Shown here one piece after another: positions 1 to 64,000 of a stretch of 64,000 bases of DNA (position 1 is the first letter of the stretch; every line of letters starts with the position of its first letter). The notes below the pieces were generated by a model that was not told the DNA's origin, did not search any database, and saw nothing but the letters and a program-made list of their open reading frames with translations. The stretch is taken from positions 4,401,501-4,465,500 of the forward strand of contig NC_009523.1 in NCBI RefSeq assembly GCF_000016665.1, written 5' to 3'. The position numbers were made by a program, and so were the translations under genes. Source of the stretch: Roseiflexus sp. RS-1 (GTDB lineage: Bacteria > Chloroflexota > Chloroflexia > Chloroflexales > Roseiflexaceae).

Positions 1-482
1 AGACCATACCCCACATTGCTGTACTCCACTTTGCTACCAGGCGGAACCACTGGCAGCGCGTGGATATACGTGCGCAGTTCGTCGAATGTGCTGACATCGG
101 GCGGCAACTGACTGAGATCGGGGTCTTGCGGCAAACCGGACGTATGGGTCAGTAACTGACGCACACTGATGGCGTCGCGCCCCGCGCCCCGGAATCCGGG
201 CAAGATATCGCCAACCGGATCGTCGAGTGCGATGCAACCGGATTCGACCAGGAGCATCACCGCGAGCGCCGTCATCGGTTTCCCAATCGATGCAATATGG
301 AACAGGCTGCTGCCGTTGACCGCTGGCGCCTCTGGCGCCGGTGAAACAACCCCGCCATAAAACTCACCTGCCACCCGACCATGGTGCAGAACAACCGACG
401 CCACGGCGGTCACTGTTCCCTCATCAAGCCACCCCTGGAGGATTCGAAAGGCGCGTTGCAGACGTTCTGGATCAATGGTCAT
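1..482 (-). CDS. Serine beta-lactamase-like hydrolase (class C / DD-peptidase fold), partial
   Basis: The first 160 residues are visible and the 3' end lies outside the window. The protein starts MTIDPERLQ at 482. It carries the S-x-x-K nucleophile motif as SIGK (about residues 65-68) and the Y-S-N motif (about 154-156), with LLTHTSGL between them, as in class C beta-lactamases and related esterases or D-aminopeptidases. No signal peptide is seen, so a cytoplasmic esterase or peptidase role is as likely as antibiotic hydrolysis. Substrate cannot be inferred. It is transcribed away from the lipoprotein gene's upstream side and is not obviously part of an operon here. Confidence 0.85.
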   Translation of the reverse strand, partial: MTIDPERLQRAFRILQGWLDEGTVTAVASVVLHHGRVAGEFYGGVVSPAPEAPAVNGSSLFHIASIGKPMTALAVMLLVESGCIALDDPVGDILPGFRGAGRDAISVRQLLTHTSGLPQDPDLSQLPPDVSTFDELRTYIHALPVVPPGSKVEYSNVGYG

Positions 483-644
483 ACAATGGTCAACTCTCTT
501 TCACCGCGCCTGAACCGCATACCATCTCCCCAGGCGCACGATCTGTGTCCGGTATCATACCAGAAGATGAACTGAGCCTGGTTGCGCTTCCGGCGAAAGA
601 CGCAGCCAGGCTCGCTTCTGGGTGCTGACACCCTGATCAGGCGC

Positions 645-1895
645 TCATTCGCGCATCAATGTAATGCCTACTGACCCATCCGACGAGGTTGAGAACTGGA
701 CGGTGACTTTTTGACCACTCTTCGCAAATTCGAGGATATAGCCACTCTGCGCATCGCCCGTCTCATACGTCAGTTGATAGCCCAGTTTTGGATATTCGGT
801 CTTGAAGAACGCCAGAACCGAGTCCATACTGGCACTGACTTTACCCATCGTTAGATTGCCCATTGCCATATCGACCTGCGTACCAGGCGGCAGCGGCAGA
901 TCGACGCCTATCGTCTGTGAACTGCACACCGACGGGATCGTAATGGTAGTTTTGTTGATATCTTCGAGCGTCCAGTTATAGGCAATGGTTCCCTCGGAGA
1001 ACGTTGCAACATCGGCGGGTATATTTGCCGGGTTCATCGAGCCGGGCGCCACTTTGATCGTCAGGTCATACTTGACCAGATACCCGCCTTCGCGGGCAAC
1101 CCACAGATCGGCTTTTTCGACAACGGCGCCAAACTGACTCGCCGAGGCCTCGTCGAGCGTATAGCGATCGGTGAGAACACCGTTGATCGTCTCGCCGCGA
1201 TTGACCAGTTTTGCATCACCAGTCCGAAGCGGTGCGGTCATCGCGTCGGTAATGCCACGCAGCATATCCCCCATCCCGGCCATTATGGCGGGCTGGCATG
1301 CCCCACTGGCTTGTTCGTAGATGTACAGTGTATCACCAACGCTGTAGATCTCAGAACGTGTACCCTGCGCGCCCGGTTTGTTTTCGACGACCAGTGTGTA
1401 ACTGGTGTTGCTCGGTCGATGCAGCGCCTGGGTATACGTCGTCTGCTCTTCAACATTCTTGCCGTCTGTCGTTTTGCCCGTGAGCTTCCACGCGATGATG
1501 ACGCGGTAACTCTCAAGTTGCGACAGGTTCGCCTGGCTTCCGGGCACCGATACGTTCTCCCCGCCGCCTGACGCCGGAGGCGCAGGCGCTGGTTGCGTTC
1601 CTCCGCCTGACGGCGTTTGCGGCATGGGCATCGGTTGCGCTCCACCGCCGCCTGACGCTGGAGGCGCAGGCGCTGGCTGCGTTCCTCCGCCTGACGGCGC
1701 GGCGGTCGGTTGCGCGGCGGCAGGCGTTGGCTGTGGCGCCCGTGTCGGAGCAGCGCCGGATGAACCGCCCGACGGCGCCGTTGGTTGTGCTGTCGGTTGC
1801 GCGCTGCCCTGTCCGATGAACGGCAGGTTGCCACAGCCGTTGAGCAGAAGGGCGCCGATAATCAGGACGGTTGGCGGTAAAAGTCGTGATCTCAA
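645..1895 (-). CDS. Putative lipoprotein with Pro/Ala/Gly-rich linker
   Basis: A secreted, probably lipid-anchored protein of 416 residues. I start it at TTG 1895 because GGGAGG lies just upstream and a signal peptide follows at once (RSRLLPPTVLIIGALLLNGC, with a lipobox-like LNGC). A longer open frame to 1961 would put 22 residues before the signal. Residues about 30-115 are low-complexity P, A, G, Q and T with a duplicated block (SGGGTQPAPAPPASGGG). The C-terminal two thirds looks like a beta-rich lipoprotein fold of the LppX/LolA type (repeated YTLVV, RYTLDEAS, YLVKYDLTIKV strands), but I do not recognise a named family. The proline-rich linker probably spans the cell envelope. Confidence 0.75.
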   Translation of the reverse strand: MRSRLLPPTVLIIGALLLNGCGNLPFIGQGSAQPTAQPTAPSGGSSGAAPTRAPQPTPAAAQPTAAPSGGGTQPAPAPPASGGGGAQPMPMPQTPSGGGTQPAPAPPASGGGENVSVPGSQANLSQLESYRVIIAWKLTGKTTDGKNVEEQTTYTQALHRPSNTSYTLVVENKPGAQGTRSEIYSVGDTLYIYEQASGACQPAIMAGMGDMLRGITDAMTAPLRTGDAKLVNRGETINGVLTDRYTLDEASASQFGAVVEKADLWVAREGGYLVKYDLTIKVAPGSMNPANIPADVATFSEGTIAYNWTLEDINKTTITIPSVCSSQTIGVDLPLPPGTQVDMAMGNLTMGKVSASMDSVLAFFKTEYPKLGYQLTYETGDAQSGYILEFAKSGQKVTVQFSTSSDGSVGITLMRE

Positions 1896-2373
1896 TGGAA
1901 CCTCCCTCGCGTGATAATACGTTTCCTCAACAACAGATGTGGCGCCTTTCACAGACACCATGCAAAAGAACGATGGTCGAAAGAAGAATCGGGCATCGGA
2001 TCGCCGTAATGATCATCTGTTGCAACAATGGAAGAGGGGGTCTGGCAGGAGGCACGGATGTTCTTCGCGTTTTCCACCCGTGCGGATCCAGGGAAGAGGG
2101 AAACACGCACGATCTCTGGTAGTTCTCACAGGGGTTGAACCTGGTGGACGAGGTCGAACACTCCCGGAATCGCGTCCCCACGCAGCGACCGAAATGAATT
2201 TCGGTCTACGAGAGAAGTACGCCGAAATTTATTTCGGCATATGGCAGTTCTTACGGAGATCGAACGCTTTGCTGGAAGCGGGCGTCTCACGCAACACGGC
2301 GGATAGGAACGATGGTCAATGTATCTGAGAACTGCTACAGCATCGAATCAACCTTTACGAGCAACGCTCTAGT
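1896..2373. other. Intergenic region, 478 bases
   Basis: No gene is convincing here. The right half (2118-2338) is an R165 repeat copy. The left half between the lipoprotein start and the repeat shows only short overlapping shadow frames. Confidence 0.6.
2118..2338 (+). repeat. R165 dispersed repeat, copy 1 (expanded)
   Basis: The left end resembles TAGTTCTCACAGGGGTTGAACC and the right end GTCAATGTATCTGAGAACTGCTA. These are imperfect inverted repeats of each other and match the ends of the copies at 5026 and 27563. The central palindrome CCGAAATGAATTTCGG (2189-2204) is intact and is an empty target site for R116. A second palindrome, GCCGAAATTTATTTCGGC, follows, which makes this copy about 50 bp longer than copy 2. 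Confidence 0.7.
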
Positions 2374-2763
2374 CTAGCGGCGTCGTTGCAGCAGGCGCCA
2401 GGGGAAGCGCCAGGACCACACGCGCCGCCCGGCGCCTCCGCCGTTCGCCGACGCCGGCGCAGAGACAACGATCCCGCGTTCACGCCGACACGACGGGCAG
2501 TAGTCGAGGTTCCACGCCACCTGCGCCGTAAACAACCCGCCGCACGCAGCGCATGGTCGGCGATGGAACGCTTCCGGCAGGTGGTAGGTTTGATGCACGT
2601 CACACCATACCGCGCGCCGCCAGCACGCCCGGCACAAATGCATGGCGTCATGGACACTGCTCCCGCGCACCTGACGCCAGTCGCGATCGCCGATTGCGCC
2701 TACTTTGCCGCAACAGTCGCAGACAACAACGGAGCCGTATGGCGCATGTTCCCGGTAACTCAT
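2374..2763 (-). CDS. Small multi-zinc-ribbon protein
   Basis: A 129-residue protein of unknown function. It holds five cysteine pairs or clusters: CDCC (residues 15-18), CRAC, a C-x-x-H-x-x-x-x-H stretch, CAAC and CPSC. These are spaced like two or three treble-clef or zinc-ribbon knuckles. The C-terminus is arginine-rich (RRVWSWRFPWRLLQRRR), which would suit nucleic-acid binding. A promoter-like pair (TTGACA/TAGTAT) lies about 100 bp upstream. I do not recognise the family. A function in DNA or RNA binding is inference only. Confidence 0.6.
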   Translation of the reverse strand: MSYREHAPYGSVVVCDCCGKVGAIGDRDWRQVRGSSVHDAMHLCRACWRRAVWCDVHQTYHLPEAFHRRPCAACGGLFTAQVAWNLDYCPSCRRERGIVVSAPASANGGGAGRRVWSWRFPWRLLQRRR

Positions 2764-2858
2764 CTGCCCCCCTCCTCGTTGAGTTGCACCTCATCGTGCA
2801 GCCATTCGACTGGTTTGTGCAAAAACAACAATCAGGAAGATTACTGATTGTGTAGAAT

Positions 2859-2887
2859 ATACTAATCGGGGTAGAGACATCTGTCAA
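2859..2887 (-). promoter_or_regulatory. Predicted sigma70 promoter of the zinc-ribbon gene
   Basis: On the minus strand, TTGACA (2882-2887), a 17-bp spacer and TAGTAT (2859-2864). Transcription would start near 2852, leaving an untranslated leader of about 90 bases before the start at 2763. Confidence 0.5.
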
Positions 2888-2974
2888 GAGGAGCGATATT
2901 CCCATCATGGTGAAGGTTTCAGGAGTGAGTCAGCAGAACACAACGAGCGGTCAATCACTATTCCCGTGCGCCGT

Positions 2975-3430
2975 TGCCCCTCATCCCCCCTGCCCCCTTC
3001 TCCCACACGGGGAGAAGGGGGAGTTTGGGCGTCCTGATGGCTGAAACGGGCGATGGCACGCAGGGGCGTGCCAAAACATCTACCCCTGTGAGCATCCCCT
3101 CAACTCCCTTCTTCCACACGGGAAGAAGGGGGAGTTTGGGCGTCCTGATGGCTGAAACGGGCGATGGCACGCAGGGGCGTGCCAAAAAACCTACCCCTGT
3201 GAGCATCCCCACAACCCCCTTTCAACCTGCAAGGGGAGAAGGGGGGGTCTGGACGGACTGATGACCAAAACGAGAGAAGGAACGCAGGGATTTTCCAGGA
3301 AACCTACCCCTGTAAGCTCCCACCTCCTCCTCTCACGCGCGGGAGAGAGGGAAATCGGCACTCCTGATGCCCCACCTGGAGAGTGCAAGACCAGGAGACG
3401 CCAGAAAACCCTCCATCTGTAAGCCAGAAC
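2975..3430 (+). repeat. Degenerate 111-bp tandem repeat, about four units
   Basis: Two near-identical units contain GAGTTTGGGCGTCCTGATGG (at 3021 and 3132, period 111), followed by GGCGATGGCACGCAGGGGCG. Two more degenerate units extend to about 3430. Each unit has a hairpin of the form CCCTTCT..AGAAGGG. A single related unit on the opposite strand lies at about 60958-61060, so the family is dispersed. The region lies between the zinc-ribbon gene and the 3' end of the arabinofuranosidase gene. No gene is seen in 2764-3468. Confidence 0.8.
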
Positions 3431-3468
3431 CGTCCGGGTGGGCGACGGCGCCGTCGCCGCCTGCCCCC

Positions 3469-4968
3469 TCACCGCTCGACGACTGCCACGGTCAATGAGA
3501 GTGGCGGAACCTGGAGACGAAATCGACCGTCAACGACCGGCGCTCCGGGCAGGGGGCGGATACCGATCACATCAGGGGTATCGAACGTATTGGCGGCTTT
3601 TGGATCGCTCCCGGAGACCTGATAGATACTGGCAACCCGATATGGTGCGCGCCCCTGCCACTCCAGGTCGAGCGTCAGCGGTTCAGTGCGCCCGCGATGC
3701 ACGATGAAGATCGCGCCCTTGCCTTGTCCGGCATCGTAACTCGCAGCAGCATCGATCAGCGGTTGTTCGCCGAACATGCGTGTGGCGTATGTTGGCGCCT
3801 GCACCAGCAGATCCAGCGAGTCGCCGGAGGCGTAACGACTGAACAGCGCAAAGGGGTAGAAGATCGACTGTCGCAGGATGCCATCAGGACGGGTGAGGAT
3901 CGGCGCAATGACGTTGACCAGTTGCGCCAGGCACGCCATCTTCAATACGTCGCAACGTCGTAGAAAGACATTCAACCACTGCGCCACGACCAGGGCATCC
4001 TCCAGATTGTACACCTCTTCGATCAGGTGCGGCGCTTCCTGCCATCCCCCCTGCATTGTCTGGTCTTTGTACCAGACATTCCATTCGTCCCAACTCAGGT
4101 ATACATCGTGACGTGAGCGCAGTTTCGCTTTCACATAGCGCAGCGTTCCGGCGAGCGCATCGAGATGATCTTCAAATTGCCGCGCCAGCGCCAGATAACT
4201 GTCGGTGTCGTCATCCCGATTGCCCGCATAGAAGTGGAGCGAAAGGTAATCGACATACTCCCAGCAGATCTCAAGAGCGATCCGGTCCCATTCTGGATAG
4301 GTGGGCATATGACTGCTCGACGAACCGCAGAGGGTCAGCCTGATCGACGGATCATGCCACTTCATCAGTTTTGCCGCTTCACGGGCTTTCACCGCATAAG
4401 CGGTTGCGTCCATATGCCCGATCTGCCAGGGACCATCCATCTCATTGCCCAGGCACCAGTAGCGCACGCCAAACGGCTCTGGCGCGCCATTGGCGACGCG
4501 CCGATCGGCTTCGAGCGTGCCAGCCGGTGCGTTGCAGTATTCAACATATGCGCCCGCCTCCTCGATGGTTCCGGTCCCCAGGTTGACGCCGAGCATCGGT
4601 TCGGCGCCGAGCATGCGGCAGAGGGTGATGAACTCATGCGTGCCAAAATGGTTTGTTTCGATGGACTGCCACGCCAGTTCACGGCGGCGCGGGCGCTGCG
4701 CGACCGGACCCACGCCATCTCGCCAGTGGTAGCCGGAGAGAAAGTTTCCTCCTGGATAGCGAATGATCCGCGGATTCAGTTCGCGCAGCGCCGCCACGAC
4801 ATCGATGCGCAAACCATGCTCATCCGCCAATGCCGATCCAGGGTCGAATATCCCCCGATAGACGCAGCGCCCCATGTGCTCGATAAAGCCGCCGAACAAG
4901 AGCGGCGAGATGCGCCCGATCACCCGCTCTTCGTCAATAGCGATCCGTGCAGAACGTCCGGCATTCAT
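3469..4968 (-). CDS. abfA: Alpha-L-arabinofuranosidase, glycoside hydrolase family 51
   Basis: Hydrolyses terminal alpha-L-arabinofuranosyl residues from arabinan and arabinoxylan oligosaccharides, probably in the cytoplasm because no signal peptide is present. The 499-residue length is normal for GH51. Family hallmarks are [18 protein letters not shown] near the N-terminus, the acid/base Glu in [12 protein letters not shown] (about E176) and the nucleophile Glu in [11 protein letters not shown] (about E295). AGAGGA lies four bases before the ATG. A GH127 arabinofuranosidase at 42.4 kb suggests the cell uses arabinose-containing glycans, although the two genes are not linked. Confidence 0.95.
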
Positions 4969-5373
4969 AGCGTCCTCTCACGATGAGATACGGAAAACGC
5001 CGCTATTCTACACGATCCCGGCAATTATAGCAGTTCCCATAGAGGTTGAACCAATTGGACAGGATTGAACACTCCCAGAATCGCGCTCCCAACACGGCGA
5101 CCGAAATGAATTTCGGTCTACGCTCTGCCGGAAACGGGCGCCTCGCACGACACGGCAGACCCGGACAGGGGTCAACGTATCTGAGAACCGCTATAACCGG
5201 TCAGCAGCGTGATCGAGACCGCATCGGTTGGGGATAGGACGCGGTGGACGACACAGCCAGCGCCGCGCAGCGATCCCCCGGACAGGCGGAGGAACGCTAC
5301 GATGCTGTTGACGCTTCACCATGACCGTCACAATAGGACGATCAGCCAGAAGAACGACAGGGGCGCCACGCGG
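4969..5373. other. Intergenic region, 405 bases
   Basis: It holds the complete R165 copy at 5026-5195. Nothing is recognisable in 5196-5373. Confidence 0.6.
5026..5195 (+). repeat. R165 dispersed repeat, copy 2 (complete, about 170 bp)
   Basis: The left end is TATAGCAGTTCCCATAGAGG. The right end, read on the minus strand, is TATAGCGGTTCTCAGATACG. These are imperfect terminal inverted repeats. The palindrome CCGAAATGAATTTCGG at 5101-5116 is uninterrupted and is the clearest empty R116 target. No coding capacity is evident, so this is probably a MITE-like element. Confidence 0.75.
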
Positions 5374-6048
5374 TTACGGGCTTTCACACGCCAGAATCTG
5401 CTCAGCGACCTCCATCATATCGGCGCCGGTGATGTCAGGACGGGGGAAGAGCGGATCGAGCGCCGTGCCGGGACGCGCGACGAATGCTGCGGCGCAACCG
5501 GCACATACCGCACCGGCAATATCCCACGCATGCGCTGCAACCATGCGGATGCGTCCTATGGGAACACCGAGGCGAACGGCGGCATATTCGTAAGGTTCTG
5601 GCGCCGGCTTCAGACGTCGTACAATATCGGCGGAAAAAATGTTCTCGAAAAAGTGATCGATGCCGGCATTGGTCAACTGCGCGATTGCCACTTCCTCGGT
5701 CGAATTGGTCAGAGCAGCCAGCCGTAGCCCGGCGGAGCGCAGACGCTCAAGCGATGCCGGAACATCCGGGTGGGGCGGCAGGGTGCGCATACCGGCAAGG
5801 ATGGCGGTGCGATCATCCGGCGCGAGAGATACGCCATAGCGCACTGCTGTCATCTCAAGCGCCGCCGCCCAGATCCGTGAGAAGTTCTCATACCTTCCGG
5901 TAATTGTGGTCACAAACGCGGATTGAAGCACCTGACCGAACCAGGACTGGCGCGCGCTTGCTACACCGAATATGCGTGTAAACAGTGGATCAAGCGCGCG
6001 CATATCGAGCAACGTCTCATTCACATCGAAAACGATCACCCGCGGCAT
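5374..6048 (-). CDS. HAD superfamily hydrolase, 2-haloacid dehalogenase type II family
   Basis: About 224 residues. The Asp nucleophile is in IVFDVNETLLDM, motif II Ser/Thr is in ALTNSTEE, the Lys is in RRLKPAPEPYEYAA, and the acidic motif is in VAAHAWDIAGAVCAG. This is the pattern of L-2-haloacid dehalogenases (family type II), which displace halide from short 2-haloacids. Many members have other or unknown substrates. AGGAGG lies directly before two adjacent ATG codons (6051 and 6048). The second has the better spacing. It sits downstream of the mntA/hepT pair on the same strand. Confidence 0.85.
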   Translation of the reverse strand: MPRVIVFDVNETLLDMRALDPLFTRIFGVASARQSWFGQVLQSAFVTTITGRYENFSRIWAAALEMTAVRYGVSLAPDDRTAILAGMRTLPPHPDVPASLERLRSAGLRLAALTNSTEEVAIAQLTNAGIDHFFENIFSADIVRRLKPAPEPYEYAAVRLGVPIGRIRMVAAHAWDIAGAVCAGCAAAFVARPGTALDPLFPRPDITGADMMEVAEQILACESP

Positions 6049-6141
6049 CATCTCCTCCTGACATTACAATGCGTGACTCGACAATCAGATTCGGACAACG
6101 GACAGGCACGACGCAGCGAAAATGTACAGCAATGATGCGGA

Positions 6142-6648
6142 TCAGACCGACGACAACTGTTCGGCAAGCGTTTCCAGCCAGGCGACAAATCGCTGAAGAT
6201 CGGCTTCGACCTGTTGCCATACCAGAGGGTATCGGGTCACTAGCCGTTCCAACCGTTCCTCATCAAGTTCGAAGCCGTAAAGATGTCGTACAACGTGGCG
6301 AAATGCCAGGTATTCGCGCAACCCCTCTATACTTGTTGACGACAGAACTGCAGGACGATCCCCCCAATCCATTCCCATGCGTTCCAGCAGGCGACGATGC
6401 CAGTCAAAACCGCCTGGCGGCGCGCCGTTAAGTTCGGTTGCTATCGTTTGAAAGATGCGCTCGCACCCGGTGTAGAAATTGTGCAGTTTGAGCGCAAGGT
6501 TCTCATAGAACAGCCGGGCATGACCCGGATCGCGCGTGATTTCTCCCCGCACGAAAGCAATATCGTCCGCCAGACGCTGCAAACGCTTCAGTTCGATCTG
6601 GATATCGGCAGCAATGCCGCGCAAACGTTCCGGGGAGACTGATTGCAT
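6142..6648 (-). CDS. hepT: HepT-like HEPN ribonuclease toxin
   Basis: A 168-residue alpha-helical protein with the HEPN R-x4-H-x-Y motif as R117-HVVR-H122-L-Y124. In the HepT family Arg and His form the RNase centre, and the Tyr is the site the MntA antitoxin modifies with AMP. It starts three bases after the mntA stop, so the pair is probably translated together. The length is above that of short HepT/DUF86 proteins and matches the longer HepT-like subgroup. The toxin role is inferred from family and context. A housekeeping role cannot be excluded from sequence alone. Confidence 0.82.
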   Translation of the reverse strand: MQSVSPERLRGIAADIQIELKRLQRLADDIAFVRGEITRDPGHARLFYENLALKLHNFYTGCERIFQTIATELNGAPPGGFDWHRRLLERMGMDWGDRPAVLSSTSIEGLREYLAFRHVVRHLYGFELDEERLERLVTRYPLVWQQVEADLQRFVAWLETLAEQLSSV

Positions 6649-6651
6649 CGC

Positions 6652-7032
6652 TTATACATCTTCTCCACGTTCCAGAATACGATCCCGAACATGCGGAGCC
6701 AGCGCTTCGAGCGGCTTCAGATCGACGGGAAAATCGGTGAGTTTTCCGGCTTCTGCCAGCGCAGGGAAGTAATCGGCAGGCGCGAGATCGGCAACAGCCA
6801 GATCGATGTCCGATTCGGCGGAGAAACGATCGGTCATCAGTGATCCGAAGAGAAGAATCCGGGTAACTCCAAACTTCTGCCGCAGCATCGCTGCAATATG
6901 TTCGACATCCTGCCGCGCCTGCTGCGCCAGACGCCGGTTGTACGCATACGCAGCTTCCTGACGCTTTCGCCAGCGTTCGACATACGCTTCGATTGGGCGA
7001 TCCATGCCCGGAATGTCGGTCGTCGCGCTCAT
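6652..7032 (-). CDS. mntA: MntA-type nucleotidyltransferase antitoxin
   Basis: A 126-residue minimal nucleotidyltransferase. The signature G-S-x10-D-x-D is exact in FGSLMTDRFSAESDIDLAV. MntA antitoxins use ATP to adenylylate the Tyr of the HepT motif and so silence the RNase. An extra N-terminal segment of about 50 residues rich in Arg, Gln and Ala precedes the catalytic fold, longer than in the copy at 53021. It is the first gene of the pair, behind a promoter at 7105-7133. Confidence 0.87.
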   Translation of the reverse strand: MSATTDIPGMDRPIEAYVERWRKRQEAAYAYNRRLAQQARQDVEHIAAMLRQKFGVTRILLFGSLMTDRFSAESDIDLAVADLAPADYFPALAEAGKLTDFPVDLKPLEALAPHVRDRILERGEDV

Positions 7033-7104
7033 TGACAGATGCCTCTGAACATCGAGGTATGCGGCGGCGGGATGATGTAGCTGGCTCAGGGTGTGTGTAC
7101 CACC

Positions 7105-7133
7105 ATATTACACCAGTTTCAACGAAATCTCAA
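7105..7133 (-). promoter_or_regulatory. Predicted sigma70 promoter of mntA-hepT
   Basis: On the minus strand, TTGAGA (7128-7133), a 17-bp spacer and TAATAT (7105-7110), about 70 bp upstream of mntA. No operator-like inverted repeat was recognised beside it. Confidence 0.5.
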
Positions 7134-7250
7134 CAGCACCCCCGAACAGTGATTGTTCAACATTCCGGTACGGGAGCGAGATCATCCTGCCCTCCGCCAA
7201 CCTGCAGGGGCGTGACACCCTTCGCTCCGTGGCAGACATATCAGGTTCTG

Positions 7251-9779
7251 TCACCCTGCCTGAACCGTATCGACCCAGAATTCGTCCATTTTAGCGCGCA
7301 GCAGCGTGTGTTCCGGGCGTTCGAGGCGCGGATCATCGGCGAGAATTTTTTGCGCTTCTCGGTACGCAGTGTGCAGCAGGCGCGTATCCGCCAGTTGCGC
7401 CACTTTGAGATCAGGCGTGCCGCTCTGACGGGTGCCGAAGAACTCTCCCGGTCCGCGCAGTTGCAGGTCGATCTCCGCCAGGCGGAAGCCGTCGCTGATC
7501 TGCTCCATCGCTGCCATGCGCTGGCGCGTGACCTCGTTCTGATCTTTGTCGCAGACGAGAATACAGTAACTCTGATGAATGCCCCGTCCAACGCGCCCGC
7601 GGAACTGGTGCAACTGCGCCAGACCAAACCGTTCTGCTCCCTCGATCAGGATCGTGGTGGCGTTCGGAACGTCGATCCCGACCTCGATCACGGCAGTGGC
7701 GACGAGGATGTCATATTCGTGGTTGCGGAAGGCGATCATCACCGCATCCTTCTCGCGGGGCGGCATTTTGCCGTGGATCAGGGCAATGCGCAGGTCGGGG
7801 AAGACATCACGCGACAGCGTTGCATGCATTTCCTCGGCGGATGGGAGATCGACCTTCTCGCTCTCGTCGACCAGCGGGCAGATGACGAACGCCTGACGCC
7901 CTTTTGCGACTTCGCGCCGGATGTGGCGATAGGCTTTTTCGCGCTCGACGGTGGTGATCCAGCGGGTCTTGATCTCCTGGCGTCCTGGCGGCAGTTCGTC
8001 GAGTATCGATACATCGAGGTCGCCGTAGATGGTCAACGTCAGCGTGCGCGGGATCGGCGTCGCTGTCATCACCAACATATGCGGATTGTACCCTTTGTCC
8101 TTCAGGCGTTGACGCTGTTCGACGCCGAAGCGATGCTGCTCATCGATGACTGCCAGACCCAACGCAGCATACTGCACCCCTTCGGAGATCAGGGCATGCG
8201 TCCCGACGATCAGGTCAATATCACCGCGCGCGATCCCTTCCAGCACGCGGCGTCGCTCTTTTGCGCCGAGACTGCCGGTGAGCAACGCTACCCGCACGCC
8301 ACGTCCGTCCAGATCGTCATCGCCGCTCATGCCCAGGATGCGCCTGATCTCTTCCAGACGTTCCCGCTGTTCGGGATCGAGGTCATCCATCGGGGCGTGC
8401 CGATCATCGCGCGGCACAGGAACTTTGCCGAGCAGCGATCGCAAACTGCGGTAGTGCTGCTCCGCCAGGATTTCGGTCGGCGCCATGATCGCCGCCTGGA
8501 AACCCGCAGCGATGACCTGAAGCGCGGCTGCGGCTGCGACGACGGTTTTACCGCTGCCCACATCTCCCTGCAACAGGCGCGCCATCGGCACAGGGCGCTC
8601 CATATCGGCGAAGATCTCTTCCAGCGCGCGCACCTGTGCGCCGGTCAGTTCGAACGGCAACTGCCTGAGAAACGCTTCATGCACATCATCGCGACGCGTA
8701 ATGGCATACCCTTGCTGCGCCTGCCAGATCACTCTGCGCTGAAGGACGCCAAGCTGAATGAAGAGGAATTCGTCGAATCCCAGGCGACGGCGCGCCCGTT
8801 CGAGCATCTCGTGACTTTCGGGGAAATGGATCTGCGCGATCGCCTGGGACAACGGCATCAAGCCGGTGCGTTCGAGCACCGCCGGGGGAAGATGGTCTTC
8901 CAGCATCGGGGCGCACCTATCGACCACGTGTTTGATCAGGGTGCGCGCGCTGCGCTCGACCAGCCCGCGGGTCAGCGGATGCACCGGCACCAGACGACCG
9001 ACGTGGATCAGGTCATCGTCGGTGAACGGTTGCCATTCGGGTGATGCCATCTGGCGCAACCCGTCGTAGATGCCGATCTTGCCGCTCAATACCACCTTTG
9101 TGCCCACGGTGAAGCGCTGTGCCAGCCAGGGTTGACGGAAGAAGACGACTTTCAGCGTGCCGGTTTCGTCGCCTACCAGCACATCAAGCCGCGTGCCGCC
9201 GCTCTTCATCGGTACGGTGCGCGCGTCCAGCACCTCGGCAACGATCGTTTCGACCGCGCCAGGTTGCAGTTCGGCGATGGTGCGGTGCGAGGTGAAATCA
9301 TCGTAGCGATGGGGAAAATGGTAGAGCAGATCGCGCACGGTACGCACGCCAAGACGCCGGAACGACTGCGCCATGATCCGGGTGATGCCCGGCACATCCT
9401 CAAGCGGTGAGTCGGGTGTGAGCGGGCGCGCTGACGCTGGCGCCGGACGGGAAGGACGGCGCACCGGCGCGCGCGTCGGCATCGTGACCTTGGGCGCTGC
9501 TGAGGAATGCGACGTCGGTTGAGCGCGAAACAACGAGCGAAGGTTTTCGAGTGCGATGCCGACGCGCGCGCGCCGGGTTGGCTGATCGAGCACGGCGTAT
9601 CCGGCAAGCAGTTCAAGCGCCTGCTGCACCGGCTCGTAGCGCAGCGCATCCCCGGCTTCCATACGCCATGTCGTCAGAAAACGCTCCAACCCGCCTGCAA
9701 CGGTGCTGTTGTCACACCCGCGACGCTCTTCCTCCGCCAGCAATCTGCCAAGACGAATGATCTGCTCTTTCTCGTCCAT
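7251..9779 (-). CDS. recG: ATP-dependent DNA helicase RecG
   Basis: An 842-residue superfamily 2 helicase that reverses stalled replication forks and branch-migrates Holliday junctions. After a non-conserved N-terminal region of about 130 residues comes the wedge/OB domain (about 150-300). The motor motifs follow: LLQGDVGSGKT (Walker A), DEQHRFGVEQR (motif II), VMTATPIPRTL (motif III), and QFRGRVGRG (motif VI). The C-terminal region includes GPGEFFGTRQSG, typical of RecG. It is the last gene of asp23-fakA-degV-degV-recG, 12 bp after degV. The spacer has no strong Shine-Dalgarno, so coupling to the upstream gene is likely. Confidence 0.96.
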   Translation of the reverse strand: MDEKEQIIRLGRLLAEEERRGCDNSTVAGGLERFLTTWRMEAGDALRYEPVQQALELLAGYAVLDQPTRRARVGIALENLRSLFRAQPTSHSSAAPKVTMPTRAPVRRPSRPAPASARPLTPDSPLEDVPGITRIMAQSFRRLGVRTVRDLLYHFPHRYDDFTSHRTIAELQPGAVETIVAEVLDARTVPMKSGGTRLDVLVGDETGTLKVVFFRQPWLAQRFTVGTKVVLSGKIGIYDGLRQMASPEWQPFTDDDLIHVGRLVPVHPLTRGLVERSARTLIKHVVDRCAPMLEDHLPPAVLERTGLMPLSQAIAQIHFPESHEMLERARRRLGFDEFLFIQLGVLQRRVIWQAQQGYAITRRDDVHEAFLRQLPFELTGAQVRALEEIFADMERPVPMARLLQGDVGSGKTVVAAAAALQVIAAGFQAAIMAPTEILAEQHYRSLRSLLGKVPVPRDDRHAPMDDLDPEQRERLEEIRRILGMSGDDDLDGRGVRVALLTGSLGAKERRRVLEGIARGDIDLIVGTHALISEGVQYAALGLAVIDEQHRFGVEQRQRLKDKGYNPHMLVMTATPIPRTLTLTIYGDLDVSILDELPPGRQEIKTRWITTVEREKAYRHIRREVAKGRQAFVICPLVDESEKVDLPSAEEMHATLSRDVFPDLRIALIHGKMPPREKDAVMIAFRNHEYDILVATAVIEVGIDVPNATTILIEGAERFGLAQLHQFRGRVGRGIHQSYCILVCDKDQNEVTRQRMAAMEQISDGFRLAEIDLQLRGPGEFFGTRQSGTPDLKVAQLADTRLLHTAYREAQKILADDPRLERPEHTLLRAKMDEFWVDTVQAG

Positions 9780-9791
9780 ACGCTGTCAGGG

Positions 9792-10637
9792 TCACGCATT
9801 CAACAACCCTGTAATCCCCAGTGCGCCGGGTCCCATGTGGGTTCCCAGCACAGCGCCGATCTGCACTGTGCGGATGCGGTCGCGCGCAAGCAGCCCTGCG
9901 GCAGCGCATGCATCTGCCAGCGACTCCGCTTCGGCGCGGCTGGTTGTATACACGACGCTCAATTCCTGGTATGCGCCCCGCGCCTGCACCAGTTCGAGCA
10001 GCCGTGCGGGAACACGCCGCCAGGTGCGCACCCGTTCAACCGGCAATACCTGCGAGTCGCGCACCTCCAGAATGGGCTTCACATCGAGCAGTGTGCCGAG
10101 CAACGCCCGCGTGCGACTGATCCGCCCGCCTCGCTCCAGATAGCGCAGTGTTTGAAGCGCCACATACGCCACCGTCTGCTCACGCAACGTTTCAACCAGG
10201 GCAACTGCTTCTTCCAGCGTTGCGCCCTGCGCCAGGCGACGCGCAGCAGCAAGCGCCAGATAGGCAACAGGCATGGCAATCGAATGGCTATCGACGCAGA
10301 CGATGCGCGCATCCTCGACAAGCCGCGCCGCCTGCACGGCGGCGTTGTATGTGGCGCTCAAGCCAGCCGCAACGCTGATCGACAGCACTGCGCCGCCGTC
10401 GCGCGTCAACTCGCGGAACACTTCCTCGAACATGCCAACCGATGGCGCCGAGGTGGTCGGAAGTTCGTTGTGTTCGGCGATCCAGCGATAGTACTCATCA
10501 CGGCTGATATCGATATCGTCGCGCAGCGTTTCACCCTGACGATGCAGCAGCACCGGCACCACATGAATGTGGTATGCAGCACGGGCATCGGCAGGTATGT
10601 CGGCTGTCGAATCGACAACAATATGGACTGATGGCAT
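9792..10637 (-). CDS. DegV family fatty-acid-binding protein (FakB-like), copy 2
   Basis: A 281-residue DegV protein. In Firmicutes these are FakB subunits that present fatty acids to the kinase FakA, giving acyl-phosphate for lipid synthesis. The N-terminal motif VDSTADIP and the second SIAAGLSATYNAA-like segment (here SVAAGLSATYNAA) are the fatty-acid carboxylate-binding segments of the family. It lies three bases after the first degV. Two adjacent degV genes next to fakA suggest FakB paralogues with different acyl-chain preferences. That specificity is inferred, not seen. Confidence 0.9.
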   Translation of the reverse strand: MPSVHIVVDSTADIPADARAAYHIHVVPVLLHRQGETLRDDIDISRDEYYRWIAEHNELPTTSAPSVGMFEEVFRELTRDGGAVLSISVAAGLSATYNAAVQAARLVEDARIVCVDSHSIAMPVAYLALAAARRLAQGATLEEAVALVETLREQTVAYVALQTLRYLERGGRISRTRALLGTLLDVKPILEVRDSQVLPVERVRTWRRVPARLLELVQARGAYQELSVVYTTSRAEAESLADACAAAGLLARDRIRTVQIGAVLGTHMGPGALGITGLLNA

Positions 10638-10640
10638 ACG

Positions 10641-11489
10641 TCAATCAATTCCCTCAAACACCGCCACACCCATCGCGCCTGGTCCAAGAAACGCACCAAC
10701 GCTCGGTCCAAACTGCATCGTCTGCACCCGATCACGCGGGAAGATCGGATCGACCTTTTCCAGCAATTTCTCGACATCTTCCGGCGTTGTGGCGTACAAC
10801 GCCGTCACCTCACGGACGCGCGGAAAATCCTCAATAAAGGTGTATAACCCTTCGATGGCTTTGGCGCGGGTGCGGGTGCGTTCGTAGGGCACAATTTCGC
10901 CATCATCGAGCAGGAGGAGCGGCTTGATGCGCTGCATCGATCCGAGAACGGTCGTTGCCAGCGCCAGGCGCCCGCTATGTTCGAGATACTCGATGGTATC
11001 GACAAAGAAGACAAGATGGCAATGTTGAATCAGGAGGTTGATCAGGTGCGCTGTCTCTTCGGGAGTTGCACCATCGCGCGCCGCTCGCGCCGCGTGCACC
11101 ACGACCATGCCCAGTGCCATCGAGAGGAGTTTACTGTCGATAACTTCGACCCGGCTCGACGATGCCGGCAAACGGTTGCGCGCCTGCTGCGCCACGTGGT
11201 AGGCTGGCACGAGACGACCGGAAAGATGGAGTGAGAAGATATGTTCATACTCCACAGTCAAACGCCGGTAGAGTTGCTCGAACGCCGTCATCGGCGGAGG
11301 TTGCACGGTCACCTGAGTCCGATTCTCCTGCAAGGCCTGATAGAACTGCTCTGCAGTAATGTCGAGACCAGCCCGGTAACTCTGATTACCGATGACGATC
11401 TGCATCGGTACAATCTCGATGCCTAGTTCATGGGCAACACTCAACGGGATGTCGCAGGAACTATCGGTCACGATTTTGATGCTTGCCAT
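10641..11489 (-). CDS. DegV family fatty-acid-binding protein (FakB-like), copy 1
   Basis: A 282-residue DegV protein that starts MASIKIVTDSSCDIP, the standard DegV N-terminus. The second lipid-binding segment reads LHLSGRLVPAYHVA. Here SGRL replaces the usual SGLSGTY-type core, so its ligand pocket may differ from its neighbour's. It lies 48 bp after fakA and three bases before the second degV. By analogy with Staphylococcus aureus FakA/FakB it should bind free fatty acids for phosphorylation. The family call is firm. The ligand is unknown. Confidence 0.9.
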   Translation of the reverse strand: MASIKIVTDSSCDIPLSVAHELGIEIVPMQIVIGNQSYRAGLDITAEQFYQALQENRTQVTVQPPPMTAFEQLYRRLTVEYEHIFSLHLSGRLVPAYHVAQQARNRLPASSSRVEVIDSKLLSMALGMVVVHAARAARDGATPEETAHLINLLIQHCHLVFFVDTIEYLEHSGRLALATTVLGSMQRIKPLLLLDDGEIVPYERTRTRAKAIEGLYTFIEDFPRVREVTALYATTPEDVEKLLEKVDPIFPRDRVQTMQFGPSVGAFLGPGAMGVAVFEGID

Positions 11490-11537
11490 ACGTTTCTCAT
11501 TTCACATGCGCAAGGATTGCGGGACTTCCGGCGGCAT

Positions 11538-13091
11538 CTATTCGAGCGCAATGATCATGCTGTCGCCGGGTTGCCCGCCAGCGTGTATTTCGACATGCAG
11601 CGCGGGGAAAGCGGCGCGAATCGCTTCCGCCAGCATTTCAGCCCGGGCAACATCGCCCCCCCGACTATAGTACAGCGTTGCGATCTCAGCAGCGTCAGCC
11701 CCGTGCTGGCGCAGTGCATGGCACACATTATACGCATCTTGCGGCGCTTCTGCAGGCACGTGTCGTTCGCCGTCCTGTTGCACCTCGAATGTAATCACCT
11801 GCACGCGCTCCGCTGCCGCCTTCATCATCTGGAGGTTCTGATCAATCCCGGCTTGAAAGTTCAGCGCCAGCAGCGCGGCAATCCCCTGGGGCGACGACAT
11901 TGCCGGTACGACATCGATGCGTCGGTTGACCTGTTGCGCTGCACTGCGCGCGGTCTCCAGCGCCTGCGGATCGTTGGGCAGAACGATCATGCTGCGCTCC
12001 GCCACACGCTCAAAGAGCGCCAGCCATTCATCGACCGTCGGCGTCGCTACGGTTTCCTCCACCAGGCTGGCGCCCAGGTCGCGCAGGATTGCTGCAAAAC
12101 CAGCGCCCGGCGCCAGGGCAATGATCCCGACCGCTTCGGGCGCTGCGGCAATGTCCGCCTGTTCGACCGGAACCGGTGCGCTGGAGTGCAATGCAGCACG
12201 TTGCAGATCCATGTTGACGACTTCGACCTGGTCGAGTGCGCCATACTCCAGCGCCTGGTTGAGCGCATCACCCGGTCGCAGGGTGTGGAGATGAATTTTC
12301 ACCAGCGCCTGATCCCCCGCGACCACCAGTGAGTCGCCGAGCGTTGCAAACACACGCCGGAGCGTGTCCAGCGATACCGTCACCCGATGGATCACGAAAC
12401 TGGTGCAGTAGCCGACTGCATCTGCATGATCCGTGACGAGCGCTGGCGCTGTGACCGGCGGTGTGAACGACCCGCCTGTTTCGCCGCGCGCGTAGCGCAG
12501 TAGCGCTTCGAGCAGCACCAGCATGCCCTGACCACCGGCATCGACCACCCCTGCCTCGCGCAGGGTCGCCAGCAGTTGCGGCGTTCGTGCCACCGCTGCA
12601 CGCGCTTCACGCACCGCCGCATCGAGTACAGCGCCAAGCGACGCCTCGCCAGCCGCAATTGCACGCTGTGCCGCTTCACCGGCGCAGCGAATGACGGTCA
12701 GCATCGTGCCTTCCACCGGGCGCAGCACCGCTTCATAGGCGCGCGCGCTTCCGTGCGCCAGCGCTGCTGCCATTTCGCGCCCGCTCATCAGGTGATGCCC
12801 GGCGAGAGCAGCGGCGACACCGCGCAGCATCTGCGACAGAATGATGCCCGAATTACCGCGCCCGCGCAGTGTTGCCCAGTACCCGACCCGTTCCGCCACC
12901 ACACCGCACGATGGGTCTGGCGCAATGTCGCGCAACGCCCCACTGAGCGTCAGCGCCATATTCGTGCCGGTATCGCCGTCGGGAACCGGAAACACATTCA
13001 GCGCATTGAGCGACGCAGCGTGGCGCTCAAGATCGTGCGCGGCTGCGCGCAGCGCTTCCAGCAGATGTTCACCATTCCACGCGCCGGTCAT
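11538..13091 (-). CDS. fakA: DAK2/DhaL-domain fatty acid kinase subunit FakA (YloV)
   Basis: A 517-residue kinase subunit. The N-terminal DhaL domain binds ATP and magnesium through LNVFPVPDGDTGTNM (the DGDTG motif), followed by GRGNSGIILSQ and the DAGGQGML loop. A middle and C-terminal region (about 330-517) matches the FakA/YloV extension. With a DegV partner it phosphorylates fatty acids. The start overlaps the asp23 stop by four bases. The neighbour set rpmB, asp23 (yloU), yloV and recG is the same as in Bacillus subtilis, which supports the assignment. Confidence 0.93.
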   Translation of the reverse strand: MTGAWNGEHLLEALRAAAHDLERHAASLNALNVFPVPDGDTGTNMALTLSGALRDIAPDPSCGVVAERVGYWATLRGRGNSGIILSQMLRGVAAALAGHHLMSGREMAAALAHGSARAYEAVLRPVEGTMLTVIRCAGEAAQRAIAAGEASLGAVLDAAVREARAAVARTPQLLATLREAGVVDAGGQGMLVLLEALLRYARGETGGSFTPPVTAPALVTDHADAVGYCTSFVIHRVTVSLDTLRRVFATLGDSLVVAGDQALVKIHLHTLRPGDALNQALEYGALDQVEVVNMDLQRAALHSSAPVPVEQADIAAAPEAVGIIALAPGAGFAAILRDLGASLVEETVATPTVDEWLALFERVAERSMIVLPNDPQALETARSAAQQVNRRIDVVPAMSSPQGIAALLALNFQAGIDQNLQMMKAAAERVQVITFEVQQDGERHVPAEAPQDAYNVCHALRQHGADAAEIATLYYSRGGDVARAEMLAEAIRAAFPALHVEIHAGGQPGDSMIIALE

Positions 13092-13444
13092 GATCGTCCT
13101 CCCACCCCCTGCACGCGAATGTTGACCATCGGCTCAGGGAGATCAAGCGCAAAGGACAACGCCGCGCGCACCGCAGACTGTGCAGCATGCGCCACATCGG
13201 CAATCGGTTTGCCTGCCTGCACAATCAGATACACATCGACGGCGAGTGAGTTCTGGTGCAGGTGCACCTCAATGCCGCGCCGTGCGTCGCCTGGCGGCAG
13301 GATGATCGGCGGACCCTGCGGATCGCTCAGCCCTGCAACGCCATCACACCGTAGAGCAGCAGCAGCGGCAATCGAGGCGATAGCACGCGGGGCAACGGTT
13401 GCGCGTCCGGCCGGAATGGTGATGGTTGCGGATCGATTGTGCAT
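13088..13444 (-). CDS. Asp23/Gls24 family envelope stress protein (YloU-like)
   Basis: A 118-residue protein of the Asp23/Gls24 (DUF322) family. The start MHNRSATITIPAGRATVAP at 13444 fits the family length; the frame is open further upstream across the rpmB promoter but that part is not conserved. Conserved features are IASIAAAAALRCDGVAGL and VYLIVQAGKPIADVAHAAQSAV. In Gram-positive bacteria these proteins sit at the membrane through partners and affect envelope homeostasis. Here it leads the fakA-degV-recG operon and diverges from rpmB. Confidence 0.88.
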   Translation of the reverse strand: MHNRSATITIPAGRATVAPRAIASIAAAAALRCDGVAGLSDPQGPPIILPPGDARRGIEVHLHQNSLAVDVYLIVQAGKPIADVAHAAQSAVRAALSFALDLPEPMVNIRVQGVGGRS

Positions 13445-13469
13445 AGCGCTGGCATCCTTAATGCAAAGG

Positions 13470-13498
13470 TTGCGTCTTCCTTCGGAATATGGTATAGT
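13470..13498 (+). promoter_or_regulatory. Promoter of rpmB
   Basis: TTGCGT (13470-13475), a 17-bp spacer and TATAGT (13493-13498), preceded by TGG, which gives an extended -10. A TTGACA on the opposite strand at 13511-13516 could serve the divergent asp23 operon, but its -10 is poor. Confidence 0.65.
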
Positions 13499-13561
13499 CT
13501 CCCACCAGTGTGTCAATGACATCAAGAAGTTCCTGGCGCAGCCGGGGGAGTGATTGCTGGT

Positions 13562-13768
13562 ATGGCAAAGTGCATGGTTTGCAACAAGAGCGTCAGTTTT
13601 GGACGAAACATCCGGCACAAAGCGTCGGGTGGCTGGGCACGGCGCGCGCCGAAGACCAATCGCACCTTCAAGCCGAATGTGCAGAAAACAACGATCATGG
13701 TCGATGGCGAGAAAGTACAGATCAAGGTTTGCACCAGGTGCCTGCGCACAATGTACCGGGCGCGCTGA
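13562..13768 (+). CDS. rpmB: 50S ribosomal protein L28
   Basis: A 68-residue L28 protein beginning MAKCMVCNKSVSFGRNIRHK. It keeps two CxxC pairs, CMVC and CTRC, so it is the zinc-binding form. The ATG at 13562 gives the family N-terminus. GGGGGAG lies 11 bases upstream, and an in-frame GTG at 13550 would add four residues. It is monocistronic: its own promoter lies upstream and a hairpin terminator 23 bp after the stop. Confidence 0.97.
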   Translation: MAKCMVCNKSVSFGRNIRHKASGGWARRAPKTNRTFKPNVQKTTIMVDGEKVQIKVCTRCLRTMYRAR

Positions 13769-13790
13769 ATATTGTTCGACTGACCGCTCA

Positions 13791-13822
13791 GGCTGGCGTC
13801 GCGCTGCGATGCCAGCCTTTTT
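13791..13822 (+). terminator. Rho-independent terminator of rpmB
   Basis: GGCTGGC (13791-13797) pairs with GCCAGCC (13811-13817) and is followed by TTTTT. The loop is 13 bases and GC-rich. Confidence 0.8.
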
Positions 13823-13868
13823 CGTTGCCGGGCTGGAATGAAAACGCCCGCCATTATAGCGGATAGGG

Positions 13869-14684
13869 TCAGGACGTGCAATTCAGCACGTAGCGCCGCA
13901 AAGCGCAGGCAACGCCTGCCTCGCCGACCGGCGGCAGAACGGCGTGCGCCTGCGCGCGCACGGCAGGAACGGCATTGCCCATTGCCAGACCCAACCCGGC
14001 CCAGGTGATCATCGAAAGATCGTTCTCCTGATCACCGATCGCCATCACCTCTTCGCGCGCAACACCCAGTGACTCCGCCAGCGTCGCCAGCGCCTGCCCT
14101 TTGCTGACGTGCGGCGCTGTGAGTTCGCCAAAGATGGCATGTGAACGAATAATCGCCAGCGCCTCGCCAAACCGGTCGCTCAGTCGCGCCAGCTCACGTT
14201 CGACAACCTGCGGCTCTGCCACAAACAGGAGTTTGGTCGGCGCCATTCGTGCAACCAGACGCTCCAGATCGGGTGCGACGACAATCTCGTTCTCCTCCGG
14301 GTGGAACGCCAGGTACGCTTCGAGTTCAGATCGATGCGCAGCGATGTAGTGAACATCGTGAATATAGGCGATCACGAAGATATCGGCATCGAGCAGCGCG
14401 TGCACTGCCGCAGCAGCGAGATCGGCAGGCATCGTCGCGTGGTACAGCGTCTCACCGGTGAGCGGATGGCGCACCAGCGCACCCTGGTAGCAGATGATCG
14501 GCGCACGGATGTCGAGTTCGCGCGCAAACGGCATCGCTGCGTTAAACATACGCCCGGTCGCCAGGGTCACATGAATGCCGCGCGCCTGAACTGCGGCAAT
14601 CGTTTCACGCACATCGGGGTGAATGACCAGATCACGGTCAATCACGGTGCCATCGAGATCAAGGGCGATTAATCGGAAAAGCAT
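13869..14684 (-). CDS. Cof-type HAD family phosphatase
   Basis: A 271-residue HAD phosphatase of the Cof/HAD-IIB subfamily. The nucleophile is in [12 protein letters not shown], motif II is TLATGRM, and motif IV is [12 protein letters not shown] with GLAMGNA after it. A C2 cap of about 100 residues sits between motifs II and III. Such enzymes dephosphorylate sugar phosphates or cofactors such as FMN and pyridoxal phosphate. The exact substrate cannot be told. It overlaps the 3' end of prmC by 16 bases on the same strand. Confidence 0.9.
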
Positions 14685-15526
14685 ATCACCACTCGATCAC
14701 GTCCGGCAAGGTCTTGTCGGACGCGAATGACTGCTTCGGGAAACGCCTGCCGCGCCAGATCGACGACCGCACGCGCCTGGGTTGCGCCAATCTCCAGCAT
14801 CAGTGCACCGCCGGGTCGCAGCGCTGACGGCGCTGCCGCAAACAAACGACGATAGACCGCAAGACCATCACTCCCGCCGTCGAGCGCCAGGTGCGGTTCG
14901 TGCATGCGTACACCGGGATCAACCTCGTTGAGAACGGTATACGGAGGATTACTGACCAGCAGATCGACCGGTTGCGGCAACGGCGCCAGCAAGTCGCCGT
15001 TCAGAAGCGTCACGCTGGCGTCAACGTGATGACGTATGACATTCTGCCGGGCAACCGCCAGCGCATCGCGGGAAAGATCGATGGCATAAATATGCGCCTG
15101 AGGAAGGTGAACTGCCAGCGCGACAGCGATACATCCGCTCCCCGTACCGATATCTGCGATCACGAGCGGGGCGGGGCGGTGTTTTGCCCATTCCAGCGCC
15201 GCATCGACCAGCGTTTCGGTTTCGGGGCGCGGCACGAGCACGCGCCGGTCTACGACAAACTCAAGACCATAGAACTCTTTCCGCCCAACCAGGTAGGCGA
15301 CCGGTTCACGCGCGGCGCGGCGCAGTATCAGCGTGCGAAACTGATGGAGCGATTCGTCGGTAAAGGGTTCCTCAAGCCTGGACAGCACCCGTGCGCGTGA
15401 CCATCCCAGCGTATGCGCCAGCAGCACCTCAGCGTCCAGGCGCGGCGTCTCACTCGCGTCACGCAGCGTTTCGACCGCCCAGACAATAGCGTCGGCAAGC
15501 GTGACGCGAAGGGCAGAACCTGTCAC
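14669..15526 (-). CDS. prmC: Release factor glutamine methyltransferase PrmC (HemK)
   Basis: A 285-residue SAM-dependent methyltransferase that methylates the Gln of the GGQ motif in release factors RF1 and RF2 to speed peptide release. The N-terminal helical domain (about 1-85) binds the release factor. [12 protein letters not shown] begins the catalytic part, [13 protein letters not shown] is the SAM loop, and VSNPPY is the catalytic NPPY motif. It starts two bases after the upstream hypothetical gene stops, and overlaps the Cof phosphatase gene, so the run is co-transcribed. Confidence 0.95.
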
Positions 15527-15528
15527 CG

Positions 15529-16065
15529 CTACTCCTCACAGGTCAACGCCTGCTCGAGAGCGGCAACCATACGCCCGATCTGCGCAAAAGTCGCCGGATA
15601 GATCACCCGTTCGCGTTCAGGCAAACCTGGCGCCCAGTGGTAGCGGGCAATCGTGGCGGAAGGGCGATCATCGCAGCGGATCACGACTTCCCAGTAGGTC
15701 ACATCGTCACCTTCGCGCAGCGGCGGCGACGAGCGCAACTGCGCGATACCCTCATCACCATCGAGTTCCCAGACCGCCAGCGGCTCCTCGAGGAACCCCA
15801 ACGACCGGATCGCTACGGCTGCATGGTCGCTGAGCCAGGCGCGTGCATCATCGATGACCGGCGCAGTGCGGCAGGTCGTCGCAAGTTCGCACAACGCAAC
15901 GCTGAAGCGATCCAGATCGGCAAGATCGATGCGCACATCGACCGACCCGGTGGACACCCCTATGACTTTGAGACCATCATCGGTCCAGGAAAGCGCACTC
16001 ACCGCGTGCGGACCCTCGCTTGCCAGGCGCTTCAAGGCATCAACCGTTTGTTTACCGGACATCAT
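15529..16065 (-). CDS. Conserved-looking hypothetical protein
   Basis: About 178 residues, acidic, with no membrane segment or signal. I do not recognise the family. It is rich in Ala, Asp and Trp, with a patch [20 protein letters not shown] that looks like a beta hairpin. Two adjacent ATG codons (16065 and 16062) follow GGAGAGGAA, and either fits. It lies between spoVR and prmC on the same strand, 17 bp after the spoVR stop, so it belongs to the prkA-yeaH-spoVR transcription unit or a branch of it. Confidence 0.6.
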
Positions 16066-16082
16066 GGTTCCTCTCCAGGTCA

Positions 16083-17606
16083 TCAATCCATCTTCCGTTC
16101 CGAGAAATCGCGTCCGTCGAACGTAATCAACCGCCGCTTCTCGTCCACCACCGTCTCGAGGTGCACCGGGCGCGTCCAGATACGCTGGATATTGCGCATC
16201 GTATCACGGGCATAATCCATCTTCAACTCGACCCCCTCATAGCGATGGCGCAGATAGAGTTCACCGCGATTATTGTAATTGCCATCCTCGACATAGATGA
16301 ACGGTTGACCGAAATTCGTCAGGCGGAACAGGAGTTTCTCCTTGATCTCCTTGAACTCGCGCGACGCGATCTCATACATATCTGTATCACGATTGTAGCG
16401 GAATGTAAAGAGCTTCTGCTGCATCACGAACTCAGGAGTCAGGAACTCATCAATGAACGTCACATCGTTGTAGAGGCGACGTATCTCGAACAGTTTCTGC
16501 CGCCCCAAACCGAGTTGCTTATCCCAGTTCAGTTTCTCAGCCAGGTCTTCACACTCCTCATACTCCTTCCCGAAGCGTCCGGTATTCCAGCGATGCTCGA
16601 TATCGCGCAGCAATTCAAGACCGAGCTTATATGGATTGAGACGACCGGGGTGCACCGCCACCACGCCGGAATGATGGTCGGCAAAATCGATCAGTTCATC
16701 ATCGCGCAGCGCCCGGCGCGTCATAATCTCCGAGTGCCAGTAACTGGCCCAACCCTCGTTGAGTATCTTCGTCATCCCCTGGGGGGCGAAGTAATATGCT
16801 TCATCGCGCACAATTTCGAGGATGGAATGCTGCCAGCGTTCCAGCGGCGCATAATTCATAAGGAAGAGGAGCACGTCCTTCTGCGGATGTTCCGGGAACT
16901 TCTTATGGCGGGCGCGCTCCGCTTCGAGACGTTTCCGCTGCTGTTCGAGGAACTCCGGCGGGTTGATATAATCGCGCATGTAACTACGCTCAACCGGCAA
17001 CCCCTCCACCACCGGCGGCTCATCTTCCGCCAGCACCGACTGATGGGTCTGCGCTTCGGGGCGTTTGATATACGGCGCGTGATAGTCGATCAGATTTTCG
17101 AGCGAGAGACAGATATCGATAAACTCTTCGACCGTCTCATAGCCGTAGCGATCGATCATGCGCTGCACGCGGGCGGCGTGGTTCGCCATTTCGTCAAGCA
17201 TCTTGCGATTCGTATGCGCGAACCACATATTGTTCTTGAAGAAATCGACATGCGCCGCAACATGCGCCATGACCATCTTCTGCGTCACCATCTCGTTGCC
17301 TTCGAGCAGGTACGCATACGACGGATTGGTATTGATCACCATCTCATAGATCGTCGAGCCAAGCCAGACGTGGCCCTTTATGAGCTGGTCATACTCCATC
17401 CCGAAGCGCCAGTGGGGATAGCGGATGGGAAACCCTCCCAACGCCGCCGTCTCGTAGAGCGTGCGGTAGTCGAGCACCTCATAAATGATGGGGAAGAAAT
17501 CAAGCCCATACTCTTTCGCATAGGCTTCGATCTCCTCCCACGCTGCCTGCAACTCTGGTGGAAGACGAGTACTCTTCATAGATGTTTTGTGTGTCCTGAT
17601 CTGCAC
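16083..17606 (-). CDS. spoVR: SpoVR family protein (YcgB-like)
   Basis: A 507-residue SpoVR protein. Hallmarks include [15 protein letters not shown], the segment [19 protein letters not shown] with conserved His and Asn, and [15 protein letters not shown]. In Bacillus the homologue affects spore cortex. In other bacteria ycgB lies with yeaGH and responds to stress and starvation. The start GTG at 17606 shares its G with the yeaH TAG stop and has GGGAAGG just upstream. An ATG at 17579 is the alternative and removes nine residues. Biochemical function is unknown. Confidence 0.92.
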
Positions 17607-18715
17607 TACCTTCCCTTGCCGAGAAAGTCCTTGATCGCGTCGTAGATATCGTCGCGATCGGCGATCTCCGAGATCACCAGCCCATCGTGCTTGCCCAGGT
17701 GCTCCTCCAGGTCATGGGCGAAGCGACCGGATCCATACAGCGAACGCACCTGACCATAGCAGAACTGGTTGACTTTGGGAAGGAGTTGGGTGCGCAGCAA
17801 TTCAATACATTCGCGGGTATCGCCCCCGCCCCAGTTGTCGCCGTCGGAGAAGTGGAAGGGATAGATGTTCCACTCATCGGCGGGATAGCGCTCATCGATC
17901 AGTTTGTTGCACAGTTTGTACGCCGAACTGATCTTCGTGCCGCCCCCCTCACGAATATGGTAGAACGTCTCCTGATCGACCTCCTTCGCCGCAGCGTCGT
18001 GCACGATGTAGCGAATATCGATCGCTTTGTACTGCGAGCGCAGCCAGGTTTCGATCCAGAATGCCGTGATGCGCACCAGTTCCTTCTGCTCGGCGCCCAT
18101 CGAGCCGCTGACGTCCATCATATAGATGATGACGGCATTCGACTCGGGTTGGAGCGTTTCCTTCCAGGAACGGAAGCGCATATCCTGTCGGATCGGCACC
18201 ACAATCGGATCGGCGATGTTGTATTCGCCCGACGAAATCTGACGTTTGAGCGCCTCGCGGTACGTGCGCTTGAAATGCCGCAGCGAGTCCGGTCCGACGC
18301 GACGAATGCCGGAGTAGCGGTCTTTCTGCGAAATGATGTTCTTTTTGCCTTTCGGCTGAATGTTGGGTAATTGCAGTTCCTCGCCGAGGATCTGCGCCAA
18401 TTCCTCCAGGGTGACATCAACCTCGATGATATGCTGCCCTGGTTCGGATCCGGCCTCACCCTGACCCGACTGCCCATCGCCCTGCGCGATCGGGTCGCCG
18501 ACATTCCCATCGCCCTGACCGACGCCACCGCCCTGGCGCGTGCCGTAGCGAAACTGCGGCAGATCGATCTGCGGCAGCGGGATCGAGACATACTTACGCC
18601 CCTGGCGACCGATCATTTCGCCCTGCGACATGTATTTTCGCAGGTCTTTTTTGATCTTGCCGCGCACAATCTGGCGAAAGCGGTTCAGATCGCGCTCAAC
18701 GCGGTGTATCGACAT
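17606..18715 (-). CDS. yeaH: YeaH/YhbH family protein (DUF444), VWA-like
   Basis: A 369-residue protein of the YeaH/DUF444 family. The second half has a von Willebrand A-like metal site, [12 protein letters not shown] (DxSxS), with [12 protein letters not shown] and [11 protein letters not shown] continuing it. Residues about 55-95 are Gly/Gln-rich linker. The ATG at 18715 has AAAAAGG eight bases upstream. A GTG at 18724 is possible. It lies between prkA and spoVR, an order kept in many bacteria, and is thought to act with the PrkA kinase. The partner relation here is inference from gene order. Confidence 0.92.
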
Positions 18716-18846
18716 AGCATGCACCTTTTTGGAGAGACTGGATCAGGAAGGAACTGCTCCAGGCAGCCCCCCTGATCCCCAGGACAACCGCTGACGCCCT
18801 GCCAGACGCCATCACGACCGTTTTCCGGCGCCCGTCCTGGCTTCGT

Positions 18847-20925
<2,079 letters not shown>

Positions 20926-21193
20926 GAATGATCCTCCTGGTTTGATGCCGCTCTTCGCGTCGCCCGCGAATGCCTGCGGCACAATGGACCGAATGCAATA
21001 GTGTGTGCTATTGCCGCCGGTCGGGTATCTGTGGTCCTGATAACGTGCATTGACTTCCAAACTGTAGATATGGTGCGCTGCCCCGACGAAGAGATGCGGC
21101 TAACCGCAGATATTTGCACCCGCTGGCTGCTGCACCTGTACAGCTAGACATCTCAGGGGGCGGGTAGGAGGCCTGGTTTTCCAGGTGTTGATC
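20926..21193 (-). other. Long 5' leader of prkA, about 260 bases
   Basis: Between the predicted start of transcription (about 21187) and the prkA ATG there is an untranslated leader. It holds several short hairpins on the minus strand: CCTGGAAAACCAGG right at its start, TGCGGTTAGCCGCA, and TTCGCGGGCGACGCGAA near the 3' end. No known riboswitch was recognised. An in-frame extension of prkA runs through it but lacks a ribosome-binding site. Confidence 0.5.
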
Positions 21194-21222
21194 ATTATAG
21201 CAATCCGTCTATCGAGCGTCAA
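21194..21222 (-). promoter_or_regulatory. Strong sigma70 promoter of the prkA operon
   Basis: On the minus strand, TTGACG (21217-21222), a 17-bp spacer and a consensus TATAAT (21194-21199). It is the best -10 seen in the window. It points towards prkA. Confidence 0.75.
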
Positions 21223-21274
21223 GGGATGAGAACAGGAAAATTGGCGGATCGCAAAACAAATTTTCGCCAGCCTG

Positions 21275-22105
21275 CTACGCTGCCTGATGCGAAGCGGGGA
21301 ACACTCGCACAATATCGCCGATCCCGGCGCCCAGCGTTTGCGCCGCGCTGCCGTTGCGCACCGCGATCTCCAGATGATCGCTGCTGCCGATCAGTGCGAC
21401 CAGCGCGCCAATCGCGACATCGGCGTAGGTCCGGTACAACCCCTCGATGCGCTGCCCGATCAACTGGGCGGTCATGCGCTCGCCAATGCCCGCCTCCTGC
21501 AAATGCTTGAGTGTGATGTTGGTAATACAGTTGCCAAAATGGTCGATATGAATGATGCGACCCACCAGCTCGCCATGCCGTCCGCGCGACGGTTGTTCGA
21601 GTGCAGCTTCGACAATCTCCGCACGCCGCTCACCAAACTGTGCTGGCGGAACCCCAAGCGCCAGATGCGCCGCCACCGGTGCAAAGACATCACGCCCGTG
21701 GAAGGTGCTGCTGACGTAGGGCAACCAGTAGCGCGGCTCGGTCAGATCGTAGACGGCGCAGTGCTCCGTGCCCCACTGCGAGATCGCTTCGCGCCATACA
21801 TACGTCAGGACGCCGTTGTCCGGCGCCACGTACACGGCATTCGGCGTCGTGAGAATGATGCGTCGTCGTTTGCTTCCCACCCCCGGATCGACCACCACCA
21901 CGTGAATCGTTCCCGGCGGAAAAAACGCCCCGAACGTCTGAACGATATACGCCGCCTGATGGATGTCCTGCGGTGCGATCTGATGCGTGATGTCCACAAT
22001 CGTTACGTTGCGCGCAATTCCCAGAATAACTCCCTTCATAATGCCGACATAACTATCGGACAGCCCGAAGTCGGTTGTTAATGTAATGATCCCCGATGGC
22101 TGCAT
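21275..22105 (-). CDS. SAM hydroxide adenosyltransferase (DUF62 family)
   Basis: About 276 residues of the DUF62 family, related to fluorinase and chlorinase. These enzymes split S-adenosylmethionine with water into adenosine and methionine. Conserved segments are ITLTTDFGLSDSYVG at the N-terminus, VVVDPGVGS, YVAPDNGVLT and GRDVFAPVAAHLA, and later IHIDHFGNCITNI. The ATG at 22105 has GAGG six bases upstream. ATG 22117 overlaps the stop of the upstream GTPase and is the alternative. The 3' end is followed by the prkA promoter region. Confidence 0.9.
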   Translation of the reverse strand: MQPSGIITLTTDFGLSDSYVGIMKGVILGIARNVTIVDITHQIAPQDIHQAAYIVQTFGAFFPPGTIHVVVVDPGVGSKRRRIILTTPNAVYVAPDNGVLTYVWREAISQWGTEHCAVYDLTEPRYWLPYVSSTFHGRDVFAPVAAHLALGVPPAQFGERRAEIVEAALEQPSRGRHGELVGRIIHIDHFGNCITNITLKHLQEAGIGERMTAQLIGQRIEGLYRTYADVAIGALVALIGSSDHLEIAVRNGSAAQTLGAGIGDIVRVFPASHQAA

Positions 22106-22116
22106 ATCCCACCTCA

Positions 22117-23886
22117 TCAACGGCGTTCGATCTCCGCCTGTAATCGACTGATCTCCGCTTCCGTGTCAGAAAGATCGCGTTGAGTCGTCAACAGGAGCTC
22201 GTGCTGTGCATACACGAAACGGGTGTAGGGTTCAATGGCATCGCGGATGCGTGTGATCATACGATCGCATTCGGTGTTGAACTGGCGTTCCATTGTTTCG
22301 GCGAGCGTCTCGTGCAGGTCGGCGACGCGCTGATGGAACTGCCGCTTGATCTGGCGACGTTTGTTAGGAATCAGGTACAACCCGCCAACTGCCAGCAACC
22401 CGGCAACCAGCACACCCGTGACATCGAGCATCGCGCCGTGCAACAGCAGCACGAGCAGCGTTCCAATCCCCACCGCGCCTGCCCCAACCAGCGTCGAGCC
22501 AGCGATTGCCGCCTGCACTTCCGCCGTCAACGCCTGCGCCTCAGCCTCGCGGTCGTAGGTGGCAATGACCTTTTCCGCCTCACGAGCGACCGATTCGATC
22601 AGCGCGGCTCGATTGTACTCGAATGTTGCGCCAATCTCGCCGATCAATCCGCTGCGTTGTTGCACCGCCCGTTCCCGCCGCAGATAATCCATCACTCCCT
22701 GCCACATGCGCAGATTCTTTTCCACCATCCAGTCGATCAGCGCCTGTAAACGCGCTTCGATCTGCTGCGGCACGTCGGCGACGATGTCGCGCGCAAACGC
22801 CTCGCTGATCTCTTGCTGATGGCGCACCAGGTTGAACAGGTTGCTGACGCGGATGGTCTCGTCGAAGAATCGTATGCCGCGCAACTCGAACTCGTTGAGA
22901 ATGTTGGCGACTTCAGCCCGGTGACGCTCGAAATCTTCGGTCAGATCGCGCCGGAACAGGTCGAGTTGTCGCTCGATGTTGTCGATGGCAGCCACATCCT
23001 CACGCAACGCGGATAGACGATCCTCGACGGCGAGCAGGTATCGCTCTGCCAGCCGACGCGCCACACCCAGCGGCGAGAGAAGTTTCAACCGCACCCGCTC
23101 CTCTTCATCAAGGGTGGTGACAATGTACTGCTCGACAGCCGGAAACCGACTGGCTTCCCACAGCGCCTGATCATCAGTGTCGCGCGCCTGACGCGCCAGA
23201 CGCGCCGAGACCGGAAATATCCGGGGGCGCATGCCGAACAAATCCTCAGCGTGCCTGCCAACAAATGCGACGACCTCCGCCAGACCGGCATCGTCGAGCA
23301 GGTCAGCTTTGTTGATAATCAGCACCACCTTCTTCCCCCAATCGCGGATGAGTTCCAGAAAGGCGCGTTCGCTGGCGGAAAACGGTTGACCGGCAGACGT
23401 TACGAACAGCACCAGGTCGGCGCGCGGGATGAAATTGTGCGTCAGTTCTTCGTGGCGTCGGATGATGGCATTCGTACCGGGCGTATCGACAATTGCCATA
23501 CGGCGCAGCACCTCAGCCGGGAAGCGATGCTCCACCAGAAACGCACTGCTCACCGTTTCACCTGGCGTATCGCCGTAACGCAGGATGGTGATCCGGTCGG
23601 TGGTGGGCGTGACACCCTCCGCCACCACTGGCGCGCCAAGCAGCGCATTGATGAAACTCGACTTGCCGGAGTTGTATTCGCCCGCCACCACCAGCAAAAA
23701 GAGTTCATCCAGATGGGTGATCGTATCGTCCAGAATACGCATATCGCCCGGCGCCACATCGACCCCAAAGCGGTGCAGTGCAGTGCGTAACGCTGCTAGC
23801 GCCGCACGGATCTCTTCGAGCAACGCTTCCTGGCGCTCGGTCAGCAAGGTGCGGCGGGTAAGGAATGGCGTCATACCGGTGCTCAC
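22117..23886 (-). CDS. Bacterial dynamin-like GTPase
   Basis: A 589-residue membrane-associated GTPase. G-domain motifs are GEYNSGKSSF (P-loop, about 69-78), PTTD (switch I), VDTPG (G3) and INKADLLD (G4). A long helical stalk follows, then two close hydrophobic segments (about 445-490, with GTLLVLLLHGAMLDVTG and AGLLAVGGLYLI) and a C-terminal coiled coil with heptads to the end. Bacterial dynamins remodel or protect membranes. The stop is shared with the start of the DUF62 gene. The family call is firm. The membrane process is unknown. Confidence 0.88.
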   Translation of the reverse strand: MSTGMTPFLTRRTLLTERQEALLEEIRAALAALRTALHRFGVDVAPGDMRILDDTITHLDELFLLVVAGEYNSGKSSFINALLGAPVVAEGVTPTTDRITILRYGDTPGETVSSAFLVEHRFPAEVLRRMAIVDTPGTNAIIRRHEELTHNFIPRADLVLFVTSAGQPFSASERAFLELIRDWGKKVVLIINKADLLDDAGLAEVVAFVGRHAEDLFGMRPRIFPVSARLARQARDTDDQALWEASRFPAVEQYIVTTLDEEERVRLKLLSPLGVARRLAERYLLAVEDRLSALREDVAAIDNIERQLDLFRRDLTEDFERHRAEVANILNEFELRGIRFFDETIRVSNLFNLVRHQQEISEAFARDIVADVPQQIEARLQALIDWMVEKNLRMWQGVMDYLRRERAVQQRSGLIGEIGATFEYNRAALIESVAREAEKVIATYDREAEAQALTAEVQAAIAGSTLVGAGAVGIGTLLVLLLHGAMLDVTGVLVAGLLAVGGLYLIPNKRRQIKRQFHQRVADLHETLAETMERQFNTECDRMITRIRDAIEPYTRFVYAQHELLLTTQRDLSDTEAEISRLQAEIERR

Positions 23887-24147
23887 TTATGCATCGGGCG
23901 CCGGCTGCTCATCAAGGTACCGCTTGAGCAGCACGACCAGGCGGCTCAGATCGTCGATCCGGGCACGCATGTGCCCGATAATCACGGCGCGCTCACGCTC
24001 ATCGAGAGAATCGGCTGCCAGCCGACTCACCTGATCGCCGAGGGCGCTGACCGGTGTGTACAGTTCGTGCAGCAGGAGCGCCAGCGTCTGCGTTGTGGTC
24101 AAATCAGCCCAGGGATGCGTATCAGACGCCTGATGATGCTCAGTCAT
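23887..24147 (-). CDS. Small protein with HisKA-like H-box
   Basis: An 86-residue protein starting MTEHHQASDTHPWADL at 24147, overlapping the S9 peptidase stop by eight bases and ending directly against the dynamin gene. The segment LLHELYTPVSALGDQVSRLA resembles the H-box of histidine-kinase dimerisation domains (HELRTPL type), and a second helix DLSRLVVLLKRYL could complete a two-helix DHp hairpin. No ATPase domain follows. It could be an orphan phosphotransfer or dimerisation module. A chance helical similarity is also possible. Confidence 0.6.
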   Translation of the reverse strand: MTEHHQASDTHPWADLTTTQTLALLLHELYTPVSALGDQVSRLAADSLDERERAVIIGHMRARIDDLSRLVVLLKRYLDEQPAPDA

Positions 24148-26233
24148 CGGTTTTCTCCCCACGAGACGACGCGCGGTTGTCGGCAGGCATCTGGCAGAAC
24201 TGATCGAACCATTCCAGGATGCGACGCATGTGATCGGCACGATGGTCTGGCTCGCCGGTGCGCGTGAGTTCGTGCCCCTCGCGCGGGTAGCGCACAAACT
24301 CAACGACCTGCTTCCGCCGACGCAGAAATGCGAACAACTGCTCCGCCTCACTGATCGGCACGCGATAGTCGCGTTCGGCATGCAGGATGAGCAGCGGCGT
24401 CGTGATGCGATGGGCGTATGCCAGCGGCGAATGCCGCCAGAGCAACGCATGGTTCTCCCACGGGAAGCCTTCAAATGTCAGTTCGACCAGTTCGTGCGCA
24501 TCACTGGTGCTGTGCTGCGTCAGCAGGTTGTACACCCCGCGCGCCGCCGCAGCGCAGGCGAAGCGATCACTGTGCGCAATCAACCAGACCGTCATGTACC
24601 CGCCATACGAACCGCCGGTGACGGCAATGCGACGCGGGTCGATATAGCCGCGCGCAAGCAGTGCATCAATGCCGGCATGGATGTCGGGGGCATCGGCAAA
24701 CCCCCAGTTCGACTGCGTGGCAAGACGCCAGGCGTTGCCGTACCCATCCGAGCCACGCGGATTGCAGAAGAATACGACATACCCACGGGCAGCGGCAACC
24801 TGCCATTCATGCCACATGCTGCGCACCCCCGGTCCCCACATCAGATGCGGACCGCCATGGATGTAAACGGCAAGCGGATACCCGCCCGGACGCGCGGGAT
24901 CAAAGTCGGACGGATGGATCACCCATCCCTGAACCTTCTGACCATCGGGCGCGGCGTAGATCAGTTCTTCATACGGCGCAACGATCCGTTCCTCCAGCAA
25001 TGGTGCGTTGAACGCCGTCAACCGCCGTTCAACCCCAACCGGATCATGGACATACAACTCACACGGATTGGCGGCATCACCGGCCACGAAAGCGACCGTT
25101 CCATCTGTACCGACATCACATTCGGCGATCAGACGGTCGCCAGGCATCTGATCAAGGCGCTGACATCCACTGCCATCCAGCGCAACCCGCCACAAAGGTT
25201 GCGCACCGCGGTACGCAGCAAGGCACAGCAACCCATCACCGTCCGGCAACCAGTCGAAAGCTTCGATGCTCAGGTCGGTCGCAGCGGTCAGATCGCGCAG
25301 CGCGCCGCCGGATGCATCCATTACCGCCAGTAATGTTCCAGCCGAGAACGGCTGTCCCTCCGGCGCGCGCAGACACGCAATCAATCGTCCATCCGGCGAG
25401 GGACGCGGGTTCCAGTACGTGAAGCCAGGAGCGGTCAGGCGCTGTGGTTCAGCGCGCCCTTCGGGCATCACCGGCACACGGAGCACATCAAAGAAGAAGA
25501 ATTGCGAGTCTCCTTCCGGATTGCGCGTCGCCGTCGTGAGGAGCGCCTGCCCATCGGGCATCCACACCGGCGCGCCGAAATCGAGGTCAGCATCGGTGAT
25601 GCGGCGTGGCTGCGGCGCCGGATCATCATCGTCCTCCGGCACGTCGATCAGATAGATCTGCGCATACCGGTCGTCGAAAAAATCGACTCCGGCACGGTAG
25701 GGCAGGCGACGCACCACGCGCGGGTCGAAGCGGCGCTCCTCTTCGTACTTACGGCGCTCGGCGATCTGCTTGCGGGTAAACTCATCGGGCGGCGTCGGCT
25801 CCGACTCGCCTGCATCTTCACGCGCACGTTCAGCGGCATTCAATCGGGAAAGAAAGGCGATCCAGCGCCCATCGGGACTCCACGCCGGATGGCTGACCCC
25901 TTGCGGCAGCGAAGTCAGGCAGCGCGACTCGCCTCCATCGCGGCGAATGACATACAGTTGTGGCGTCTGATCTCCACGTCCTCTAACGAACGCCAGCCAG
26001 CGGCCATCAGGACTCCAGCGCGGCGACGTGTCATTCACCCCGGACGTAAACCGGCGCGGAGGACCTCCATCGGTGGGCGCAATCCAGATCGCACGACGGT
26101 TGGCGTTTGCCGGACGATCGATGGTGACGCGCACAAACGCAACCACACGGCCATCCGGACACACCTGCGGGTCTTCCAGCCAACCCAGGCGATAAAGATC
26201 TTCGACAGTAAACGGAGAGGCAGTGTTTAGCAC
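24140..26233 (-). CDS. S9 family peptidase (acylaminoacyl-peptidase / prolyl oligopeptidase type)
   Basis: A 697-residue serine peptidase. The N-terminal half is a seven-bladed propeller with repeated WSPDGRW motifs (SPRWSPDGRWLAF, HPAWSPDGRWIAF and others). The C-terminal alpha/beta hydrolase domain has the nucleophile in GGSYGGYMT, the Asp in HAERDYRVP and the His in REGHELTR. It has no signal peptide and should release N-terminal residues or dipeptides from small peptides in the cytoplasm. It leads a run of four same-strand genes with overlaps. Confidence 0.92.
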   Translation of the reverse strand: MLNTASPFTVEDLYRLGWLEDPQVCPDGRVVAFVRVTIDRPANANRRAIWIAPTDGGPPRRFTSGVNDTSPRWSPDGRWLAFVRGRGDQTPQLYVIRRDGGESRCLTSLPQGVSHPAWSPDGRWIAFLSRLNAAERAREDAGESEPTPPDEFTRKQIAERRKYEEERRFDPRVVRRLPYRAGVDFFDDRYAQIYLIDVPEDDDDPAPQPRRITDADLDFGAPVWMPDGQALLTTATRNPEGDSQFFFFDVLRVPVMPEGRAEPQRLTAPGFTYWNPRPSPDGRLIACLRAPEGQPFSAGTLLAVMDASGGALRDLTAATDLSIEAFDWLPDGDGLLCLAAYRGAQPLWRVALDGSGCQRLDQMPGDRLIAECDVGTDGTVAFVAGDAANPCELYVHDPVGVERRLTAFNAPLLEERIVAPYEELIYAAPDGQKVQGWVIHPSDFDPARPGGYPLAVYIHGGPHLMWGPGVRSMWHEWQVAAARGYVVFFCNPRGSDGYGNAWRLATQSNWGFADAPDIHAGIDALLARGYIDPRRIAVTGGSYGGYMTVWLIAHSDRFACAAAARGVYNLLTQHSTSDAHELVELTFEGFPWENHALLWRHSPLAYAHRITTPLLILHAERDYRVPISEAEQLFAFLRRRKQVVEFVRYPREGHELTRTGEPDHRADHMRRILEWFDQFCQMPADNRASSRGEKTDD

Positions 26234-26335
26234 GGATGCTCCCTGTAGCAGGTCAATCGTTCAATTCCCATTTCGGGCGCCGACGTGAACCGCGATGTCG
26301 CCGCACCCAAAGCGCAGGTATGCACCCGATAGACA

Positions 26336-26677
26336 TTAGCGATCCTGCCACGCAGGGACATCGAACGGCGTGGAGGAGCGGCGCAATGAGCGAAATGTCT
26401 GGCGGTCAACCGCGCTTTCGCCCAGGAAGTAGAGAACGCCTGCCGGAACGTCGTAGCGATAGCGCTGACGCATCCAGCGCCCCTCTGCTCCCTGACGCAG
26501 CACATCGATCAGCCAGGCAGCGGCGTGTTCATCATACCGTTCGTTAATAATCCAGACAAATTCATCGCGGCGAAAGGTGCGCGCCATGCGCTGCCGTGCA
26601 TCGTTCAAACTTTCCTCCGGTGTCGGCGGCTCGATGCTCGACGGCAGGCCATTGCGCGATGCGAGCAAAGCAGACAT
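26336..26677 (-). CDS. Hypothetical protein, 113 residues
   Basis: A small charged protein beginning MSALLASRNGLPSSIEPPTPE. The middle (FRRDEFVWIINERYDEHAAAWLIDVLRQGAEGRWMRQRYRYDVPAGVLYFLGE) has regular strands and helices and keeps the coding bias of its neighbours, so it is probably real. I do not recognise the family. It lies 100 bp upstream of the S9 peptidase on the same strand and diverges from tRNA-Thr. Confidence 0.55.
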   Translation of the reverse strand: MSALLASRNGLPSSIEPPTPEESLNDARQRMARTFRRDEFVWIINERYDEHAAAWLIDVLRQGAEGRWMRQRYRYDVPAGVLYFLGESAVDRQTFRSLRRSSTPFDVPAWQDR

Positions 26678-26737
26678 ACATGTTCTCCCACACCATCATC
26701 GTGTTGGCGGAACCATTATACCACTCTGCTGCGTCGA

Positions 26738-26767
26738 TTGACGCGCATGGCGCGCTCGTGCTACAAT
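26738..26767 (+). promoter_or_regulatory. Promoter of tRNA-Thr
   Basis: TTGACG (26738-26743), an 18-bp spacer and TACAAT (26762-26767), nine bases before the mature 5' end of the tRNA. Confidence 0.7.
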
Positions 26768-26775
26768 AGGGGTGC

Positions 26776-26851
26776 GCCGGCGTAGCTCAGCTGGCAGAGC
26801 AACTGTCTTGTAAACAGTAGGTCGCGGGTTCGAATCCCGCCGCCGGCTCCA
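26776..26851 (+). tRNA. tRNA-Thr, anticodon TGT
   Basis: A 76-base cloverleaf with encoded CCA. Acceptor GCCGGCG pairs with CGCCGGC. The D arm is GCTC..GAGC. The anticodon stem ACTGT/ACAGT closes the loop CTTGTAA (anticodon TGT). The T arm is GCGGG-TTCGAAT-CCCGC. It is transcribed alone, between its own promoter and terminator. Confidence 0.97.
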
Positions 26852-26860
26852 CGTAAGCGG

Positions 26861-26887
26861 AACCCCTGAGGAATCTCAGGGGTTTTG
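26861..26887 (+). terminator. Rho-independent terminator of tRNA-Thr
   Basis: CCCCTGAG (26863-26870), loop GAAT, CTCAGGGG (26875-26882), then TTTT. Confidence 0.85.
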
Positions 26888-27244
26888 TATTTCGCAATTG
26901 CGCGTCTGCCCCGATACTGCCGGAGGCGACTACTATGCCGCACTCAACCATGACAATGCCTGATACGACCCCGATGCAAAAACGTACCACCGTGTCACCG
27001 TGTCACACGAGGCGCCCACTTCCGGCGGAGCATTCAACCCTATCCAACAGAACCCATCTTCTTGAGAACTGTGCTCCACCTCTCCGCGCCTCCTGTCCAG
27101 ATTGGTGAAAAAGGCGCCTGCCTTGCATCTTCTTGAGAACTGCGCTCCACCTCTCCGCGCCTCCGCTCCTCCGCGTGAGCATATCCGATGCACGCGGCGC
27201 CGCAGATCACGCAGAGGGATGCTGGCATGACGTGGAAGGCGCGG
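26888..27244. other. Intergenic region with a 38-bp direct repeat
   Basis: A 38-bp direct repeat, CATCTTCTTGAGAACTG followed by GCTCCACCTCTCCGCGCCTC, is at about 27055-27092 and 27126-27163, separated by 33 bp. Short frames here are shadows. No gene is seen. Confidence 0.6.
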
Positions 27245-27469
27245 TCAGCGCCAGAAGCGTGCGATCAGGTTGACGATCACCGTCAGCAGCAGGCTGAGGA
27301 TCAGCATCGTTCCGATCGGGATAAAGATCCGCACGTTTTCGCGCTCGATCAGAATATCACCCGGCAGGCGTCCCAACCACGTCACCCGACCCGCCACAAG
27401 AAACACCACGCCGACCACGATCAGCAGCACACCCATCCCTATCAGGAGGCGTCCGATATCACCCATCAC
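27245..27469 (-). CDS. DUF2905 family small membrane protein
   Basis: A 74-residue inner-membrane protein. Two hydrophobic helices (about 6-27 and 48-70) flank the conserved DUF2905 core WLGRLPGDILIERENVRIFIPIGT. Function is unknown. In other bacteria the gene is often near ruvB or queA. Here it is isolated, bordered by repeats. Two adjacent ATG codons begin the frame; either may be used. Confidence 0.88.
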   Translation of the reverse strand: MMGDIGRLLIGMGVLLIVVGVVFLVAGRVTWLGRLPGDILIERENVRIFIPIGTMLILSLLLTVIVNLIARFWR

Positions 27470-27646
27470 GCACCTCCCCCATTGCGTTGCACAGGTTACA
27501 GACCAACATTCATGATACGGGTTATGCGTCGGGGTGCAACATGCTCATGAAGATTGAGCACTTATAGCAGTTCCCATAGAGGTTGAACCAATTTGGACAA
27601 GGTTGAACGCTCCCAGAATCGCGCGCCTCACACGGCGACCGAAATG

Positions 27647-27762
27647 ATGGAGATTGAAAATTAAATCCGCTCTACCGCGCTAGCCGTGGGGCTGAAGCCC
27701 TCGGCTAACCAGGGCAAAGCCCGCCTGCGCGGGCTATACCGGATTATTTCTTCAAAGACCAT
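27647..27762 (+). repeat. R116 palindrome-targeting repeat, copy A
   Basis: 116 bp from ATGGAGATTGAAAATTAAAT to CAAAGACCAT. The ends are imperfect inverted repeats (ATGGTCTTTGA on the other strand). Two internal hairpins are GCCGTGGGGCTGAAGCCC and GCCCGCCTGCGCGGGC. It lies between the G and A of the R165 loop in CCGAAATG^AATTTCGG. Confidence 0.85.
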
Positions 27763-27831
27763 AATTTCGGTCTACGAGAGAAGCAATCCGACATCGTCCG
27801 TCGTCGGACGTGACTCCGCTTGTGCGGGCTG

Positions 27832-27947
27832 ATGGAGATTGAGAATTTAATCCGCTATACCGAACCAGCCGTGGGGCTGAAGCCCTCGGCTATGGAATGC
27901 GAAGCCCGCCTGCGCGGGCTGTAGCGGAATAATTACTCAAAGACCAT
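27832..27947 (+). repeat. R116 palindrome-targeting repeat, copy B
   Basis: 116 bp. Flanks are GGGCTG on the left (27826-27831) and AAGCCC on the right (27948-27953). Together they rebuild the R116 internal palindrome GGGCTGAAGCCC split between G and A. Confidence 0.85.
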
Positions 27948-28067
27948 AAGCCCTCCCTGAGCGCATGGAAGCCCCTGCGGGGCTGGCGTTTCAGTCATCC
28001 TTGCCATACGCTGGCAGGACCTGGGTTGATCTAGCCCATAGGGCTTGCCCGACCTTAGCCAGGGCTT

Positions 28068-28183
28068 ATGAAGATTGAGAAATAAATCCGGTATGCGCCT
28101 CTTGCCGTGGGGCTGAAGCCCTCGGCTATGGAATGCGAAGCCCGCCTGCGCGGGCTGTAGCGGAATAATTACTCAAAGACCAT
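28068..28183 (+). repeat. R116 palindrome-targeting repeat, copy C
   Basis: 116 bp from ATGAAGATTGAGAAATAAAT to CAAAGACCAT. Flanks are GGGCTT and CAGCCC, the same split palindrome read in the other orientation. Confidence 0.85.
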
Positions 28184-28254
28184 CAGCCCGCCGGAGGCGA
28201 AGACGGAACGTTCCAGAAATCCAGTCAAGGGTTCAACGTATCTGAGAACTGCTA

Positions 28255-28352
28255 TAATCCGGTATTCGCCCTTGCCGTCGGGCTAAAGCTCTCGGCTATC
28301 CAGGGCAAAGCCCGCCTGTGCGGGCGAGAGCAGGTTATCGCTCAACAACCAT
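28255..28352 (+). repeat. R116 repeat, left-truncated copy D
   Basis: It begins at AATCCGGTATTCGCCCTTG and ends CTCAACAACCAT. The left terminal repeat is missing, replaced by the right end of R165. It is the most diverged copy. Confidence 0.65.
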
Positions 28353-28484
28353 TAGCAGGGATGCTCCTGGTAGGGAGGCGTGCGGCGTTTGTCGTGTACC
28401 TTGACTATCGTTGGTGTCTGCCATGTCGCACGAGGTGCATGCTTCCGGTGGGTCACACTGTTCACACCTGAGATAACACACGCA

Positions 28485-28560
28485 CCTGGGAACGAGGGCA
28501 TCCTGCCATCGTTGCGTCTACGAGGGCATCTTGCCCTCGTAGAGGAGAAATGTGACCACT
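28485..28560 (+). repeat. GGGC-palindrome repeat
   Basis: Contains CGAGGGCATCTTGCCCTCG and ends GAGAAATGTGACCACTTAC, matching copies at 42655, 46575 and 51030. It lies just beyond the 3' end of the PAS/STAS gene (28618) and may end its transcript. Confidence 0.65.
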
Positions 28561-28617
28561 TACTTCCGGTGGGATGTTCAATCGTGTCCGGTCTGTCCAG
28601 CTGTTACCCCTACAGCG

Positions 28618-30579
28618 TCACGACACGCGCCGACTCAGGGCATAGGCAATCCCTTGCTGAAGGGTTGGTTTTGCCACCATTTCGCGCATTTCAGCACCGA
28701 TGTGGACGAGGGTCTGCGCGATCTCCGGGCTGATACCCGTCAGCACGACCTGTGCACCAAGCATGCGCGCCGCCTGCGCCGCACGGATCAACGCGCCGGC
28801 AACCTGAGTATCCACCACCTTCACACCGGTAATGTCGAGGATGGCAATATCGGCGCCGTGCTCAGCAATCCCCTGGAGAAGCGCCTCCATAATCTGCTGC
28901 GCGCGCATGGTATCGATCGTGCCGATGATCGGCATGGCAACCACCCCGTCGGCGATCGGCATGAGCGGCGTGCTCAATTCGCGCAATGCCGCCTGCTGCG
29001 CCTGAATGATCTGCTCCTGCATCGCCTGACGCTCGCGCTCAGCGCGCCGCTGCTTTGTCATATCGCGCGACAACACGAGAACATCGTTGTTGCTCAGCAC
29101 CATGCGCGCTTCAAAATCACGGATCTGATCGTTGATCAAAACCTGATATTCATAGGTCTGCATCTCGTGGGTGCGTTTGAGCGCCTCCATATTCGTGATG
29201 ACCTGTTCCGCCAGATGCGGCGGCAGGACTTCAGAAACATTCCGGTTAAGGAATGCTTCAGGCGGGAGAATGAGATCGCCGCTGCTGTCTGCTTTGTAGT
29301 CCAGGAAGACGCCATCGGGAGTGAGCAGGAACATCAGATCGGGAATGGCGTTGAGCAACGCGCGGTTGCGCTGCTCGCTGGCGCGCAGGCTCTCCTCTGC
29401 CTGTAACTGTTCGGTGATGTCACGGTTGATCGACGCGAAGCCGATCAGGTTGCCATGCCCATCGTGCAATGCCAGCGCCGACGCCTGCACGGTGACGATC
29501 GAACCATCGCTGCGCAGATAGCGGATCATCTCGCGTGGCGCGCCACCCTGGATCACCTGTTGGGCAATGGTGCTCAATAGATCCAGATCATCAGGATGCG
29601 TGATTTCCGGCACCTTCATCCCGATCAGACTAGAGTATCCAAGCATGGTAGCAAAAGCAGGGTTGGCATACGTCAACACCAGATCGGTATTTGCGATGCC
29701 GATCCCGTCAGGGGCATTTTCCACCAGCAACTTGAAGGTGCGCAGTTCTTCTTCCTGCCGCTTCAGTGCGGTAATATCCTCGTACATGCCCAGAACGCCG
29801 ATAACCTCGCCATCGCGGCGCAGCGGTACTTTGTTGGTGCGCAGCCAGATTGTCGAACCATCACTACGCGTCAATTGTTCTTCGATATTGAATCTGGGTC
29901 CGTGGGTGATCACGGCGCGATCATCTTCCTGATACCCGGCTGCCTGTGCTTTCCACGGCATCTCAAAGTCGGTCTTGCCGATTACTTCGTCAACCGAGGA
30001 CAGTCCGGCATCGACGAGAAAACGGTGGTTACACCCCAGGAAACGCAACTCGTGATCCTTCCAGAACACAGCCTGCGGCAGGTTGTCGATCACCAGTTGC
30101 AACATGGTGCGACTCTCGCGTAGTTCACTGCGCAACTGATGAAGTGTGCCAATATCGTATGCGATCGATGTTGCGCGCTGAACCTGTCCCTGCTCATCGT
30201 AATGCAGGGTGATCGACCAGAGCATATGAAAAACCTGGCCGTTGCGATGCACCACACGGTTCTCGATGGTCACTGCACGTTCGTGTCGTTGCACCCAATC
30301 GATGAATGCCTTCTGCGTGTATTCGAGATCGTCTGGGTGCACGAATTCGAGTGATGACCTGCCAATGCACTCCTCCGGCGCGTATCCGAAGACCCGTTGC
30401 GCCACAGGATTCACATACGTGAAGAGACCATTTGCGTCCACTTCGGTGATGAGCAGATCGGTATCCTCAACGATAGCGCGGAAGCGCGCCAGATTGCGAT
30501 CCAGTTGCGCCACCTGTTCGCGCAGACGCTCATGCTCCGCCAGCAGCGCCGTCAGATCGGAGGTTGTGTCGGTGCTCAT
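28618..30579 (-). CDS. Multi-PAS sensor with C-terminal STAS domain (RsbR-like)
   Basis: A 653-residue cytoplasmic sensor starting at ATG 30579 (AGGAG six bases upstream). A short coiled coil (LLAEHERLREQVAQLDRNLA) is followed by four PAS domains: about 30-140 (ITEVDANGLFTYVNPVAQRVFGY), 155-275, 280-400 (GIANTDLVLTYANPAFATMLGY) and 405-520. A STAS domain (about 540-650) contains ILDITGVKVVDTQVA, where Thr residues in RsbR/RsbS proteins are phosphorylated by RsbT. It should act in a stressosome-like switch. No RsbT kinase is in this window. The ligand of the PAS domains is unknown. Confidence 0.88.
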   Translation of the reverse strand: MSTDTTSDLTALLAEHERLREQVAQLDRNLARFRAIVEDTDLLITEVDANGLFTYVNPVAQRVFGYAPEECIGRSSLEFVHPDDLEYTQKAFIDWVQRHERAVTIENRVVHRNGQVFHMLWSITLHYDEQGQVQRATSIAYDIGTLHQLRSELRESRTMLQLVIDNLPQAVFWKDHELRFLGCNHRFLVDAGLSSVDEVIGKTDFEMPWKAQAAGYQEDDRAVITHGPRFNIEEQLTRSDGSTIWLRTNKVPLRRDGEVIGVLGMYEDITALKRQEEELRTFKLLVENAPDGIGIANTDLVLTYANPAFATMLGYSSLIGMKVPEITHPDDLDLLSTIAQQVIQGGAPREMIRYLRSDGSIVTVQASALALHDGHGNLIGFASINRDITEQLQAEESLRASEQRNRALLNAIPDLMFLLTPDGVFLDYKADSSGDLILPPEAFLNRNVSEVLPPHLAEQVITNMEALKRTHEMQTYEYQVLINDQIRDFEARMVLSNNDVLVLSRDMTKQRRAERERQAMQEQIIQAQQAALRELSTPLMPIADGVVAMPIIGTIDTMRAQQIMEALLQGIAEHGADIAILDITGVKVVDTQVAGALIRAAQAARMLGAQVVLTGISPEIAQTLVHIGAEMREMVAKPTLQQGIAYALSRRVS

Positions 30580-30783
30580 AACTTGCTCCTGTGTGGCTAT
30601 GACTATGTTGACGCATGTGCGATGATCATTGCGAGGCAGCGCGGCTGAACACACAACCTGCCAGGGCAAAGGGCGACGTGGCGCTCCGGGGACCTGCCTG
30701 CACCCGGGGCAGGCGGGAACAGATACGAGTATAGCAGAGGAGGGTTGCTCAGGCAACCTGGGTCTACGTATGATATGCGTCTT

Positions 30784-31584
30784 CTACATACGCGGGCGAC
30801 GATTGCGCGCAGCAAGCCACCAGAGCACACTGCCGCCAACAACCAGCACGCCAAGACCGCCAGCCGCCCCCAGCGCCAGATAGAACACCACTGACATCGA
30901 TTCCTGTGACACCAGCGTCGAAGCAGATGGCTCAGGTTGTCGGTTGAGGCGCTCATCGAGCAGGTAGCGCCAGGTTCCGAAACTCTGCGCTCCGGTCAGC
31001 ACATCGCCGCGCTCTGGACCGCCGGGCCAGCGCAGAATGTAGGCGGGCGTACCCCGCAATCCGCGATTGCGCGCCTCTTCCACATCAGCAGCAATCGCGC
31101 GATCAGTTGCAGGGTTGCGTACACATTGCTGAAGAGCATTGCCATCCAGACCGAGTTCATCGCCATACCGCTGAAAGACGCGCTCCGATGACGATGGATT
31201 GCCGCCCCATTCACCATCGATGTACCCCTGAAATAAACGTTGATGCATCGACCAGAACTGCCCCTGTTGCGCAGCGCAGTGCGCATACGCGGCGGCGACA
31301 CGCCCTGCTGGATGCTGTGGCAGCGGGTTATCGCGGTAGAGATAGTAGACTTTGCCGGTCTCGATGTATTCTGCAATCAGTTGCGGTTTGGTATCGCGGA
31401 CGAAGGAGGCGCATGCCGGGCATTCATAGTCGCTGTACTCGATGATGACCAGCGGCGCCCTGGGATCGCCGAGTCCACGCGGATCGACGTCGCTCTGCGC
31501 CTGCGCCACACCCTGCGCCAGCGGGATGACGGCGAGCAGGCACATGAGGAATGCAACAACAGCATGCCAGCGTTGTCTCTTCAT
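30784..31584 (-). CDS. DsbA family thiol-disulfide protein, exported
   Basis: A 266-residue thioredoxin-fold protein. The start at 31584 (AGGTGGGG just upstream) gives a clean signal peptide (MKRQRWHAVVAFLMCLLAVIPLAQG...AQA). The active site is CPAC in YSDYECPACASF, and the cis-Pro loop is RGTPAYIL. A C-terminal transmembrane helix (SVVFYLALGAAGGLGVLVVG) with a positive tail would keep it membrane-anchored on the outside. It lies 97 bp after hoxW on the same strand, but a role in hydrogenase assembly is not implied by the family. General oxidative folding is more likely. Confidence 0.85.
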   Translation of the reverse strand: MKRQRWHAVVAFLMCLLAVIPLAQGVAQAQSDVDPRGLGDPRAPLVIIEYSDYECPACASFVRDTKPQLIAEYIETGKVYYLYRDNPLPQHPAGRVAAAYAHCAAQQGQFWSMHQRLFQGYIDGEWGGNPSSSERVFQRYGDELGLDGNALQQCVRNPATDRAIAADVEEARNRGLRGTPAYILRWPGGPERGDVLTGAQSFGTWRYLLDERLNRQPEPSASTLVSQESMSVVFYLALGAAGGLGVLVVGGSVLWWLAARNRRPRM

Positions 31585-31681
31585 GCCCCACCTTATCCTG
31601 GCGACCGGAGAATAGACGTCATGTGCAGCGTGTGGCATGCACACGTTCGGTACTATTGTACCAGAACCGCAAGGATCGCCT

Positions 31682-32140
31682 TTATGGTTCTGCGGCAGAT
31701 GCTCTGTCAGCGCTCGCCAGCATGTGGTGCACAATGTCTACCGCCTGAACGACGCCATCGTGCGCCTGTGGCGAGAGTGGCGCGCCGAGGGTGAAATCGA
31801 TTGCCGGAATGCTGATGAGCCAGGCATCCGGCGACCGACCGTAGACTGCTCTGGCGAGTGCGAGCAATGCCCCGGGTGTGGCAACGTGACCGGCATACTG
31901 ACCATCAGTTCGAGGCAGGACGTGGGTCACGCGCACCACCTGACACCCGCTCACATCGGCATCGAGAAAGACCGCCTCATGTGCCTGCGCCAGGATCGGC
32001 GCGAGTTCCGGCGTCAACTGGTGCACCGAAAGCACAGTGACATCCGGCAGATGAAGCGCGGCTATCGTGTCCGCCGCGACCCGCCCGGCTGCATCATCAC
32101 CGCGCAGGTCGTTGCCGTAGCCAATGATGAGGTAGTGCAT
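31682..32140 (-). CDS. hoxW: Hydrogenase maturation endopeptidase
   Basis: A 152-residue protease of the HybD/HoxW family. It cuts the C-terminal tail from the NiFe-hydrogenase large subunit once nickel is in place. Conserved parts are IIGYGNDLRGDDAAG at the N-terminus, the metal-binding Asp in VFLDADVSG, and HQLTPELAP with the His/Glu pair. It follows hoxH by 57 bp, a gap filled with 7-bp repeats, and its target tail is visible in hoxH. Confidence 0.92.
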   Translation of the reverse strand: MHYLIIGYGNDLRGDDAAGRVAADTIAALHLPDVTVLSVHQLTPELAPILAQAHEAVFLDADVSGCQVVRVTHVLPRTDGQYAGHVATPGALLALARAVYGRSPDAWLISIPAIDFTLGAPLSPQAHDGVVQAVDIVHHMLASADRASAAEP

Positions 32141-32197
32141 GCTTCAACCTTCAACCTTCCAACCTGCAACCTTCCAACCTGCAACCTGCAACCTTGC
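32141..32197. repeat. 7-bp tandem repeat between hoxH and hoxW
   Basis: Units of CAACCTT / CAACCTG (about seven) fill the hoxH-hoxW spacer. The same unit recurs at 36711-36790 between hoxF and hoxE. Confidence 0.75.
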
Positions 32198-33622
32198 TCA
32201 CCCCCGCCGCACCTCATCGAGCACCGTACCATCAGCGGCGACCAGTGTGAGCGTCAGCGGCATCGTTCCAGCGGCATGCGTCGAACAACTGAGACACGGA
32301 TCGTAGGCGCGGATGCCTGCCTCCACCCGGTTCAACGCCCCTTCGCCGATCCGATCGCCGTGCACAAAGTGCCGCGCGATTTGGGCAATCGTCCGGTTCA
32401 TCGCCAGATTGTTGTGTCCCGTGGCGATAATCAGATTGACGCGCTGGATCAAGCCGTGCGCATCGACGGTGTAGTGGTGGAAGAGGGTTCCGCGTGGCGC
32501 TTCGCTCACGCCGACGCCCTCAAACCGGTTGACTCCCGCTTCGGCGCGGAGGCGGGGCGAATCGAGATCAGGATCGTCGAGGATCAACGAAATGCGCTCC
32601 AGCGCCGCCAGAATCTCGATCAGGCGCGCGTAGTGGTAGTAGAACGACGATGTAGCGATACCCCCTGCACGCTGGCGCATCTCCCCCAGTTCGGCGTCTG
32701 CCAGCAGGGTGCCGATGCGGGTGCAGATATTGAGACGCGCCAGCGGACCGACGCGGTACATGCCGCCAGGGTAGCCACGTGGTCGGTAGTACGGCATCTT
32801 CAGGTATGACCACGGCTCGATCGCTTCGGCGATAATGTCGCGATAGCGCGATGGATCAACCTGATCGGCGATGATGGCGCCACCCGAATCAACCACACGC
32901 AAACGCCCATCGTAGTGCTCCCATTCACCGTTTGGTCCTACCAATCCCAGGAAAAGTGACGGGAAATTGCCAAATGTCGCAACTTCGTCGGCGTGGGTGT
33001 CGAGCAACGCCTTGAACCGACGTAGTGCATCGAGCACCGTGGCGCGCGCTTCGGGCAAGCGCTCAATGATCCCGGCGCGTTGTGCGGCGGTCGGCGCAGA
33101 GCGGACACCGCCCGGCACAGCCCACGCCGGATGGATTTTGCTGCCGCCGAGCAGAGCAATAATGTCCTGCCCCAGCTGGCGAAGCCGTATTCCGGCACGC
33201 GCCAGCGTCGGATCGGCAGCCATCAATCCAAAGACATTGCGCGTGGCGGGATCGCTGTCGAAACCGAGCAGCAGATCGGGCGCACTGAGATGAAAGAAAC
33301 TCAGCGCGTGCGATTGCACGATCTGCCCCAGGTTCATCAGGCGGCGCAGTTTCTCCGCTGCTGGCGGGATCACTACCGAGAGGATCGCGTCACCTGCCTT
33401 CGCCGATGCCAGCAGATGGCTGACCGGGCAGATCCCGCAGATGCGCGCCGTAATGCCGGGCATTTCCCAGAATGGTCGTCCCTCGCAAAAGCGCTCAAAC
33501 CCGCGAAACTCAGTCACATGGAAACGCGCCTCTGCCACGTTTCCGTCGTCGTCCAGATGGATGCTGATTTTCGCGTGTCCTTCGATCCGGGTGACCGGAT
33601 CGATCAGGATGTGACGGGTCAT
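32198..33622 (-). CDS. hoxH: Bidirectional NiFe hydrogenase large subunit
   Basis: A 474-residue catalytic subunit carrying the NiFe(CN)2CO centre; it interconverts hydrogen with protons. The start [16 protein letters not shown] at 33622 fits the family. The N-terminal nickel motif is [10 protein letters not shown] (C62, C65) and the C-terminal one is DPCLSCSTH. After the final His the precursor carries about 25 further residues that HoxW should remove. It lies 17 bp after hoxY. Confidence 0.96.
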
Positions 33623-33639
33623 AGGCGTCCTGAACCTTT

Positions 33640-34185
33640 TCAGCCGAACTTGATCATCTCGCGTCCGGTCAGATGAATGTCGCCACCGGCAAGTATCTGT
33701 TCCAGCAGTGCACGAATGCGCTGAGCCGGTGGCGGACACCCCGGCAGATAGACATCGACCGGAACAACCTTATGCACCGGATAGACCCTGTCGAGCAACC
33801 GTGGCACGATACCGGGAGCAAGCGGCATCTGACCGGCAGTGTCGGCGCGCTCGACATAGATGGTGTGCAGAAGCGTCTCAGGGTCGCCGAGCACGTTACG
33901 CAACGCGGTAACATTCCCGGTGACTGCGCAATCGCCAAATGCGATCACCAGTCGCGTCCGCTCGCGCACCTGACGGATCAGATGCAGGTTGTCCTCATTG
34001 GCGACAGCGCCTTCCACCAGCGCGACATCGACACGATCCGGATATTCCTTCACATCGGCGAGCGGACTGTAGACCAGATCGACACGGTGCGCCAGTTCGA
34101 AGAGCCACTCGTCGAGATCGAGAAATGACATGTGGCATCCCGAACATCCGCCAAGCCAGACTGTCGCCAGACGCAGTTTGTTCAC
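33640..34185 (-). CDS. hoxY: Bidirectional NiFe hydrogenase small subunit
   Basis: A 181-residue subunit of the short HoxY type with one proximal 4Fe-4S cluster. The cysteines are in [12 protein letters not shown], in [10 protein letters not shown] and in [11 protein letters not shown]. It has no Tat signal peptide, so the enzyme is cytoplasmic. It transfers electrons between HoxH and the diaphorase part. Fifteen bases separate it from hoxU. Confidence 0.95.
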
Positions 34186-34200
34186 GGTTCAACCTCGCCA

Positions 34201-34908
34201 TTACCAGCGCTGATCGCGCGCTGCGACGATATACGCAATTTTGTTTCGGTCGCGTTCCATCTCACCAACCGTGGCGCCGCGACGGAAGATGGCGCCGGTA
34301 GGGCAGGCGAGCACGCACTTGCCACACGACGTGCAACTGCGCGACTCACCCCACGGCTGACGCATATCGGTAATCACCCGCGCATCGGCGCCGCGCCCCG
34401 CTACATCCCACGTATGCACTCCTTCCACCTCATCACAAACGCGCACGCAGCGTGTGCAGAGTACGCACCGATTGTGATCGACGCCGAAGAGCGGATGGGA
34501 AATATCGACGTCGCAGTGTGGGAAGGCATAATCGAAGCGCACATGATCCATCCCGACGGCGACAGCCAGGTCTTGCAGTTCACAGTGACCATTGGCGACG
34601 CACACCGCGCAGACATGGTTGCGCTCGGCGAACAGCAGTTCGATGATCATACGGCGATATTCGCGCAGGCGCACGGTGTCGGTTCGCACAACCATTTCTT
34701 CCACCACCGGTGTCACACATGCCGGGCGCAACATGCGACTGCCTTCGATCTCGACAAGACAGAGCCGACACGCGCCGACATCGCTCACCCCATCAAGGTG
34801 GCAGAGCGTCGGGATAAAGATGCCATGATCACGCGCCGCCTGAAGGATCGTTTCACCCTCCCGCGCACTGATCAGTTGACCGTCGATGGTAAACGTTCGC
34901 GCTGCCAT
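34201..34908 (-). CDS. hoxU: Bidirectional hydrogenase diaphorase subunit HoxU
   Basis: A 235-residue iron-sulfur subunit related to the N-terminus of NuoG. A plant-type 2Fe-2S domain ([12 protein letters not shown]) is followed by an NuoG-like H-C3 region (HNHCAVC-like, here [18 protein letters not shown]) and two 4Fe-4S motifs ([11 protein letters not shown] and [15 protein letters not shown]). It links the HoxF flavin site with HoxY. It lies 20 bp after hoxF. Confidence 0.95.
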
Positions 34909-34928
34909 CGCTGTTCCTTCCAGACAAG

Positions 34929-36542
34929 CTATCCGTCCGTCGACTCGCCGGTTCTGTCGCGATCCGCCAGCAGCGCCTCATATTCCTGGCGGAAATACCT
35001 CATCGTGCTCAGAACCGGATTCGGTGCAGACTGACCGAGACCGCACAGACTGGTTTCCTTCACCATCACGCAGAGTTGCTCGAGTTGCTCGAGGTCGGCT
35101 ATGGTCGCCTGCCCGGCACGAATGAGATCGAGCATATGCAACATTTGCGCTGTACCAGCCCGACACGGAATACACTTGCCGCATGATTCGTCTTTGCAGA
35201 ACTCCATGTAGAAGTGCGCTACATCCACCATGTTGGTGGCGTCGTCCATCACCACCATGCCACCCGACCCCATAATCGAACCAACCCGCTGGAGCGATTC
35301 GTAATCGACCGGCGTATCGAGCAGGGCAGCCGGAATGCATCCGCCGGACGGTCCGCCGGTCTGCACTGCCTTAACCCTGCCATCGGGCACGCCACCACCC
35401 ATTTCTTCAACAATCTGGCGCAACGTGACGCCCATCGGCACTTCGATCAAACCGGTGTGGCGAATCTTGCCGGTCAGTGCGAAAACTTTCGTGCCTTTGC
35501 TGGTCTCCGCGCCGATTGCAGCGAACCATTCCGCTCCGTTGCGGATAATCGGCGGAATGTTGGCGAAGGTTTCGACATTATTGATGAGCGTTGGTCTACC
35601 CCACAGTCCGCTTTCGGCGGGGTAGGGCGGGCGGGGACGCGGTTGCCCGCGCCGCCCCTCGATCGACGCCATGAGCGCCGTTTCTTCACCGCACACAAAT
35701 GCGCCAGCACCGACGCGAATATCGATTCGGAAGGTGAACCCCGAGTCGAAAATCTGCGCACCGAGCAAGCCATGCCGCCGCGCCTGCGCAATTGCCCGCT
35801 GCAACCGCTGGATCGCCAGCGGGTATTCAGCACGAACATAGACGTACCCCTGGTCTGCACCAACGGCATACGCTGCAATCGCCATGCCTTCGAGCACCTT
35901 GTGCGGGTCGCTTTCGATGATGCTGCGATCCATAAACGCGCCGGGATCGCCCTCATCGGCATTGCAGACGACATACTTGCGATCACCGTGACTCTTGGCG
36001 ACGGTCGCCCACTTCAGTCCTGTCGGGTATCCAGCGCCGCCGCGTCCGCGCAGCCCGCTGCGGGTTACGACATCGATCACTTCTGCCGGGGTCATTTCGT
36101 GCAACGCATGATAGAGCGCCTGGTAACCGCCAGCCGCAATGTATGACTCGATGCGCTCCGGATCGATGATGCCGCTGTTTTCCAGGACAATGCGCTTCTG
36201 TAAGGTGAAAAAGGGATGGTGTGGATCGCCCTTCGGCGCGGTTGCCTCGCCGCCGTCGAGCGCCGCCACGATTGATGGCGCATCCGCAGCGCGCACATGC
36301 TCATAGAGCGTGCCTTCCGGGTCAACCCGCACCAGTGGACCGTGACCACACAAACCCATGCATCCAACTCCCATCACCTCGATGTCGGTGCGATCCACCT
36401 CGGCAACCGCCTCTTCGAGCCGCTGCTTGAGCGATAGCGAGCCTGCCGATTGACATCCGAGCGCGGTGCAGCAGCGAATGCAGATCGATCGACGCATCGC
36501 GTTTTCGTGTTCGGCAATTGCCAGCAGTTCATTCAGATCCAT
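34929..36542 (-). CDS. hoxF: Bidirectional hydrogenase NADH-binding subunit HoxF
   Basis: A 537-residue NuoF-like subunit that oxidises or reduces NAD(H). An N-terminal thioredoxin-like 2Fe-2S domain has [10 protein letters not shown] and [17 protein letters not shown] motifs are [14 protein letters not shown] and [15 protein letters not shown]. The C-terminal 4Fe-4S motif is [12 protein letters not shown]. The start at 36542 directly abuts a 7-bp tandem repeat with no visible Shine-Dalgarno, which is unusual for so highly expressed an operon. Confidence 0.95.
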
Positions 36543-36790
36543 AGTTGAAGAACCGAGAACTAAGAACTGAGAACTAAGAACTGAGAACCAAGAACCAGGA
36601 ACCGAGATCTAAGAACTGAGAACCAGGAACCAAGAACCAGGAATCAAGAACCAGGAACCGAGAACTGAATCCGCCACTAACCAGCCCCCGGTCACAGAAA
36701 GCGCGGCACGTTCAACCTTCAACCCTCAACCTTCAACCTTCAACCTTTCGCCTTCAACCCTCAACCTTCAACCTTCAACCTTTCGCCTTC
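36543..36790. repeat. Two 7-bp tandem repeat arrays between hoxE and hoxF
   Basis: From 36545 to 36668 the units are AGAACTA/AGAACTG/AGAACCA. From about 36711 to 36790 they are CAACCTT/CAACCCT, interrupted twice by TTTCGCC. The last codons and stop of hoxE fall inside the second array. Confidence 0.85.
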
Positions 36791-37311
36791 AACCCCTCCC
36801 CCGTCAGACGTTCAAGCCAGACCTGCACCTGCTCCGGAGTCTGGTGACCGGTGACCGTGCCATCGAAGACGACAGTCGGTGCAATGCCGCACGCTCCCAG
36901 GCAGCGCGCCGTTTCCAGCGACAAACGTCCGTCGGGAGTCGTGTGCCCGGCTTTGATGCCCAGCATTTGTTCCGCCGCTGCCAGGATTGCGGCAGCGCCA
37001 CGGACGTAGCATGCCGTTCCAAGACAGACGACGCAAGAATGCTCACCCTTTGGCGCGAGTGAGAAGAAATGATAGAACGTGGCGACACCGTACACCCGGC
37101 TCGGCGGAAGATGCAGGCTGTTGGCGATGAAGAGCAGCAGATCGGTCGAGAGATAGCCAAACAGTTCCTGCGCGCGATGCAGCACTTCGATCAGCGCGTC
37201 GGGACGATACTGGTGCTTCTTCATCGTGGCTTCGAGCAGTTTGAAGCGGTTATCACCACTGGGGTGCAGCGTCTGATCGGGGGCAGGGGGCTGAAAGCGC
37301 GTGGCAGCCAT
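36775..37311 (-). CDS. hoxE: Bidirectional hydrogenase subunit HoxE
   Basis: A 178-residue NuoE-like subunit with one 2Fe-2S cluster held by CLGTAC and CLGAC. It completes the HoxEFU diaphorase and is found in the five-subunit enzymes of cyanobacteria and some phototrophs. The conserved core starts at about residue 36 (YRPDALIEVLHRAQELFGYL). The C-terminal residues (LKAKG) are encoded by the repeat array. It is the first gene of the operon. Confidence 0.94.
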   Translation of the reverse strand: MAATRFQPPAPDQTLHPSGDNRFKLLEATMKKHQYRPDALIEVLHRAQELFGYLSTDLLLFIANSLHLPPSRVYGVATFYHFFSLAPKGEHSCVVCLGTACYVRGAAAILAAAEQMLGIKAGHTTPDGRLSLETARCLGACGIAPTVVFDGTVTGHQTPEQVQVWLERLTGEGLKAKG

Positions 37312-37358
37312 AGTTGTATCCTCGTCGATACGTATGGTGGGTCTTTACCCGCCTGGTC

Positions 37359-37387
37359 ACTATATCACATCTCATACAGACTGTTAA
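37359..37387 (-). promoter_or_regulatory. Predicted promoter of the hoxEFUYH-hoxW operon
   Basis: On the minus strand, TTAACA (37382-37387), a 17-bp spacer and TATAGT (37359-37364), about 40 bp before the hoxE start. The region is shared with the divergent VWA gene. Confidence 0.6.
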
Positions 37388-37459
37388 GAAAGGTTTGATT
37401 ATCGAAAAGAAACAGGCGACAACCCTCCATCGACCGACCTGGCATGGTATACTGGAACC

Positions 37460-40360
37460 ATGATTCGCCTCTCGTTCATCACACCGCTTGCACTCATTCT
37501 CCTGACGCTGCTTCCGGCGTTGTGGGCGTTCACCCTGTTGACGCCGCGCCGCCTCGCTCCGTGGCGTTTCTGGTCGAGTCTGGCGCTGCGCAGCGTCATT
37601 CTTGCTGCGCTCGTGCTGGCGATCGCCGGTGCGCAGATTGTGCTGCCGGTGCGTGAGGTGACCACCGTTTTTTTAATCGATGTGTCGGACTCGATGACCC
37701 CAGCGCAACGTGAACGCGCTTTGCAATATGTCAACGACGCACTGGCTGCCATGCCAGCCGGTGATCGTGCCGCCGTGGTGGTGTTCGGTGAAAATGCGCT
37801 GGTGGAGCGCGCCCCCGGTCCTATTGGCGCACTGGGTCGTCTGTCATCGACGCCGATGACCACCCGCACCAATCTCCAGGAGGCGGTGCAACTGGGGCTG
37901 GCGCTGTTCCCTGCCGAGACGCAGAAGCGGTTGGTGCTCATCTCGGACGGGGGCGAAAATGCCGGAAGAGTGGCGGATGCGGCGCAACTGGCTTCGATTC
38001 GCAAGGTGCCGATCGATGTGGTGTATCTGCCCGGTGAACGTGGTCCTGACGTCATCGTCGCCGGTCTGAGCGCGCCTGCGGTTGTGCGCGAAGGGCAGGA
38101 CATCATCGTGCAGGCGAATATATCGTCCAACTATGCCACCGGCGGGCGTCTGCAAACCTTCGTTGACGGGCAACTGATCGGCGAACAGGAACTCTCCATC
38201 CCTGAAGGATCGAGCACAGTTGATATCCGTGTGCCATCGGGTGAAACCGGATTCCGGCGTCTCGAAGTCCGGCTTGATGCCGACGGCGATACCGAGCCGC
38301 AGAACAATCGAGGGGCAGCGTTCACCGAAGTGCAGGGACCGCCACGCCTGTTGCTGATCGCCTCCGACGAATCACGCGCGGCAAACCTGCGCAATGCGTT
38401 GCTCGCCGCCGGGGTGCGCGTCGATCTGCTTCCCCCCAGTCAGGCGCCAGCCACGCTCGCTCAACTTGGCGCCTACGCTGGCGTCATGATCGTCGATACC
38501 CCGGCACGTGAGATGCCGCGCACGCTGCTTGAGGCATTGCCAGCATATGTGCGCGAACTTGGGCGCGGCCTGGCGATGGTCGGCGGCGTCGACTCGTTTG
38601 GCGCTGGCGGCTACCGGCGTACACCGCTGGAACCCATGCTGCCGGTGCTGCTCGACCCGCTGGACACGAAACAACAACCCGATCTGGCGCTGGTGATGGT
38701 GATCGACCGGAGTGGCAGTATGGCTGAACCGGTGGCAGGCGGCAGGCGGAATAAACTCGATCTCGCCAAAGAAGCAGTGTACCAGGCAAGTCTCGGTTTG
38801 ACCCCCATCGACCAGGTCGGGCTGGTTGTCTTCGACGATACGGCAAACTGGGTGCTTCAGTTACAACCGTTGCCGTCGATGGTCGAAATCGAGCGGGCGC
38901 TCGGTTCATTTGGCATCGGCGGCGGCACGAATATTCGGCCCGGCATCGAACAGGCGGCGCTGGCGCTGGCATCCACCGACGCGAAGATCAAGCATGTCCT
39001 CCTGCTGACCGATGGTATTGCGGAGAGTAATTATAGCGATCTGATTGCTCAAATGCGCGCGTCCGGCATTACCATTTCCACCGTTGCAGTCGGTCTGGAT
39101 GCCAACCCTAATCTGGTCGATGTAGCGAACGCTGGCGGCGGGCGTTCCTATCGCGTGACCAGCATCGATGAAGTGCCGCGCATTTTCTTGCAGGAGACGA
39201 TTATCGCCGCCGGGCGTGACATCATCGAACAGCCAATCGAACCGCAGTTGGGTCTATCTTCGCCGATCATCCGCAGCCTGGGGGGATTGCCGCCGCTCTA
39301 CGGCTATAATGGCACAGAGGTGCGCGAGGCGGCGCGCACCCTGCTCCTCACGCCGGATGGTAAACCGTTGCTGGCGCAGTGGCAGTATGGTTTGGGGCGG
39401 GTGGTCGCCTGGACGAGCGATACCCAGGGACGCTGGGCGCGTGACTGGATCGCCTGGGATCGGTTTCCACAGTTCGCTGGCGGTCTGGCAGACCTGCTGC
39501 TCCCGCCTCGTGAGAGCGGTTTGCTCGAACTCCGGGCAACCGCCGCCGGTCCACGCGCATTTCTGGAACTGATTGCGCAGGACGAACAGGGACGTCCGCT
39601 CAACAACCTGGCAATCGCCGGGCGCGCCGTCGATCCGCAGAATCAGGGAGCGACGGTGCAGTTCCAGCAGATTGGTCCGGGCAGATACCGCGCCGCAGTG
39701 GATACGCCGTCACCGGGGGTCTACCTGGCGCAGGTTGCAGCATCCGATGCAGAAGGGCGTCAGATTGGCGTTGCGGTAACCGGCATCGTCGTCAGTTACT
39801 CGCTCGAGTACAGTGCACAGCGCGAGAACCTGCCACTTCTGACAGAGGTTGCCAGCATCAGCAGAGGACGGATCAACCCGTCGCCGGAGACAGCGTTCGC
39901 CTCACCCAACCAGGAGGTCGGTTCGGTGCGTGAGATCGGATTTCCGCTCCTCTGGCTGGCGCTGATCCTGTGGCCCCTCGACATTGCCGCGCGGCGCGTG
40001 ATGTTGCGTTTGGAGGATGTCGCCCCCTGGCTGGAACGGCTTCGCCGAAGGCGTCCCTCCGTCGTCGCTGCGCCAGAAGCATCGGCGACGATGACGCGGC
40101 TTGGCACAGCGAAACGGCGCGCAACTGCGGCGCGTCCGTCGTCGATCAGTGTGGAACGTTCTGGAATCGACGCACCGACGGTGCCACAAACCGTCGTTCC
40201 CACCGATCAGGCCTCCCAGGGGCGCGCCCCTGCGCCGCCGCCGCAGACGACCGAACAGCGCGCCAGACCGACCGCAACCCGCCCGGAAGCGGCGGAAGAG
40301 CAGTTCGCCCGGTTGCTGGCAGCAAAACAGCGCGCGCGGCGCAAATCCGAGGATCGCTGA
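37460..40360 (+). CDS. Membrane protein with two von Willebrand A domains
   Basis: A 966-residue protein of the glutamine-amidotransferase-like/VWA type. Two N-terminal transmembrane helices (about 5-27 and 39-62) precede a first VWA domain (VFLIDVSDSM, about residue 72). A CARDB-like and amidotransferase-like region follows, then a second VWA domain with the complete metal site VIDRSGSMAEP (about 413). A last transmembrane helix (FPLLWLALILWPLDIAA, about 828-845) precedes a basic, Ala/Pro-rich cytoplasmic tail. Such proteins lie near MoxR/BatA-type systems elsewhere. Function is unknown. TGGTATACT sits nine bases before the ATG, so the transcript may be leaderless. Confidence 0.85.
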   Translation: MIRLSFITPLALILLTLLPALWAFTLLTPRRLAPWRFWSSLALRSVILAALVLAIAGAQIVLPVREVTTVFLIDVSDSMTPAQRERALQYVNDALAAMPAGDRAAVVVFGENALVERAPGPIGALGRLSSTPMTTRTNLQEAVQLGLALFPAETQKRLVLISDGGENAGRVADAAQLASIRKVPIDVVYLPGERGPDVIVAGLSAPAVVREGQDIIVQANISSNYATGGRLQTFVDGQLIGEQELSIPEGSSTVDIRVPSGETGFRRLEVRLDADGDTEPQNNRGAAFTEVQGPPRLLLIASDESRAANLRNALLAAGVRVDLLPPSQAPATLAQLGAYAGVMIVDTPAREMPRTLLEALPAYVRELGRGLAMVGGVDSFGAGGYRRTPLEPMLPVLLDPLDTKQQPDLALVMVIDRSGSMAEPVAGGRRNKLDLAKEAVYQASLGLTPIDQVGLVVFDDTANWVLQLQPLPSMVEIERALGSFGIGGGTNIRPGIEQAALALASTDAKIKHVLLLTDGIAESNYSDLIAQMRASGITISTVAVGLDANPNLVDVANAGGGRSYRVTSIDEVPRIFLQETIIAAGRDIIEQPIEPQLGLSSPIIRSLGGLPPLYGYNGTEVREAARTLLLTPDGKPLLAQWQYGLGRVVAWTSDTQGRWARDWIAWDRFPQFAGGLADLLLPPRESGLLELRATAAGPRAFLELIAQDEQGRPLNNLAIAGRAVDPQNQGATVQFQQIGPGRYRAAVDTPSPGVYLAQVAASDAEGRQIGVAVTGIVVSYSLEYSAQRENLPLLTEVASISRGRINPSPETAFASPNQEVGSVREIGFPLLWLALILWPLDIAARRVMLRLEDVAPWLERLRRRRPSVVAAPEASATMTRLGTAKRRATAARPSSISVERSGIDAPTVPQTVVPTDQASQGRAPAPPPQTTEQRARPTATRPEAAEEQFARLLAAKQRARRKSEDR

Positions 40361-40378
40361 CCTGCCCGGTCTGTCGGG

Positions 40379-42370
40379 CTACCCCACAGGCGCTCGAGGC
40401 TTCACGAGCGGAAATTCGGCAATGCGCAGGTTGGTGCATCCATACGGAATGAGGCGCAGTTCTTCGACCGGTGCGTCAGAAATGACCGGTGACGGGAGCG
40501 ACGCTGCTGCACCGTGTTCTTCAATCCACCCCGGAATACGACGACCGGGCGCATATGCCACGACAGGTGCGCCTTCAGGGGCGAAAGGACGCTCGCCAAC
40601 AGGGTGATACTCAATGCGGATCGATTGTTCAGGATGCACGTCATCCAGTTCCAGACCATAGTTCCATGCCGTCACCGGCAACACTTCCCAATCCCCCAGA
40701 CAATCGGCAATCGGCGGCGGGCAGAAAGGACGCAACCGCTCTCCGGCGGCGTACCGTCCCTGTGGATCGGGAATGATGCGCTGCCAGACTTCGCCAATCG
40801 GAAGTGCGAAGACCAGTGGACCACCACTGATGACCGCACCGCCAGAGGGGCGACGTATCACCGCCGGACGCATCGGTAGATGCAGATCGATCACCGTGGT
40901 TCCTTCCCAAACACGCTCAATACGATGAAATGTTCCGGGAAGGGGCGTCGTACTCATACCGTCCACGGTCAGCAATGCCCCATCAGCCCACGCAGGAATG
41001 CGCAGAAGCAGCGGAAAGCGAGTTGCAGACTGACACGCGACGACAATCCGTACTGCTTCACGAAACGGGTAATCTGTTTCAACAGTCGCTCGAACCGCCG
41101 CACCTCCCACGGACGTCGTCAGTTCGCAGGGAGCGTATGATACAGCGACCAGTCCATCGTCCGGCGTGCGCATCCAGAGGTGGGTGGCAAATTTTGCCCA
41201 ACCCTGATGCATATTCGCCGTACAACAGCCATAGTTTGGCTCCAGACCGAAGGTGTTGGCATCGGCGCGATTGTTGGTGTAGATGTTGTCTTCGAGAATG
41301 GCGCAGCGAATCTGGTTGACCTGCTGCACGTACTGATGCGACCACATATCGGGCGCAAAAGCGGCGGGCAGAGCGTTGAATGTCATTCGCTCCAGGCGAT
41401 CCGCCAGGCGTGCATCGCCGAGGATAGCGATCAACACTTCGAGCGAATACTGATACTCAACCACGGCGCACAACTCTGTTCCCTGCGATGGGTTGAGACC
41501 GGCAAGATGCTCATCGCCGCTAAAGACGCCATTCGCCTGACCATGGAACGCATCAAGCACACTGATGATCCGCCAGACAGCATCACGGTCACGCGGATCG
41601 CCCGACTGCCGAAACCAGACGCCGGGTGTCTTGATCGCCATGGCGTTGTTGACGACATGCGACGCCATATCGAGACGAAAGGTGCACCCCGGCAGCGGCT
41701 CAGGCGGATAGATGTCCTCGCGCCGCTGACGGGACGTATAAGGGAAGCGCTCGAAATGGGCGCGCCAGTCGAACCCCTGGCGATGCACCTTGCTCGCCAG
41801 GGTCAGCAGCCACGGTTCGCCGATACGCTCATAGAGCCAGTGGATCGTCACCACCAGATCCGCCCAGCGGTAGCGCCCCCAATCGAAGAGGGGCTGTTCA
41901 TCGAGCAGCGCATCAAGGCGGTGCAAAAAACGCACCATTGCTGGCAACACTCGCTGATCGCCGGTTGCCTCGTAAAACTGACTCAACGCCTTGAACAGAA
42001 CGAACACGGGCCAGGGATCGAAAGGCTTGCGGCGAGTGTCGCTGGTGTCGTGCACCGGTCCGAGCCAGCCATCATCGCGCTGTCGTTCGAGAATATGATC
42101 GACCCAGCGGGTGACTCTGGCGATCAGAACGGCATCATCAAGGGCATACGCCAGCGGAACCATGCCATCGAGCCAGTACGGTCCACGCTCCCAACCCTCC
42201 GCGCTGCCGCCGATCCAGGCGCTGTTCGCCACATCGGGCCAGAACTGATCGAGATGCCCGCTCAGACCGTCCGCCTGCAAGCGCAACTGGCGATACAACC
42301 AGCCGCGTGGACGGATAATGCCGGGCGGGAGCGGGGTGAACATCAGGGAAGCGAGGAGCGATGATTTCAT
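40379..42370 (-). CDS. Beta-L-arabinofuranosidase, glycoside hydrolase family 127
   Basis: A 663-residue GH127 protein (formerly DUF1680). An (alpha/alpha)6 barrel is followed by beta domains. The zinc-linked cysteine pair typical of the family is in YGCCTANMHQGWAKF. In Bifidobacterium HypBA1 removes beta-L-arabinose from hydroxyproline-linked oligosaccharides. Other members have broader or unknown targets. No signal peptide is seen. It is alone on the minus strand, convergent with the VWA gene with an 18-bp gap. Confidence 0.92.
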   Translation of the reverse strand: MKSSLLASLMFTPLPPGIIRPRGWLYRQLRLQADGLSGHLDQFWPDVANSAWIGGSAEGWERGPYWLDGMVPLAYALDDAVLIARVTRWVDHILERQRDDGWLGPVHDTSDTRRKPFDPWPVFVLFKALSQFYEATGDQRVLPAMVRFLHRLDALLDEQPLFDWGRYRWADLVVTIHWLYERIGEPWLLTLASKVHRQGFDWRAHFERFPYTSRQRREDIYPPEPLPGCTFRLDMASHVVNNAMAIKTPGVWFRQSGDPRDRDAVWRIISVLDAFHGQANGVFSGDEHLAGLNPSQGTELCAVVEYQYSLEVLIAILGDARLADRLERMTFNALPAAFAPDMWSHQYVQQVNQIRCAILEDNIYTNNRADANTFGLEPNYGCCTANMHQGWAKFATHLWMRTPDDGLVAVSYAPCELTTSVGGAAVRATVETDYPFREAVRIVVACQSATRFPLLLRIPAWADGALLTVDGMSTTPLPGTFHRIERVWEGTTVIDLHLPMRPAVIRRPSGGAVISGGPLVFALPIGEVWQRIIPDPQGRYAAGERLRPFCPPPIADCLGDWEVLPVTAWNYGLELDDVHPEQSIRIEYHPVGERPFAPEGAPVVAYAPGRRIPGWIEEHGAAASLPSPVISDAPVEELRLIPYGCTNLRIAEFPLVKPRAPVG

Positions 42371-42676
42371 CTGGATTTCATCTGTTTCTCAGCAGAAACT
42401 CACGAAACAGTGCAACTTTCTGAACGGGCTGCACGTTATACTAGTGCAAGCGCAAGACGATAGCGGCGGTCGTCTCCAGGGCGTACAGACGCCCAACCGG
42501 ACACCCTCTCAACGCCGCCCCCTTTCGTCCTCTCTCATCCTCACCGGTCGTCGTCAGACGACCGGTTTCCTCTTTCATTCAGATATGACTTCGCTGCAAA
42601 AACGCACCGCTGAGACGCCGGGCGCACAGAGAGTAAAAAACGAACCACGATGGAGGACGTCCCGCCCTCGTCGCGT
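42371..42676. other. Intergenic region with strong hairpin
   Basis: A 10-bp perfect stem ACCGGTCGTC / GACGACCGGT with loop GTCA lies at 42543-42566, with a pyrimidine tract after it on the plus strand. It lies after the 3' end of the PCD-VOC gene and may block read-through. No gene is seen. Confidence 0.55.
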
Positions 42677-42722
42677 CTACGACGGTAAGATGCCATCGCT
42701 CCCAGGAGAAATGTGAACACTT
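42640..42722 (+). repeat. GGGC-palindrome repeat overlapping a gene end
   Basis: GTCGCGTCTACGACGGTAAG followed by ATGCCATCGCTCCCAGGAG and AAATGTGAACACTTAC matches the copies at 46575 and 51030. The copy encodes the last residues of the PCD-VOC gene (42677) on the other strand. Confidence 0.7.
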
Positions 42723-43387
42723 ACGTCTTCCGGCAGTTTCCGATCAGAACCATCGGGCCACGCGACAATACAGACACGGTTGCCGGCGCGGTCGGCGAGC
42801 GTCCAGTACGCCGGTGCGCGGGAGTCATCGACGATGCGTCCGCCCGCAGCAAGCGCTGCCTGGAGCCGTACCGCCGCCTGCTCGCGCGCGACCGACACGT
42901 CGATGTGCATCGCATGCCGCAACGACTTGCCCGCGTCGATCTCCTGCATCCAGACCGTTGATCCATGTCCGAGCGGGTCAACCGCATTGTCATCCGCCAT
43001 CGGCAGGTAACCGAGCACGGCGCGCCAGAAGTCAACGTCTATCTCGTCACGCTTCGCCGCGATTGCAACCTGCACCTCCTGGACTGCTGAACGATCAGCG
43101 ACTGCATTGGATGCTCGCGCGACCGCCGAGATCGCCCGTGCGAGATCGATGTGTCGTGGCGCCAATTGCCAGAGGTCGCGCGTCAGACGAACAGCAAGAA
43201 AACCATCCCCTACCGTCAACAACACCCCTGTGCCTTCGAGACCGGGAATGTTCGCCACCGACCCTGCCAGGCGCGCCGCTTCACCAAGCGATCCGACACG
43301 AAAGACAGCCGTTGCGCCTCCATGCAGAACAACCCAGTCAGCGACGCCTTCGGCGGAGAGAAACTCCTGGTAACCCTGTTCATCCAC
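42677..43387 (-). CDS. Fusion of pterin-4a-carbinolamine dehydratase-like and glyoxalase (VOC)-like domains
   Basis: A 236-residue two-domain protein. The N-terminal half (about 20-105) resembles a pterin-4a-carbinolamine dehydratase (TAVFRVGSLGEAARLAGSV, LTRDLWQLAPRHIDLARAIS), although the catalytic HHP motif is not seen as such. The second half (about 110-220) resembles a glyoxalase/VOC domain (DEIDVDFWRAVLGYLP, GSTVWMQEIDAGKSLRHAMHIDVSV). The same fusion occurs in actinobacteria; its activity is unknown. The last ten residues (SPGSDGILPS) come from a GGGC-palindrome repeat that seems to have replaced the old gene end. Confidence 0.72.
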   Translation of the reverse strand: MDEQGYQEFLSAEGVADWVVLHGGATAVFRVGSLGEAARLAGSVANIPGLEGTGVLLTVGDGFLAVRLTRDLWQLAPRHIDLARAISAVARASNAVADRSAVQEVQVAIAAKRDEIDVDFWRAVLGYLPMADDNAVDPLGHGSTVWMQEIDAGKSLRHAMHIDVSVAREQAAVRLQAALAAGGRIVDDSRAPAYWTLADRAGNRVCIVAWPDGSDRKLPEDVSVHISPGSDGILPS

Positions 43388-43462
43388 GATGACGCCTCCT
43401 GCCTGTTGAGTAACCTGACTTCTGTGCCTGCCGAAGACACACTTCTGACCTCACAGCAAACA

Positions 43463-43903
43463 CTACCGATCCGGTCGATTGGTATGGATGATGACACGTA
43501 CCGGCATTTCACCGGCAAGCCAGAGGAGCAGGGTGCTGACAATCGCAATCACCAGACCGCCAAGCAACGCCGACCAGAAACTATCGACGCGAAACTGCAC
43601 CCCCAGACTGCTGGCAATCGAGGCGGTCAATAAGAGCAAGAGCGCATTGATGACCAGCGTGAACAATCCCAGCGTCAGGATCACCAGCGGACACGTCAGC
43701 AGCGTCAGAATCGGGCGCAGGGCGATATTCACCAGACCAAACACCAGCGCGACCACCCCGATCTCCCAGCCAGGACCGACAAATTCGATGCCGGGCACAA
43801 TCTGGATGGCGGCGAAGATCGCCAGCGAGGTCACCAGCCAGCGCAGCACCAGGCTGCGCGCCATCTGCCAGTGAGAAGGTGGTTGTGGCGGCGATTCGGT
43901 CAT
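43463..43903 (-). CDS. Phage holin family (4_2 superfamily) membrane protein
   Basis: A 146-residue membrane protein with four hydrophobic helices: about 17-37, 45-65 (VVALVFGLVNIALRPILTLL), 72-95 and 110-130. This fits the Phage_holin_4_2 family, of which YvlD is a member. Despite the name, most are chromosomal membrane proteins of unknown function. The conserved NIALRPIL segment is present. It overlaps the Uma2 gene stop/start by four bases (ATGA), so the two are translated together. No phage genes are nearby. Confidence 0.85.
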   Translation of the reverse strand: MTESPPQPPSHWQMARSLVLRWLVTSLAIFAAIQIVPGIEFVGPGWEIGVVALVFGLVNIALRPILTLLTCPLVILTLGLFTLVINALLLLLTASIASSLGVQFRVDSFWSALLGGLVIAIVSTLLLWLAGEMPVRVIIHTNRPDR

Positions 43904-44466
43904 TGTGAGAAGAGTGTATCTGTCGTAAAACTGATCTGTGGCAGCATAACAGCAGTAATCCGGTAACCCGGCAGAATCTTCTGGAGCAGCGTATACTCGT
44001 CCGCCACGGGCATCGTATGCTGCTCAATGACCTGCCTGCCGGCATCGACAAGCCAGACCTCGGCGATGCCGGCGCGAGCGTAGCGCGGCAGTTTTTCCTG
44101 CCGGTCGTACACGAGCGACGTATCTGCGACTTCGATCACAAGCAGCACATCGCCAGGCGTTGCGAGCGCATCGACATAGTGATCATCGCGCGGACGCAAA
44201 AGCGCCAGATCGGGCTGAGGTTCATTGTAGTCATCCAGTCGGATCGGGTTTTGCACGCTGACGATGGCTGCATCACCGGCAAGATGCACCAGTAAAGCAG
44301 TGAGTCGGTTCACCAGGCTCACGTGCCGCGCGCCAATCGGACTCATCTGGTAAATCTCGCCGTCGAGCAACTCAACCCGGTCATCTTCGTGCAGAAGACC
44401 GGCTTCACGCATACGAGCGTATGCTTCGACCGTGAACCGGTGACGGGTGACTGCTACTGTCGTCAT
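43900..44466 (-). CDS. Uma2 family (DUF820) PD-(D/E)xK nuclease-like protein
   Basis: A 188-residue Uma2 protein beginning MTTVAVTRHRFTVEAYARM at 44466; the longer upstream frame is not conserved. Family features are DRVELLDGEIYQMSPIG (the Glu-Leu-Asp-Gly-Glu box), EPQPDLALLRP and VLLVIEVADTSL with the catalytic Glu, then KLPRYARAGIAEVWLVD. The fold is a PD-(D/E)xK nuclease. Targets are unknown. The family expands greatly in Chloroflexota and cyanobacteria. It differs clearly from the three related copies at 47.9-49.8 kb. Confidence 0.85.
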   Translation of the reverse strand: MTTVAVTRHRFTVEAYARMREAGLLHEDDRVELLDGEIYQMSPIGARHVSLVNRLTALLVHLAGDAAIVSVQNPIRLDDYNEPQPDLALLRPRDDHYVDALATPGDVLLVIEVADTSLVYDRQEKLPRYARAGIAEVWLVDAGRQVIEQHTMPVADEYTLLQKILPGYRITAVMLPQISFTTDTLFSQ

Positions 44467-44534
44467 TGTGAGCGCTCTTCCACACCTGTTCATCACCTGC
44501 GTGCGTATGATACCATGCCGGGAAGGTCGCGCGG

Positions 44535-45311
44535 ATGATTCCGTGCAGAGTGAACGGCGCGACTTTGACGTTCTCTCAAGCGCGCATGCTGCCTGTGTTG
44601 GACGATCAGACAATTTCTGGACTATACTGCTCGCTCGCGGGGGAGGACGTATGGTTGCTCCCGGAGCGTGCGCTTTTCTGGAAGCGCCCCGCCACACTGA
44701 TCATCGCCGACCCGCACATTGGCAAGCCGGGTGCATTCCGTGCAGCAGCGATTGCAACTCCGGAGGGAACGACCATCGCCGACCTTGAACGACTCAGTAC
44801 GGCGATACGGCGTTGCGGTGCGCAACGGCTCATTGTGCTCGGCGATCTGTTGCATGCGCGAAGTGGACGCACCGCTGCGACCATGAGCGCTGTTGAGGAA
44901 TGGCGCACCCGTCACAGCAGTCTCGACATTGTGCTGGTGCGCGGCAATCACGATACGCGCGCCGGAGACCCGCCGTACTCCTGGCGGGTGATGTGTGTTG
45001 ACGAACCATGGGACATGGCGCCGTTCACGCTGCGCCATCACCCGGAGTCGTCTGTGGCAGGCTACACGCTTGCCGGGCATCTCCATCCGGCGGCACGACT
45101 GATCGGCGCAGGAAAGCAACGTCTGACCCTGCCCTGTTTCTGGTTCGGCGCTCAGGTTGGCGTCCTGCCAGCATTCGGCAGTTTTACCGGCACAAAGGTC
45201 ATCGCCCCTGACCCAGGCGATCAGGTATTCGTCATCGCTGAAGATGCGGTGGTTGCAGTGTCGGGCGCGCCAGGCGGAACGGCATCAGCGCCGACGGCGT
45301 CGCGCCGGTAA
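44535..45311 (+). CDS. pdeM: Metallophosphoesterase, ligase-associated endonuclease PdeM type
   Basis: A 258-residue calcineurin-like phosphoesterase. The metal motifs are ADPHIGK, LGDLLHAR, RGNHD and AGHLHP, as in the PdeM family that occurs with the Lhr helicase and LigB ligase in DNA repair clusters. No ligase or helicase partner lies next to it here, so its role in repair is by family only. Its last 80 bases overlap, tail to tail, the 3' end of the oxidase gene on the other strand. Confidence 0.85.
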   Translation: MIPCRVNGATLTFSQARMLPVLDDQTISGLYCSLAGEDVWLLPERALFWKRPATLIIADPHIGKPGAFRAAAIATPEGTTIADLERLSTAIRRCGAQRLIVLGDLLHARSGRTAATMSAVEEWRTRHSSLDIVLVRGNHDTRAGDPPYSWRVMCVDEPWDMAPFTLRHHPESSVAGYTLAGHLHPAARLIGAGKQRLTLPCFWFGAQVGVLPAFGSFTGTKVIAPDPGDQVFVIAEDAVVAVSGAPGGTASAPTASRR

Positions 45312-46479
45312 GCGCCGCTTCCGCCAGCAACTGCCCGAAGCGCATGCCGAACGGCATGCCGTGACCGCAGAATCCGCCCGCCACCCACACTCCCGGCATC
45401 TCCAGCGCTGCGTCGGCGACCGGCACATAATCGGCGGTGAATGCCATCAACCCTGCCCAGCGCCGGGTGACCGTCAGACCGTCGAGGCGCGGAAACAGGC
45501 GCGGCAGGATCTGTTCGATTGCCGCCGTCACTGCCGGGGTTGGAACCATTTCCGTCACTCCCACATCACGCCCCGGCGCACAGGCGCGACACCCGCCGAT
45601 CACAATCGCCCCTTCCGGCGTTTGATGCCAGTATTCGCCGGTGGGGGTCACCGCTGCGCCGATGCCAGCGCGAAAGACGCGGCGAGTCGGCGCATACGCC
45701 AGCGCCTGACCACGAACCGGCGTTATGACCCCGTGCAGCGCCGGGATCAGATCGCGCGTCCAGGCATTGACCGTCACCACGACTGAACCAGCCTCCAGCA
45801 CACCACGATTGGTAATCACGCGCACACAACCGTTCTGTGGCGCCAGATGCTCGACACGCGCAATTGCCACACGTGCGCCGTGATGCTGCGCCGCCGCGAT
45901 CAACCCATACACCAGGCGAGCTGAATGGAGCAGCGCATCTTCCGCACCGTACAGCGCCCCCGTAATCTCGTCGCTCAGGGGCGTATCGATCAACTCCTGC
46001 GTCTGATGGCGATCCAGCAGGTCAGCGGCAAAACCGTCGGCGCGCAGCGCCGCCACGTGGCAGCGCAGATCGGCGTACTGTGCATCGCCCAACGCCAGAT
46101 TCAGATGTCCGGGTTCACGGTAGTCGCAGGCAATCTGCTCTTCGGCGATTACCTGGCGCAGCAACGCACGACTATCGAGGGTGATCTGCATCACGGCACG
46201 CGCCGTGTCGCGCCCCAACCGCGCAACCGCATCGGCATACCCTTCCGCCGTTCCGACGACGTGAAAACCGCCGTTGCGTCCGGTCGCGCCGTATGCTGGC
46301 GCAACCTGCTCGATCACCAGCGGCGCGGCGCCAGCGCGCGCCAGGAAATATGCCGTTGCCGCTCCGAAGAAACCGCCACCCACAACAACGATCTGCGCAG
46401 TCGCGGGGAGGTCGGTTGACATGACCGGCGCTGGCGCGGTCGCCTGCCAGTACGACGGGGCATCGTGGAAGACGCTCAT
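45232..46479 (-). CDS. FAD-dependent amino-acid oxidase (DAO family)
   Basis: A 415-residue flavoprotein. The FAD Rossmann motif is IVVVGGGFFGAATAYFLARAG near the N-terminus, with ATGRNGGFHVV after it, and the C-terminal FAD loop is GVWVAGGFCGHGMPFGMR. This is the DAO family of glycine, sarcosine and putrescine oxidases. The substrate is unknown. The start MSVFHDAPSYWQ at 46479 is chosen because a longer frame to 46572 is not conserved and lies in an upstream repeat-rich region. Confidence 0.85.
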   Translation of the reverse strand: MSVFHDAPSYWQATAPAPVMSTDLPATAQIVVVGGGFFGAATAYFLARAGAAPLVIEQVAPAYGATGRNGGFHVVGTAEGYADAVARLGRDTARAVMQITLDSRALLRQVIAEEQIACDYREPGHLNLALGDAQYADLRCHVAALRADGFAADLLDRHQTQELIDTPLSDEITGALYGAEDALLHSARLVYGLIAAAQHHGARVAIARVEHLAPQNGCVRVITNRGVLEAGSVVVTVNAWTRDLIPALHGVITPVRGQALAYAPTRRVFRAGIGAAVTPTGEYWHQTPEGAIVIGGCRACAPGRDVGVTEMVPTPAVTAAIEQILPRLFPRLDGLTVTRRWAGLMAFTADYVPVADAALEMPGVWVAGGFCGHGMPFGMRFGQLLAEAALTGATPSALMPFRLARPTLQPPHLQR

Positions 46480-46870
46480 GGTCTGATCCTCTGGGAAGAC
46501 GGGCGGAATCACAGGTCGTAGTATACCAGGAGTCCTGTGATTGGTCATTGTTTCACCCATGGAGGAGCACACGCGCCCGGGAGCGAGAACGTCCTGCCCT
46601 TGTCGCGTCTACGAAGGCAAGATGCCCTCGCTCCCAGGAGCAATGTGACCACTGACTTTGTCGCGTCTACGAGGGCAAGATGCCCTCGCTCCCAGGAGCG
46701 ATGTGAACATTTACTGTGATCGATGTCGGGGCGCAGAACCGGGTCACTGTGCAGCGCGCCGACGGTCTGGCGCGTCCTCATATGTCGGGTCTCACGAGCC
46801 GTTGGGAGCGTCATGTGGTATCATGATTTTCCCCCCGAACCATCGTGTCACGACCAGGAAGGAGCATCCC
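46480..46870. other. Intergenic region with repeats
   Basis: It holds two GGGC-palindrome repeats (46575-46712). The remaining bases carry the start region of the acetamidase gene, with AAGGAG before its ATG. No other gene is seen. Confidence 0.6.
46570..46712 (+). repeat. GGGC-palindrome repeat, two tandem copies
   Basis: Two copies of GTCGCGTCTACGAAGGCAAG followed by ATGCCCTCGCTCCCAGGAG, at about 46603-46642 and 46660-46700. The hairpin is GAGGGCAAGATGCCCTC. Confidence 0.75.
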
Positions 46871-47809
46871 ATGGCAGAACACACGCTTCGCCCCGACCAG
46901 ATTCACCACAAATGGGACAACAGCCTGCCGCCAGCCATCGAGATCGAACCAGGCGACATCGTGCACTGTGAAACCGCTGAGGTGACGAACAACCAGGTGA
47001 CACCCGGTTGCGATGCGTCAGTGCTGACGAACCTCGATTTCGACCAGCTCTACCCGCTGGCAGGACCGATCTTCGTCAAAGGCGCCGAACCGGGCGATAT
47101 TCTCGAAGTCGAGATCCTGCGTATGCAGACGCTCGATTGGGGATGGACGGGCATCATTCCGGGATTGGGGCTGCTGGCGAATGATTTCACCGCGCCATAC
47201 ATTCGCCATTTCGACCTGAGCAACGGCGTCACGGCGCCACTGCGTGACGACATCCATATTCCGATCCAGCCCTTCTGCGGCACGATGGGTGTTGCACTCG
47301 ACGAACCGGGCGCATTCGACGTGCTGCCGTGCGGCAAGGCGGGCGGGAACATCGACACGCGCCATCTGAATGTCGGCGCAAAACTGTACCTGCCGGTCTT
47401 CGTGCCAGGGGCGCTTTTTTCGGCGGGCGACTGCCATGCGGCGCAGGGTGACGGCGAAGTGTGCGTCACCGGCATCGAATGCCCGATGCAGTTCAGTCTG
47501 CGGTTCAATGTCATCAAAGGGCGGAGTCTGCGCCCGTGGAGTTATCAATTCTTCACACCGCCAGGACCGATCCAGCCAGCGTATGACGAGAAGGGATATT
47601 TCGTTACCACGGCGATCGGACCGGATTTGATGGTGAACGCACAGAACGCAGTGCGTGATATGATCGACTGGCTGGGACGTGAGAAGGGATTGAGCCGTGA
47701 AGACGCTTACATCCTGTGCAGTCTGGCGGGCGACCTGCGGATCAGTCAGATCGTGGATGCGCCAAACTGGTGTGTATCGTTCTACATGGCGCTGAGCGTG
47801 TTCCGCTGA
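46871..47809 (+). CDS. Acetamidase/formamidase family protein
   Basis: A 312-residue amidase of the FmdA/AmdA family, which hydrolyses formamide or acetamide to ammonia and the acid. The start MAEHTLRPDQIHHKWDNSLPP at 46871 has AAGGAGC upstream. Conserved parts are PGDIVHCETAEV, VKGAEPGDILEVEIL, PFCGTMGVA and GDCHAAQGDGEVCVTGIE, which carries the metal-linked Asp/His. It stands alone, followed by the truncated Uma2 copy. No transporter lies nearby. Confidence 0.92.
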   Translation: MAEHTLRPDQIHHKWDNSLPPAIEIEPGDIVHCETAEVTNNQVTPGCDASVLTNLDFDQLYPLAGPIFVKGAEPGDILEVEILRMQTLDWGWTGIIPGLGLLANDFTAPYIRHFDLSNGVTAPLRDDIHIPIQPFCGTMGVALDEPGAFDVLPCGKAGGNIDTRHLNVGAKLYLPVFVPGALFSAGDCHAAQGDGEVCVTGIECPMQFSLRFNVIKGRSLRPWSYQFFTPPGPIQPAYDEKGYFVTTAIGPDLMVNAQNAVRDMIDWLGREKGLSREDAYILCSLAGDLRISQIVDAPNWCVSFYMALSVFR

Positions 47810-47905
47810 GCGGCAGTGCGTCTGTGCTGGCACGCGGCGCCTGTGCCATGCGGGCGCCGTATGTCCTCACCCAGACGCTCATCCGCTTCCACTGAGGAGG
47901 GAATG

Positions 47906-48037
47906 ATGACCGCACTCGTGATCAAAACCGACTCGCCGGTCGTCGCCGGTCCGCTCCAGGGACACTGGACGCTGGCAGATTGGGAGGCGCTCCCGAATGA
48001 CGGCAACCGCTATGAGATCATCGATGGAGTACAATGA
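47906..48037 (+). pseudogene. 5' fragment of a Uma2 family gene
   Basis: Forty-three codons almost identical to the starts of the copies at 48567 and 49235 (shared MT-LVIKTDSPVVAGPLQG). Identity ends abruptly after ...IIDGV, followed by Q and a stop. The upstream GAGGAGGGAAT ribosome-binding site is also shared. This is the remnant of a duplicated gene. Confidence 0.8.
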
Positions 48038-48207
48038 ACCAGCAATTATACGTGATGATAACGCGCGATAAGGCAATAACGAAAGGACGCCTGACACGCA
48101 CCTGCTCTTGACGCCGTTTTGCTGCGCCCGGCTCACCGCAGGTGACGCGCAGGGTGTCAGCCATCCTGTCGCAACGCAGCAAGAATTAAGGAAGGATAGT
48201 GACGCCC

Positions 48208-48525
48208 ATGGCAACCGTAAACGAAGTGGTAAAGAAATGCAAAATGGCTCTTGAAAGCCACTATGGCACCCAACTCAAGGGCGTGATTCTCTATGGATCC
48301 ACCGCGCGCAATCAGGCTGACTCAATGAGTGACATTGATTTGCTCATTTTGTTAGGCCAACCTTTCGACTATTTTTCAGAACTTCGTCAAGTTATAGATG
48401 TGCTGTATCCCATCCAATTAGAGTCGGAGCGGCTTATCTCTGCCAGACCTGTTTCTCTGGAAGAATTTGAGCGCGGAAGTATTCAACTCTATCGAAACGC
48501 AAAACGGGAAGGCATATTTGTATGA
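48208..48525 (+). CDS. MNT-type nucleotidyltransferase, probable antitoxin half
   Basis: About 105 residues. G-S-x10-D-x-D is complete in YGSTARNQADSMSDIDLL. Such genes normally precede a HEPN partner. Here the stop overlaps the start of a short frame (MTSDRELEIAAEEG) that runs straight into the next Uma2 gene, so the partner seems to have lost all but its first dozen residues. GTG at 48199 is an alternative start. Base composition is lower in GC than the flanking Uma2 genes. Confidence 0.75.
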   Translation: MATVNEVVKKCKMALESHYGTQLKGVILYGSTARNQADSMSDIDLLILLGQPFDYFSELRQVIDVLYPIQLESERLISARPVSLEEFERGSIQLYRNAKREGIFV

Positions 48526-48566
48526 CGTCGGACCGCGAACTGGAAATCGCTGCTGAGGAGGGAATA

Positions 48567-49178
48567 ATGACCACACTCGTGATCAAAACCGACTCGCCGG
48601 TCGTCGCCGGTCCGCTCCAGGGACACTGGACGCTGGCGGATTGGGAGGCGCTCCCAAATGACGGCAACCGCTATGAGATCATCGATGGAGTGCTCTATAT
48701 GACGACTGCGCCACATAGTTTTCACCAGTGGATCATTCTCTCGCTGATCCAGTTCGTCGGGTTGCCAGCGAAGGAACGGGGGCTTGGCTATATGTTTATG
48801 GCGCCGATCGGCGTCATTATGCCTGGATGTGATCCAGTTCAACCGGACGTAATCTTCATTCGTGCTGCAAACGCAGAGATCATCCGGAACGGGCGAATCT
48901 ACGGCGTTCCCGACCTGATCATCGAGGTGTTATCGCCGGGGACGCGCGCGTATGATGAGCGGGTCAAACTGGCGGCATATGCGGCGGCTGGCGTGCCGGA
49001 GTATGCAATGGTAGACCCGGAAACGCGCCAGGTGCGCCGCCACCTGCTCGAAGCCCCCGGACGCTACGCAGCGCCGATCGTCGCCGACGCAACAGACCAG
49101 GTTGCCTTCGCCTGCCTGCCGGACATTACCTTCCGCGTCGCCGACCTCTTCGCCGGTGCACCGGATACGACAATGTAG
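48567..49178 (+). CDS. Uma2 family (DUF820) protein, tandem copy 2
   Basis: A 203-residue Uma2 protein. LEALP-type start region, RYEIIDGVLYMTTAP (E and D of the nuclease core), VQPDVIFI, and LIIEVLSPGTRAYDERVK with the catalytic Glu are all present, so it can be active. It is nearly identical to copy 3 in its first 55 and last 95 residues, but residues 56-105 differ widely. GAGGAGGGAAT lies before the ATG. An in-frame extension to 48522 carries the leftover of a HEPN start. Confidence 0.88.
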   Translation: MTTLVIKTDSPVVAGPLQGHWTLADWEALPNDGNRYEIIDGVLYMTTAPHSFHQWIILSLIQFVGLPAKERGLGYMFMAPIGVIMPGCDPVQPDVIFIRAANAEIIRNGRIYGVPDLIIEVLSPGTRAYDERVKLAAYAAAGVPEYAMVDPETRQVRRHLLEAPGRYAAPIVADATDQVAFACLPDITFRVADLFAGAPDTTM

Positions 49179-49234
49179 AGCAATCGATCCGGTCACGTTC
49201 GTCACAAAGTGACGCTTTCGCCAGAGGGGGAACC

Positions 49235-49846
49235 ATGACCGCACTCGTGATCAAAACCGACTCGCCGGTCGTCGCCGGTCCGCTCCAGGGACACTGGACG
49301 CTGGCGGATTGGGAGGCGCTCCCGGATGACGGCAACCGCTATGAGATCATCGATGGAGTGCTCTATATGACGACTGCGCCACACAGTTTTCACCAGTGGA
49401 TTATCCGGCGTCTGGAGCGCTTTATCGGCATCGCGACGGAAGATGCGGGGCCGGCTTACTGCTTTCCTGCACCGGTTGGAGTCATTATGCCCGGCTGCGA
49501 TCCGGTTCAACCCGACTATGTTGTCGTGCTGCAATCGCGCGCCGACCTGTTCCGCAATGGGCGAATCTACGGCGTTCCCGACCTGATCATCGAGGTGCTG
49601 TCGCCGGGGACGCGCGCGTATGATGAGCGGGTGAAACTGGTAGCATATGCAGCGGCTGGCGTGCCGGAGTATGCAATGGTAGACCCGGAAACGCGCCAGG
49701 TGCGCCGCCACCTGCTCGAAGCCCCCGGACGCTACGCAGCGCCGGTCATCGCCGATGCAACAGACCAGGTTGCCTTCGCCTGCCTGCCCGACATCACCTT
49801 CCGCGTCGCCGACCTCTTCGCCGGAGCGCCGGATACGACGCTGTAG
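49235..49846 (+). CDS. Uma2 family (DUF820) protein, tandem copy 3
   Basis: A 203-residue Uma2 protein, 56 bp after copy 2. The nuclease-core motifs RYEIIDGVLY, VQPDYVVV and LIIEVLSPGTRAYDERVK are intact. The central part (SFHQWIIRRLERFIGIATED to DLFRNGRIYG) is diverged from copy 2 while both flanks are close to identical. AGAGGGGGAA precedes the ATG. Target unknown; a DNA nuclease fold is known for the family. Confidence 0.88.
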   Translation: MTALVIKTDSPVVAGPLQGHWTLADWEALPDDGNRYEIIDGVLYMTTAPHSFHQWIIRRLERFIGIATEDAGPAYCFPAPVGVIMPGCDPVQPDYVVVLQSRADLFRNGRIYGVPDLIIEVLSPGTRAYDERVKLVAYAAAGVPEYAMVDPETRQVRRHLLEAPGRYAAPVIADATDQVAFACLPDITFRVADLFAGAPDTTL

Positions 49847-50296
49847 TGCCGGAGTCGCCTGTGCTCTGAAACACGCATCCTTCGGTGTCAGTGCACGACG
49901 CCTCTGGCGCAACCCGCCATCCAAACAGCACGTCGCACATAGCACAGTTCAGCATGATTGAACCACGTGCAGCCAGGGTGCGCGGGCATCTTGCCCGCAT
50001 GAGTGCGCGGGCATGCTGCCCGCATGGGCGCACGGGCATCCTGCCCGCAGGGGTGCGCGGGCGTCCTGCCCGCAGGGGTGCGCGGGCATCTTGCCCGCAT
50101 GGGTGCGCGGGCATCCTGCCCGCATGAGTGCGCGGGCATCTTGCCCGCATGGGCGCACGGGCGTCCTGCCCGCATGGGCGCACGGGCGTCCCGCCCGCAT
50201 GGGTGCGCGGGCATCTTGCCCGCATGGGTGCGCGGGCGTCCTGCCCGCATGGGTGCACGATGCACACGACCCCAGCGCCTGGTGTTGAACGTCGCG
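49847..50296. other. Region between convergent genes
   Basis: It contains the 11-unit palindromic array (49978-50252). Reading frames through the array on both strands are repeat artefacts. Confidence 0.7.
49978..50252 (+). repeat. Tandem palindromic array, 11 units of 25 bp
   Basis: Unit GTGCGCGGGCATCTTGCCCG plus CATGA/CATGG, with small variants. Each unit contains a hairpin of GCGGGCA-TCT-TGCCCGC type. The array is exactly 275 bp long and lies between the 3' ends of Uma2 (plus) and bcp (minus). Confidence 0.9.
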
Positions 50297-50773
50297 CTAG
50301 CGTTCGATACCCAGCGCCGCAACTGCACGTTTGACGCTCTCTTCGGGCTTGACTTTCACCGCTGCTTCAACAATTGCGCCGTTCTCGTCGATGACGAAGT
50401 GACTGCGTTCGATCCCCCAATACTTCTTGCCGTACATCGACTTCTCAACCCAGACGCCATATGCCTCCGCAATCGCGTGATCCTCATCGACCAGCAATGT
50501 GAACGGCAGGTTATGTTTGGTCTTAAACTTCTGGTGCGACTTCACACCGTCGGGACTGACGCCGAGCACAACGGCGTTCTTTTCCTCGATCTGCGGGTAT
50601 GCATCACGAAAACCACACGCCTGCGTCGTACAACCCGACGTATCATCCTTGGGATAAAAATAGAGGATCACCCGCTTTCCACGAAAATCGGACAGTTTGA
50701 CCGTCGCACCGGTATCGGTTAACGCCGTAAAATCCGGCGCCTGATCGCCAACGTTGAGCGGTCGCTCAGCCAT
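50297..50773 (-). CDS. bcp: Thioredoxin-dependent thiol peroxidase (BCP/PrxQ)
   Basis: A 158-residue peroxiredoxin of the BCP/PrxQ family, which reduces hydrogen peroxide and organic peroxides with thioredoxin. The peroxidatic Cys is in FYPKDDTSGCTTQACGFRD, with the resolving Cys five residues on, as in PrxQ. The following VLGVSPDGVKSHQKFKTKH region is standard. GGAGG lies seven bases before the ATG. It is monocistronic. Confidence 0.95.
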   Translation of the reverse strand: MAERPLNVGDQAPDFTALTDTGATVKLSDFRGKRVILYFYPKDDTSGCTTQACGFRDAYPQIEEKNAVVLGVSPDGVKSHQKFKTKHNLPFTLLVDEDHAIAEAYGVWVEKSMYGKKYWGIERSHFVIDENGAIVEAAVKVKPEESVKRAVAALGIER

Positions 50774-51029
50774 GCATTTGCCTCCACAACCAGATCATGC
50801 CTGCTTCACCAATCGTTCTAACGCAACCACGCCCCAGGCGGATGCCGCGTCAGGAAACATGTCGCTGTCCATCCTACCATAACCCCGCTGCACAACCTGC
50901 GATCCTCACCAGTGCGACGACTTCCCAGAGCGATACGGCGAAAGGTCGTTGTGTGGCGGACGCCGGTGCGTGAAGATGGCGTGTACTGTGGGGGCGCGCG
51001 GGGGCAGTAACTGTTCACACCTGGGGTAA

Positions 51030-51156
51030 TACATGCGCTCGGAGCGAGAGCGTCCCGCCCTCGTCGCATCTATGCGCTCGGAGCGAGGGCGTCCCGCCCT
51101 CGTCGCATCCGCGAGGACAAGATGCCCTCGATCCCAGGAGAAATGTGAACACTTAC
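51030..51156 (+). repeat. GGGC-palindrome repeat, two copies
   Basis: GAGCGAGGGCGTCCCGCCCTCG-type hairpins at about 51043 and 51077, ending AGGAGAAATGTGAACACTTAC at 51156, which abuts R116 copy E. Confidence 0.7.
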
Positions 51157-51272
51157 ATGGAGATTGAGAATTTATTCCGCTCCACCGCGCTAGCCTTGGG
51201 GCTGAAGCCCTCGGCTAGCCAGGGCGAAGCCCGCCTGCGCGGGCTGTAGCGGATTATTTACTCAAAGACCAT
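51157..51272 (+). repeat. R116 repeat, copy E
   Basis: 116 bp from ATGGAGATTGAGAATTTATT to CAAAGACCAT. Flanks are ACACTTAC and ACCAGGAG, so this copy is not in a GGGCTG^AAGCCC palindrome but directly after the GGGC-palindrome repeat. Confidence 0.85.
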
Positions 51273-51288
51273 ACCAGGAGCGAAGAAG

Positions 51289-51519
51289 TTGACCAGGGAC
51301 ATTTATGATCGTATCATTCAAACGTGCGAGACGAGCGTTGTACGTACAGTCGCTGCCGCAACCCTCGTTATACGAGAACTTGACGTGGTTGATCCTTGTA
51401 TCATTTCAGGAACTAATGCCGCCAAGGTCAACGTCAGGGAGGAATATACGGATGCCATAGACCCCTCCTGGGCAGGTTGCAAAGACGGAGGCTGCATCAT
51501 AGACACAATCAAGGTTTAG
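51289..51519 (+). CDS. Hypothetical protein, 76 residues, possible
   Basis: Opens with TTG at 51289 (AGGAG eight bases upstream) and reads MTRDIYDRIIQTCETSVV...GGCIIDTIKV. No family is recognised. Base composition is less GC-rich than the main genome, as in the next gene. It may be a real small gene or the tail of a foreign fragment cut by R116 copy E. Confidence 0.3.
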   Translation: MTRDIYDRIIQTCETSVVRTVAAATLVIRELDVVDPCIISGTNAAKVNVREEYTDAIDPSWAGCKDGGCIIDTIKV

Positions 51520-51686
51520 TGGTAAAGCGGTATCGGATCATCCATGATGTCTACGTTCCAGTTGTTCCGCATTTCGGGATAAGGTGATGGAGGCGTGCAG
51601 CAGATTGTATAACTTCCGAATTCGATTAAAAATAGTATTCTAAAAATCAAAATAAACCCTGGTAATCTATATAGAGAGGTTCTAGG

Positions 51687-52268
51687 ATGGCAGCCACGAA
51701 TGTCCACCTACCAACTCCAACCCGAGATTTGGTGACCTCATATATTCAGCAATATAACGACGTACAGAATGTGGTCGAGAATGCGCTTGGCAAACTCATC
51801 CGATGTTGCCCAGAAAACAGAACATTCGAAGACGTACTCTTAAAGGTCGTCACGCTCAACGATTTGTATCGAACCGGTATTCTTGCAACCTATCAAGTTG
51901 CCGAGCACATTTTCAGACTTCAGGTTGATGATGCGATTCAGGCCGGTGCGCCGGAGATCGTGCATCGGATCGCCCATATCACGTTGGGTGAGAAAGAGCG
52001 GAATAACTACTCATTCGCAACCAAGTACTGCGCCTGGCACAATCCAACGGCCTACGCTATCTATGATAGATTTGTTGACCAAATGCTTTGGGGATACCAG
52101 AAGCAAGATCGGTTTGCTCAGTTTCGCCAGGAAGAGCTGCGGTGGTATCCACGGTTTATGGAGGTTATCAATGCATTTCGCTCCCATTACCAACTTGAGG
52201 ATGTCGCATTGAAAGACATCGATAAATTTCTCTGGCTTGCGGGAAAGCAATATTATCCAGGAATATGA
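51687..52268 (+). CDS. Uncharacterised protein, possibly HhH-GPD-like, foreign composition
   Basis: A 193-residue protein. The pattern LNDLYRTGILATYQVAEHIFRL, then FATKYCAWHNPTAYAIYDRFVDQML, resembles predicted helix-hairpin-helix/DNA glycosylase-like hypothetical proteins found in accessory islands. I cannot name the family with confidence. The gene and its upstream region are clearly AT-richer than the chromosome, a sign of recent transfer. AGAGG lies seven bases before the ATG. It is followed by 170 bp of remnant sequence and then nested R116 repeats. Confidence 0.6.
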   Translation: MAATNVHLPTPTRDLVTSYIQQYNDVQNVVENALGKLIRCCPENRTFEDVLLKVVTLNDLYRTGILATYQVAEHIFRLQVDDAIQAGAPEIVHRIAHITLGEKERNNYSFATKYCAWHNPTAYAIYDRFVDQMLWGYQKQDRFAQFRQEELRWYPRFMEVINAFRSHYQLEDVALKDIDKFLWLAGKQYYPGI

Positions 52269-52437
52269 GCGACGGCAGCAACAACGTCTGAAACCACCTA
52301 AACGGGTGCTGCAATGGATCGTGCGTGATCTGGGTGATGCTTTCCCCGAAGTCGAGAGCACCCAGAATGTCTGTGGCAGTGAAAGGTGTCTTCTCAGACA
52401 AATGGAAGGACGGCAAGGCGCAGGGAGGGCAGGGCTT
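52269..52437. other. Short remnant region
   Basis: An open stretch encoding RVLQWIVRDLGDAF and, in another frame, VKGVFSDKWKDGKAQG, which resembles the Lys/Gly-rich end of Rpn/PD-(D/E)xK transposase-like proteins. Too short to call; cut off by R116 at 52438. Confidence 0.3.
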
Positions 52438-52668
52438 ATGGAGATTGAGCATTTAATCCGGTATGCGCCTCGTGCCGTCGGGCTGATGGAGATTGAGAAA
52501 TACATCTGGTATGCGCCCTTGCCGTGGGGCTGAAGCCCTCGGCTATGGAATGCAAAGCCCGCCTGCGCGGGCTACGGCGGATTATGTACTCAAAGACCAT
52601 ACGCCCTCGGCTCTACGAGGCGAAGCTCGCCTGCGCGGGCTATACCGGAATACTTACTCAAAGACCAT
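52438..52668 (+). repeat. R116 repeat, copy F, interrupted by copy G
   Basis: The outer copy is 52438-52485 plus 52601-52668. The two parts add up to exactly 116 bp. Outer flanks are GGGCTT and CAGCCA. The interruption is in the outer copy's own GGGCTG^A(A/C)GCCC loop. Confidence 0.88.
52486..52600 (+). repeat. R116 repeat, copy G, nested inside copy F
   Basis: 115 bp, from ATGGAGATTGAGAAATACAT to CAAAGACCAT, same orientation as its host. No bases of the host appear duplicated or lost. Confidence 0.88.
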
Positions 52669-53018
52669 CAGCCATTTCTGCACATACGACCACCTGGAGC
52701 AATACGAAAACACCAGGCGCCGCGCCAGGTATGCCGATGCCGACCTGTTCGACGACGCTGACAACGACCCCTGCCACCGGTACGTTTTCCGGCGCGACCT
52801 GAAGATGCTGGAGGCGCTGGAGGTGAACACTGAAGAGAACACCGTTAAGGTGGACCTGAGCAGGCTTTACGACGGCATTGATATTGCCGGGACGCTATCC
52901 AATCTGACCGGCGAGTGGATCGAGCGGATCACCGCCGATTCCGTCAAGGAAGACGGCAAGGTTAGCAGACACGGCGAACCTGGACTGGAAGCGGATCAAG
53001 CTGCTCATATGGTGGTGA
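52669..53018 (+). pseudogene. 3' remnant of a type III R-M DNA methyltransferase (Mod)
   Basis: Encodes ARYADADLFDDADNDPCHRYVF, LKMLEALEVNTEENTVKVDL and SRLYDGIDIAGTLSNLTGEW, then RITADSV, which matches the C-terminal region of type III Mod subunits as I know it. A frameshift near 52960 moves the ending NLDWKRIKLLIWW into another frame, with stop TGA just before mntA. The catalytic N-terminal part is gone; R116 copies F/G lie at the break. Confidence 0.7.
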
Positions 53019-53020
53019 AC

Positions 53021-53314
53021 ATGAAAACGCTGACCGAAATCCGAAACATTATCAGACAGCAGAGCGACATTCTCGCGGACAAATATGGCGTAGCAGTAGT
53101 CGCCATTTTCGGATCATATGCGCGGGGTGAACAGGTGGGGGAGAGTGATCTTGACCTGTTGGTGGAGTTTCTCCGCCCGATCAGCCTTCTGGAACTTGTT
53201 GGGGCGGAAATTTACCTCAGTGAAGTTCTGGGTGTGAAAGCGGACCTTGTGCCGAAACGCGATGTGCGCGCTGAATTGCGTGAGTCCATTCTCAAAGAGG
53301 CTGTCGCCCTATGA
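53021..53314 (+). CDS. mntA: MntA-type nucleotidyltransferase antitoxin
   Basis: A 97-residue minimal nucleotidyltransferase starting MKTLTEIRNIIRQQSDILA. G-S-x10-D-x-D is exact in FGSYARGEQVGESDLDLLVE. It should adenylylate the HepT partner that overlaps its stop by four bases. The start is a few bases after the Mod remnant's stop, so the pair probably began as an insertion within, or a regular part of, a mod-res operon. Confidence 0.9.
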   Translation: MKTLTEIRNIIRQQSDILADKYGVAVVAIFGSYARGEQVGESDLDLLVEFLRPISLLELVGAEIYLSEVLGVKADLVPKRDVRAELRESILKEAVAL

Positions 53315-53664
53315 GCCGGAACGTCCTCGTCTATATCAAAGACATCCTCCAGAACATGCGGGATGCTGAGCAGTTCATTCAGGGAATGACCTACGAGCAG
53401 TTTGTGGCTGACAAGAAGACCGTGAATGCCATCTTGCGATCCATCGAAGTCATTGGTGAGGCGGCTAAACGCGTCCCTGATGATGTTCGCGCTCAATATC
53501 CCCAAATCCCCTGGAAAGAAATGGCAGGGATGCGGGATAAGGTAATCCACCTCTATTTCAGCGTAGATAACGAAACGGTCTGGCTCGTGGTCAAGGAGCG
53601 CATCCCCTCCTTGCAGCCACTGATCGAACAGATCGTGCGCGATCTGGAGGATCAGGGAACATGA
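53311..53664 (+). CDS. hepT: HepT-like (DUF86) HEPN ribonuclease toxin
   Basis: A 117-residue DUF86 protein. The R-x4-H-x-Y motif is R75-DKVI-H80-L-Y82 in MRDKVIHLYFSVD. The N-terminal helix NVLVYIKDILQNMRDAEQFI and the IGEAAKRVP segment are standard for the family. It overlaps mntA (ATGA) at its start and the broken res gene (ATGA) at its end. Intact, so likely active. Confidence 0.9.
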   Translation: MSRNVLVYIKDILQNMRDAEQFIQGMTYEQFVADKKTVNAILRSIEVIGEAAKRVPDDVRAQYPQIPWKEMAGMRDKVIHLYFSVDNETVWLVVKERIPSLQPLIEQIVRDLEDQGT

Positions 53665-54500
53665 CTCGCCTTTACCTGCAAGAAATGGTAGACAACATAC
53701 GGTTTGACTGCCTGCCCGTCACATGGAATACGTTCGATCTCAGCGCCTTCTCGCGCACGAAGAAGCTGTGGGACTACCAGCGCAAGGCGGTGGAGAACGC
53801 TATCAAAACGCTGTGGAAGTATTACGAGAATGTTCATAACTACCAACCGGATGAGAACGCCGAAACGAACCGCGAGCGCAAGCGGAAATTCTTCCGGTGG
53901 TATCAGGACAACGGCTTGAGCGAGGCGCTCGATATCTCACTGGCGAAGAGTCATCGGCTGGCGCATCTTTTGCGCGAGTACTACACAGCAGCGGACGGGA
54001 AGGTTGCCTACAGGCAGTTCATCAACCGCGCCTGTTTCTGGATGGCGATGGGCATTGGCAAGACGCTGGTGCTGGTAAAGAGGTGTTGCGAGAGCTGATC
54101 CAGCGTGGGGAAATTCCGCCGCATGACATCCTGGTGTTGAGTTGTCGTGATGACCTGATCGAGCAACTGAAGCAGCACGTCCACCAGCGAAAGATTGATG
54201 GTTACTCGGCTATCTTCGAGAAAGCAAGCAGCGAAAAGAAGGATTTTAACTATAATGGCAAAATGGTAAAGGTGTTCGCCTTCTTGCACACTGCCGATAA
54301 AGATGGCCTGCCTGCTAAGTACAGAATGTACTGGTTTGATAACGTGGAGGAGATGCTTACCGGCGTGTTGCAGCAGCGCGACGCGGCTGAACCGGAGCAT
54401 TCGCACGCCTGGGGTACAAGAGAAACGGAGTCCTGCGCTACATCATTCCGTGAAATTCTGTACTACGTGATGCTATTCCGGTATCAGAGAGCAATTCGCC
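53661..54500 (+). pseudogene. Type III restriction endonuclease (Res) helicase subunit, frameshifted and truncated
   Basis: The start MTRLYLQEMVDNIRFDC overlaps hepT. The N-terminal region LWDYQRKAVENAIKTLWKYYENVH and Walker A WMAMGIGKTLVLVK fit DEAD/DEAH restriction subunits. A frameshift near 54085 moves the rest (LRELIQRGEIPPHDILVLSCRDDLIEQ) into another frame, and the gene stops matching any helicase core after about 54450. It cannot give a working Res protein. Confidence 0.7.
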
Positions 54501-54509
54501 AGCTCCGGC

Positions 54510-54605
54510 GCCACCGCCCACGCGGATTACCGCCGATTCCGTTGAGTTTGACGACGGCGAGGCGGCGGACACAACGAACCTAGACTGGAAGCGGACAGGC
54601 TGCTG
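54510..54605 (+). pseudogene. Second remnant of the Mod C-terminus
   Basis: Encodes RITADSVEFDDGEAADTTNL then DWKR, closely similar to the end of the Mod remnant at about 52920-53018. Two copies of the same gene end 1.6 kb apart suggest a rearrangement by recombination between R-M copies. Confidence 0.6.
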
Positions 54606-54622
54606 ATATGGAGGTGAGCTTA

Positions 54623-55535
54623 GAGGGCGATCAGAAAACCAGATTTGTGGTATCGTGATGGCGACCATGCCGTTCTGATGAGGAGCAATCTCGTATGCCA
54701 CGACGTGCACTTCGATCCTATCCAACCAAGGATGCGACCGATCTGACCGATGCGCAATGGGCCGCCATCGCGCCACTCGTCGTCACCCCGTCGCCCAACG
54801 GCGGGCGTCCGACCGACATCGATCGCCGCGCGATCGTCAACGCCCTGCTGTACAAACATCGCACGGGCTGTCAATGGCGCATGCGTCCGACGGATGTTCC
54901 GCCAATGAGCTCCGTTCGGTACTATTTTGACAAATGGAATCGTGATGGAACGTTCGTCAAAATGAATGATATGCTGCGGAAACTGGCGCGACAAGCGCTG
55001 GACCGTGACCCGGAGCCGTCCATCAGCGTCCTGGACTCCCAATCCGTCAAAACGACCGAAGCAGGCGGAGAACGCGGCTACGATGGGGGAAAAAAAGGTC
55101 AATGGGCGCAAACGGCAATGCTGGGTTGATACAAAAGGGTTCTTGCTGCGCGTGCTCGTCCATCCGGCGGACATCTCTGATACCGAAGGCGCGGAGTGGC
55201 TTTTGGCCGCGCATCATCAATCGTTTCCTCGGATGCAAGAGATTCGGGTGGATGAAGGATACAAACAAGGGTTAAATGAATGGATGCAACAGAACACGAC
55301 GATACGCCTGAATGTCATTGAAAAACCGCCTGGACAAAAGGGATTTGCCGTCATCCCGAAGCGATGGGTGGTGGAACGCTCGATTGCGTGGGCGGGACGC
55401 AATCGCTGGGAGCGGCGAATAATTATTCGCCGCAACAACCGCAATCCAGAATCAAGCGAAGCCTTTCTTTATCTCGGTTCTATTGCAATGCTCCTGAATC
55501 GGCTCTATCCGAGATGTTAGTTTTTGATCACGCTC
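54623..55535 (+). mobile_element. IS5-family insertion sequence (IS427 group type), 913 bp
   Basis: Imperfect terminal inverted repeats GAGGGCGATCAGAAAACC (left) and, on the minus strand, GAGCGTGATCAAAAACTA (right). TTA flanks both sides (54620-54622 and 55536-55538), a target duplication usual for this group. It carries one transposase in two frames. It lies between the Mod remnant and the truncated DUF1156 gene. Confidence 0.85.
54695..55520 (+). CDS. IS5-family DDE transposase, two frames joined at an A7 run
   Basis: Frame one (54695-55129) has the N-terminal part LTDAQWAAIAPLV, NALLYKHRTGCQWRMRP and the first catalytic Asp in SVLDSQSVKTTE. The second frame (to 55520) holds the second Asp in RVDEGYKQG and the Glu in VVERSIAW. 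The join is GGGGGAAAAAAAGG at 55085-55098. Reading six A residues instead of seven gives the usual GGKKVNGRKR. Either transcriptional slippage restores the protein or this copy is dead. Confidence 0.88.
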
Positions 55536-56904
<1,369 letters not shown>

Positions 56905-56918
<14 letters not shown>

Positions 56919-57423
56919 GGAGTGAGAAGTGAGGAGTGAGGAACGTGCTCTATTCTTTGCACCCTGGAGCACGGGTGTCCCGCTCTTGCAGGATCTTGTG
57001 CGTAAGTATGAACGATAAACGCAAGCCGACATTGATGCCCCAGAGCGTGGGCGTCCCGCTCTTGTGGGATACCCCGGAGCGTGGGTGTTCTGCTCTGGCA
57101 GGACCTGAGTATGAACGACAAACGCAAGCCGACATTGATGCTCCGGAGCGTGGGCGTCCCGCTCTCGCAGGACAGCCAGGGGCACGCTGCCTGCGCTCCC
57201 GTGATTGGTCACATCGCTGTACGCGGGCGAGACGCCCGCGCACCCAGGTTGTGCAGGGCGGGGATGCGCACCGTTCCAGCGCACTGGGAATATCTCGGAA
57301 CGACCGTGTGGCGCCTCAGCAGGAAAGCCTCCGATCGATCACGATTTGGTATCACTGCTCATCACTCGTTGCTCACTGCTCATCTCTCACTCCTCTCCAC
57401 TCGCTTCTCACAAGGAGGACCGC
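56905..57423. repeat. Repeat-filled spacer between DUF1156 and DUF499 genes
   Basis: It opens with a purine-rich tract (GTGAGGAGTGAGAAGTGAGG) and closes with the complementary pyrimidine tract (CACTCCTCTCCACTCGCTTC). Between them are two units of about 100 bp containing GAGCGTGGGCGTCCCGCTCT and AACGCAAGCCGACATTGATG (about 57010-57140). No gene is seen. Confidence 0.7.
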
Positions 57424-60792
<3,369 letters not shown>

Positions 60793-61440
60793 TATTCAAT
60801 CTGGACAGAGCGCGGGCGTCTCGTGTGCGTCGCGTCTCCGAGGGCACGATGCCCTCGCTCCCAGGCGCAATGCGACTGCTACACCCGGACGGCGTGCGGG
60901 CGTCTCGCGCGCATGCGCGCCGGAGGCGCGCGCACCCGGGGCTGACCCTTTACAAGGGTAGGTTTTTGGAAAACCCCTGCGCGCCATCTCCCGTTTCAGG
61001 CATCAGGACGCCCAAACTCCCCCTTCTCCCCTTGTGGGAGAAGGGGGTTGGGGGATGAGGGGCAAAGGCGCATAGGAATGCAGAACATCGCTCATCTCTC
61101 CCAAAAACTCTACACTTGAGAGGGGCAGACGCATTGGGTCGCCGACGCTTGGCTGGAACTGCAAAAACTCTACACTTGAGAGGGGCAGACCCTGCGGACG
61201 TCCCGGTTCGCGTGAACCTGGACGGCGCGCGGGCGTCTCGGTCCGCGTCGCGTCTCCGAGGGCACGATGCCCTCGCTCCCAGGCGCAATGCGACCCCTTC
61301 CGTTGAACCTGTTGGACAAGGTTGAACCCTCCTCGGACGACCGCAATCACCATCGCGCGCCTCACGCGGCGACCGAAATGAATTTCGGTCTACCCTCTGC
61401 TGGAAACGGGCGCCTCGCGCCTCACGCGGCGACCGAAATG

Positions 61441-61671
61441 ATGGTCTTTGAACAAATAATCCGGTATAGCCCGCGCAGGCGGGCTTTGCCCTGGTTAGCC
61501 GAGGGCTTATGGTCTTTGAGTAAATAATCCGCTACAGCCCGCGCAGGCGGGCTTCGCCCTGGCTAGCCGAGGGCTTCAGCCCCACGGCTAGCGCAGTATA
61601 GCGGATTTAATTTTCAATCTCCATCAGCCCCACGGCTAGCGGGGATAGCGGAATAAATTCTCAATCGCCAT
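61441..61671 (-). repeat. R116 repeat, copy H, interrupted by copy I
   Basis: Outer parts 61441-61508 (68 bp) and 61625-61671 (47 bp) add to 115 bp. Flanks CCGAAATG (61433-61440) and AATTTCGG (61672-61679) are the split R165 palindrome. Confidence 0.88.
61509..61624 (-). repeat. R116 repeat, copy I, nested inside copy H
   Basis: 116 bp from ATGGTCTTTGAGTAAATAAT to TTTTCAATCTCCAT. Its flanks GGGCTT and CAGCCC are the split internal palindrome of copy H. This gives three levels: R165 holds H, and H holds I. Confidence 0.88.
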
Positions 61672-61745
61672 AATTTCGGTCTACCCTCCGCACCCTCCTC
61701 CCCCCACGACCTTTCCCAACTTTGCGCTGTTTTCTTTGTTTATGG

Positions 61746-61774
61746 TTGACAAATAGTATTTATTAGACTATACT
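61746..61774 (+). promoter_or_regulatory. Strong promoter of the hmu operon
   Basis: Consensus TTGACA (61746-61751), a 17-bp spacer and TATACT (61769-61774). The surrounding 60 bp are AT-rich. Confidence 0.75.
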
Positions 61775-61781
61775 AACCAAC
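61763..61781 (+). promoter_or_regulatory. Possible DtxR/IdeR-type iron box
   Basis: TTAGACTATACTAACCAAC overlaps the -10 and matches 13 of 19 positions of the DtxR/IdeR consensus TTAGGTTAGCCTAACCTAA by my count. The core TTAG-ACTATA-CTAA is a dyad. Binding would block transcription when iron is plentiful. Confidence 0.45.
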
Positions 61782-61868
61782 GAGGTTAGCGTTCTACTCC
61801 TGCTCTGTTCTGGCATATCAACCGTTGTGCGTGTGCGCCGTGATTGCGCGCCTGGATTCGGGGGTTTG

Positions 61869-62693
61869 GTGTCCGCTCCTCTGATCGAAGCGTGTGCGCT
61901 CAGTTATTACGCCGGTGATCGCTGCCTGCTCGATGCCGTGTCACTGACGGTCAATGGTGGCGAAGTTGTGGCAATCGTCGGTCCGAACGGCGCCGGGAAG
62001 AGTACATTGATCAGTCTGCTTGCCGGTGATCTCCCTCCGACCGCCGGTCGTGTGCTGCTCGGAGGCATCCCGCTGGAACGGATGCGCGCCGGTGATCAGG
62101 CGCTACGGCGATCAGTTCTCCGTCAGCGAATTCATGTGGCGTTGCCCTTTACCACCTTCGAGGTGGTGCTCATGGGGCGCACACCGCACCTTCGCGGACG
62201 ATCCGAGGGGCGAGAGGATGTCGTTATTGTTCAGAACGCCCTGAACCGTACCGGGATGGCGCCGTTTGCGGAACGGCTGTTTCCAACCCTCTCCGGGGGT
62301 GAACAGACCCGTGCCAGCCTTGCGCGCGTGCTGGCGCAGCAGGCGCCGCTTGTGTTGCTCGATGAACCGACCGCTGCGCTCGATCTGCGTCATCAGCATG
62401 CGGCGCTGCGCCTGGCGCGCGCAGTAGCTGCCAGCGGCGGCGCCGCCGTGATCGTCCTGCACGACCTCAACCTGGCAGCCGGGTATGCTGACCGGATCGG
62501 CATTCTGCACGAAGGGCGATTGGTTGCGATTGGCGCGCCATGGGATGTGCTGCGCCCGGAATTGTTGAGCGCTGTGTACGGTATTCCGATCGTCGTTCAC
62601 CCGCACCCGCACACAGGCGCCCCGCTGTTGCTCACCCTTCCCGATGTTCCTTCGTCAGGACAAGGAGGCGTCTATGAAGTCCTGGAAGCCTGA
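61869..62693 (+). CDS. hmuV: Haem/iron ABC transporter ATP-binding protein HmuV
   Basis: About 274 residues. Walker A is VGPNGAGKST, signature LSGGEQTRASLARVLAQ, Walker B LVLLDEPTAALD, and the H-loop VIVLHDLNLA. The arrangement LIEACALSYYAGDRCLLDAVS and the later PWDVLRPELLSAVYGIPIVV match HmuV-type ATPases that drive haem import. GTG at 61869 (GGGGG upstream) gives the family length. An upstream GTG at 61827 would add 14 residues. Its 3' end overlaps hmuT by 20 bases. Confidence 0.9.
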   Translation: MSAPLIEACALSYYAGDRCLLDAVSLTVNGGEVVAIVGPNGAGKSTLISLLAGDLPPTAGRVLLGGIPLERMRAGDQALRRSVLRQRIHVALPFTTFEVVLMGRTPHLRGRSEGREDVVIVQNALNRTGMAPFAERLFPTLSGGEQTRASLARVLAQQAPLVLLDEPTAALDLRHQHAALRLARAVAASGGAAVIVLHDLNLAAGYADRIGILHEGRLVAIGAPWDVLRPELLSAVYGIPIVVHPHPHTGAPLLLTLPDVPSSGQGGVYEVLEA

Positions 62694-63756
62694 TCACCGT
62701 TCAGTCGCGGCTACTGGTCGTCTGCGTCAGACTCTTCTCCTGTTCAGCCTGGCAGTCGCAGTACTGCTCGCCGCGTGTGGGACAACGTCGTCCTCCGGCG
62801 GCGTGTCGTCTCCAACTGCACTCCCTGCGCCAACGTCGCCTTCCGCTGCGCCGGCGAGCCTGGCGAGCGGCGCGGAGATGGCGCCGGGCGAGGCGGAACC
62901 GCAACTTCCAGCCACAGTCGTCGATTATCAGGGAGAACAGGTTACGATCACGTCAATCGAACGCATCGTCAGCCTGAATGGTGATATAACCGAAATCATT
63001 TTTGCGCTTGGCATGGGGGAGTATGTGGTCGGCGTCGATAGCAGCGCGACCTATCCCCCTGAGCGCACGAAGATGCTGCCGAACATTGGTTATCAGCGTC
63101 GCCTGAGCGCCGAGGGCATCCTGTCGCTCAATCCAACGCTGGTTATTGGTGATGAAGCAGCTGGACCGCCTGAGACGCTTGCGCAGATCCGCGCTGCTGG
63201 CGTGCCGCTGGCAATCACTGCCGATCCGCCGTCGCTCGATGCGCCGCAACAGAAGATCCGTTTTGTCGCGCAGGCGCTGGGCATCCCACAACGCGGCGAA
63301 CGCCTGGCAGCGCAGGTTGAAGCCGAAATCGCCGCTGCGCGCGATCTGGCGCGGCGGATTACCAACCCGCCCCACGTTTTGTTTCTCTACCTGCGCGGCA
63401 CAGATGTCCAGCAGGTTGCCGGACGCAATACCGCCGTTGACGTGATGATCGCTGCTGCCGGCGGCATCAATGCTGCGGCTGATGCGGGTATCGTGGAGTT
63501 CAAGCCGTTGAGTCCCGAAGTCGTGATCGCGGCGCAACCAGACGTTCTGCTGGTTCTTGACAAGGGGCTGGAATCGGTCGGCGGCGTCGATGGTCTATTG
63601 AAGATACCAGGTCTCGCCGACACGCCTGCCGGCAGGCAGCGCCGGATTATCGCTCTCGACGATCTCTATCTGCTCGGCATGGGTCCTCGCACCGGTCAGG
63701 CGCTCACCGATCTGACCATTGCCTTCTACGATGCTGCTCAGGGGAGTCGTCCATGA
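62674..63756 (+). CDS. hmuT: Haem/iron ABC transporter substrate-binding lipoprotein HmuT
   Basis: A 360-residue lipoprotein. The signal peptide ends in the lipobox LLAAC, followed by a Ser/Pro/Ala linker. The periplasmic-binding fold of the haemin type follows: RIVSLNGDITEIIFALGMGEYVVGVD, YQRRLSAEGILSLNPTLVIGDEAAGPPE and GGVDGLLKIPGLADTPAGRQRRI. AAGGAGG lies six bases before the ATG. In this (Gram-negative-like or monoderm) envelope it would capture haem or iron chelates outside the membrane. Confidence 0.92.
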   Translation: MKSWKPDHRSVAATGRLRQTLLLFSLAVAVLLAACGTTSSSGGVSSPTALPAPTSPSAAPASLASGAEMAPGEAEPQLPATVVDYQGEQVTITSIERIVSLNGDITEIIFALGMGEYVVGVDSSATYPPERTKMLPNIGYQRRLSAEGILSLNPTLVIGDEAAGPPETLAQIRAAGVPLAITADPPSLDAPQQKIRFVAQALGIPQRGERLAAQVEAEIAAARDLARRITNPPHVLFLYLRGTDVQQVAGRNTAVDVMIAAAGGINAAADAGIVEFKPLSPEVVIAAQPDVLLVLDKGLESVGGVDGLLKIPGLADTPAGRQRRIIALDDLYLLGMGPRTGQALTDLTIAFYDAAQGSRP

Positions 63757-64000
63757 GCGCCGCAATGACGATCACGTTGCAACGGATTGCCGGATGGCGG
63801 CGAACAGGACTGCTCCCTGCGCTGATCCTGGCGCTGGCGGTGGCTGTGGCGCTCGGCGCGGGCATCGGTCCGGTTGTTGTTCCGCCTGACGTTATGCTGG
63901 CTATCCTGTTGCGCAAAACCGGCATCCTGCTCGATGTGCCGGTCAGCATGCAGCAGGAAGCGATTTTCTGGACGATCCGCCTGCCGCGTGTGGCGCTGGG
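63753..64000 (+). CDS. hmuU: FecCD-family haem/iron permease HmuU, 5' part
   Basis: Eighty-three residues are visible before the window ends. The start overlaps the hmuT stop (ATGA). A first transmembrane helix (LLPALILALAVAVALGAGIG) and the FecCD motif IFWTIRLPRVALG, typically RLPRxLxA, are seen. It should be the membrane channel of the importer. Confidence 0.88.
   Translation, partial: MSAAMTITLQRIAGWRRTGLLPALILALAVAVALGAGIGPVVVPPDVMLAILLRKTGILLDVPVSMQQEAIFWTIRLPRVAL

Follow-up and report, generated by a model that had tools for sequence, protein, structure and literature searches.

The analysed window is a 64-kb stretch (positions 4401501-4465500) of the single 5,801,598-bp contig of Roseiflexus sp. 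RS-1. At 27647-27762 it carries R116, a 116-bp non-autonomous element, at the position given by an earlier reading of the sequence alone (hereafter the sequence-only reading). All nine copies reported there for the window were located (Table 1). As had been described, seven of the nine are flanked by a palindrome split at its centre; the exceptions are the copy at 51157, which has no palindrome, and the copy at 28267, which has lost its left end. The flank bases are not duplicated, the termini are imperfect inverted repeats (ATGG...CCAT), and one target palindrome is present intact and empty at the three places named earlier. The two internal hairpins were also borne out, the DNA fold surpassing 200 of 200 shuffles (z = -3.85). 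Like MITEs, R116 is short, non-coding and multi-copy, and its terminal inverted repeats are common to an autonomous element described below. The target site duplication of MITEs is not found, as R116 is flush at exact empty sites, with one or two extra bases at a few sites.

Table 1. R116 copies, their hairpins and their target palindromes, in positions of the window
Feature	Position	Strand	Remark
R116 copy A, intact, in palindrome CCGAAATG^AATTTCGG	27647..27762	+	empty site versions at 2189, 5101, 61373
Copy A target palindrome, left half CCGAAATG	27639..27646	.	flank sequence
Copy A target palindrome, right half AATTTCGG	27763..27770	.	flank sequence
R116 hairpin 1 (TAGCCGTGGGGCTGAAGCCCTCGGCTA); GA loop is the landing site of R116 and IS	27682..27708	+	
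R116 hairpin 2, letter-identical to the Rfam CRISPR-DR28 consensus	27713..27736	+	Rfam match
R116 copy B, in GGGCTG^AAGCCC	27832..27947	+	
R116 copy C, in GGGCTT^CAGCCC (reverse-sense target)	28068..28183	+	
R116 copy without left end, preceded by right end TGAGAACTGCTATA of another MITE	28267..28352	+	
R116 copy with non-palindromic flanks CTTAC^ACCAG (exception)	51157..51272	+	
Outer R116, 231 bp with insert, own hairpin 1 loop split by inner copy; flanks GGGCTT^CAGCCA	52438..52668 (genome 4453938-4454168)	+	
Inner R116, nested in loop of outer copy	52486..52600	+	
Outer R116, 231 bp with insert, in CCGAAATT^CATTTCGG	61441..61671 (genome 4462941-4463171)	-	
Inner R116, nested in loop of outer copy	61509..61624	-	
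Empty target palindrome CCGAAATGAATTTCGG	2189..2204	.	
Empty target palindrome CCGAAATGAATTTCGG	5101..5116	.	
Empty target palindrome CCGAAATGAATTTCGG	61373..61388	.	

Throughout the genome, 322 R116 left ends were found with a 23-base motif (at most three mismatches), versus none for a reversed-motif control. Nesting and targets were counted in a 1.28-Mb sample of 60 stretches picked around R116 matches, and the counts are therefore not genome densities. The 150 pairs of left and right ends in this sample include 104 with spans of 115-117 bp, 28 with spans of 231 or 232 bp and four with spans of 348 bp. Spans of 116, 232 and 348 bp indicate that R116 has inserted into R116, up to three deep. 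Bond 48/49, the centre of GGGCT-GA-AGCCC, was hit in 194 of the 206 end flanks that fall in R116 sequence. The nested copy has the orientation of its host in about 132 cases and the opposite one in about 8; in the CCGAAAT repeat, both orientations of R116 are roughly equal in number. The excess of same-orientation nesting may be explained by the loss of unstable inverted nestings rather than by target choice. Related repeats are present in genomes of the same genus and the same order, and a search of a plasmid collection gave no match.

The sequence-only reading had asked for insertion in dyad centres to be compared with random expectation, and copies from across the genome do have palindromic flanks. 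Targets were pooled by repeat, and R116 itself and other GGGCT/AGCCC palindromes were left out, which gave 19 unique non-self sites. The arms of these targets pair at a mean of 5.2 of 8 positions, compared with 2.08 of 8 at random positions, and at least five arm pairs occur at 14 of the 19 sites versus 3.6% of random positions. The signal is confined to shift 0 and vanishes when the centre is moved one base either way. Unrelated targets include CGAAATNNATTTCG, GCGGTTNNAACCGC, ACGTTNNAACGT and CGGTNNACCG, and the target arms (CGAAAT, GCGGTT, ACGTT, CGGT, CTGCCA, CACAT) have dyad symmetry but no sequence in common. A convincing palindrome is absent at four or five of the 19 sites. That the flanks might be part of one longer repeat, which would have undone the idea of insertion, was ruled out because unrelated palindromes are entered and empty copies exist.

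Arrays of a repeat of about 140 bp with the palindrome GCTCAGGC..GCGGTTGAAACCGC..GCCTGAG lie at genome positions 4018598-4020712 and 2439328-2440321; single copies of this repeat elsewhere host R116.

Joined flanks were searched against same-genus genomes for empty sites. At 5754399, three such genomes have no element and equal length, with a T-C loop; two of the three read CGGT-TC-ACCG against CGGTT^TACCG here. Sites 1933543 and 982916 are flush, without length change relative to the relatives, and a paralog of site 1574475 is identical across the junction. The palindrome CCGAAATNNATTTCGG was found empty 29 times in the 1.28-Mb sample. No base has been lost with respect to the exact empty paralogues of GCGGTTT^CAACCGC, CCGAAATG^AATTTCGG and GGGCTG^AAGCCC. 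Insertion without target duplication, as proposed from the window, is thus supported by mostly flush junctions at paralogous and orthologous empty sites. A minority of sites deviate, by one or two extra bases (+2 at 4684273 and 4772896, +1 at 1569991) or by loss of the inner hairpin (4327466), and sites 2403789 and 1462258 are too diverged from the relatives to be read. The first loop base N1 is C in two of 136 empty R116 loops versus 18 of 127 filled ones, so that some loop bases are altered, either during insertion or later.

R116 lacks a transposase, and the sequence-only reading had proposed that it is mobilised in trans and that a full-length IS with the same termini should be sought. Unpaired R116-type ends led to such an IS, of 1256/1258 bp, which has ends and targets in common with R116. 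Its terminal inverted repeats of about 23 bp (ATGGACTTTGAATAAATATTCCG / ATGGTCTTTGAATAAATAATCCG) flank the gene; the right end of R116 is near-identical to the ends of the IS, and the left end differs from them. Each of the 12 IS copies lies in the loop of R116; both orientations occur, there is no target site duplication, and the flanks read GGGCTN^NAGCCC in 12 of 12. The IS and R116 thereby enter the same bond.

The IS has two frames overlapping at CTTTTTCCCCC, the first with an HTH and the second with DDE_3, and the overlap suggests programmed frameshifting. The transposase scores 121.2 bits (cut-off 100, E = 5.8e-35) against NF033545, the NCBI IS630 model, and matches PF13358 with E = 2.9e-16; no IS1182 model matches it. 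The predicted catalytic triad (D127, D209, E273) is invariant in an alignment of five homologues. In its HTH and DDE_3 domains, its match to the IS630 equivalog model, its invariant D, D and E columns and the length of its terminal repeats, the IS resembles IS630/Tc1/mariner elements; it differs from them in that, like R116, it sits flush in palindrome centres that are mostly not TA, whereas they use a TA target and duplicate it. Since all 12 flanks are unduplicated GGGCTN^NAGCCC, the transposase is of the IS630 kind and the insertion behaviour is not. The mover of R116 is very probably this IS630-family IS, the shared ends and targets pointing to its transposase as the enzyme at work.

Nested self-insertions, empty sites and the partner IS, whose ends and targets agree with those of R116, therefore back the earlier view of R116 as a mobile element entering palindrome centres. 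From the copies, their nesting, the symmetry of the targets, the flush junctions at exact empty sites and the ends and sites common to R116 and the IS, we conclude with good confidence that R116 is a MITE of the 1256-bp IS630-family IS and is inserted at the dyad centres of palindromes chosen by structure. The IS transposase would pair the ATGG...CCAT ends and insert the element precisely at the centre of the dyad; what counts in a target would be whether it can fold into a hairpin or cruciform, not its sequence. The enzyme may recognise the extruded form, a picture that sequence symmetry alone would give equally here. Each transposon end would attack the tip of one of two hairpins, leaving zero duplication. 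Target bases are neither duplicated nor, as a rule, lost because both strands would be joined at the same central phosphodiester. R116 is a preferred landing site for R116 and the IS because its hairpin 1 carries a good target palindrome, GGGCT-GA-AGCCC, and such self-targeting could build nested arrays in otherwise harmless DNA. In the predicted single-strand fold of a filled site, the target stem runs on into the terminal repeats, so the hairpin would be kept after each insertion.

Tc1/mariner/IS630 enzymes are described as integrating at TA without exception and with a stagger of 2 bp, in a range of 2-9 bp for DDE/D recombinases (PMC5481204). For ISY100, a tested bacterial member of the family, nearly all insertions were at TA, which was duplicated (PMC2170065). 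The insertions could stem from classical IS630 action, the flush sites being relics of CTAG-centred palindromes with a TA duplication that were altered by excision footprints and repeat recombination. The final flanks are often T-N^N-A, which is the geometry of TA^TA, and two orthologous sites have two extra bases. However, N1N2 at most R116 flanks and all IS flanks is GA, TC, AA or CA; the empty orthologues and paralogues already hold both loop bases; and of 136 empty R116 loops, 132 have GA or AA and none has TA or AT. Two other elements of the same genome speak against it as well. A second MITE (TATAGCAGTTCTCA...TGAGAACTGCTATA) has 2.0-2.4 of 8 arm pairs at 30 unique sites, the background level, and a sibling IS630 at 1631954-1632882 lies inside R116 at its CTAG, as CTA^TAG with TA on both sides, which fits TA duplication. 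The palindrome signal is therefore not a general property of this genome, nor of the IS630 family at large. The second MITE is found at about 27563-28260 of the window and occurs genome-wide (32 pairs in the sample), often interrupting R116.

Homologues of the partner transposase in other bacteria (32-52% identity) lend support to palindrome targeting. Several with readable ends sit in palindromes of different sequence: GCGCTG^AAGCGC for L138 (an Anaerolinea MAG), a palindrome with 16-bp arms for L135 (a Chloroflexi MAG), GGGCCCGATT^CATTGGGCCC for L142, CCTCTCCCCTA^TAGGGGAAAGG for L144 and CCCTT^TAGGG for L149. L127, L130 and L136 are weaker, the distant L127 and L130 having only two or three arm pairs. 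The flanks of L130, L135 and L144 read TA^TA, and these three may carry a classical TA duplication because TA stands on both sides. The classical IS630s of the Roseiflexus genome are too distant for safe alignment with the homologues. Taking both sides together, we regard classical TA insertion as an unlikely source of the R116 sites. IS630-derived MITEs such as Correia, RUP and Nezha are described as having TA target duplications. They resemble R116 in being short, without coding capacity and with ends common to an IS630-type IS; R116 differs in having no TA duplication as a rule and in nesting in itself at one bond.

A Y1 (HUH) transposase could also be considered as the mover; R116 would then be akin to IS200/IS605 or REP elements and enter single-stranded hairpins without duplication. 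R116 folds into hairpins, HUH elements make no target site duplication and the genome has two Y1 transposase genes. REPs are also found in Thermomicrobium roseum, another member of Chloroflexota. In that species and others, REP dimers occur within palindromes, the GTAG-23 REPs of T. roseum being inside CCGSSCC(n3-4)GGSSCGG (PMC3733652). Such an origin of R116 is nevertheless very unlikely, given that its right end is near-identical to IS630 ends and the same bond is entered, that one and the same target is entered in both orientations, and that the element is not preceded by a constant tetranucleotide on its 5' side; a Y1 mover was no longer considered after the match to the IS630 ends. REP-targeting IS and REP dimers are like R116 in using palindromes as insertion sites, but R116 enters many unrelated palindromes and has an IS630-type enzyme. 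To our knowledge, the known REP- or palindrome-inserting cases are either tied to a single palindrome sequence or mobilised by enzymes of the Y1 or IS110 type.

The nearest precedent for insertion of R116 by structure is that of IS1272 and TnSha1 (IS1182 family), which insert at hairpins whatever their sequence, make no duplication and are reported to remove part of the stem-loop (PMC4923244, PMC5678879). They share with R116 inverted-repeat targets without consensus, the lack of duplication and both orientations, and they differ in their IS1182 transposase and in deleting the stem-loop partly or wholly ("stem-loop replacing"); insertion of R116 splits the loop at the tip and as a rule leaves the target bases in place, and the MITE carries its own target. 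Had R116 replaced hairpins in the manner of IS1272, the true target would be longer and an inner stem-loop would have been excised. Site 4327466 looks like this, as a relative has the longer hairpin GCATCCTG-CT-CAGGATGC where CAT^AT stands here, with the inner part missing. With nothing lost at the exact empty paralogues or at 5754399 in three relatives, and with a transposase of IS630 and not IS1182, hairpin replacement has a slighter chance still of accounting for R116.

The least probable explanation, in which copies multiplied through template switching during replication at hairpins or through recombination of repeats and no transposase specificity was involved, draws on a 278-bp tandem array with R116 and is hardly credible in view of the single-bond precision in unrelated targets, the exact element ends and the identical behaviour of a 1256-bp transposase-encoding IS. 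The array (genome 3002921-3004148) has five R116 copies at exact 278-bp spacing; it was set aside as a transposition product and is taken as tandem amplification of an R116-containing unit.

Structure-targeted transposition is not new, because IS1272 and TnSha1 already target hairpins. In a search of mainly open-access literature, neither R116 nor palindrome-centre insertion by an IS630 element was found described; the same holds for structure targeting in IS630, with flush entry at the tip that preserves the target, and for a MITE carrying its own target. Elhai is said to have reported in 2008 that the SDR elements of Nostoc, 21-27 nt long, are self-nested and that one family lies inside the HIP1 palindrome. 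They are like R116 in being tiny repeats nested in their own copies, and we know of no transposase partner for them. More broadly, we lean toward the view that an IS630 subgroup has dropped TA recognition for the use of DNA secondary structure, with zero-stagger joining at cruciform tips, outside the 2-9 bp of DDE/D recombinases, and that its MITE multiplies because it brings the target hairpin along. If so, this subgroup would offer a comparison set for target choice by IS630/Tc1/mariner enzymes, its insertion sites would make cruciform formation in vivo readable, and a route to hairpin-directed insertion tools might follow.

R116 also accounts for nested repeat arrays that databases may take for CRISPR. 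The consensus of Rfam CRISPR-DR28 (RF01356) is identical to R116 hairpin 2, which recurs in the window at 27898, 28134 and 28304. The right halves of nested R116 copies, 68 bp each, recur every 68 bp and are homologous throughout. Direct repeats with unrelated spacers, as in a CRISPR array, are not what is seen, and the match is to the conserved interior of R116. Judging from these repeats, nested right halves could have been mistaken for a CRISPR array, and CRISPR-DR28 may rest on R116 instead of CRISPR.

Some further repeats were observed. The window has a long tandem duplication with 661/668-bp spacing at 47884-49839, a tandem repeat with a 25-bp period at 49928-50309 and short repeats CTCACTCCTCACTCCTCTCC at several places within 55939-60563. 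Elsewhere in the genome (907387-908125), about 280 bp separate an R116 copy from a Y1 transposase gene, probably by coincidence.

Follow-up and report, generated by a model that had tools for sequence, protein, structure and literature searches.

A nested pair of R116 copies in Roseiflexus sp. RS-1

The window, 64,000 nucleotides long, comprises bases 4401501-4465500 of the single-contig genome of Roseiflexus sp. RS-1 (5,801,598 bp). Its positions 52438-52668 contain two copies of a repeated unit, one placed inside the other. We refer to this 116-bp unit as R116, the name given in an earlier note on this DNA, with a left arm (L) of 48 bp and a right arm (R) of 68 bp, and direct reading of the locus gives the order L (48 bp), L-R (115 bp), R (68 bp). 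The earlier note had described an outer copy whose parts sum to exactly 116 bp and a 115-bp inner copy placed in its loop. Both statements were confirmed: 48 + 68 = 116 can be read off the sequence, and the inner copy occupies 52486-52600, after GGGCTG and before ACGCCC. The features of the locus are given below; in the motifs here and in the text, a slash marks the point of insertion.

52432-52437, + strand: GGGCTT, left half of the hairpin that hosts the outer copy (sequence)
52438-52485, + strand: left arm of the outer R116, 48 bp, starting ATGGAGATTGAG and ending with the tip half GGGCTG (sequence)
52486-52600, + strand: inner R116 copy, 115 bp, ATGGAGATTGAG...CTCAAAGACCAT, inserted at GGGCTG/A(A or C)GCCC of the outer copy (sequence, linkage, fold)
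52527-52538, + strand: hairpin A tip of the inner copy, GGGCTG/AAGCCC, the next nesting target, between 52532 and 52533 (sequence, alignment)
52556-52573, + strand: hairpin B of the inner copy, AGCCCGC-CTGC-GCGGGCT (Rfam CRISPR-DR28 match)
52601-52668, + strand: right arm of the outer R116, 68 bp, ACGCCC...CTCAAAGACCAT (sequence)

The right half of the host hairpin is CAGCC (52669-52673). The outer copy is thus seated in a GGCTT/CAGCC palindrome, and 6 of the 10 pairs of its flanks are complementary. Folded as single-stranded DNA, the compound gives concentric stems (z -6.4, none of 200 shuffles being equally good), and the fold of the inner copy (52486-52600) consists of a terminal stem with hairpins. 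Four further R116 arrays of the window are the following:

27647-27762, + strand: single R116, 116 bp, at the tip of an R177 element, GACCGAAATG/AATTTCGGTC (flanks)
27832-27947, + strand: single R116 within a GGGCTG/AAGCCC hairpin (flanks)
28068-28183, + strand: single R116 within a GGGCTT/CAGCCC hairpin (flanks)
61441-61671, - strand: second nested LLRR compound, 231 bp, within a GACCGAAAT/ATTTCGGTC palindrome (unit profiles, flanks)

The nested locus had no counterpart in the five relatives searched, where matches end at about window position 51150 apart from repeats and short matches, and for this reason the window copy itself has no empty site. Downstream, the open frames at 52988-53664 resemble, by eye, a nucleotidyltransferase and HEPN-type protein pair. 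Other repeats in the window are arrays of 7-bp units (AAGAACC, CTCACTC and similar) at 36548-36794, 55889-56029 and 60464-60554, a 25-bp array at 49976-50256 and a 111-bp tandem at 2982-3321.

Structure and conservation of R116

R116 is short (116 bp), gene-less and bounded by terminal inverted repeats, as MITEs are. These repeats are imperfect (ATGGAGATTGAG...CTCAAAGACCAT, 9 of 12 positions matching by eye), near-perfect (ATGGTCTTTGA..) in some relatives, and near-perfect at locus L210. The target site duplication of MITEs is absent from R116, with 0 bp duplicated at the orthologous loci L121/L179 and at nested junctions. An alignment of 34 single units (the 35 intact ones minus one identical copy, L093:3072-3186) in 116 columns showed little or no variation in the ends, the tip and hairpin B, and more in the stems. 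Single-strand DNA folds of four copies gave a terminal stem with two hairpins, A and B (z -3.1 to -6.5). Two-sided changes were found in only 2 of 22 pairs and most stem columns are invariant; with so little variation among the pairs, the covariation signal is weak and says little about an RNA function.

Hairpin B has a four-base loop, and none of the R units in the RS-1 DNA examined is interrupted at its centre. In Rfam it matches CRISPR-DR28 (RF01356) above the gathering cut-off (window 51223-51246, 52551-52574 and 52619-52642), and the search returned nothing else above threshold. A CRISPR identity was rejected, as the DNA between the DR28 matches is the rest of the R unit, repeated genome-wide, and not unique spacers. 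Tandem 68-bp R arrays may therefore be miscalled as CRISPRs.

Copy number, lengths and arm numbers

The RS-1 genome contains approximately 200 R116 arrays with quantised lengths. The 231-bp compound used as query gave at least 87 matches in this genome (40 of 294 first-look candidates were scored), the centre motif GGGCTNAAGCCCTCGGCTA has 207 exact copies versus none for the reversed control, and the R end CTCAAAGACCAT, with at most one mismatch, has 343 copies versus 26 for the control. L and R units were located in the loci with HMMs of the L and R parts. The arm census took the first 100 listed of the 207 centres, which were not picked by architecture; none of them is on the minus strand beyond about 1.95 Mb, and the list is possibly incomplete. 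Ninety-nine centres were resolved, the one at 843005 being unresolvable: 87 show both arms and 12 show no recognised L. The 87 two-armed arrays divide into L1R1 (40), L2R2 (17), L3R3 (3), L1R2 (7), L2R1 (7) and others (13). L and R numbers are equal in 60 of the 87 versus 37 expected, the maximum in 5000 shuffles being 54.

Lengths and flanks were analyzed in the 73 arrays with intact ends. LR arrays measure 115-116 bp in 35 of 36 cases, LLRR arrays 231-232 bp in 16 of 18 and LLLRRR arrays 347-348 bp in three of four, that is, the lengths of equal-armed arrays are multiples of 116. The deepest clean R116 nesting observed has three levels, so that the suggestion of nesting "without limit" goes beyond what was found.

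Arm numbers are unequal in the remaining 27 of the 87 arrays, which indicates that the 116-bp insertion is not the sole process. At the orthologous site L077/L095, the RS-1 genome has two extra 68-bp R units and the L units are equal in number; both arms are altered, unequally, at L071/L101 (2,2 vs 4,3) and L076/L094 (2,1 vs 5,2). An R-only expansion, with six R units in tandem at 68-bp spacing after three L units, is present at L039:966-1371.

Target sites of R116

In the 73 arrays with intact ends, the complementarity between the left and right flanks is 0.84, 0.77, 0.85, 0.84 and 0.82 at positions 2 to 6 and 15% at position 1, the unpaired centre. Over positions 2-8, the two flanks of an array form 5.05 of 7 pairs versus 3.13 between loci, a value not reached in any of 5000 shuffles. 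Two target families, GACCGAAAT and GGGCT/AGCCC, cover most sites. The 18 targets outside both families still give 4.33 of 7 pairs versus 1.99 between loci, and one array per target class (n = 15) gives 4.80 versus 1.96, in both cases with 0 of 5000 shuffles. Of the 73 arrays, 51 have at least five of seven flank pairs; of 35,848 background positions, taken at regular steps within the same loci, 1.9% do. The other 22 arrays have fewer than five, among them L020, with no pairing, and L025, with little.

Palindromic targets unrelated to each other include GTCAGCCTGT/TGAGGCTGAC, TGAACTATCG/CAATAGTTCC, GTCGCACAT/ATGTGAGAAC and AGGCGTGCGGTTG/AAACCGCGCCT, and the nested junction GGGCTG/AAGCCC conforms to the same palindrome-centre rule. 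It is thus shown statistically that the target is not specific to R116: it is the dyad centre of unrelated palindromes, with the tip of R116 among them. The earlier note had overlooked this wider range of targets beyond the element's own loop. Its proposal that every R116 copy carries a target for the next is supported.

Empty sites in related genomes

We searched the flanks of 19 loci of Roseiflexus sp. 629F.7 (G001), a close relative of the same genus, against the RS-1 genome, and those of 34 RS-1 loci against four relatives. An exact empty site was found at L121/L179, where RS-1 shows GACCGAAATA, 116 bp and CATTTCGGTC, and G001 shows GACCGAAATA/CATTTCGGTC. The flanks are 98-100% identical, nothing is duplicated or lost, and the insertion lies at the centre of GACCGAAATACATTTCGGTC. 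The net difference is 117 bp, with one extra base, at GTCAGCCTGT/TGAGGCTGAC (L140/L185), 232 bp at L014/L165, and 245 bp by end-to-end arithmetic at L016/L166. In the reverse direction, an LLRR array of G001 (L079) corresponds to an empty site in RS-1 (L097); for two other G001 loci, the RS-1 site is empty with a larger insert (L066) or messy (L068).

Manual sorting of 27 RS-1/G001 pairs gave 15 sites with both flanks and without R116, some with other differences between the flanks, one (L119) with both flanks and a 26-bp L-like remnant, one (L102/L175) with R116 common to both genomes, and 10 that were one-flank, at a contig end or unalignable. At L016, L034, L122 and L141, no R116 was present beside the aligned flank in the outgroups compared (among G003, G004 and G005), which makes gain in the RS-1 lineage the shorter story; at L034, G004 aligned at both flanks without R116. 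At L191, diverged units lie farther from the aligned flank. For L102, G003-G005 aligned at the left flank only. One site, L062/L082, is single in one genome and nested in the other, and its direction is unreadable because the units and near flanks are diverged.

Linkage and relative age of the nested copies

In 32 LLRR arrays of RS-1, the inner L is linked to the inner R (Mantel r = 0.52, p = 0.0002), and the link persists when only mutually non-pairing columns are compared. There is no link between outer and inner L (r = -0.03) or between outer L and outer R (r = -0.002), and a weak one between outer and inner R (r = 0.21, p = 0.03). L and R are linked in single units, where r ≤ 0 was never reached in 2000 subsamples of 32. 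We read the missing outer linkage as arm turnover or reshuffling, since arms do change alone (L077/L095), or as arms not always coming from one element.

Inner units are nearer than outer units to other genome copies in 24 arrays versus 4 (p = 0.0003, n = 30). A previous set of 33 arrays, drawn from two genomes, pointed the same way, with 20 versus 7 for L and 20 versus 11 for R; the larger linkage and age sets include arrays initially chosen by LLRR similarity. The three closest inner pairs differ by 0.9% and have outers that differ by 12, 19 and 25%, the pair with 12% being a local tandem within one locus. The two L units of an array are no more alike than L units across arrays. These data support that inner L and R are one haplotype, younger than the outer copy and, for L, unlinked to it. 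The earlier note's reading, in which a second copy moved into the first copy's loop without duplication or loss, is supported by the 116-bp empty site, the linkage, the younger age of the inner copy and the near-identical inner copies within dissimilar outers.

R177, IS110 and candidate mobilisers

A frequent host of R116 is R177, a second small MITE-like element of approximately 177 bp with ends TATAGCAGTTCT...AGAACTGCTGTA and tip GACCGAAATGAATTTCGGTC. Its palindromic tip is free of R116 at window 5021-5196 and at L324:991-1167. In the RS-1 DNA examined, R116 L arms carry fused R177-like ends in 17 and 18 cases, a count in which overlapping loci are double-counted. The locus at window 27546-28351 is an R116 with R177-like ends interrupting its left arm; it encloses three further R116 copies (27647-27762, 27832-27947 and 28068-28183).

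Two kinds of gene were considered as mobilisers of R116. An IS110-family element (L324:1302-2461, 1160 bp), rejected in this role, has 40 genome copies, approximately 97-100% identical among the copies compared. Many of the 40 lie near R116, but the target of the element is another repeat: most copies inspected sit in CCTCC(GCG)/TCTCCGCG-type repeats and not in R116 tips. The genome also has two Y1_Tnp (HUH) genes, possibly RAYT. One, at L322:1107-1905, is about 280 bp from an R116 copy, and the other has only weak partial R116 matches within its 3.3-kb locus; proximity of one gene in two was judged not significant at such copy density. A GTAG-type REP head is absent from the 34-copy consensus, read by eye. 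As for an autonomous partner, no L...R pair surrounds a convincing gene-sized gap in 362,517 RS-1 bases (approximately 6% of the genome).

R116 in other Chloroflexales

In the relatives G002-G005 there is a sister family of approximately 70-80% identity, whose tip differs and whose R-like units are repeated, for example at L047. Candidatus Chloroploca and Chloroflexi bacterium L.E.CH.39_1 contain elements of 115-116 bp that have ATGGTCTTTCAG/ATGGTCTTCCAG-type ends (the slash here separating the two ends). Fifteen of these Chloroploca and Chloroflexi MAG elements show 5.20 of 7 flank pairs versus 3.68 between loci (0 of 5000 shuffles). At least five pairs were found in 11 of the 15 versus 2.0% of background; the other four score 1-4 of 7, and some targets are one repeated family. 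Locus L320 of Chloroploca Khr17 has the arrangement L-L-L-R-R, which indicates that nesting is not confined to Roseiflexus. The centre motif alone matches many other phyla, and the whole element was not seen in the other-phyla stretches inspected around these matches.

Proposed insertion mechanism and alternative explanations

We consider it highly probable that R116 is a non-autonomous, MITE-like hairpin that inserts at the centres of palindromes without target duplication or loss, nests in itself and later undergoes arm slippage. The data show the exact 116-bp insertion, the palindrome-centre targets, the nesting and the arm slippage. A putative recombinase, acting in trans, would insert R116 exactly at the dyad centre of a palindrome, perhaps recognising shape instead of sequence. 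The insertion leaves no target duplication or loss, as seen at one exact empty site and statistically. Self-nesting is possible because hairpin A carries the palindromic tip GGGCTG/AAGCCC: with this tip as target, a new copy can enter an old one, from L-R to L-[L-R]-R and L-L-[L-R]-R-R, with a gain of 116 bp at every step. The arms, being direct repeats, may afterwards gain or lose a 48-bp L or a 68-bp R through slippage or unequal recombination, and such a change of R is documented at one orthologous site. The nest in the window is one of these, with two levels. A wider reading, which we offer tentatively and hold to be somewhat doubtful, is that the target is chosen by shape: the recombinase might insert hairpin DNA at the tip of whatever hairpin is extruded or perfectly palindromic. 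Coaxial stacking of mobile hairpins would then give longer and longer structures, and the different hairpin families would serve as mutual landing pads across Chloroflexales.

LLRR might alternatively be one compound repeat of approximately 231 bp that disperses whole, the outcome that the earlier note had set against its own reading. The compound does match end to end at many sites of the RS-1 genome, and the LLRR-versus-empty sites (L014/L165 and L079/L097) are equally explained by arrival of the whole unit. However, single units outnumber every other form (40 of 87 two-armed arrays), LLLRRR adds exactly 116 bp more, outer and inner L are unlinked with little linkage for R, and the closest inner pairs lie in dissimilar outers; dispersal as a whole is accordingly very unlikely. 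A further alternative is a single long hairpin that grew by tandem slippage of its L and R arms separately, nothing having entered the loop. This would account for the two R units gained alone at L077/L095 and for arrays such as L3R6 and L5R3 among the 27 unequal ones. It is slightly less probable still, since arm numbers are coupled well above expectation, LLRR (17) outnumbers LRR and LLR together (14) in the census, L units within an array are no more alike than between arrays, and inner L and R are one haplotype.

That the flanking palindromes are parts of a longer element, or products of insertion, and not pre-existing targets could be suggested by the predominance of the GACCGAAAT and GGGCT/AGCCC families, but the palindrome GACCGAAATACATTTCGGTC is intact and empty in the relative, 28 empty GACCGAAAT tips occur in the RS-1 DNA examined, and the 18 arrays outside both families have flanks that are palindromic on average. 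We regard this as the most improbable of the alternatives. An explanation by survival, in which insertion is unaimed and copies elsewhere are lost by selection since lengthening a hairpin disturbs least, is unlikely, if less so than the others. The insertions do preserve a concentric fold, and the computed flank statistics do not tell targeting from survival. Nevertheless, a 116-bp insert would be expected to do little harm at most other intergenic positions, whereas 70% of arrays are at palindromes versus 1.9% of background, and hairpin B of R116 itself is unused.

Read as insertion at palindrome centres, the R116 arrays preserve, in a form that can be dated, how an element naturally entered its own loop; their empty sites are clean, and they offer a simple, testable rule for target choice, namely the centre of a palindrome of any sequence. 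If experiments bear the rule out, a recombinase that reads DNA shape would be indicated. The build-up of long concentric hairpins and mixed 'Russian doll' repeats in bacterial genomes is likewise explained by such insertion. Such arrays should be annotated with caution, since a CRISPR or a single compound repeat may be called in their place.

Comparison with known systems

The double-hairpin elements of Allomyces mitochondria are mobile hairpins that spread and form compound structures. In cyanobacteria, very small mobile repeats have been reported inside other repeats; by their usual description, these small dispersed repeats are much smaller than R116. The published systems cited below are compared from excerpts of their accounts. 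Repetitive hairpin-forming elements in sponge mitochondrial DNA are mobile and form compound structures (PMC2800124). The Allomyces elements are cited in PMC5910586. Mitochondrial hairpin elements belong to other genomes and have other sequences than R116, and palindrome-centre targeting is not described in these excerpts (PMC2800124).

The small bacterial MITEs Correia/NEMIS, ERIC, RUP and RPE have terminal inverted repeats, long stem-loops and many copies (PMC2229807), and R116 resembles them in small size, terminal inverted repeats, stem-loops and copy number. According to the excerpted account, most members whose insertion site is known duplicate their target and have TA ends, whereas R116 does neither (PMC2229807). 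REPINs are small non-autonomous hairpin elements with many copies, mobilised by RAYT transposases (PMC3116915, PMC2817692). R116 is likewise small, non-autonomous, hairpin-forming and present in many copies, in a genome with two Y1 genes; unlike REPINs, it shows no GT(A/G)G-tagged REP doublet (read by eye), and one Y1 gene of the two is near an R116 copy. The excerpts of the REPIN and RAYT accounts contain neither palindrome-centre insertion nor self-nesting (PMC3116915, PMC2817692).

Titles and abstract openings found in a literature search described neither R116 nor sequence-independent insertion at palindrome centres. Within that literature, the combination of no duplication, unrelated palindromes and the element's own tip is undescribed, whereas insertion at a symmetry axis has itself a precedent in ISPsy8. 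This is one of the insertion sequences that target REP palindromes, together with IS1397, ISKpn1, IS621 and ISPa11 (PMC1525189, PMC11187229), and in Pseudomonas syringae it inserts at the symmetry axis of the predicted hairpin in REP sequences, with a 3-bp duplication (PMC1525189). Like R116, the REP-targeting insertion sequences enter palindromic repeats, ISPsy8 at the symmetry axis. As far as the excerpts describe them, they are full elements with a transposase that target one REP family, whereas R116 is gene-less, has 116 bp, makes no duplication and enters unrelated palindromes as well as its own tip.
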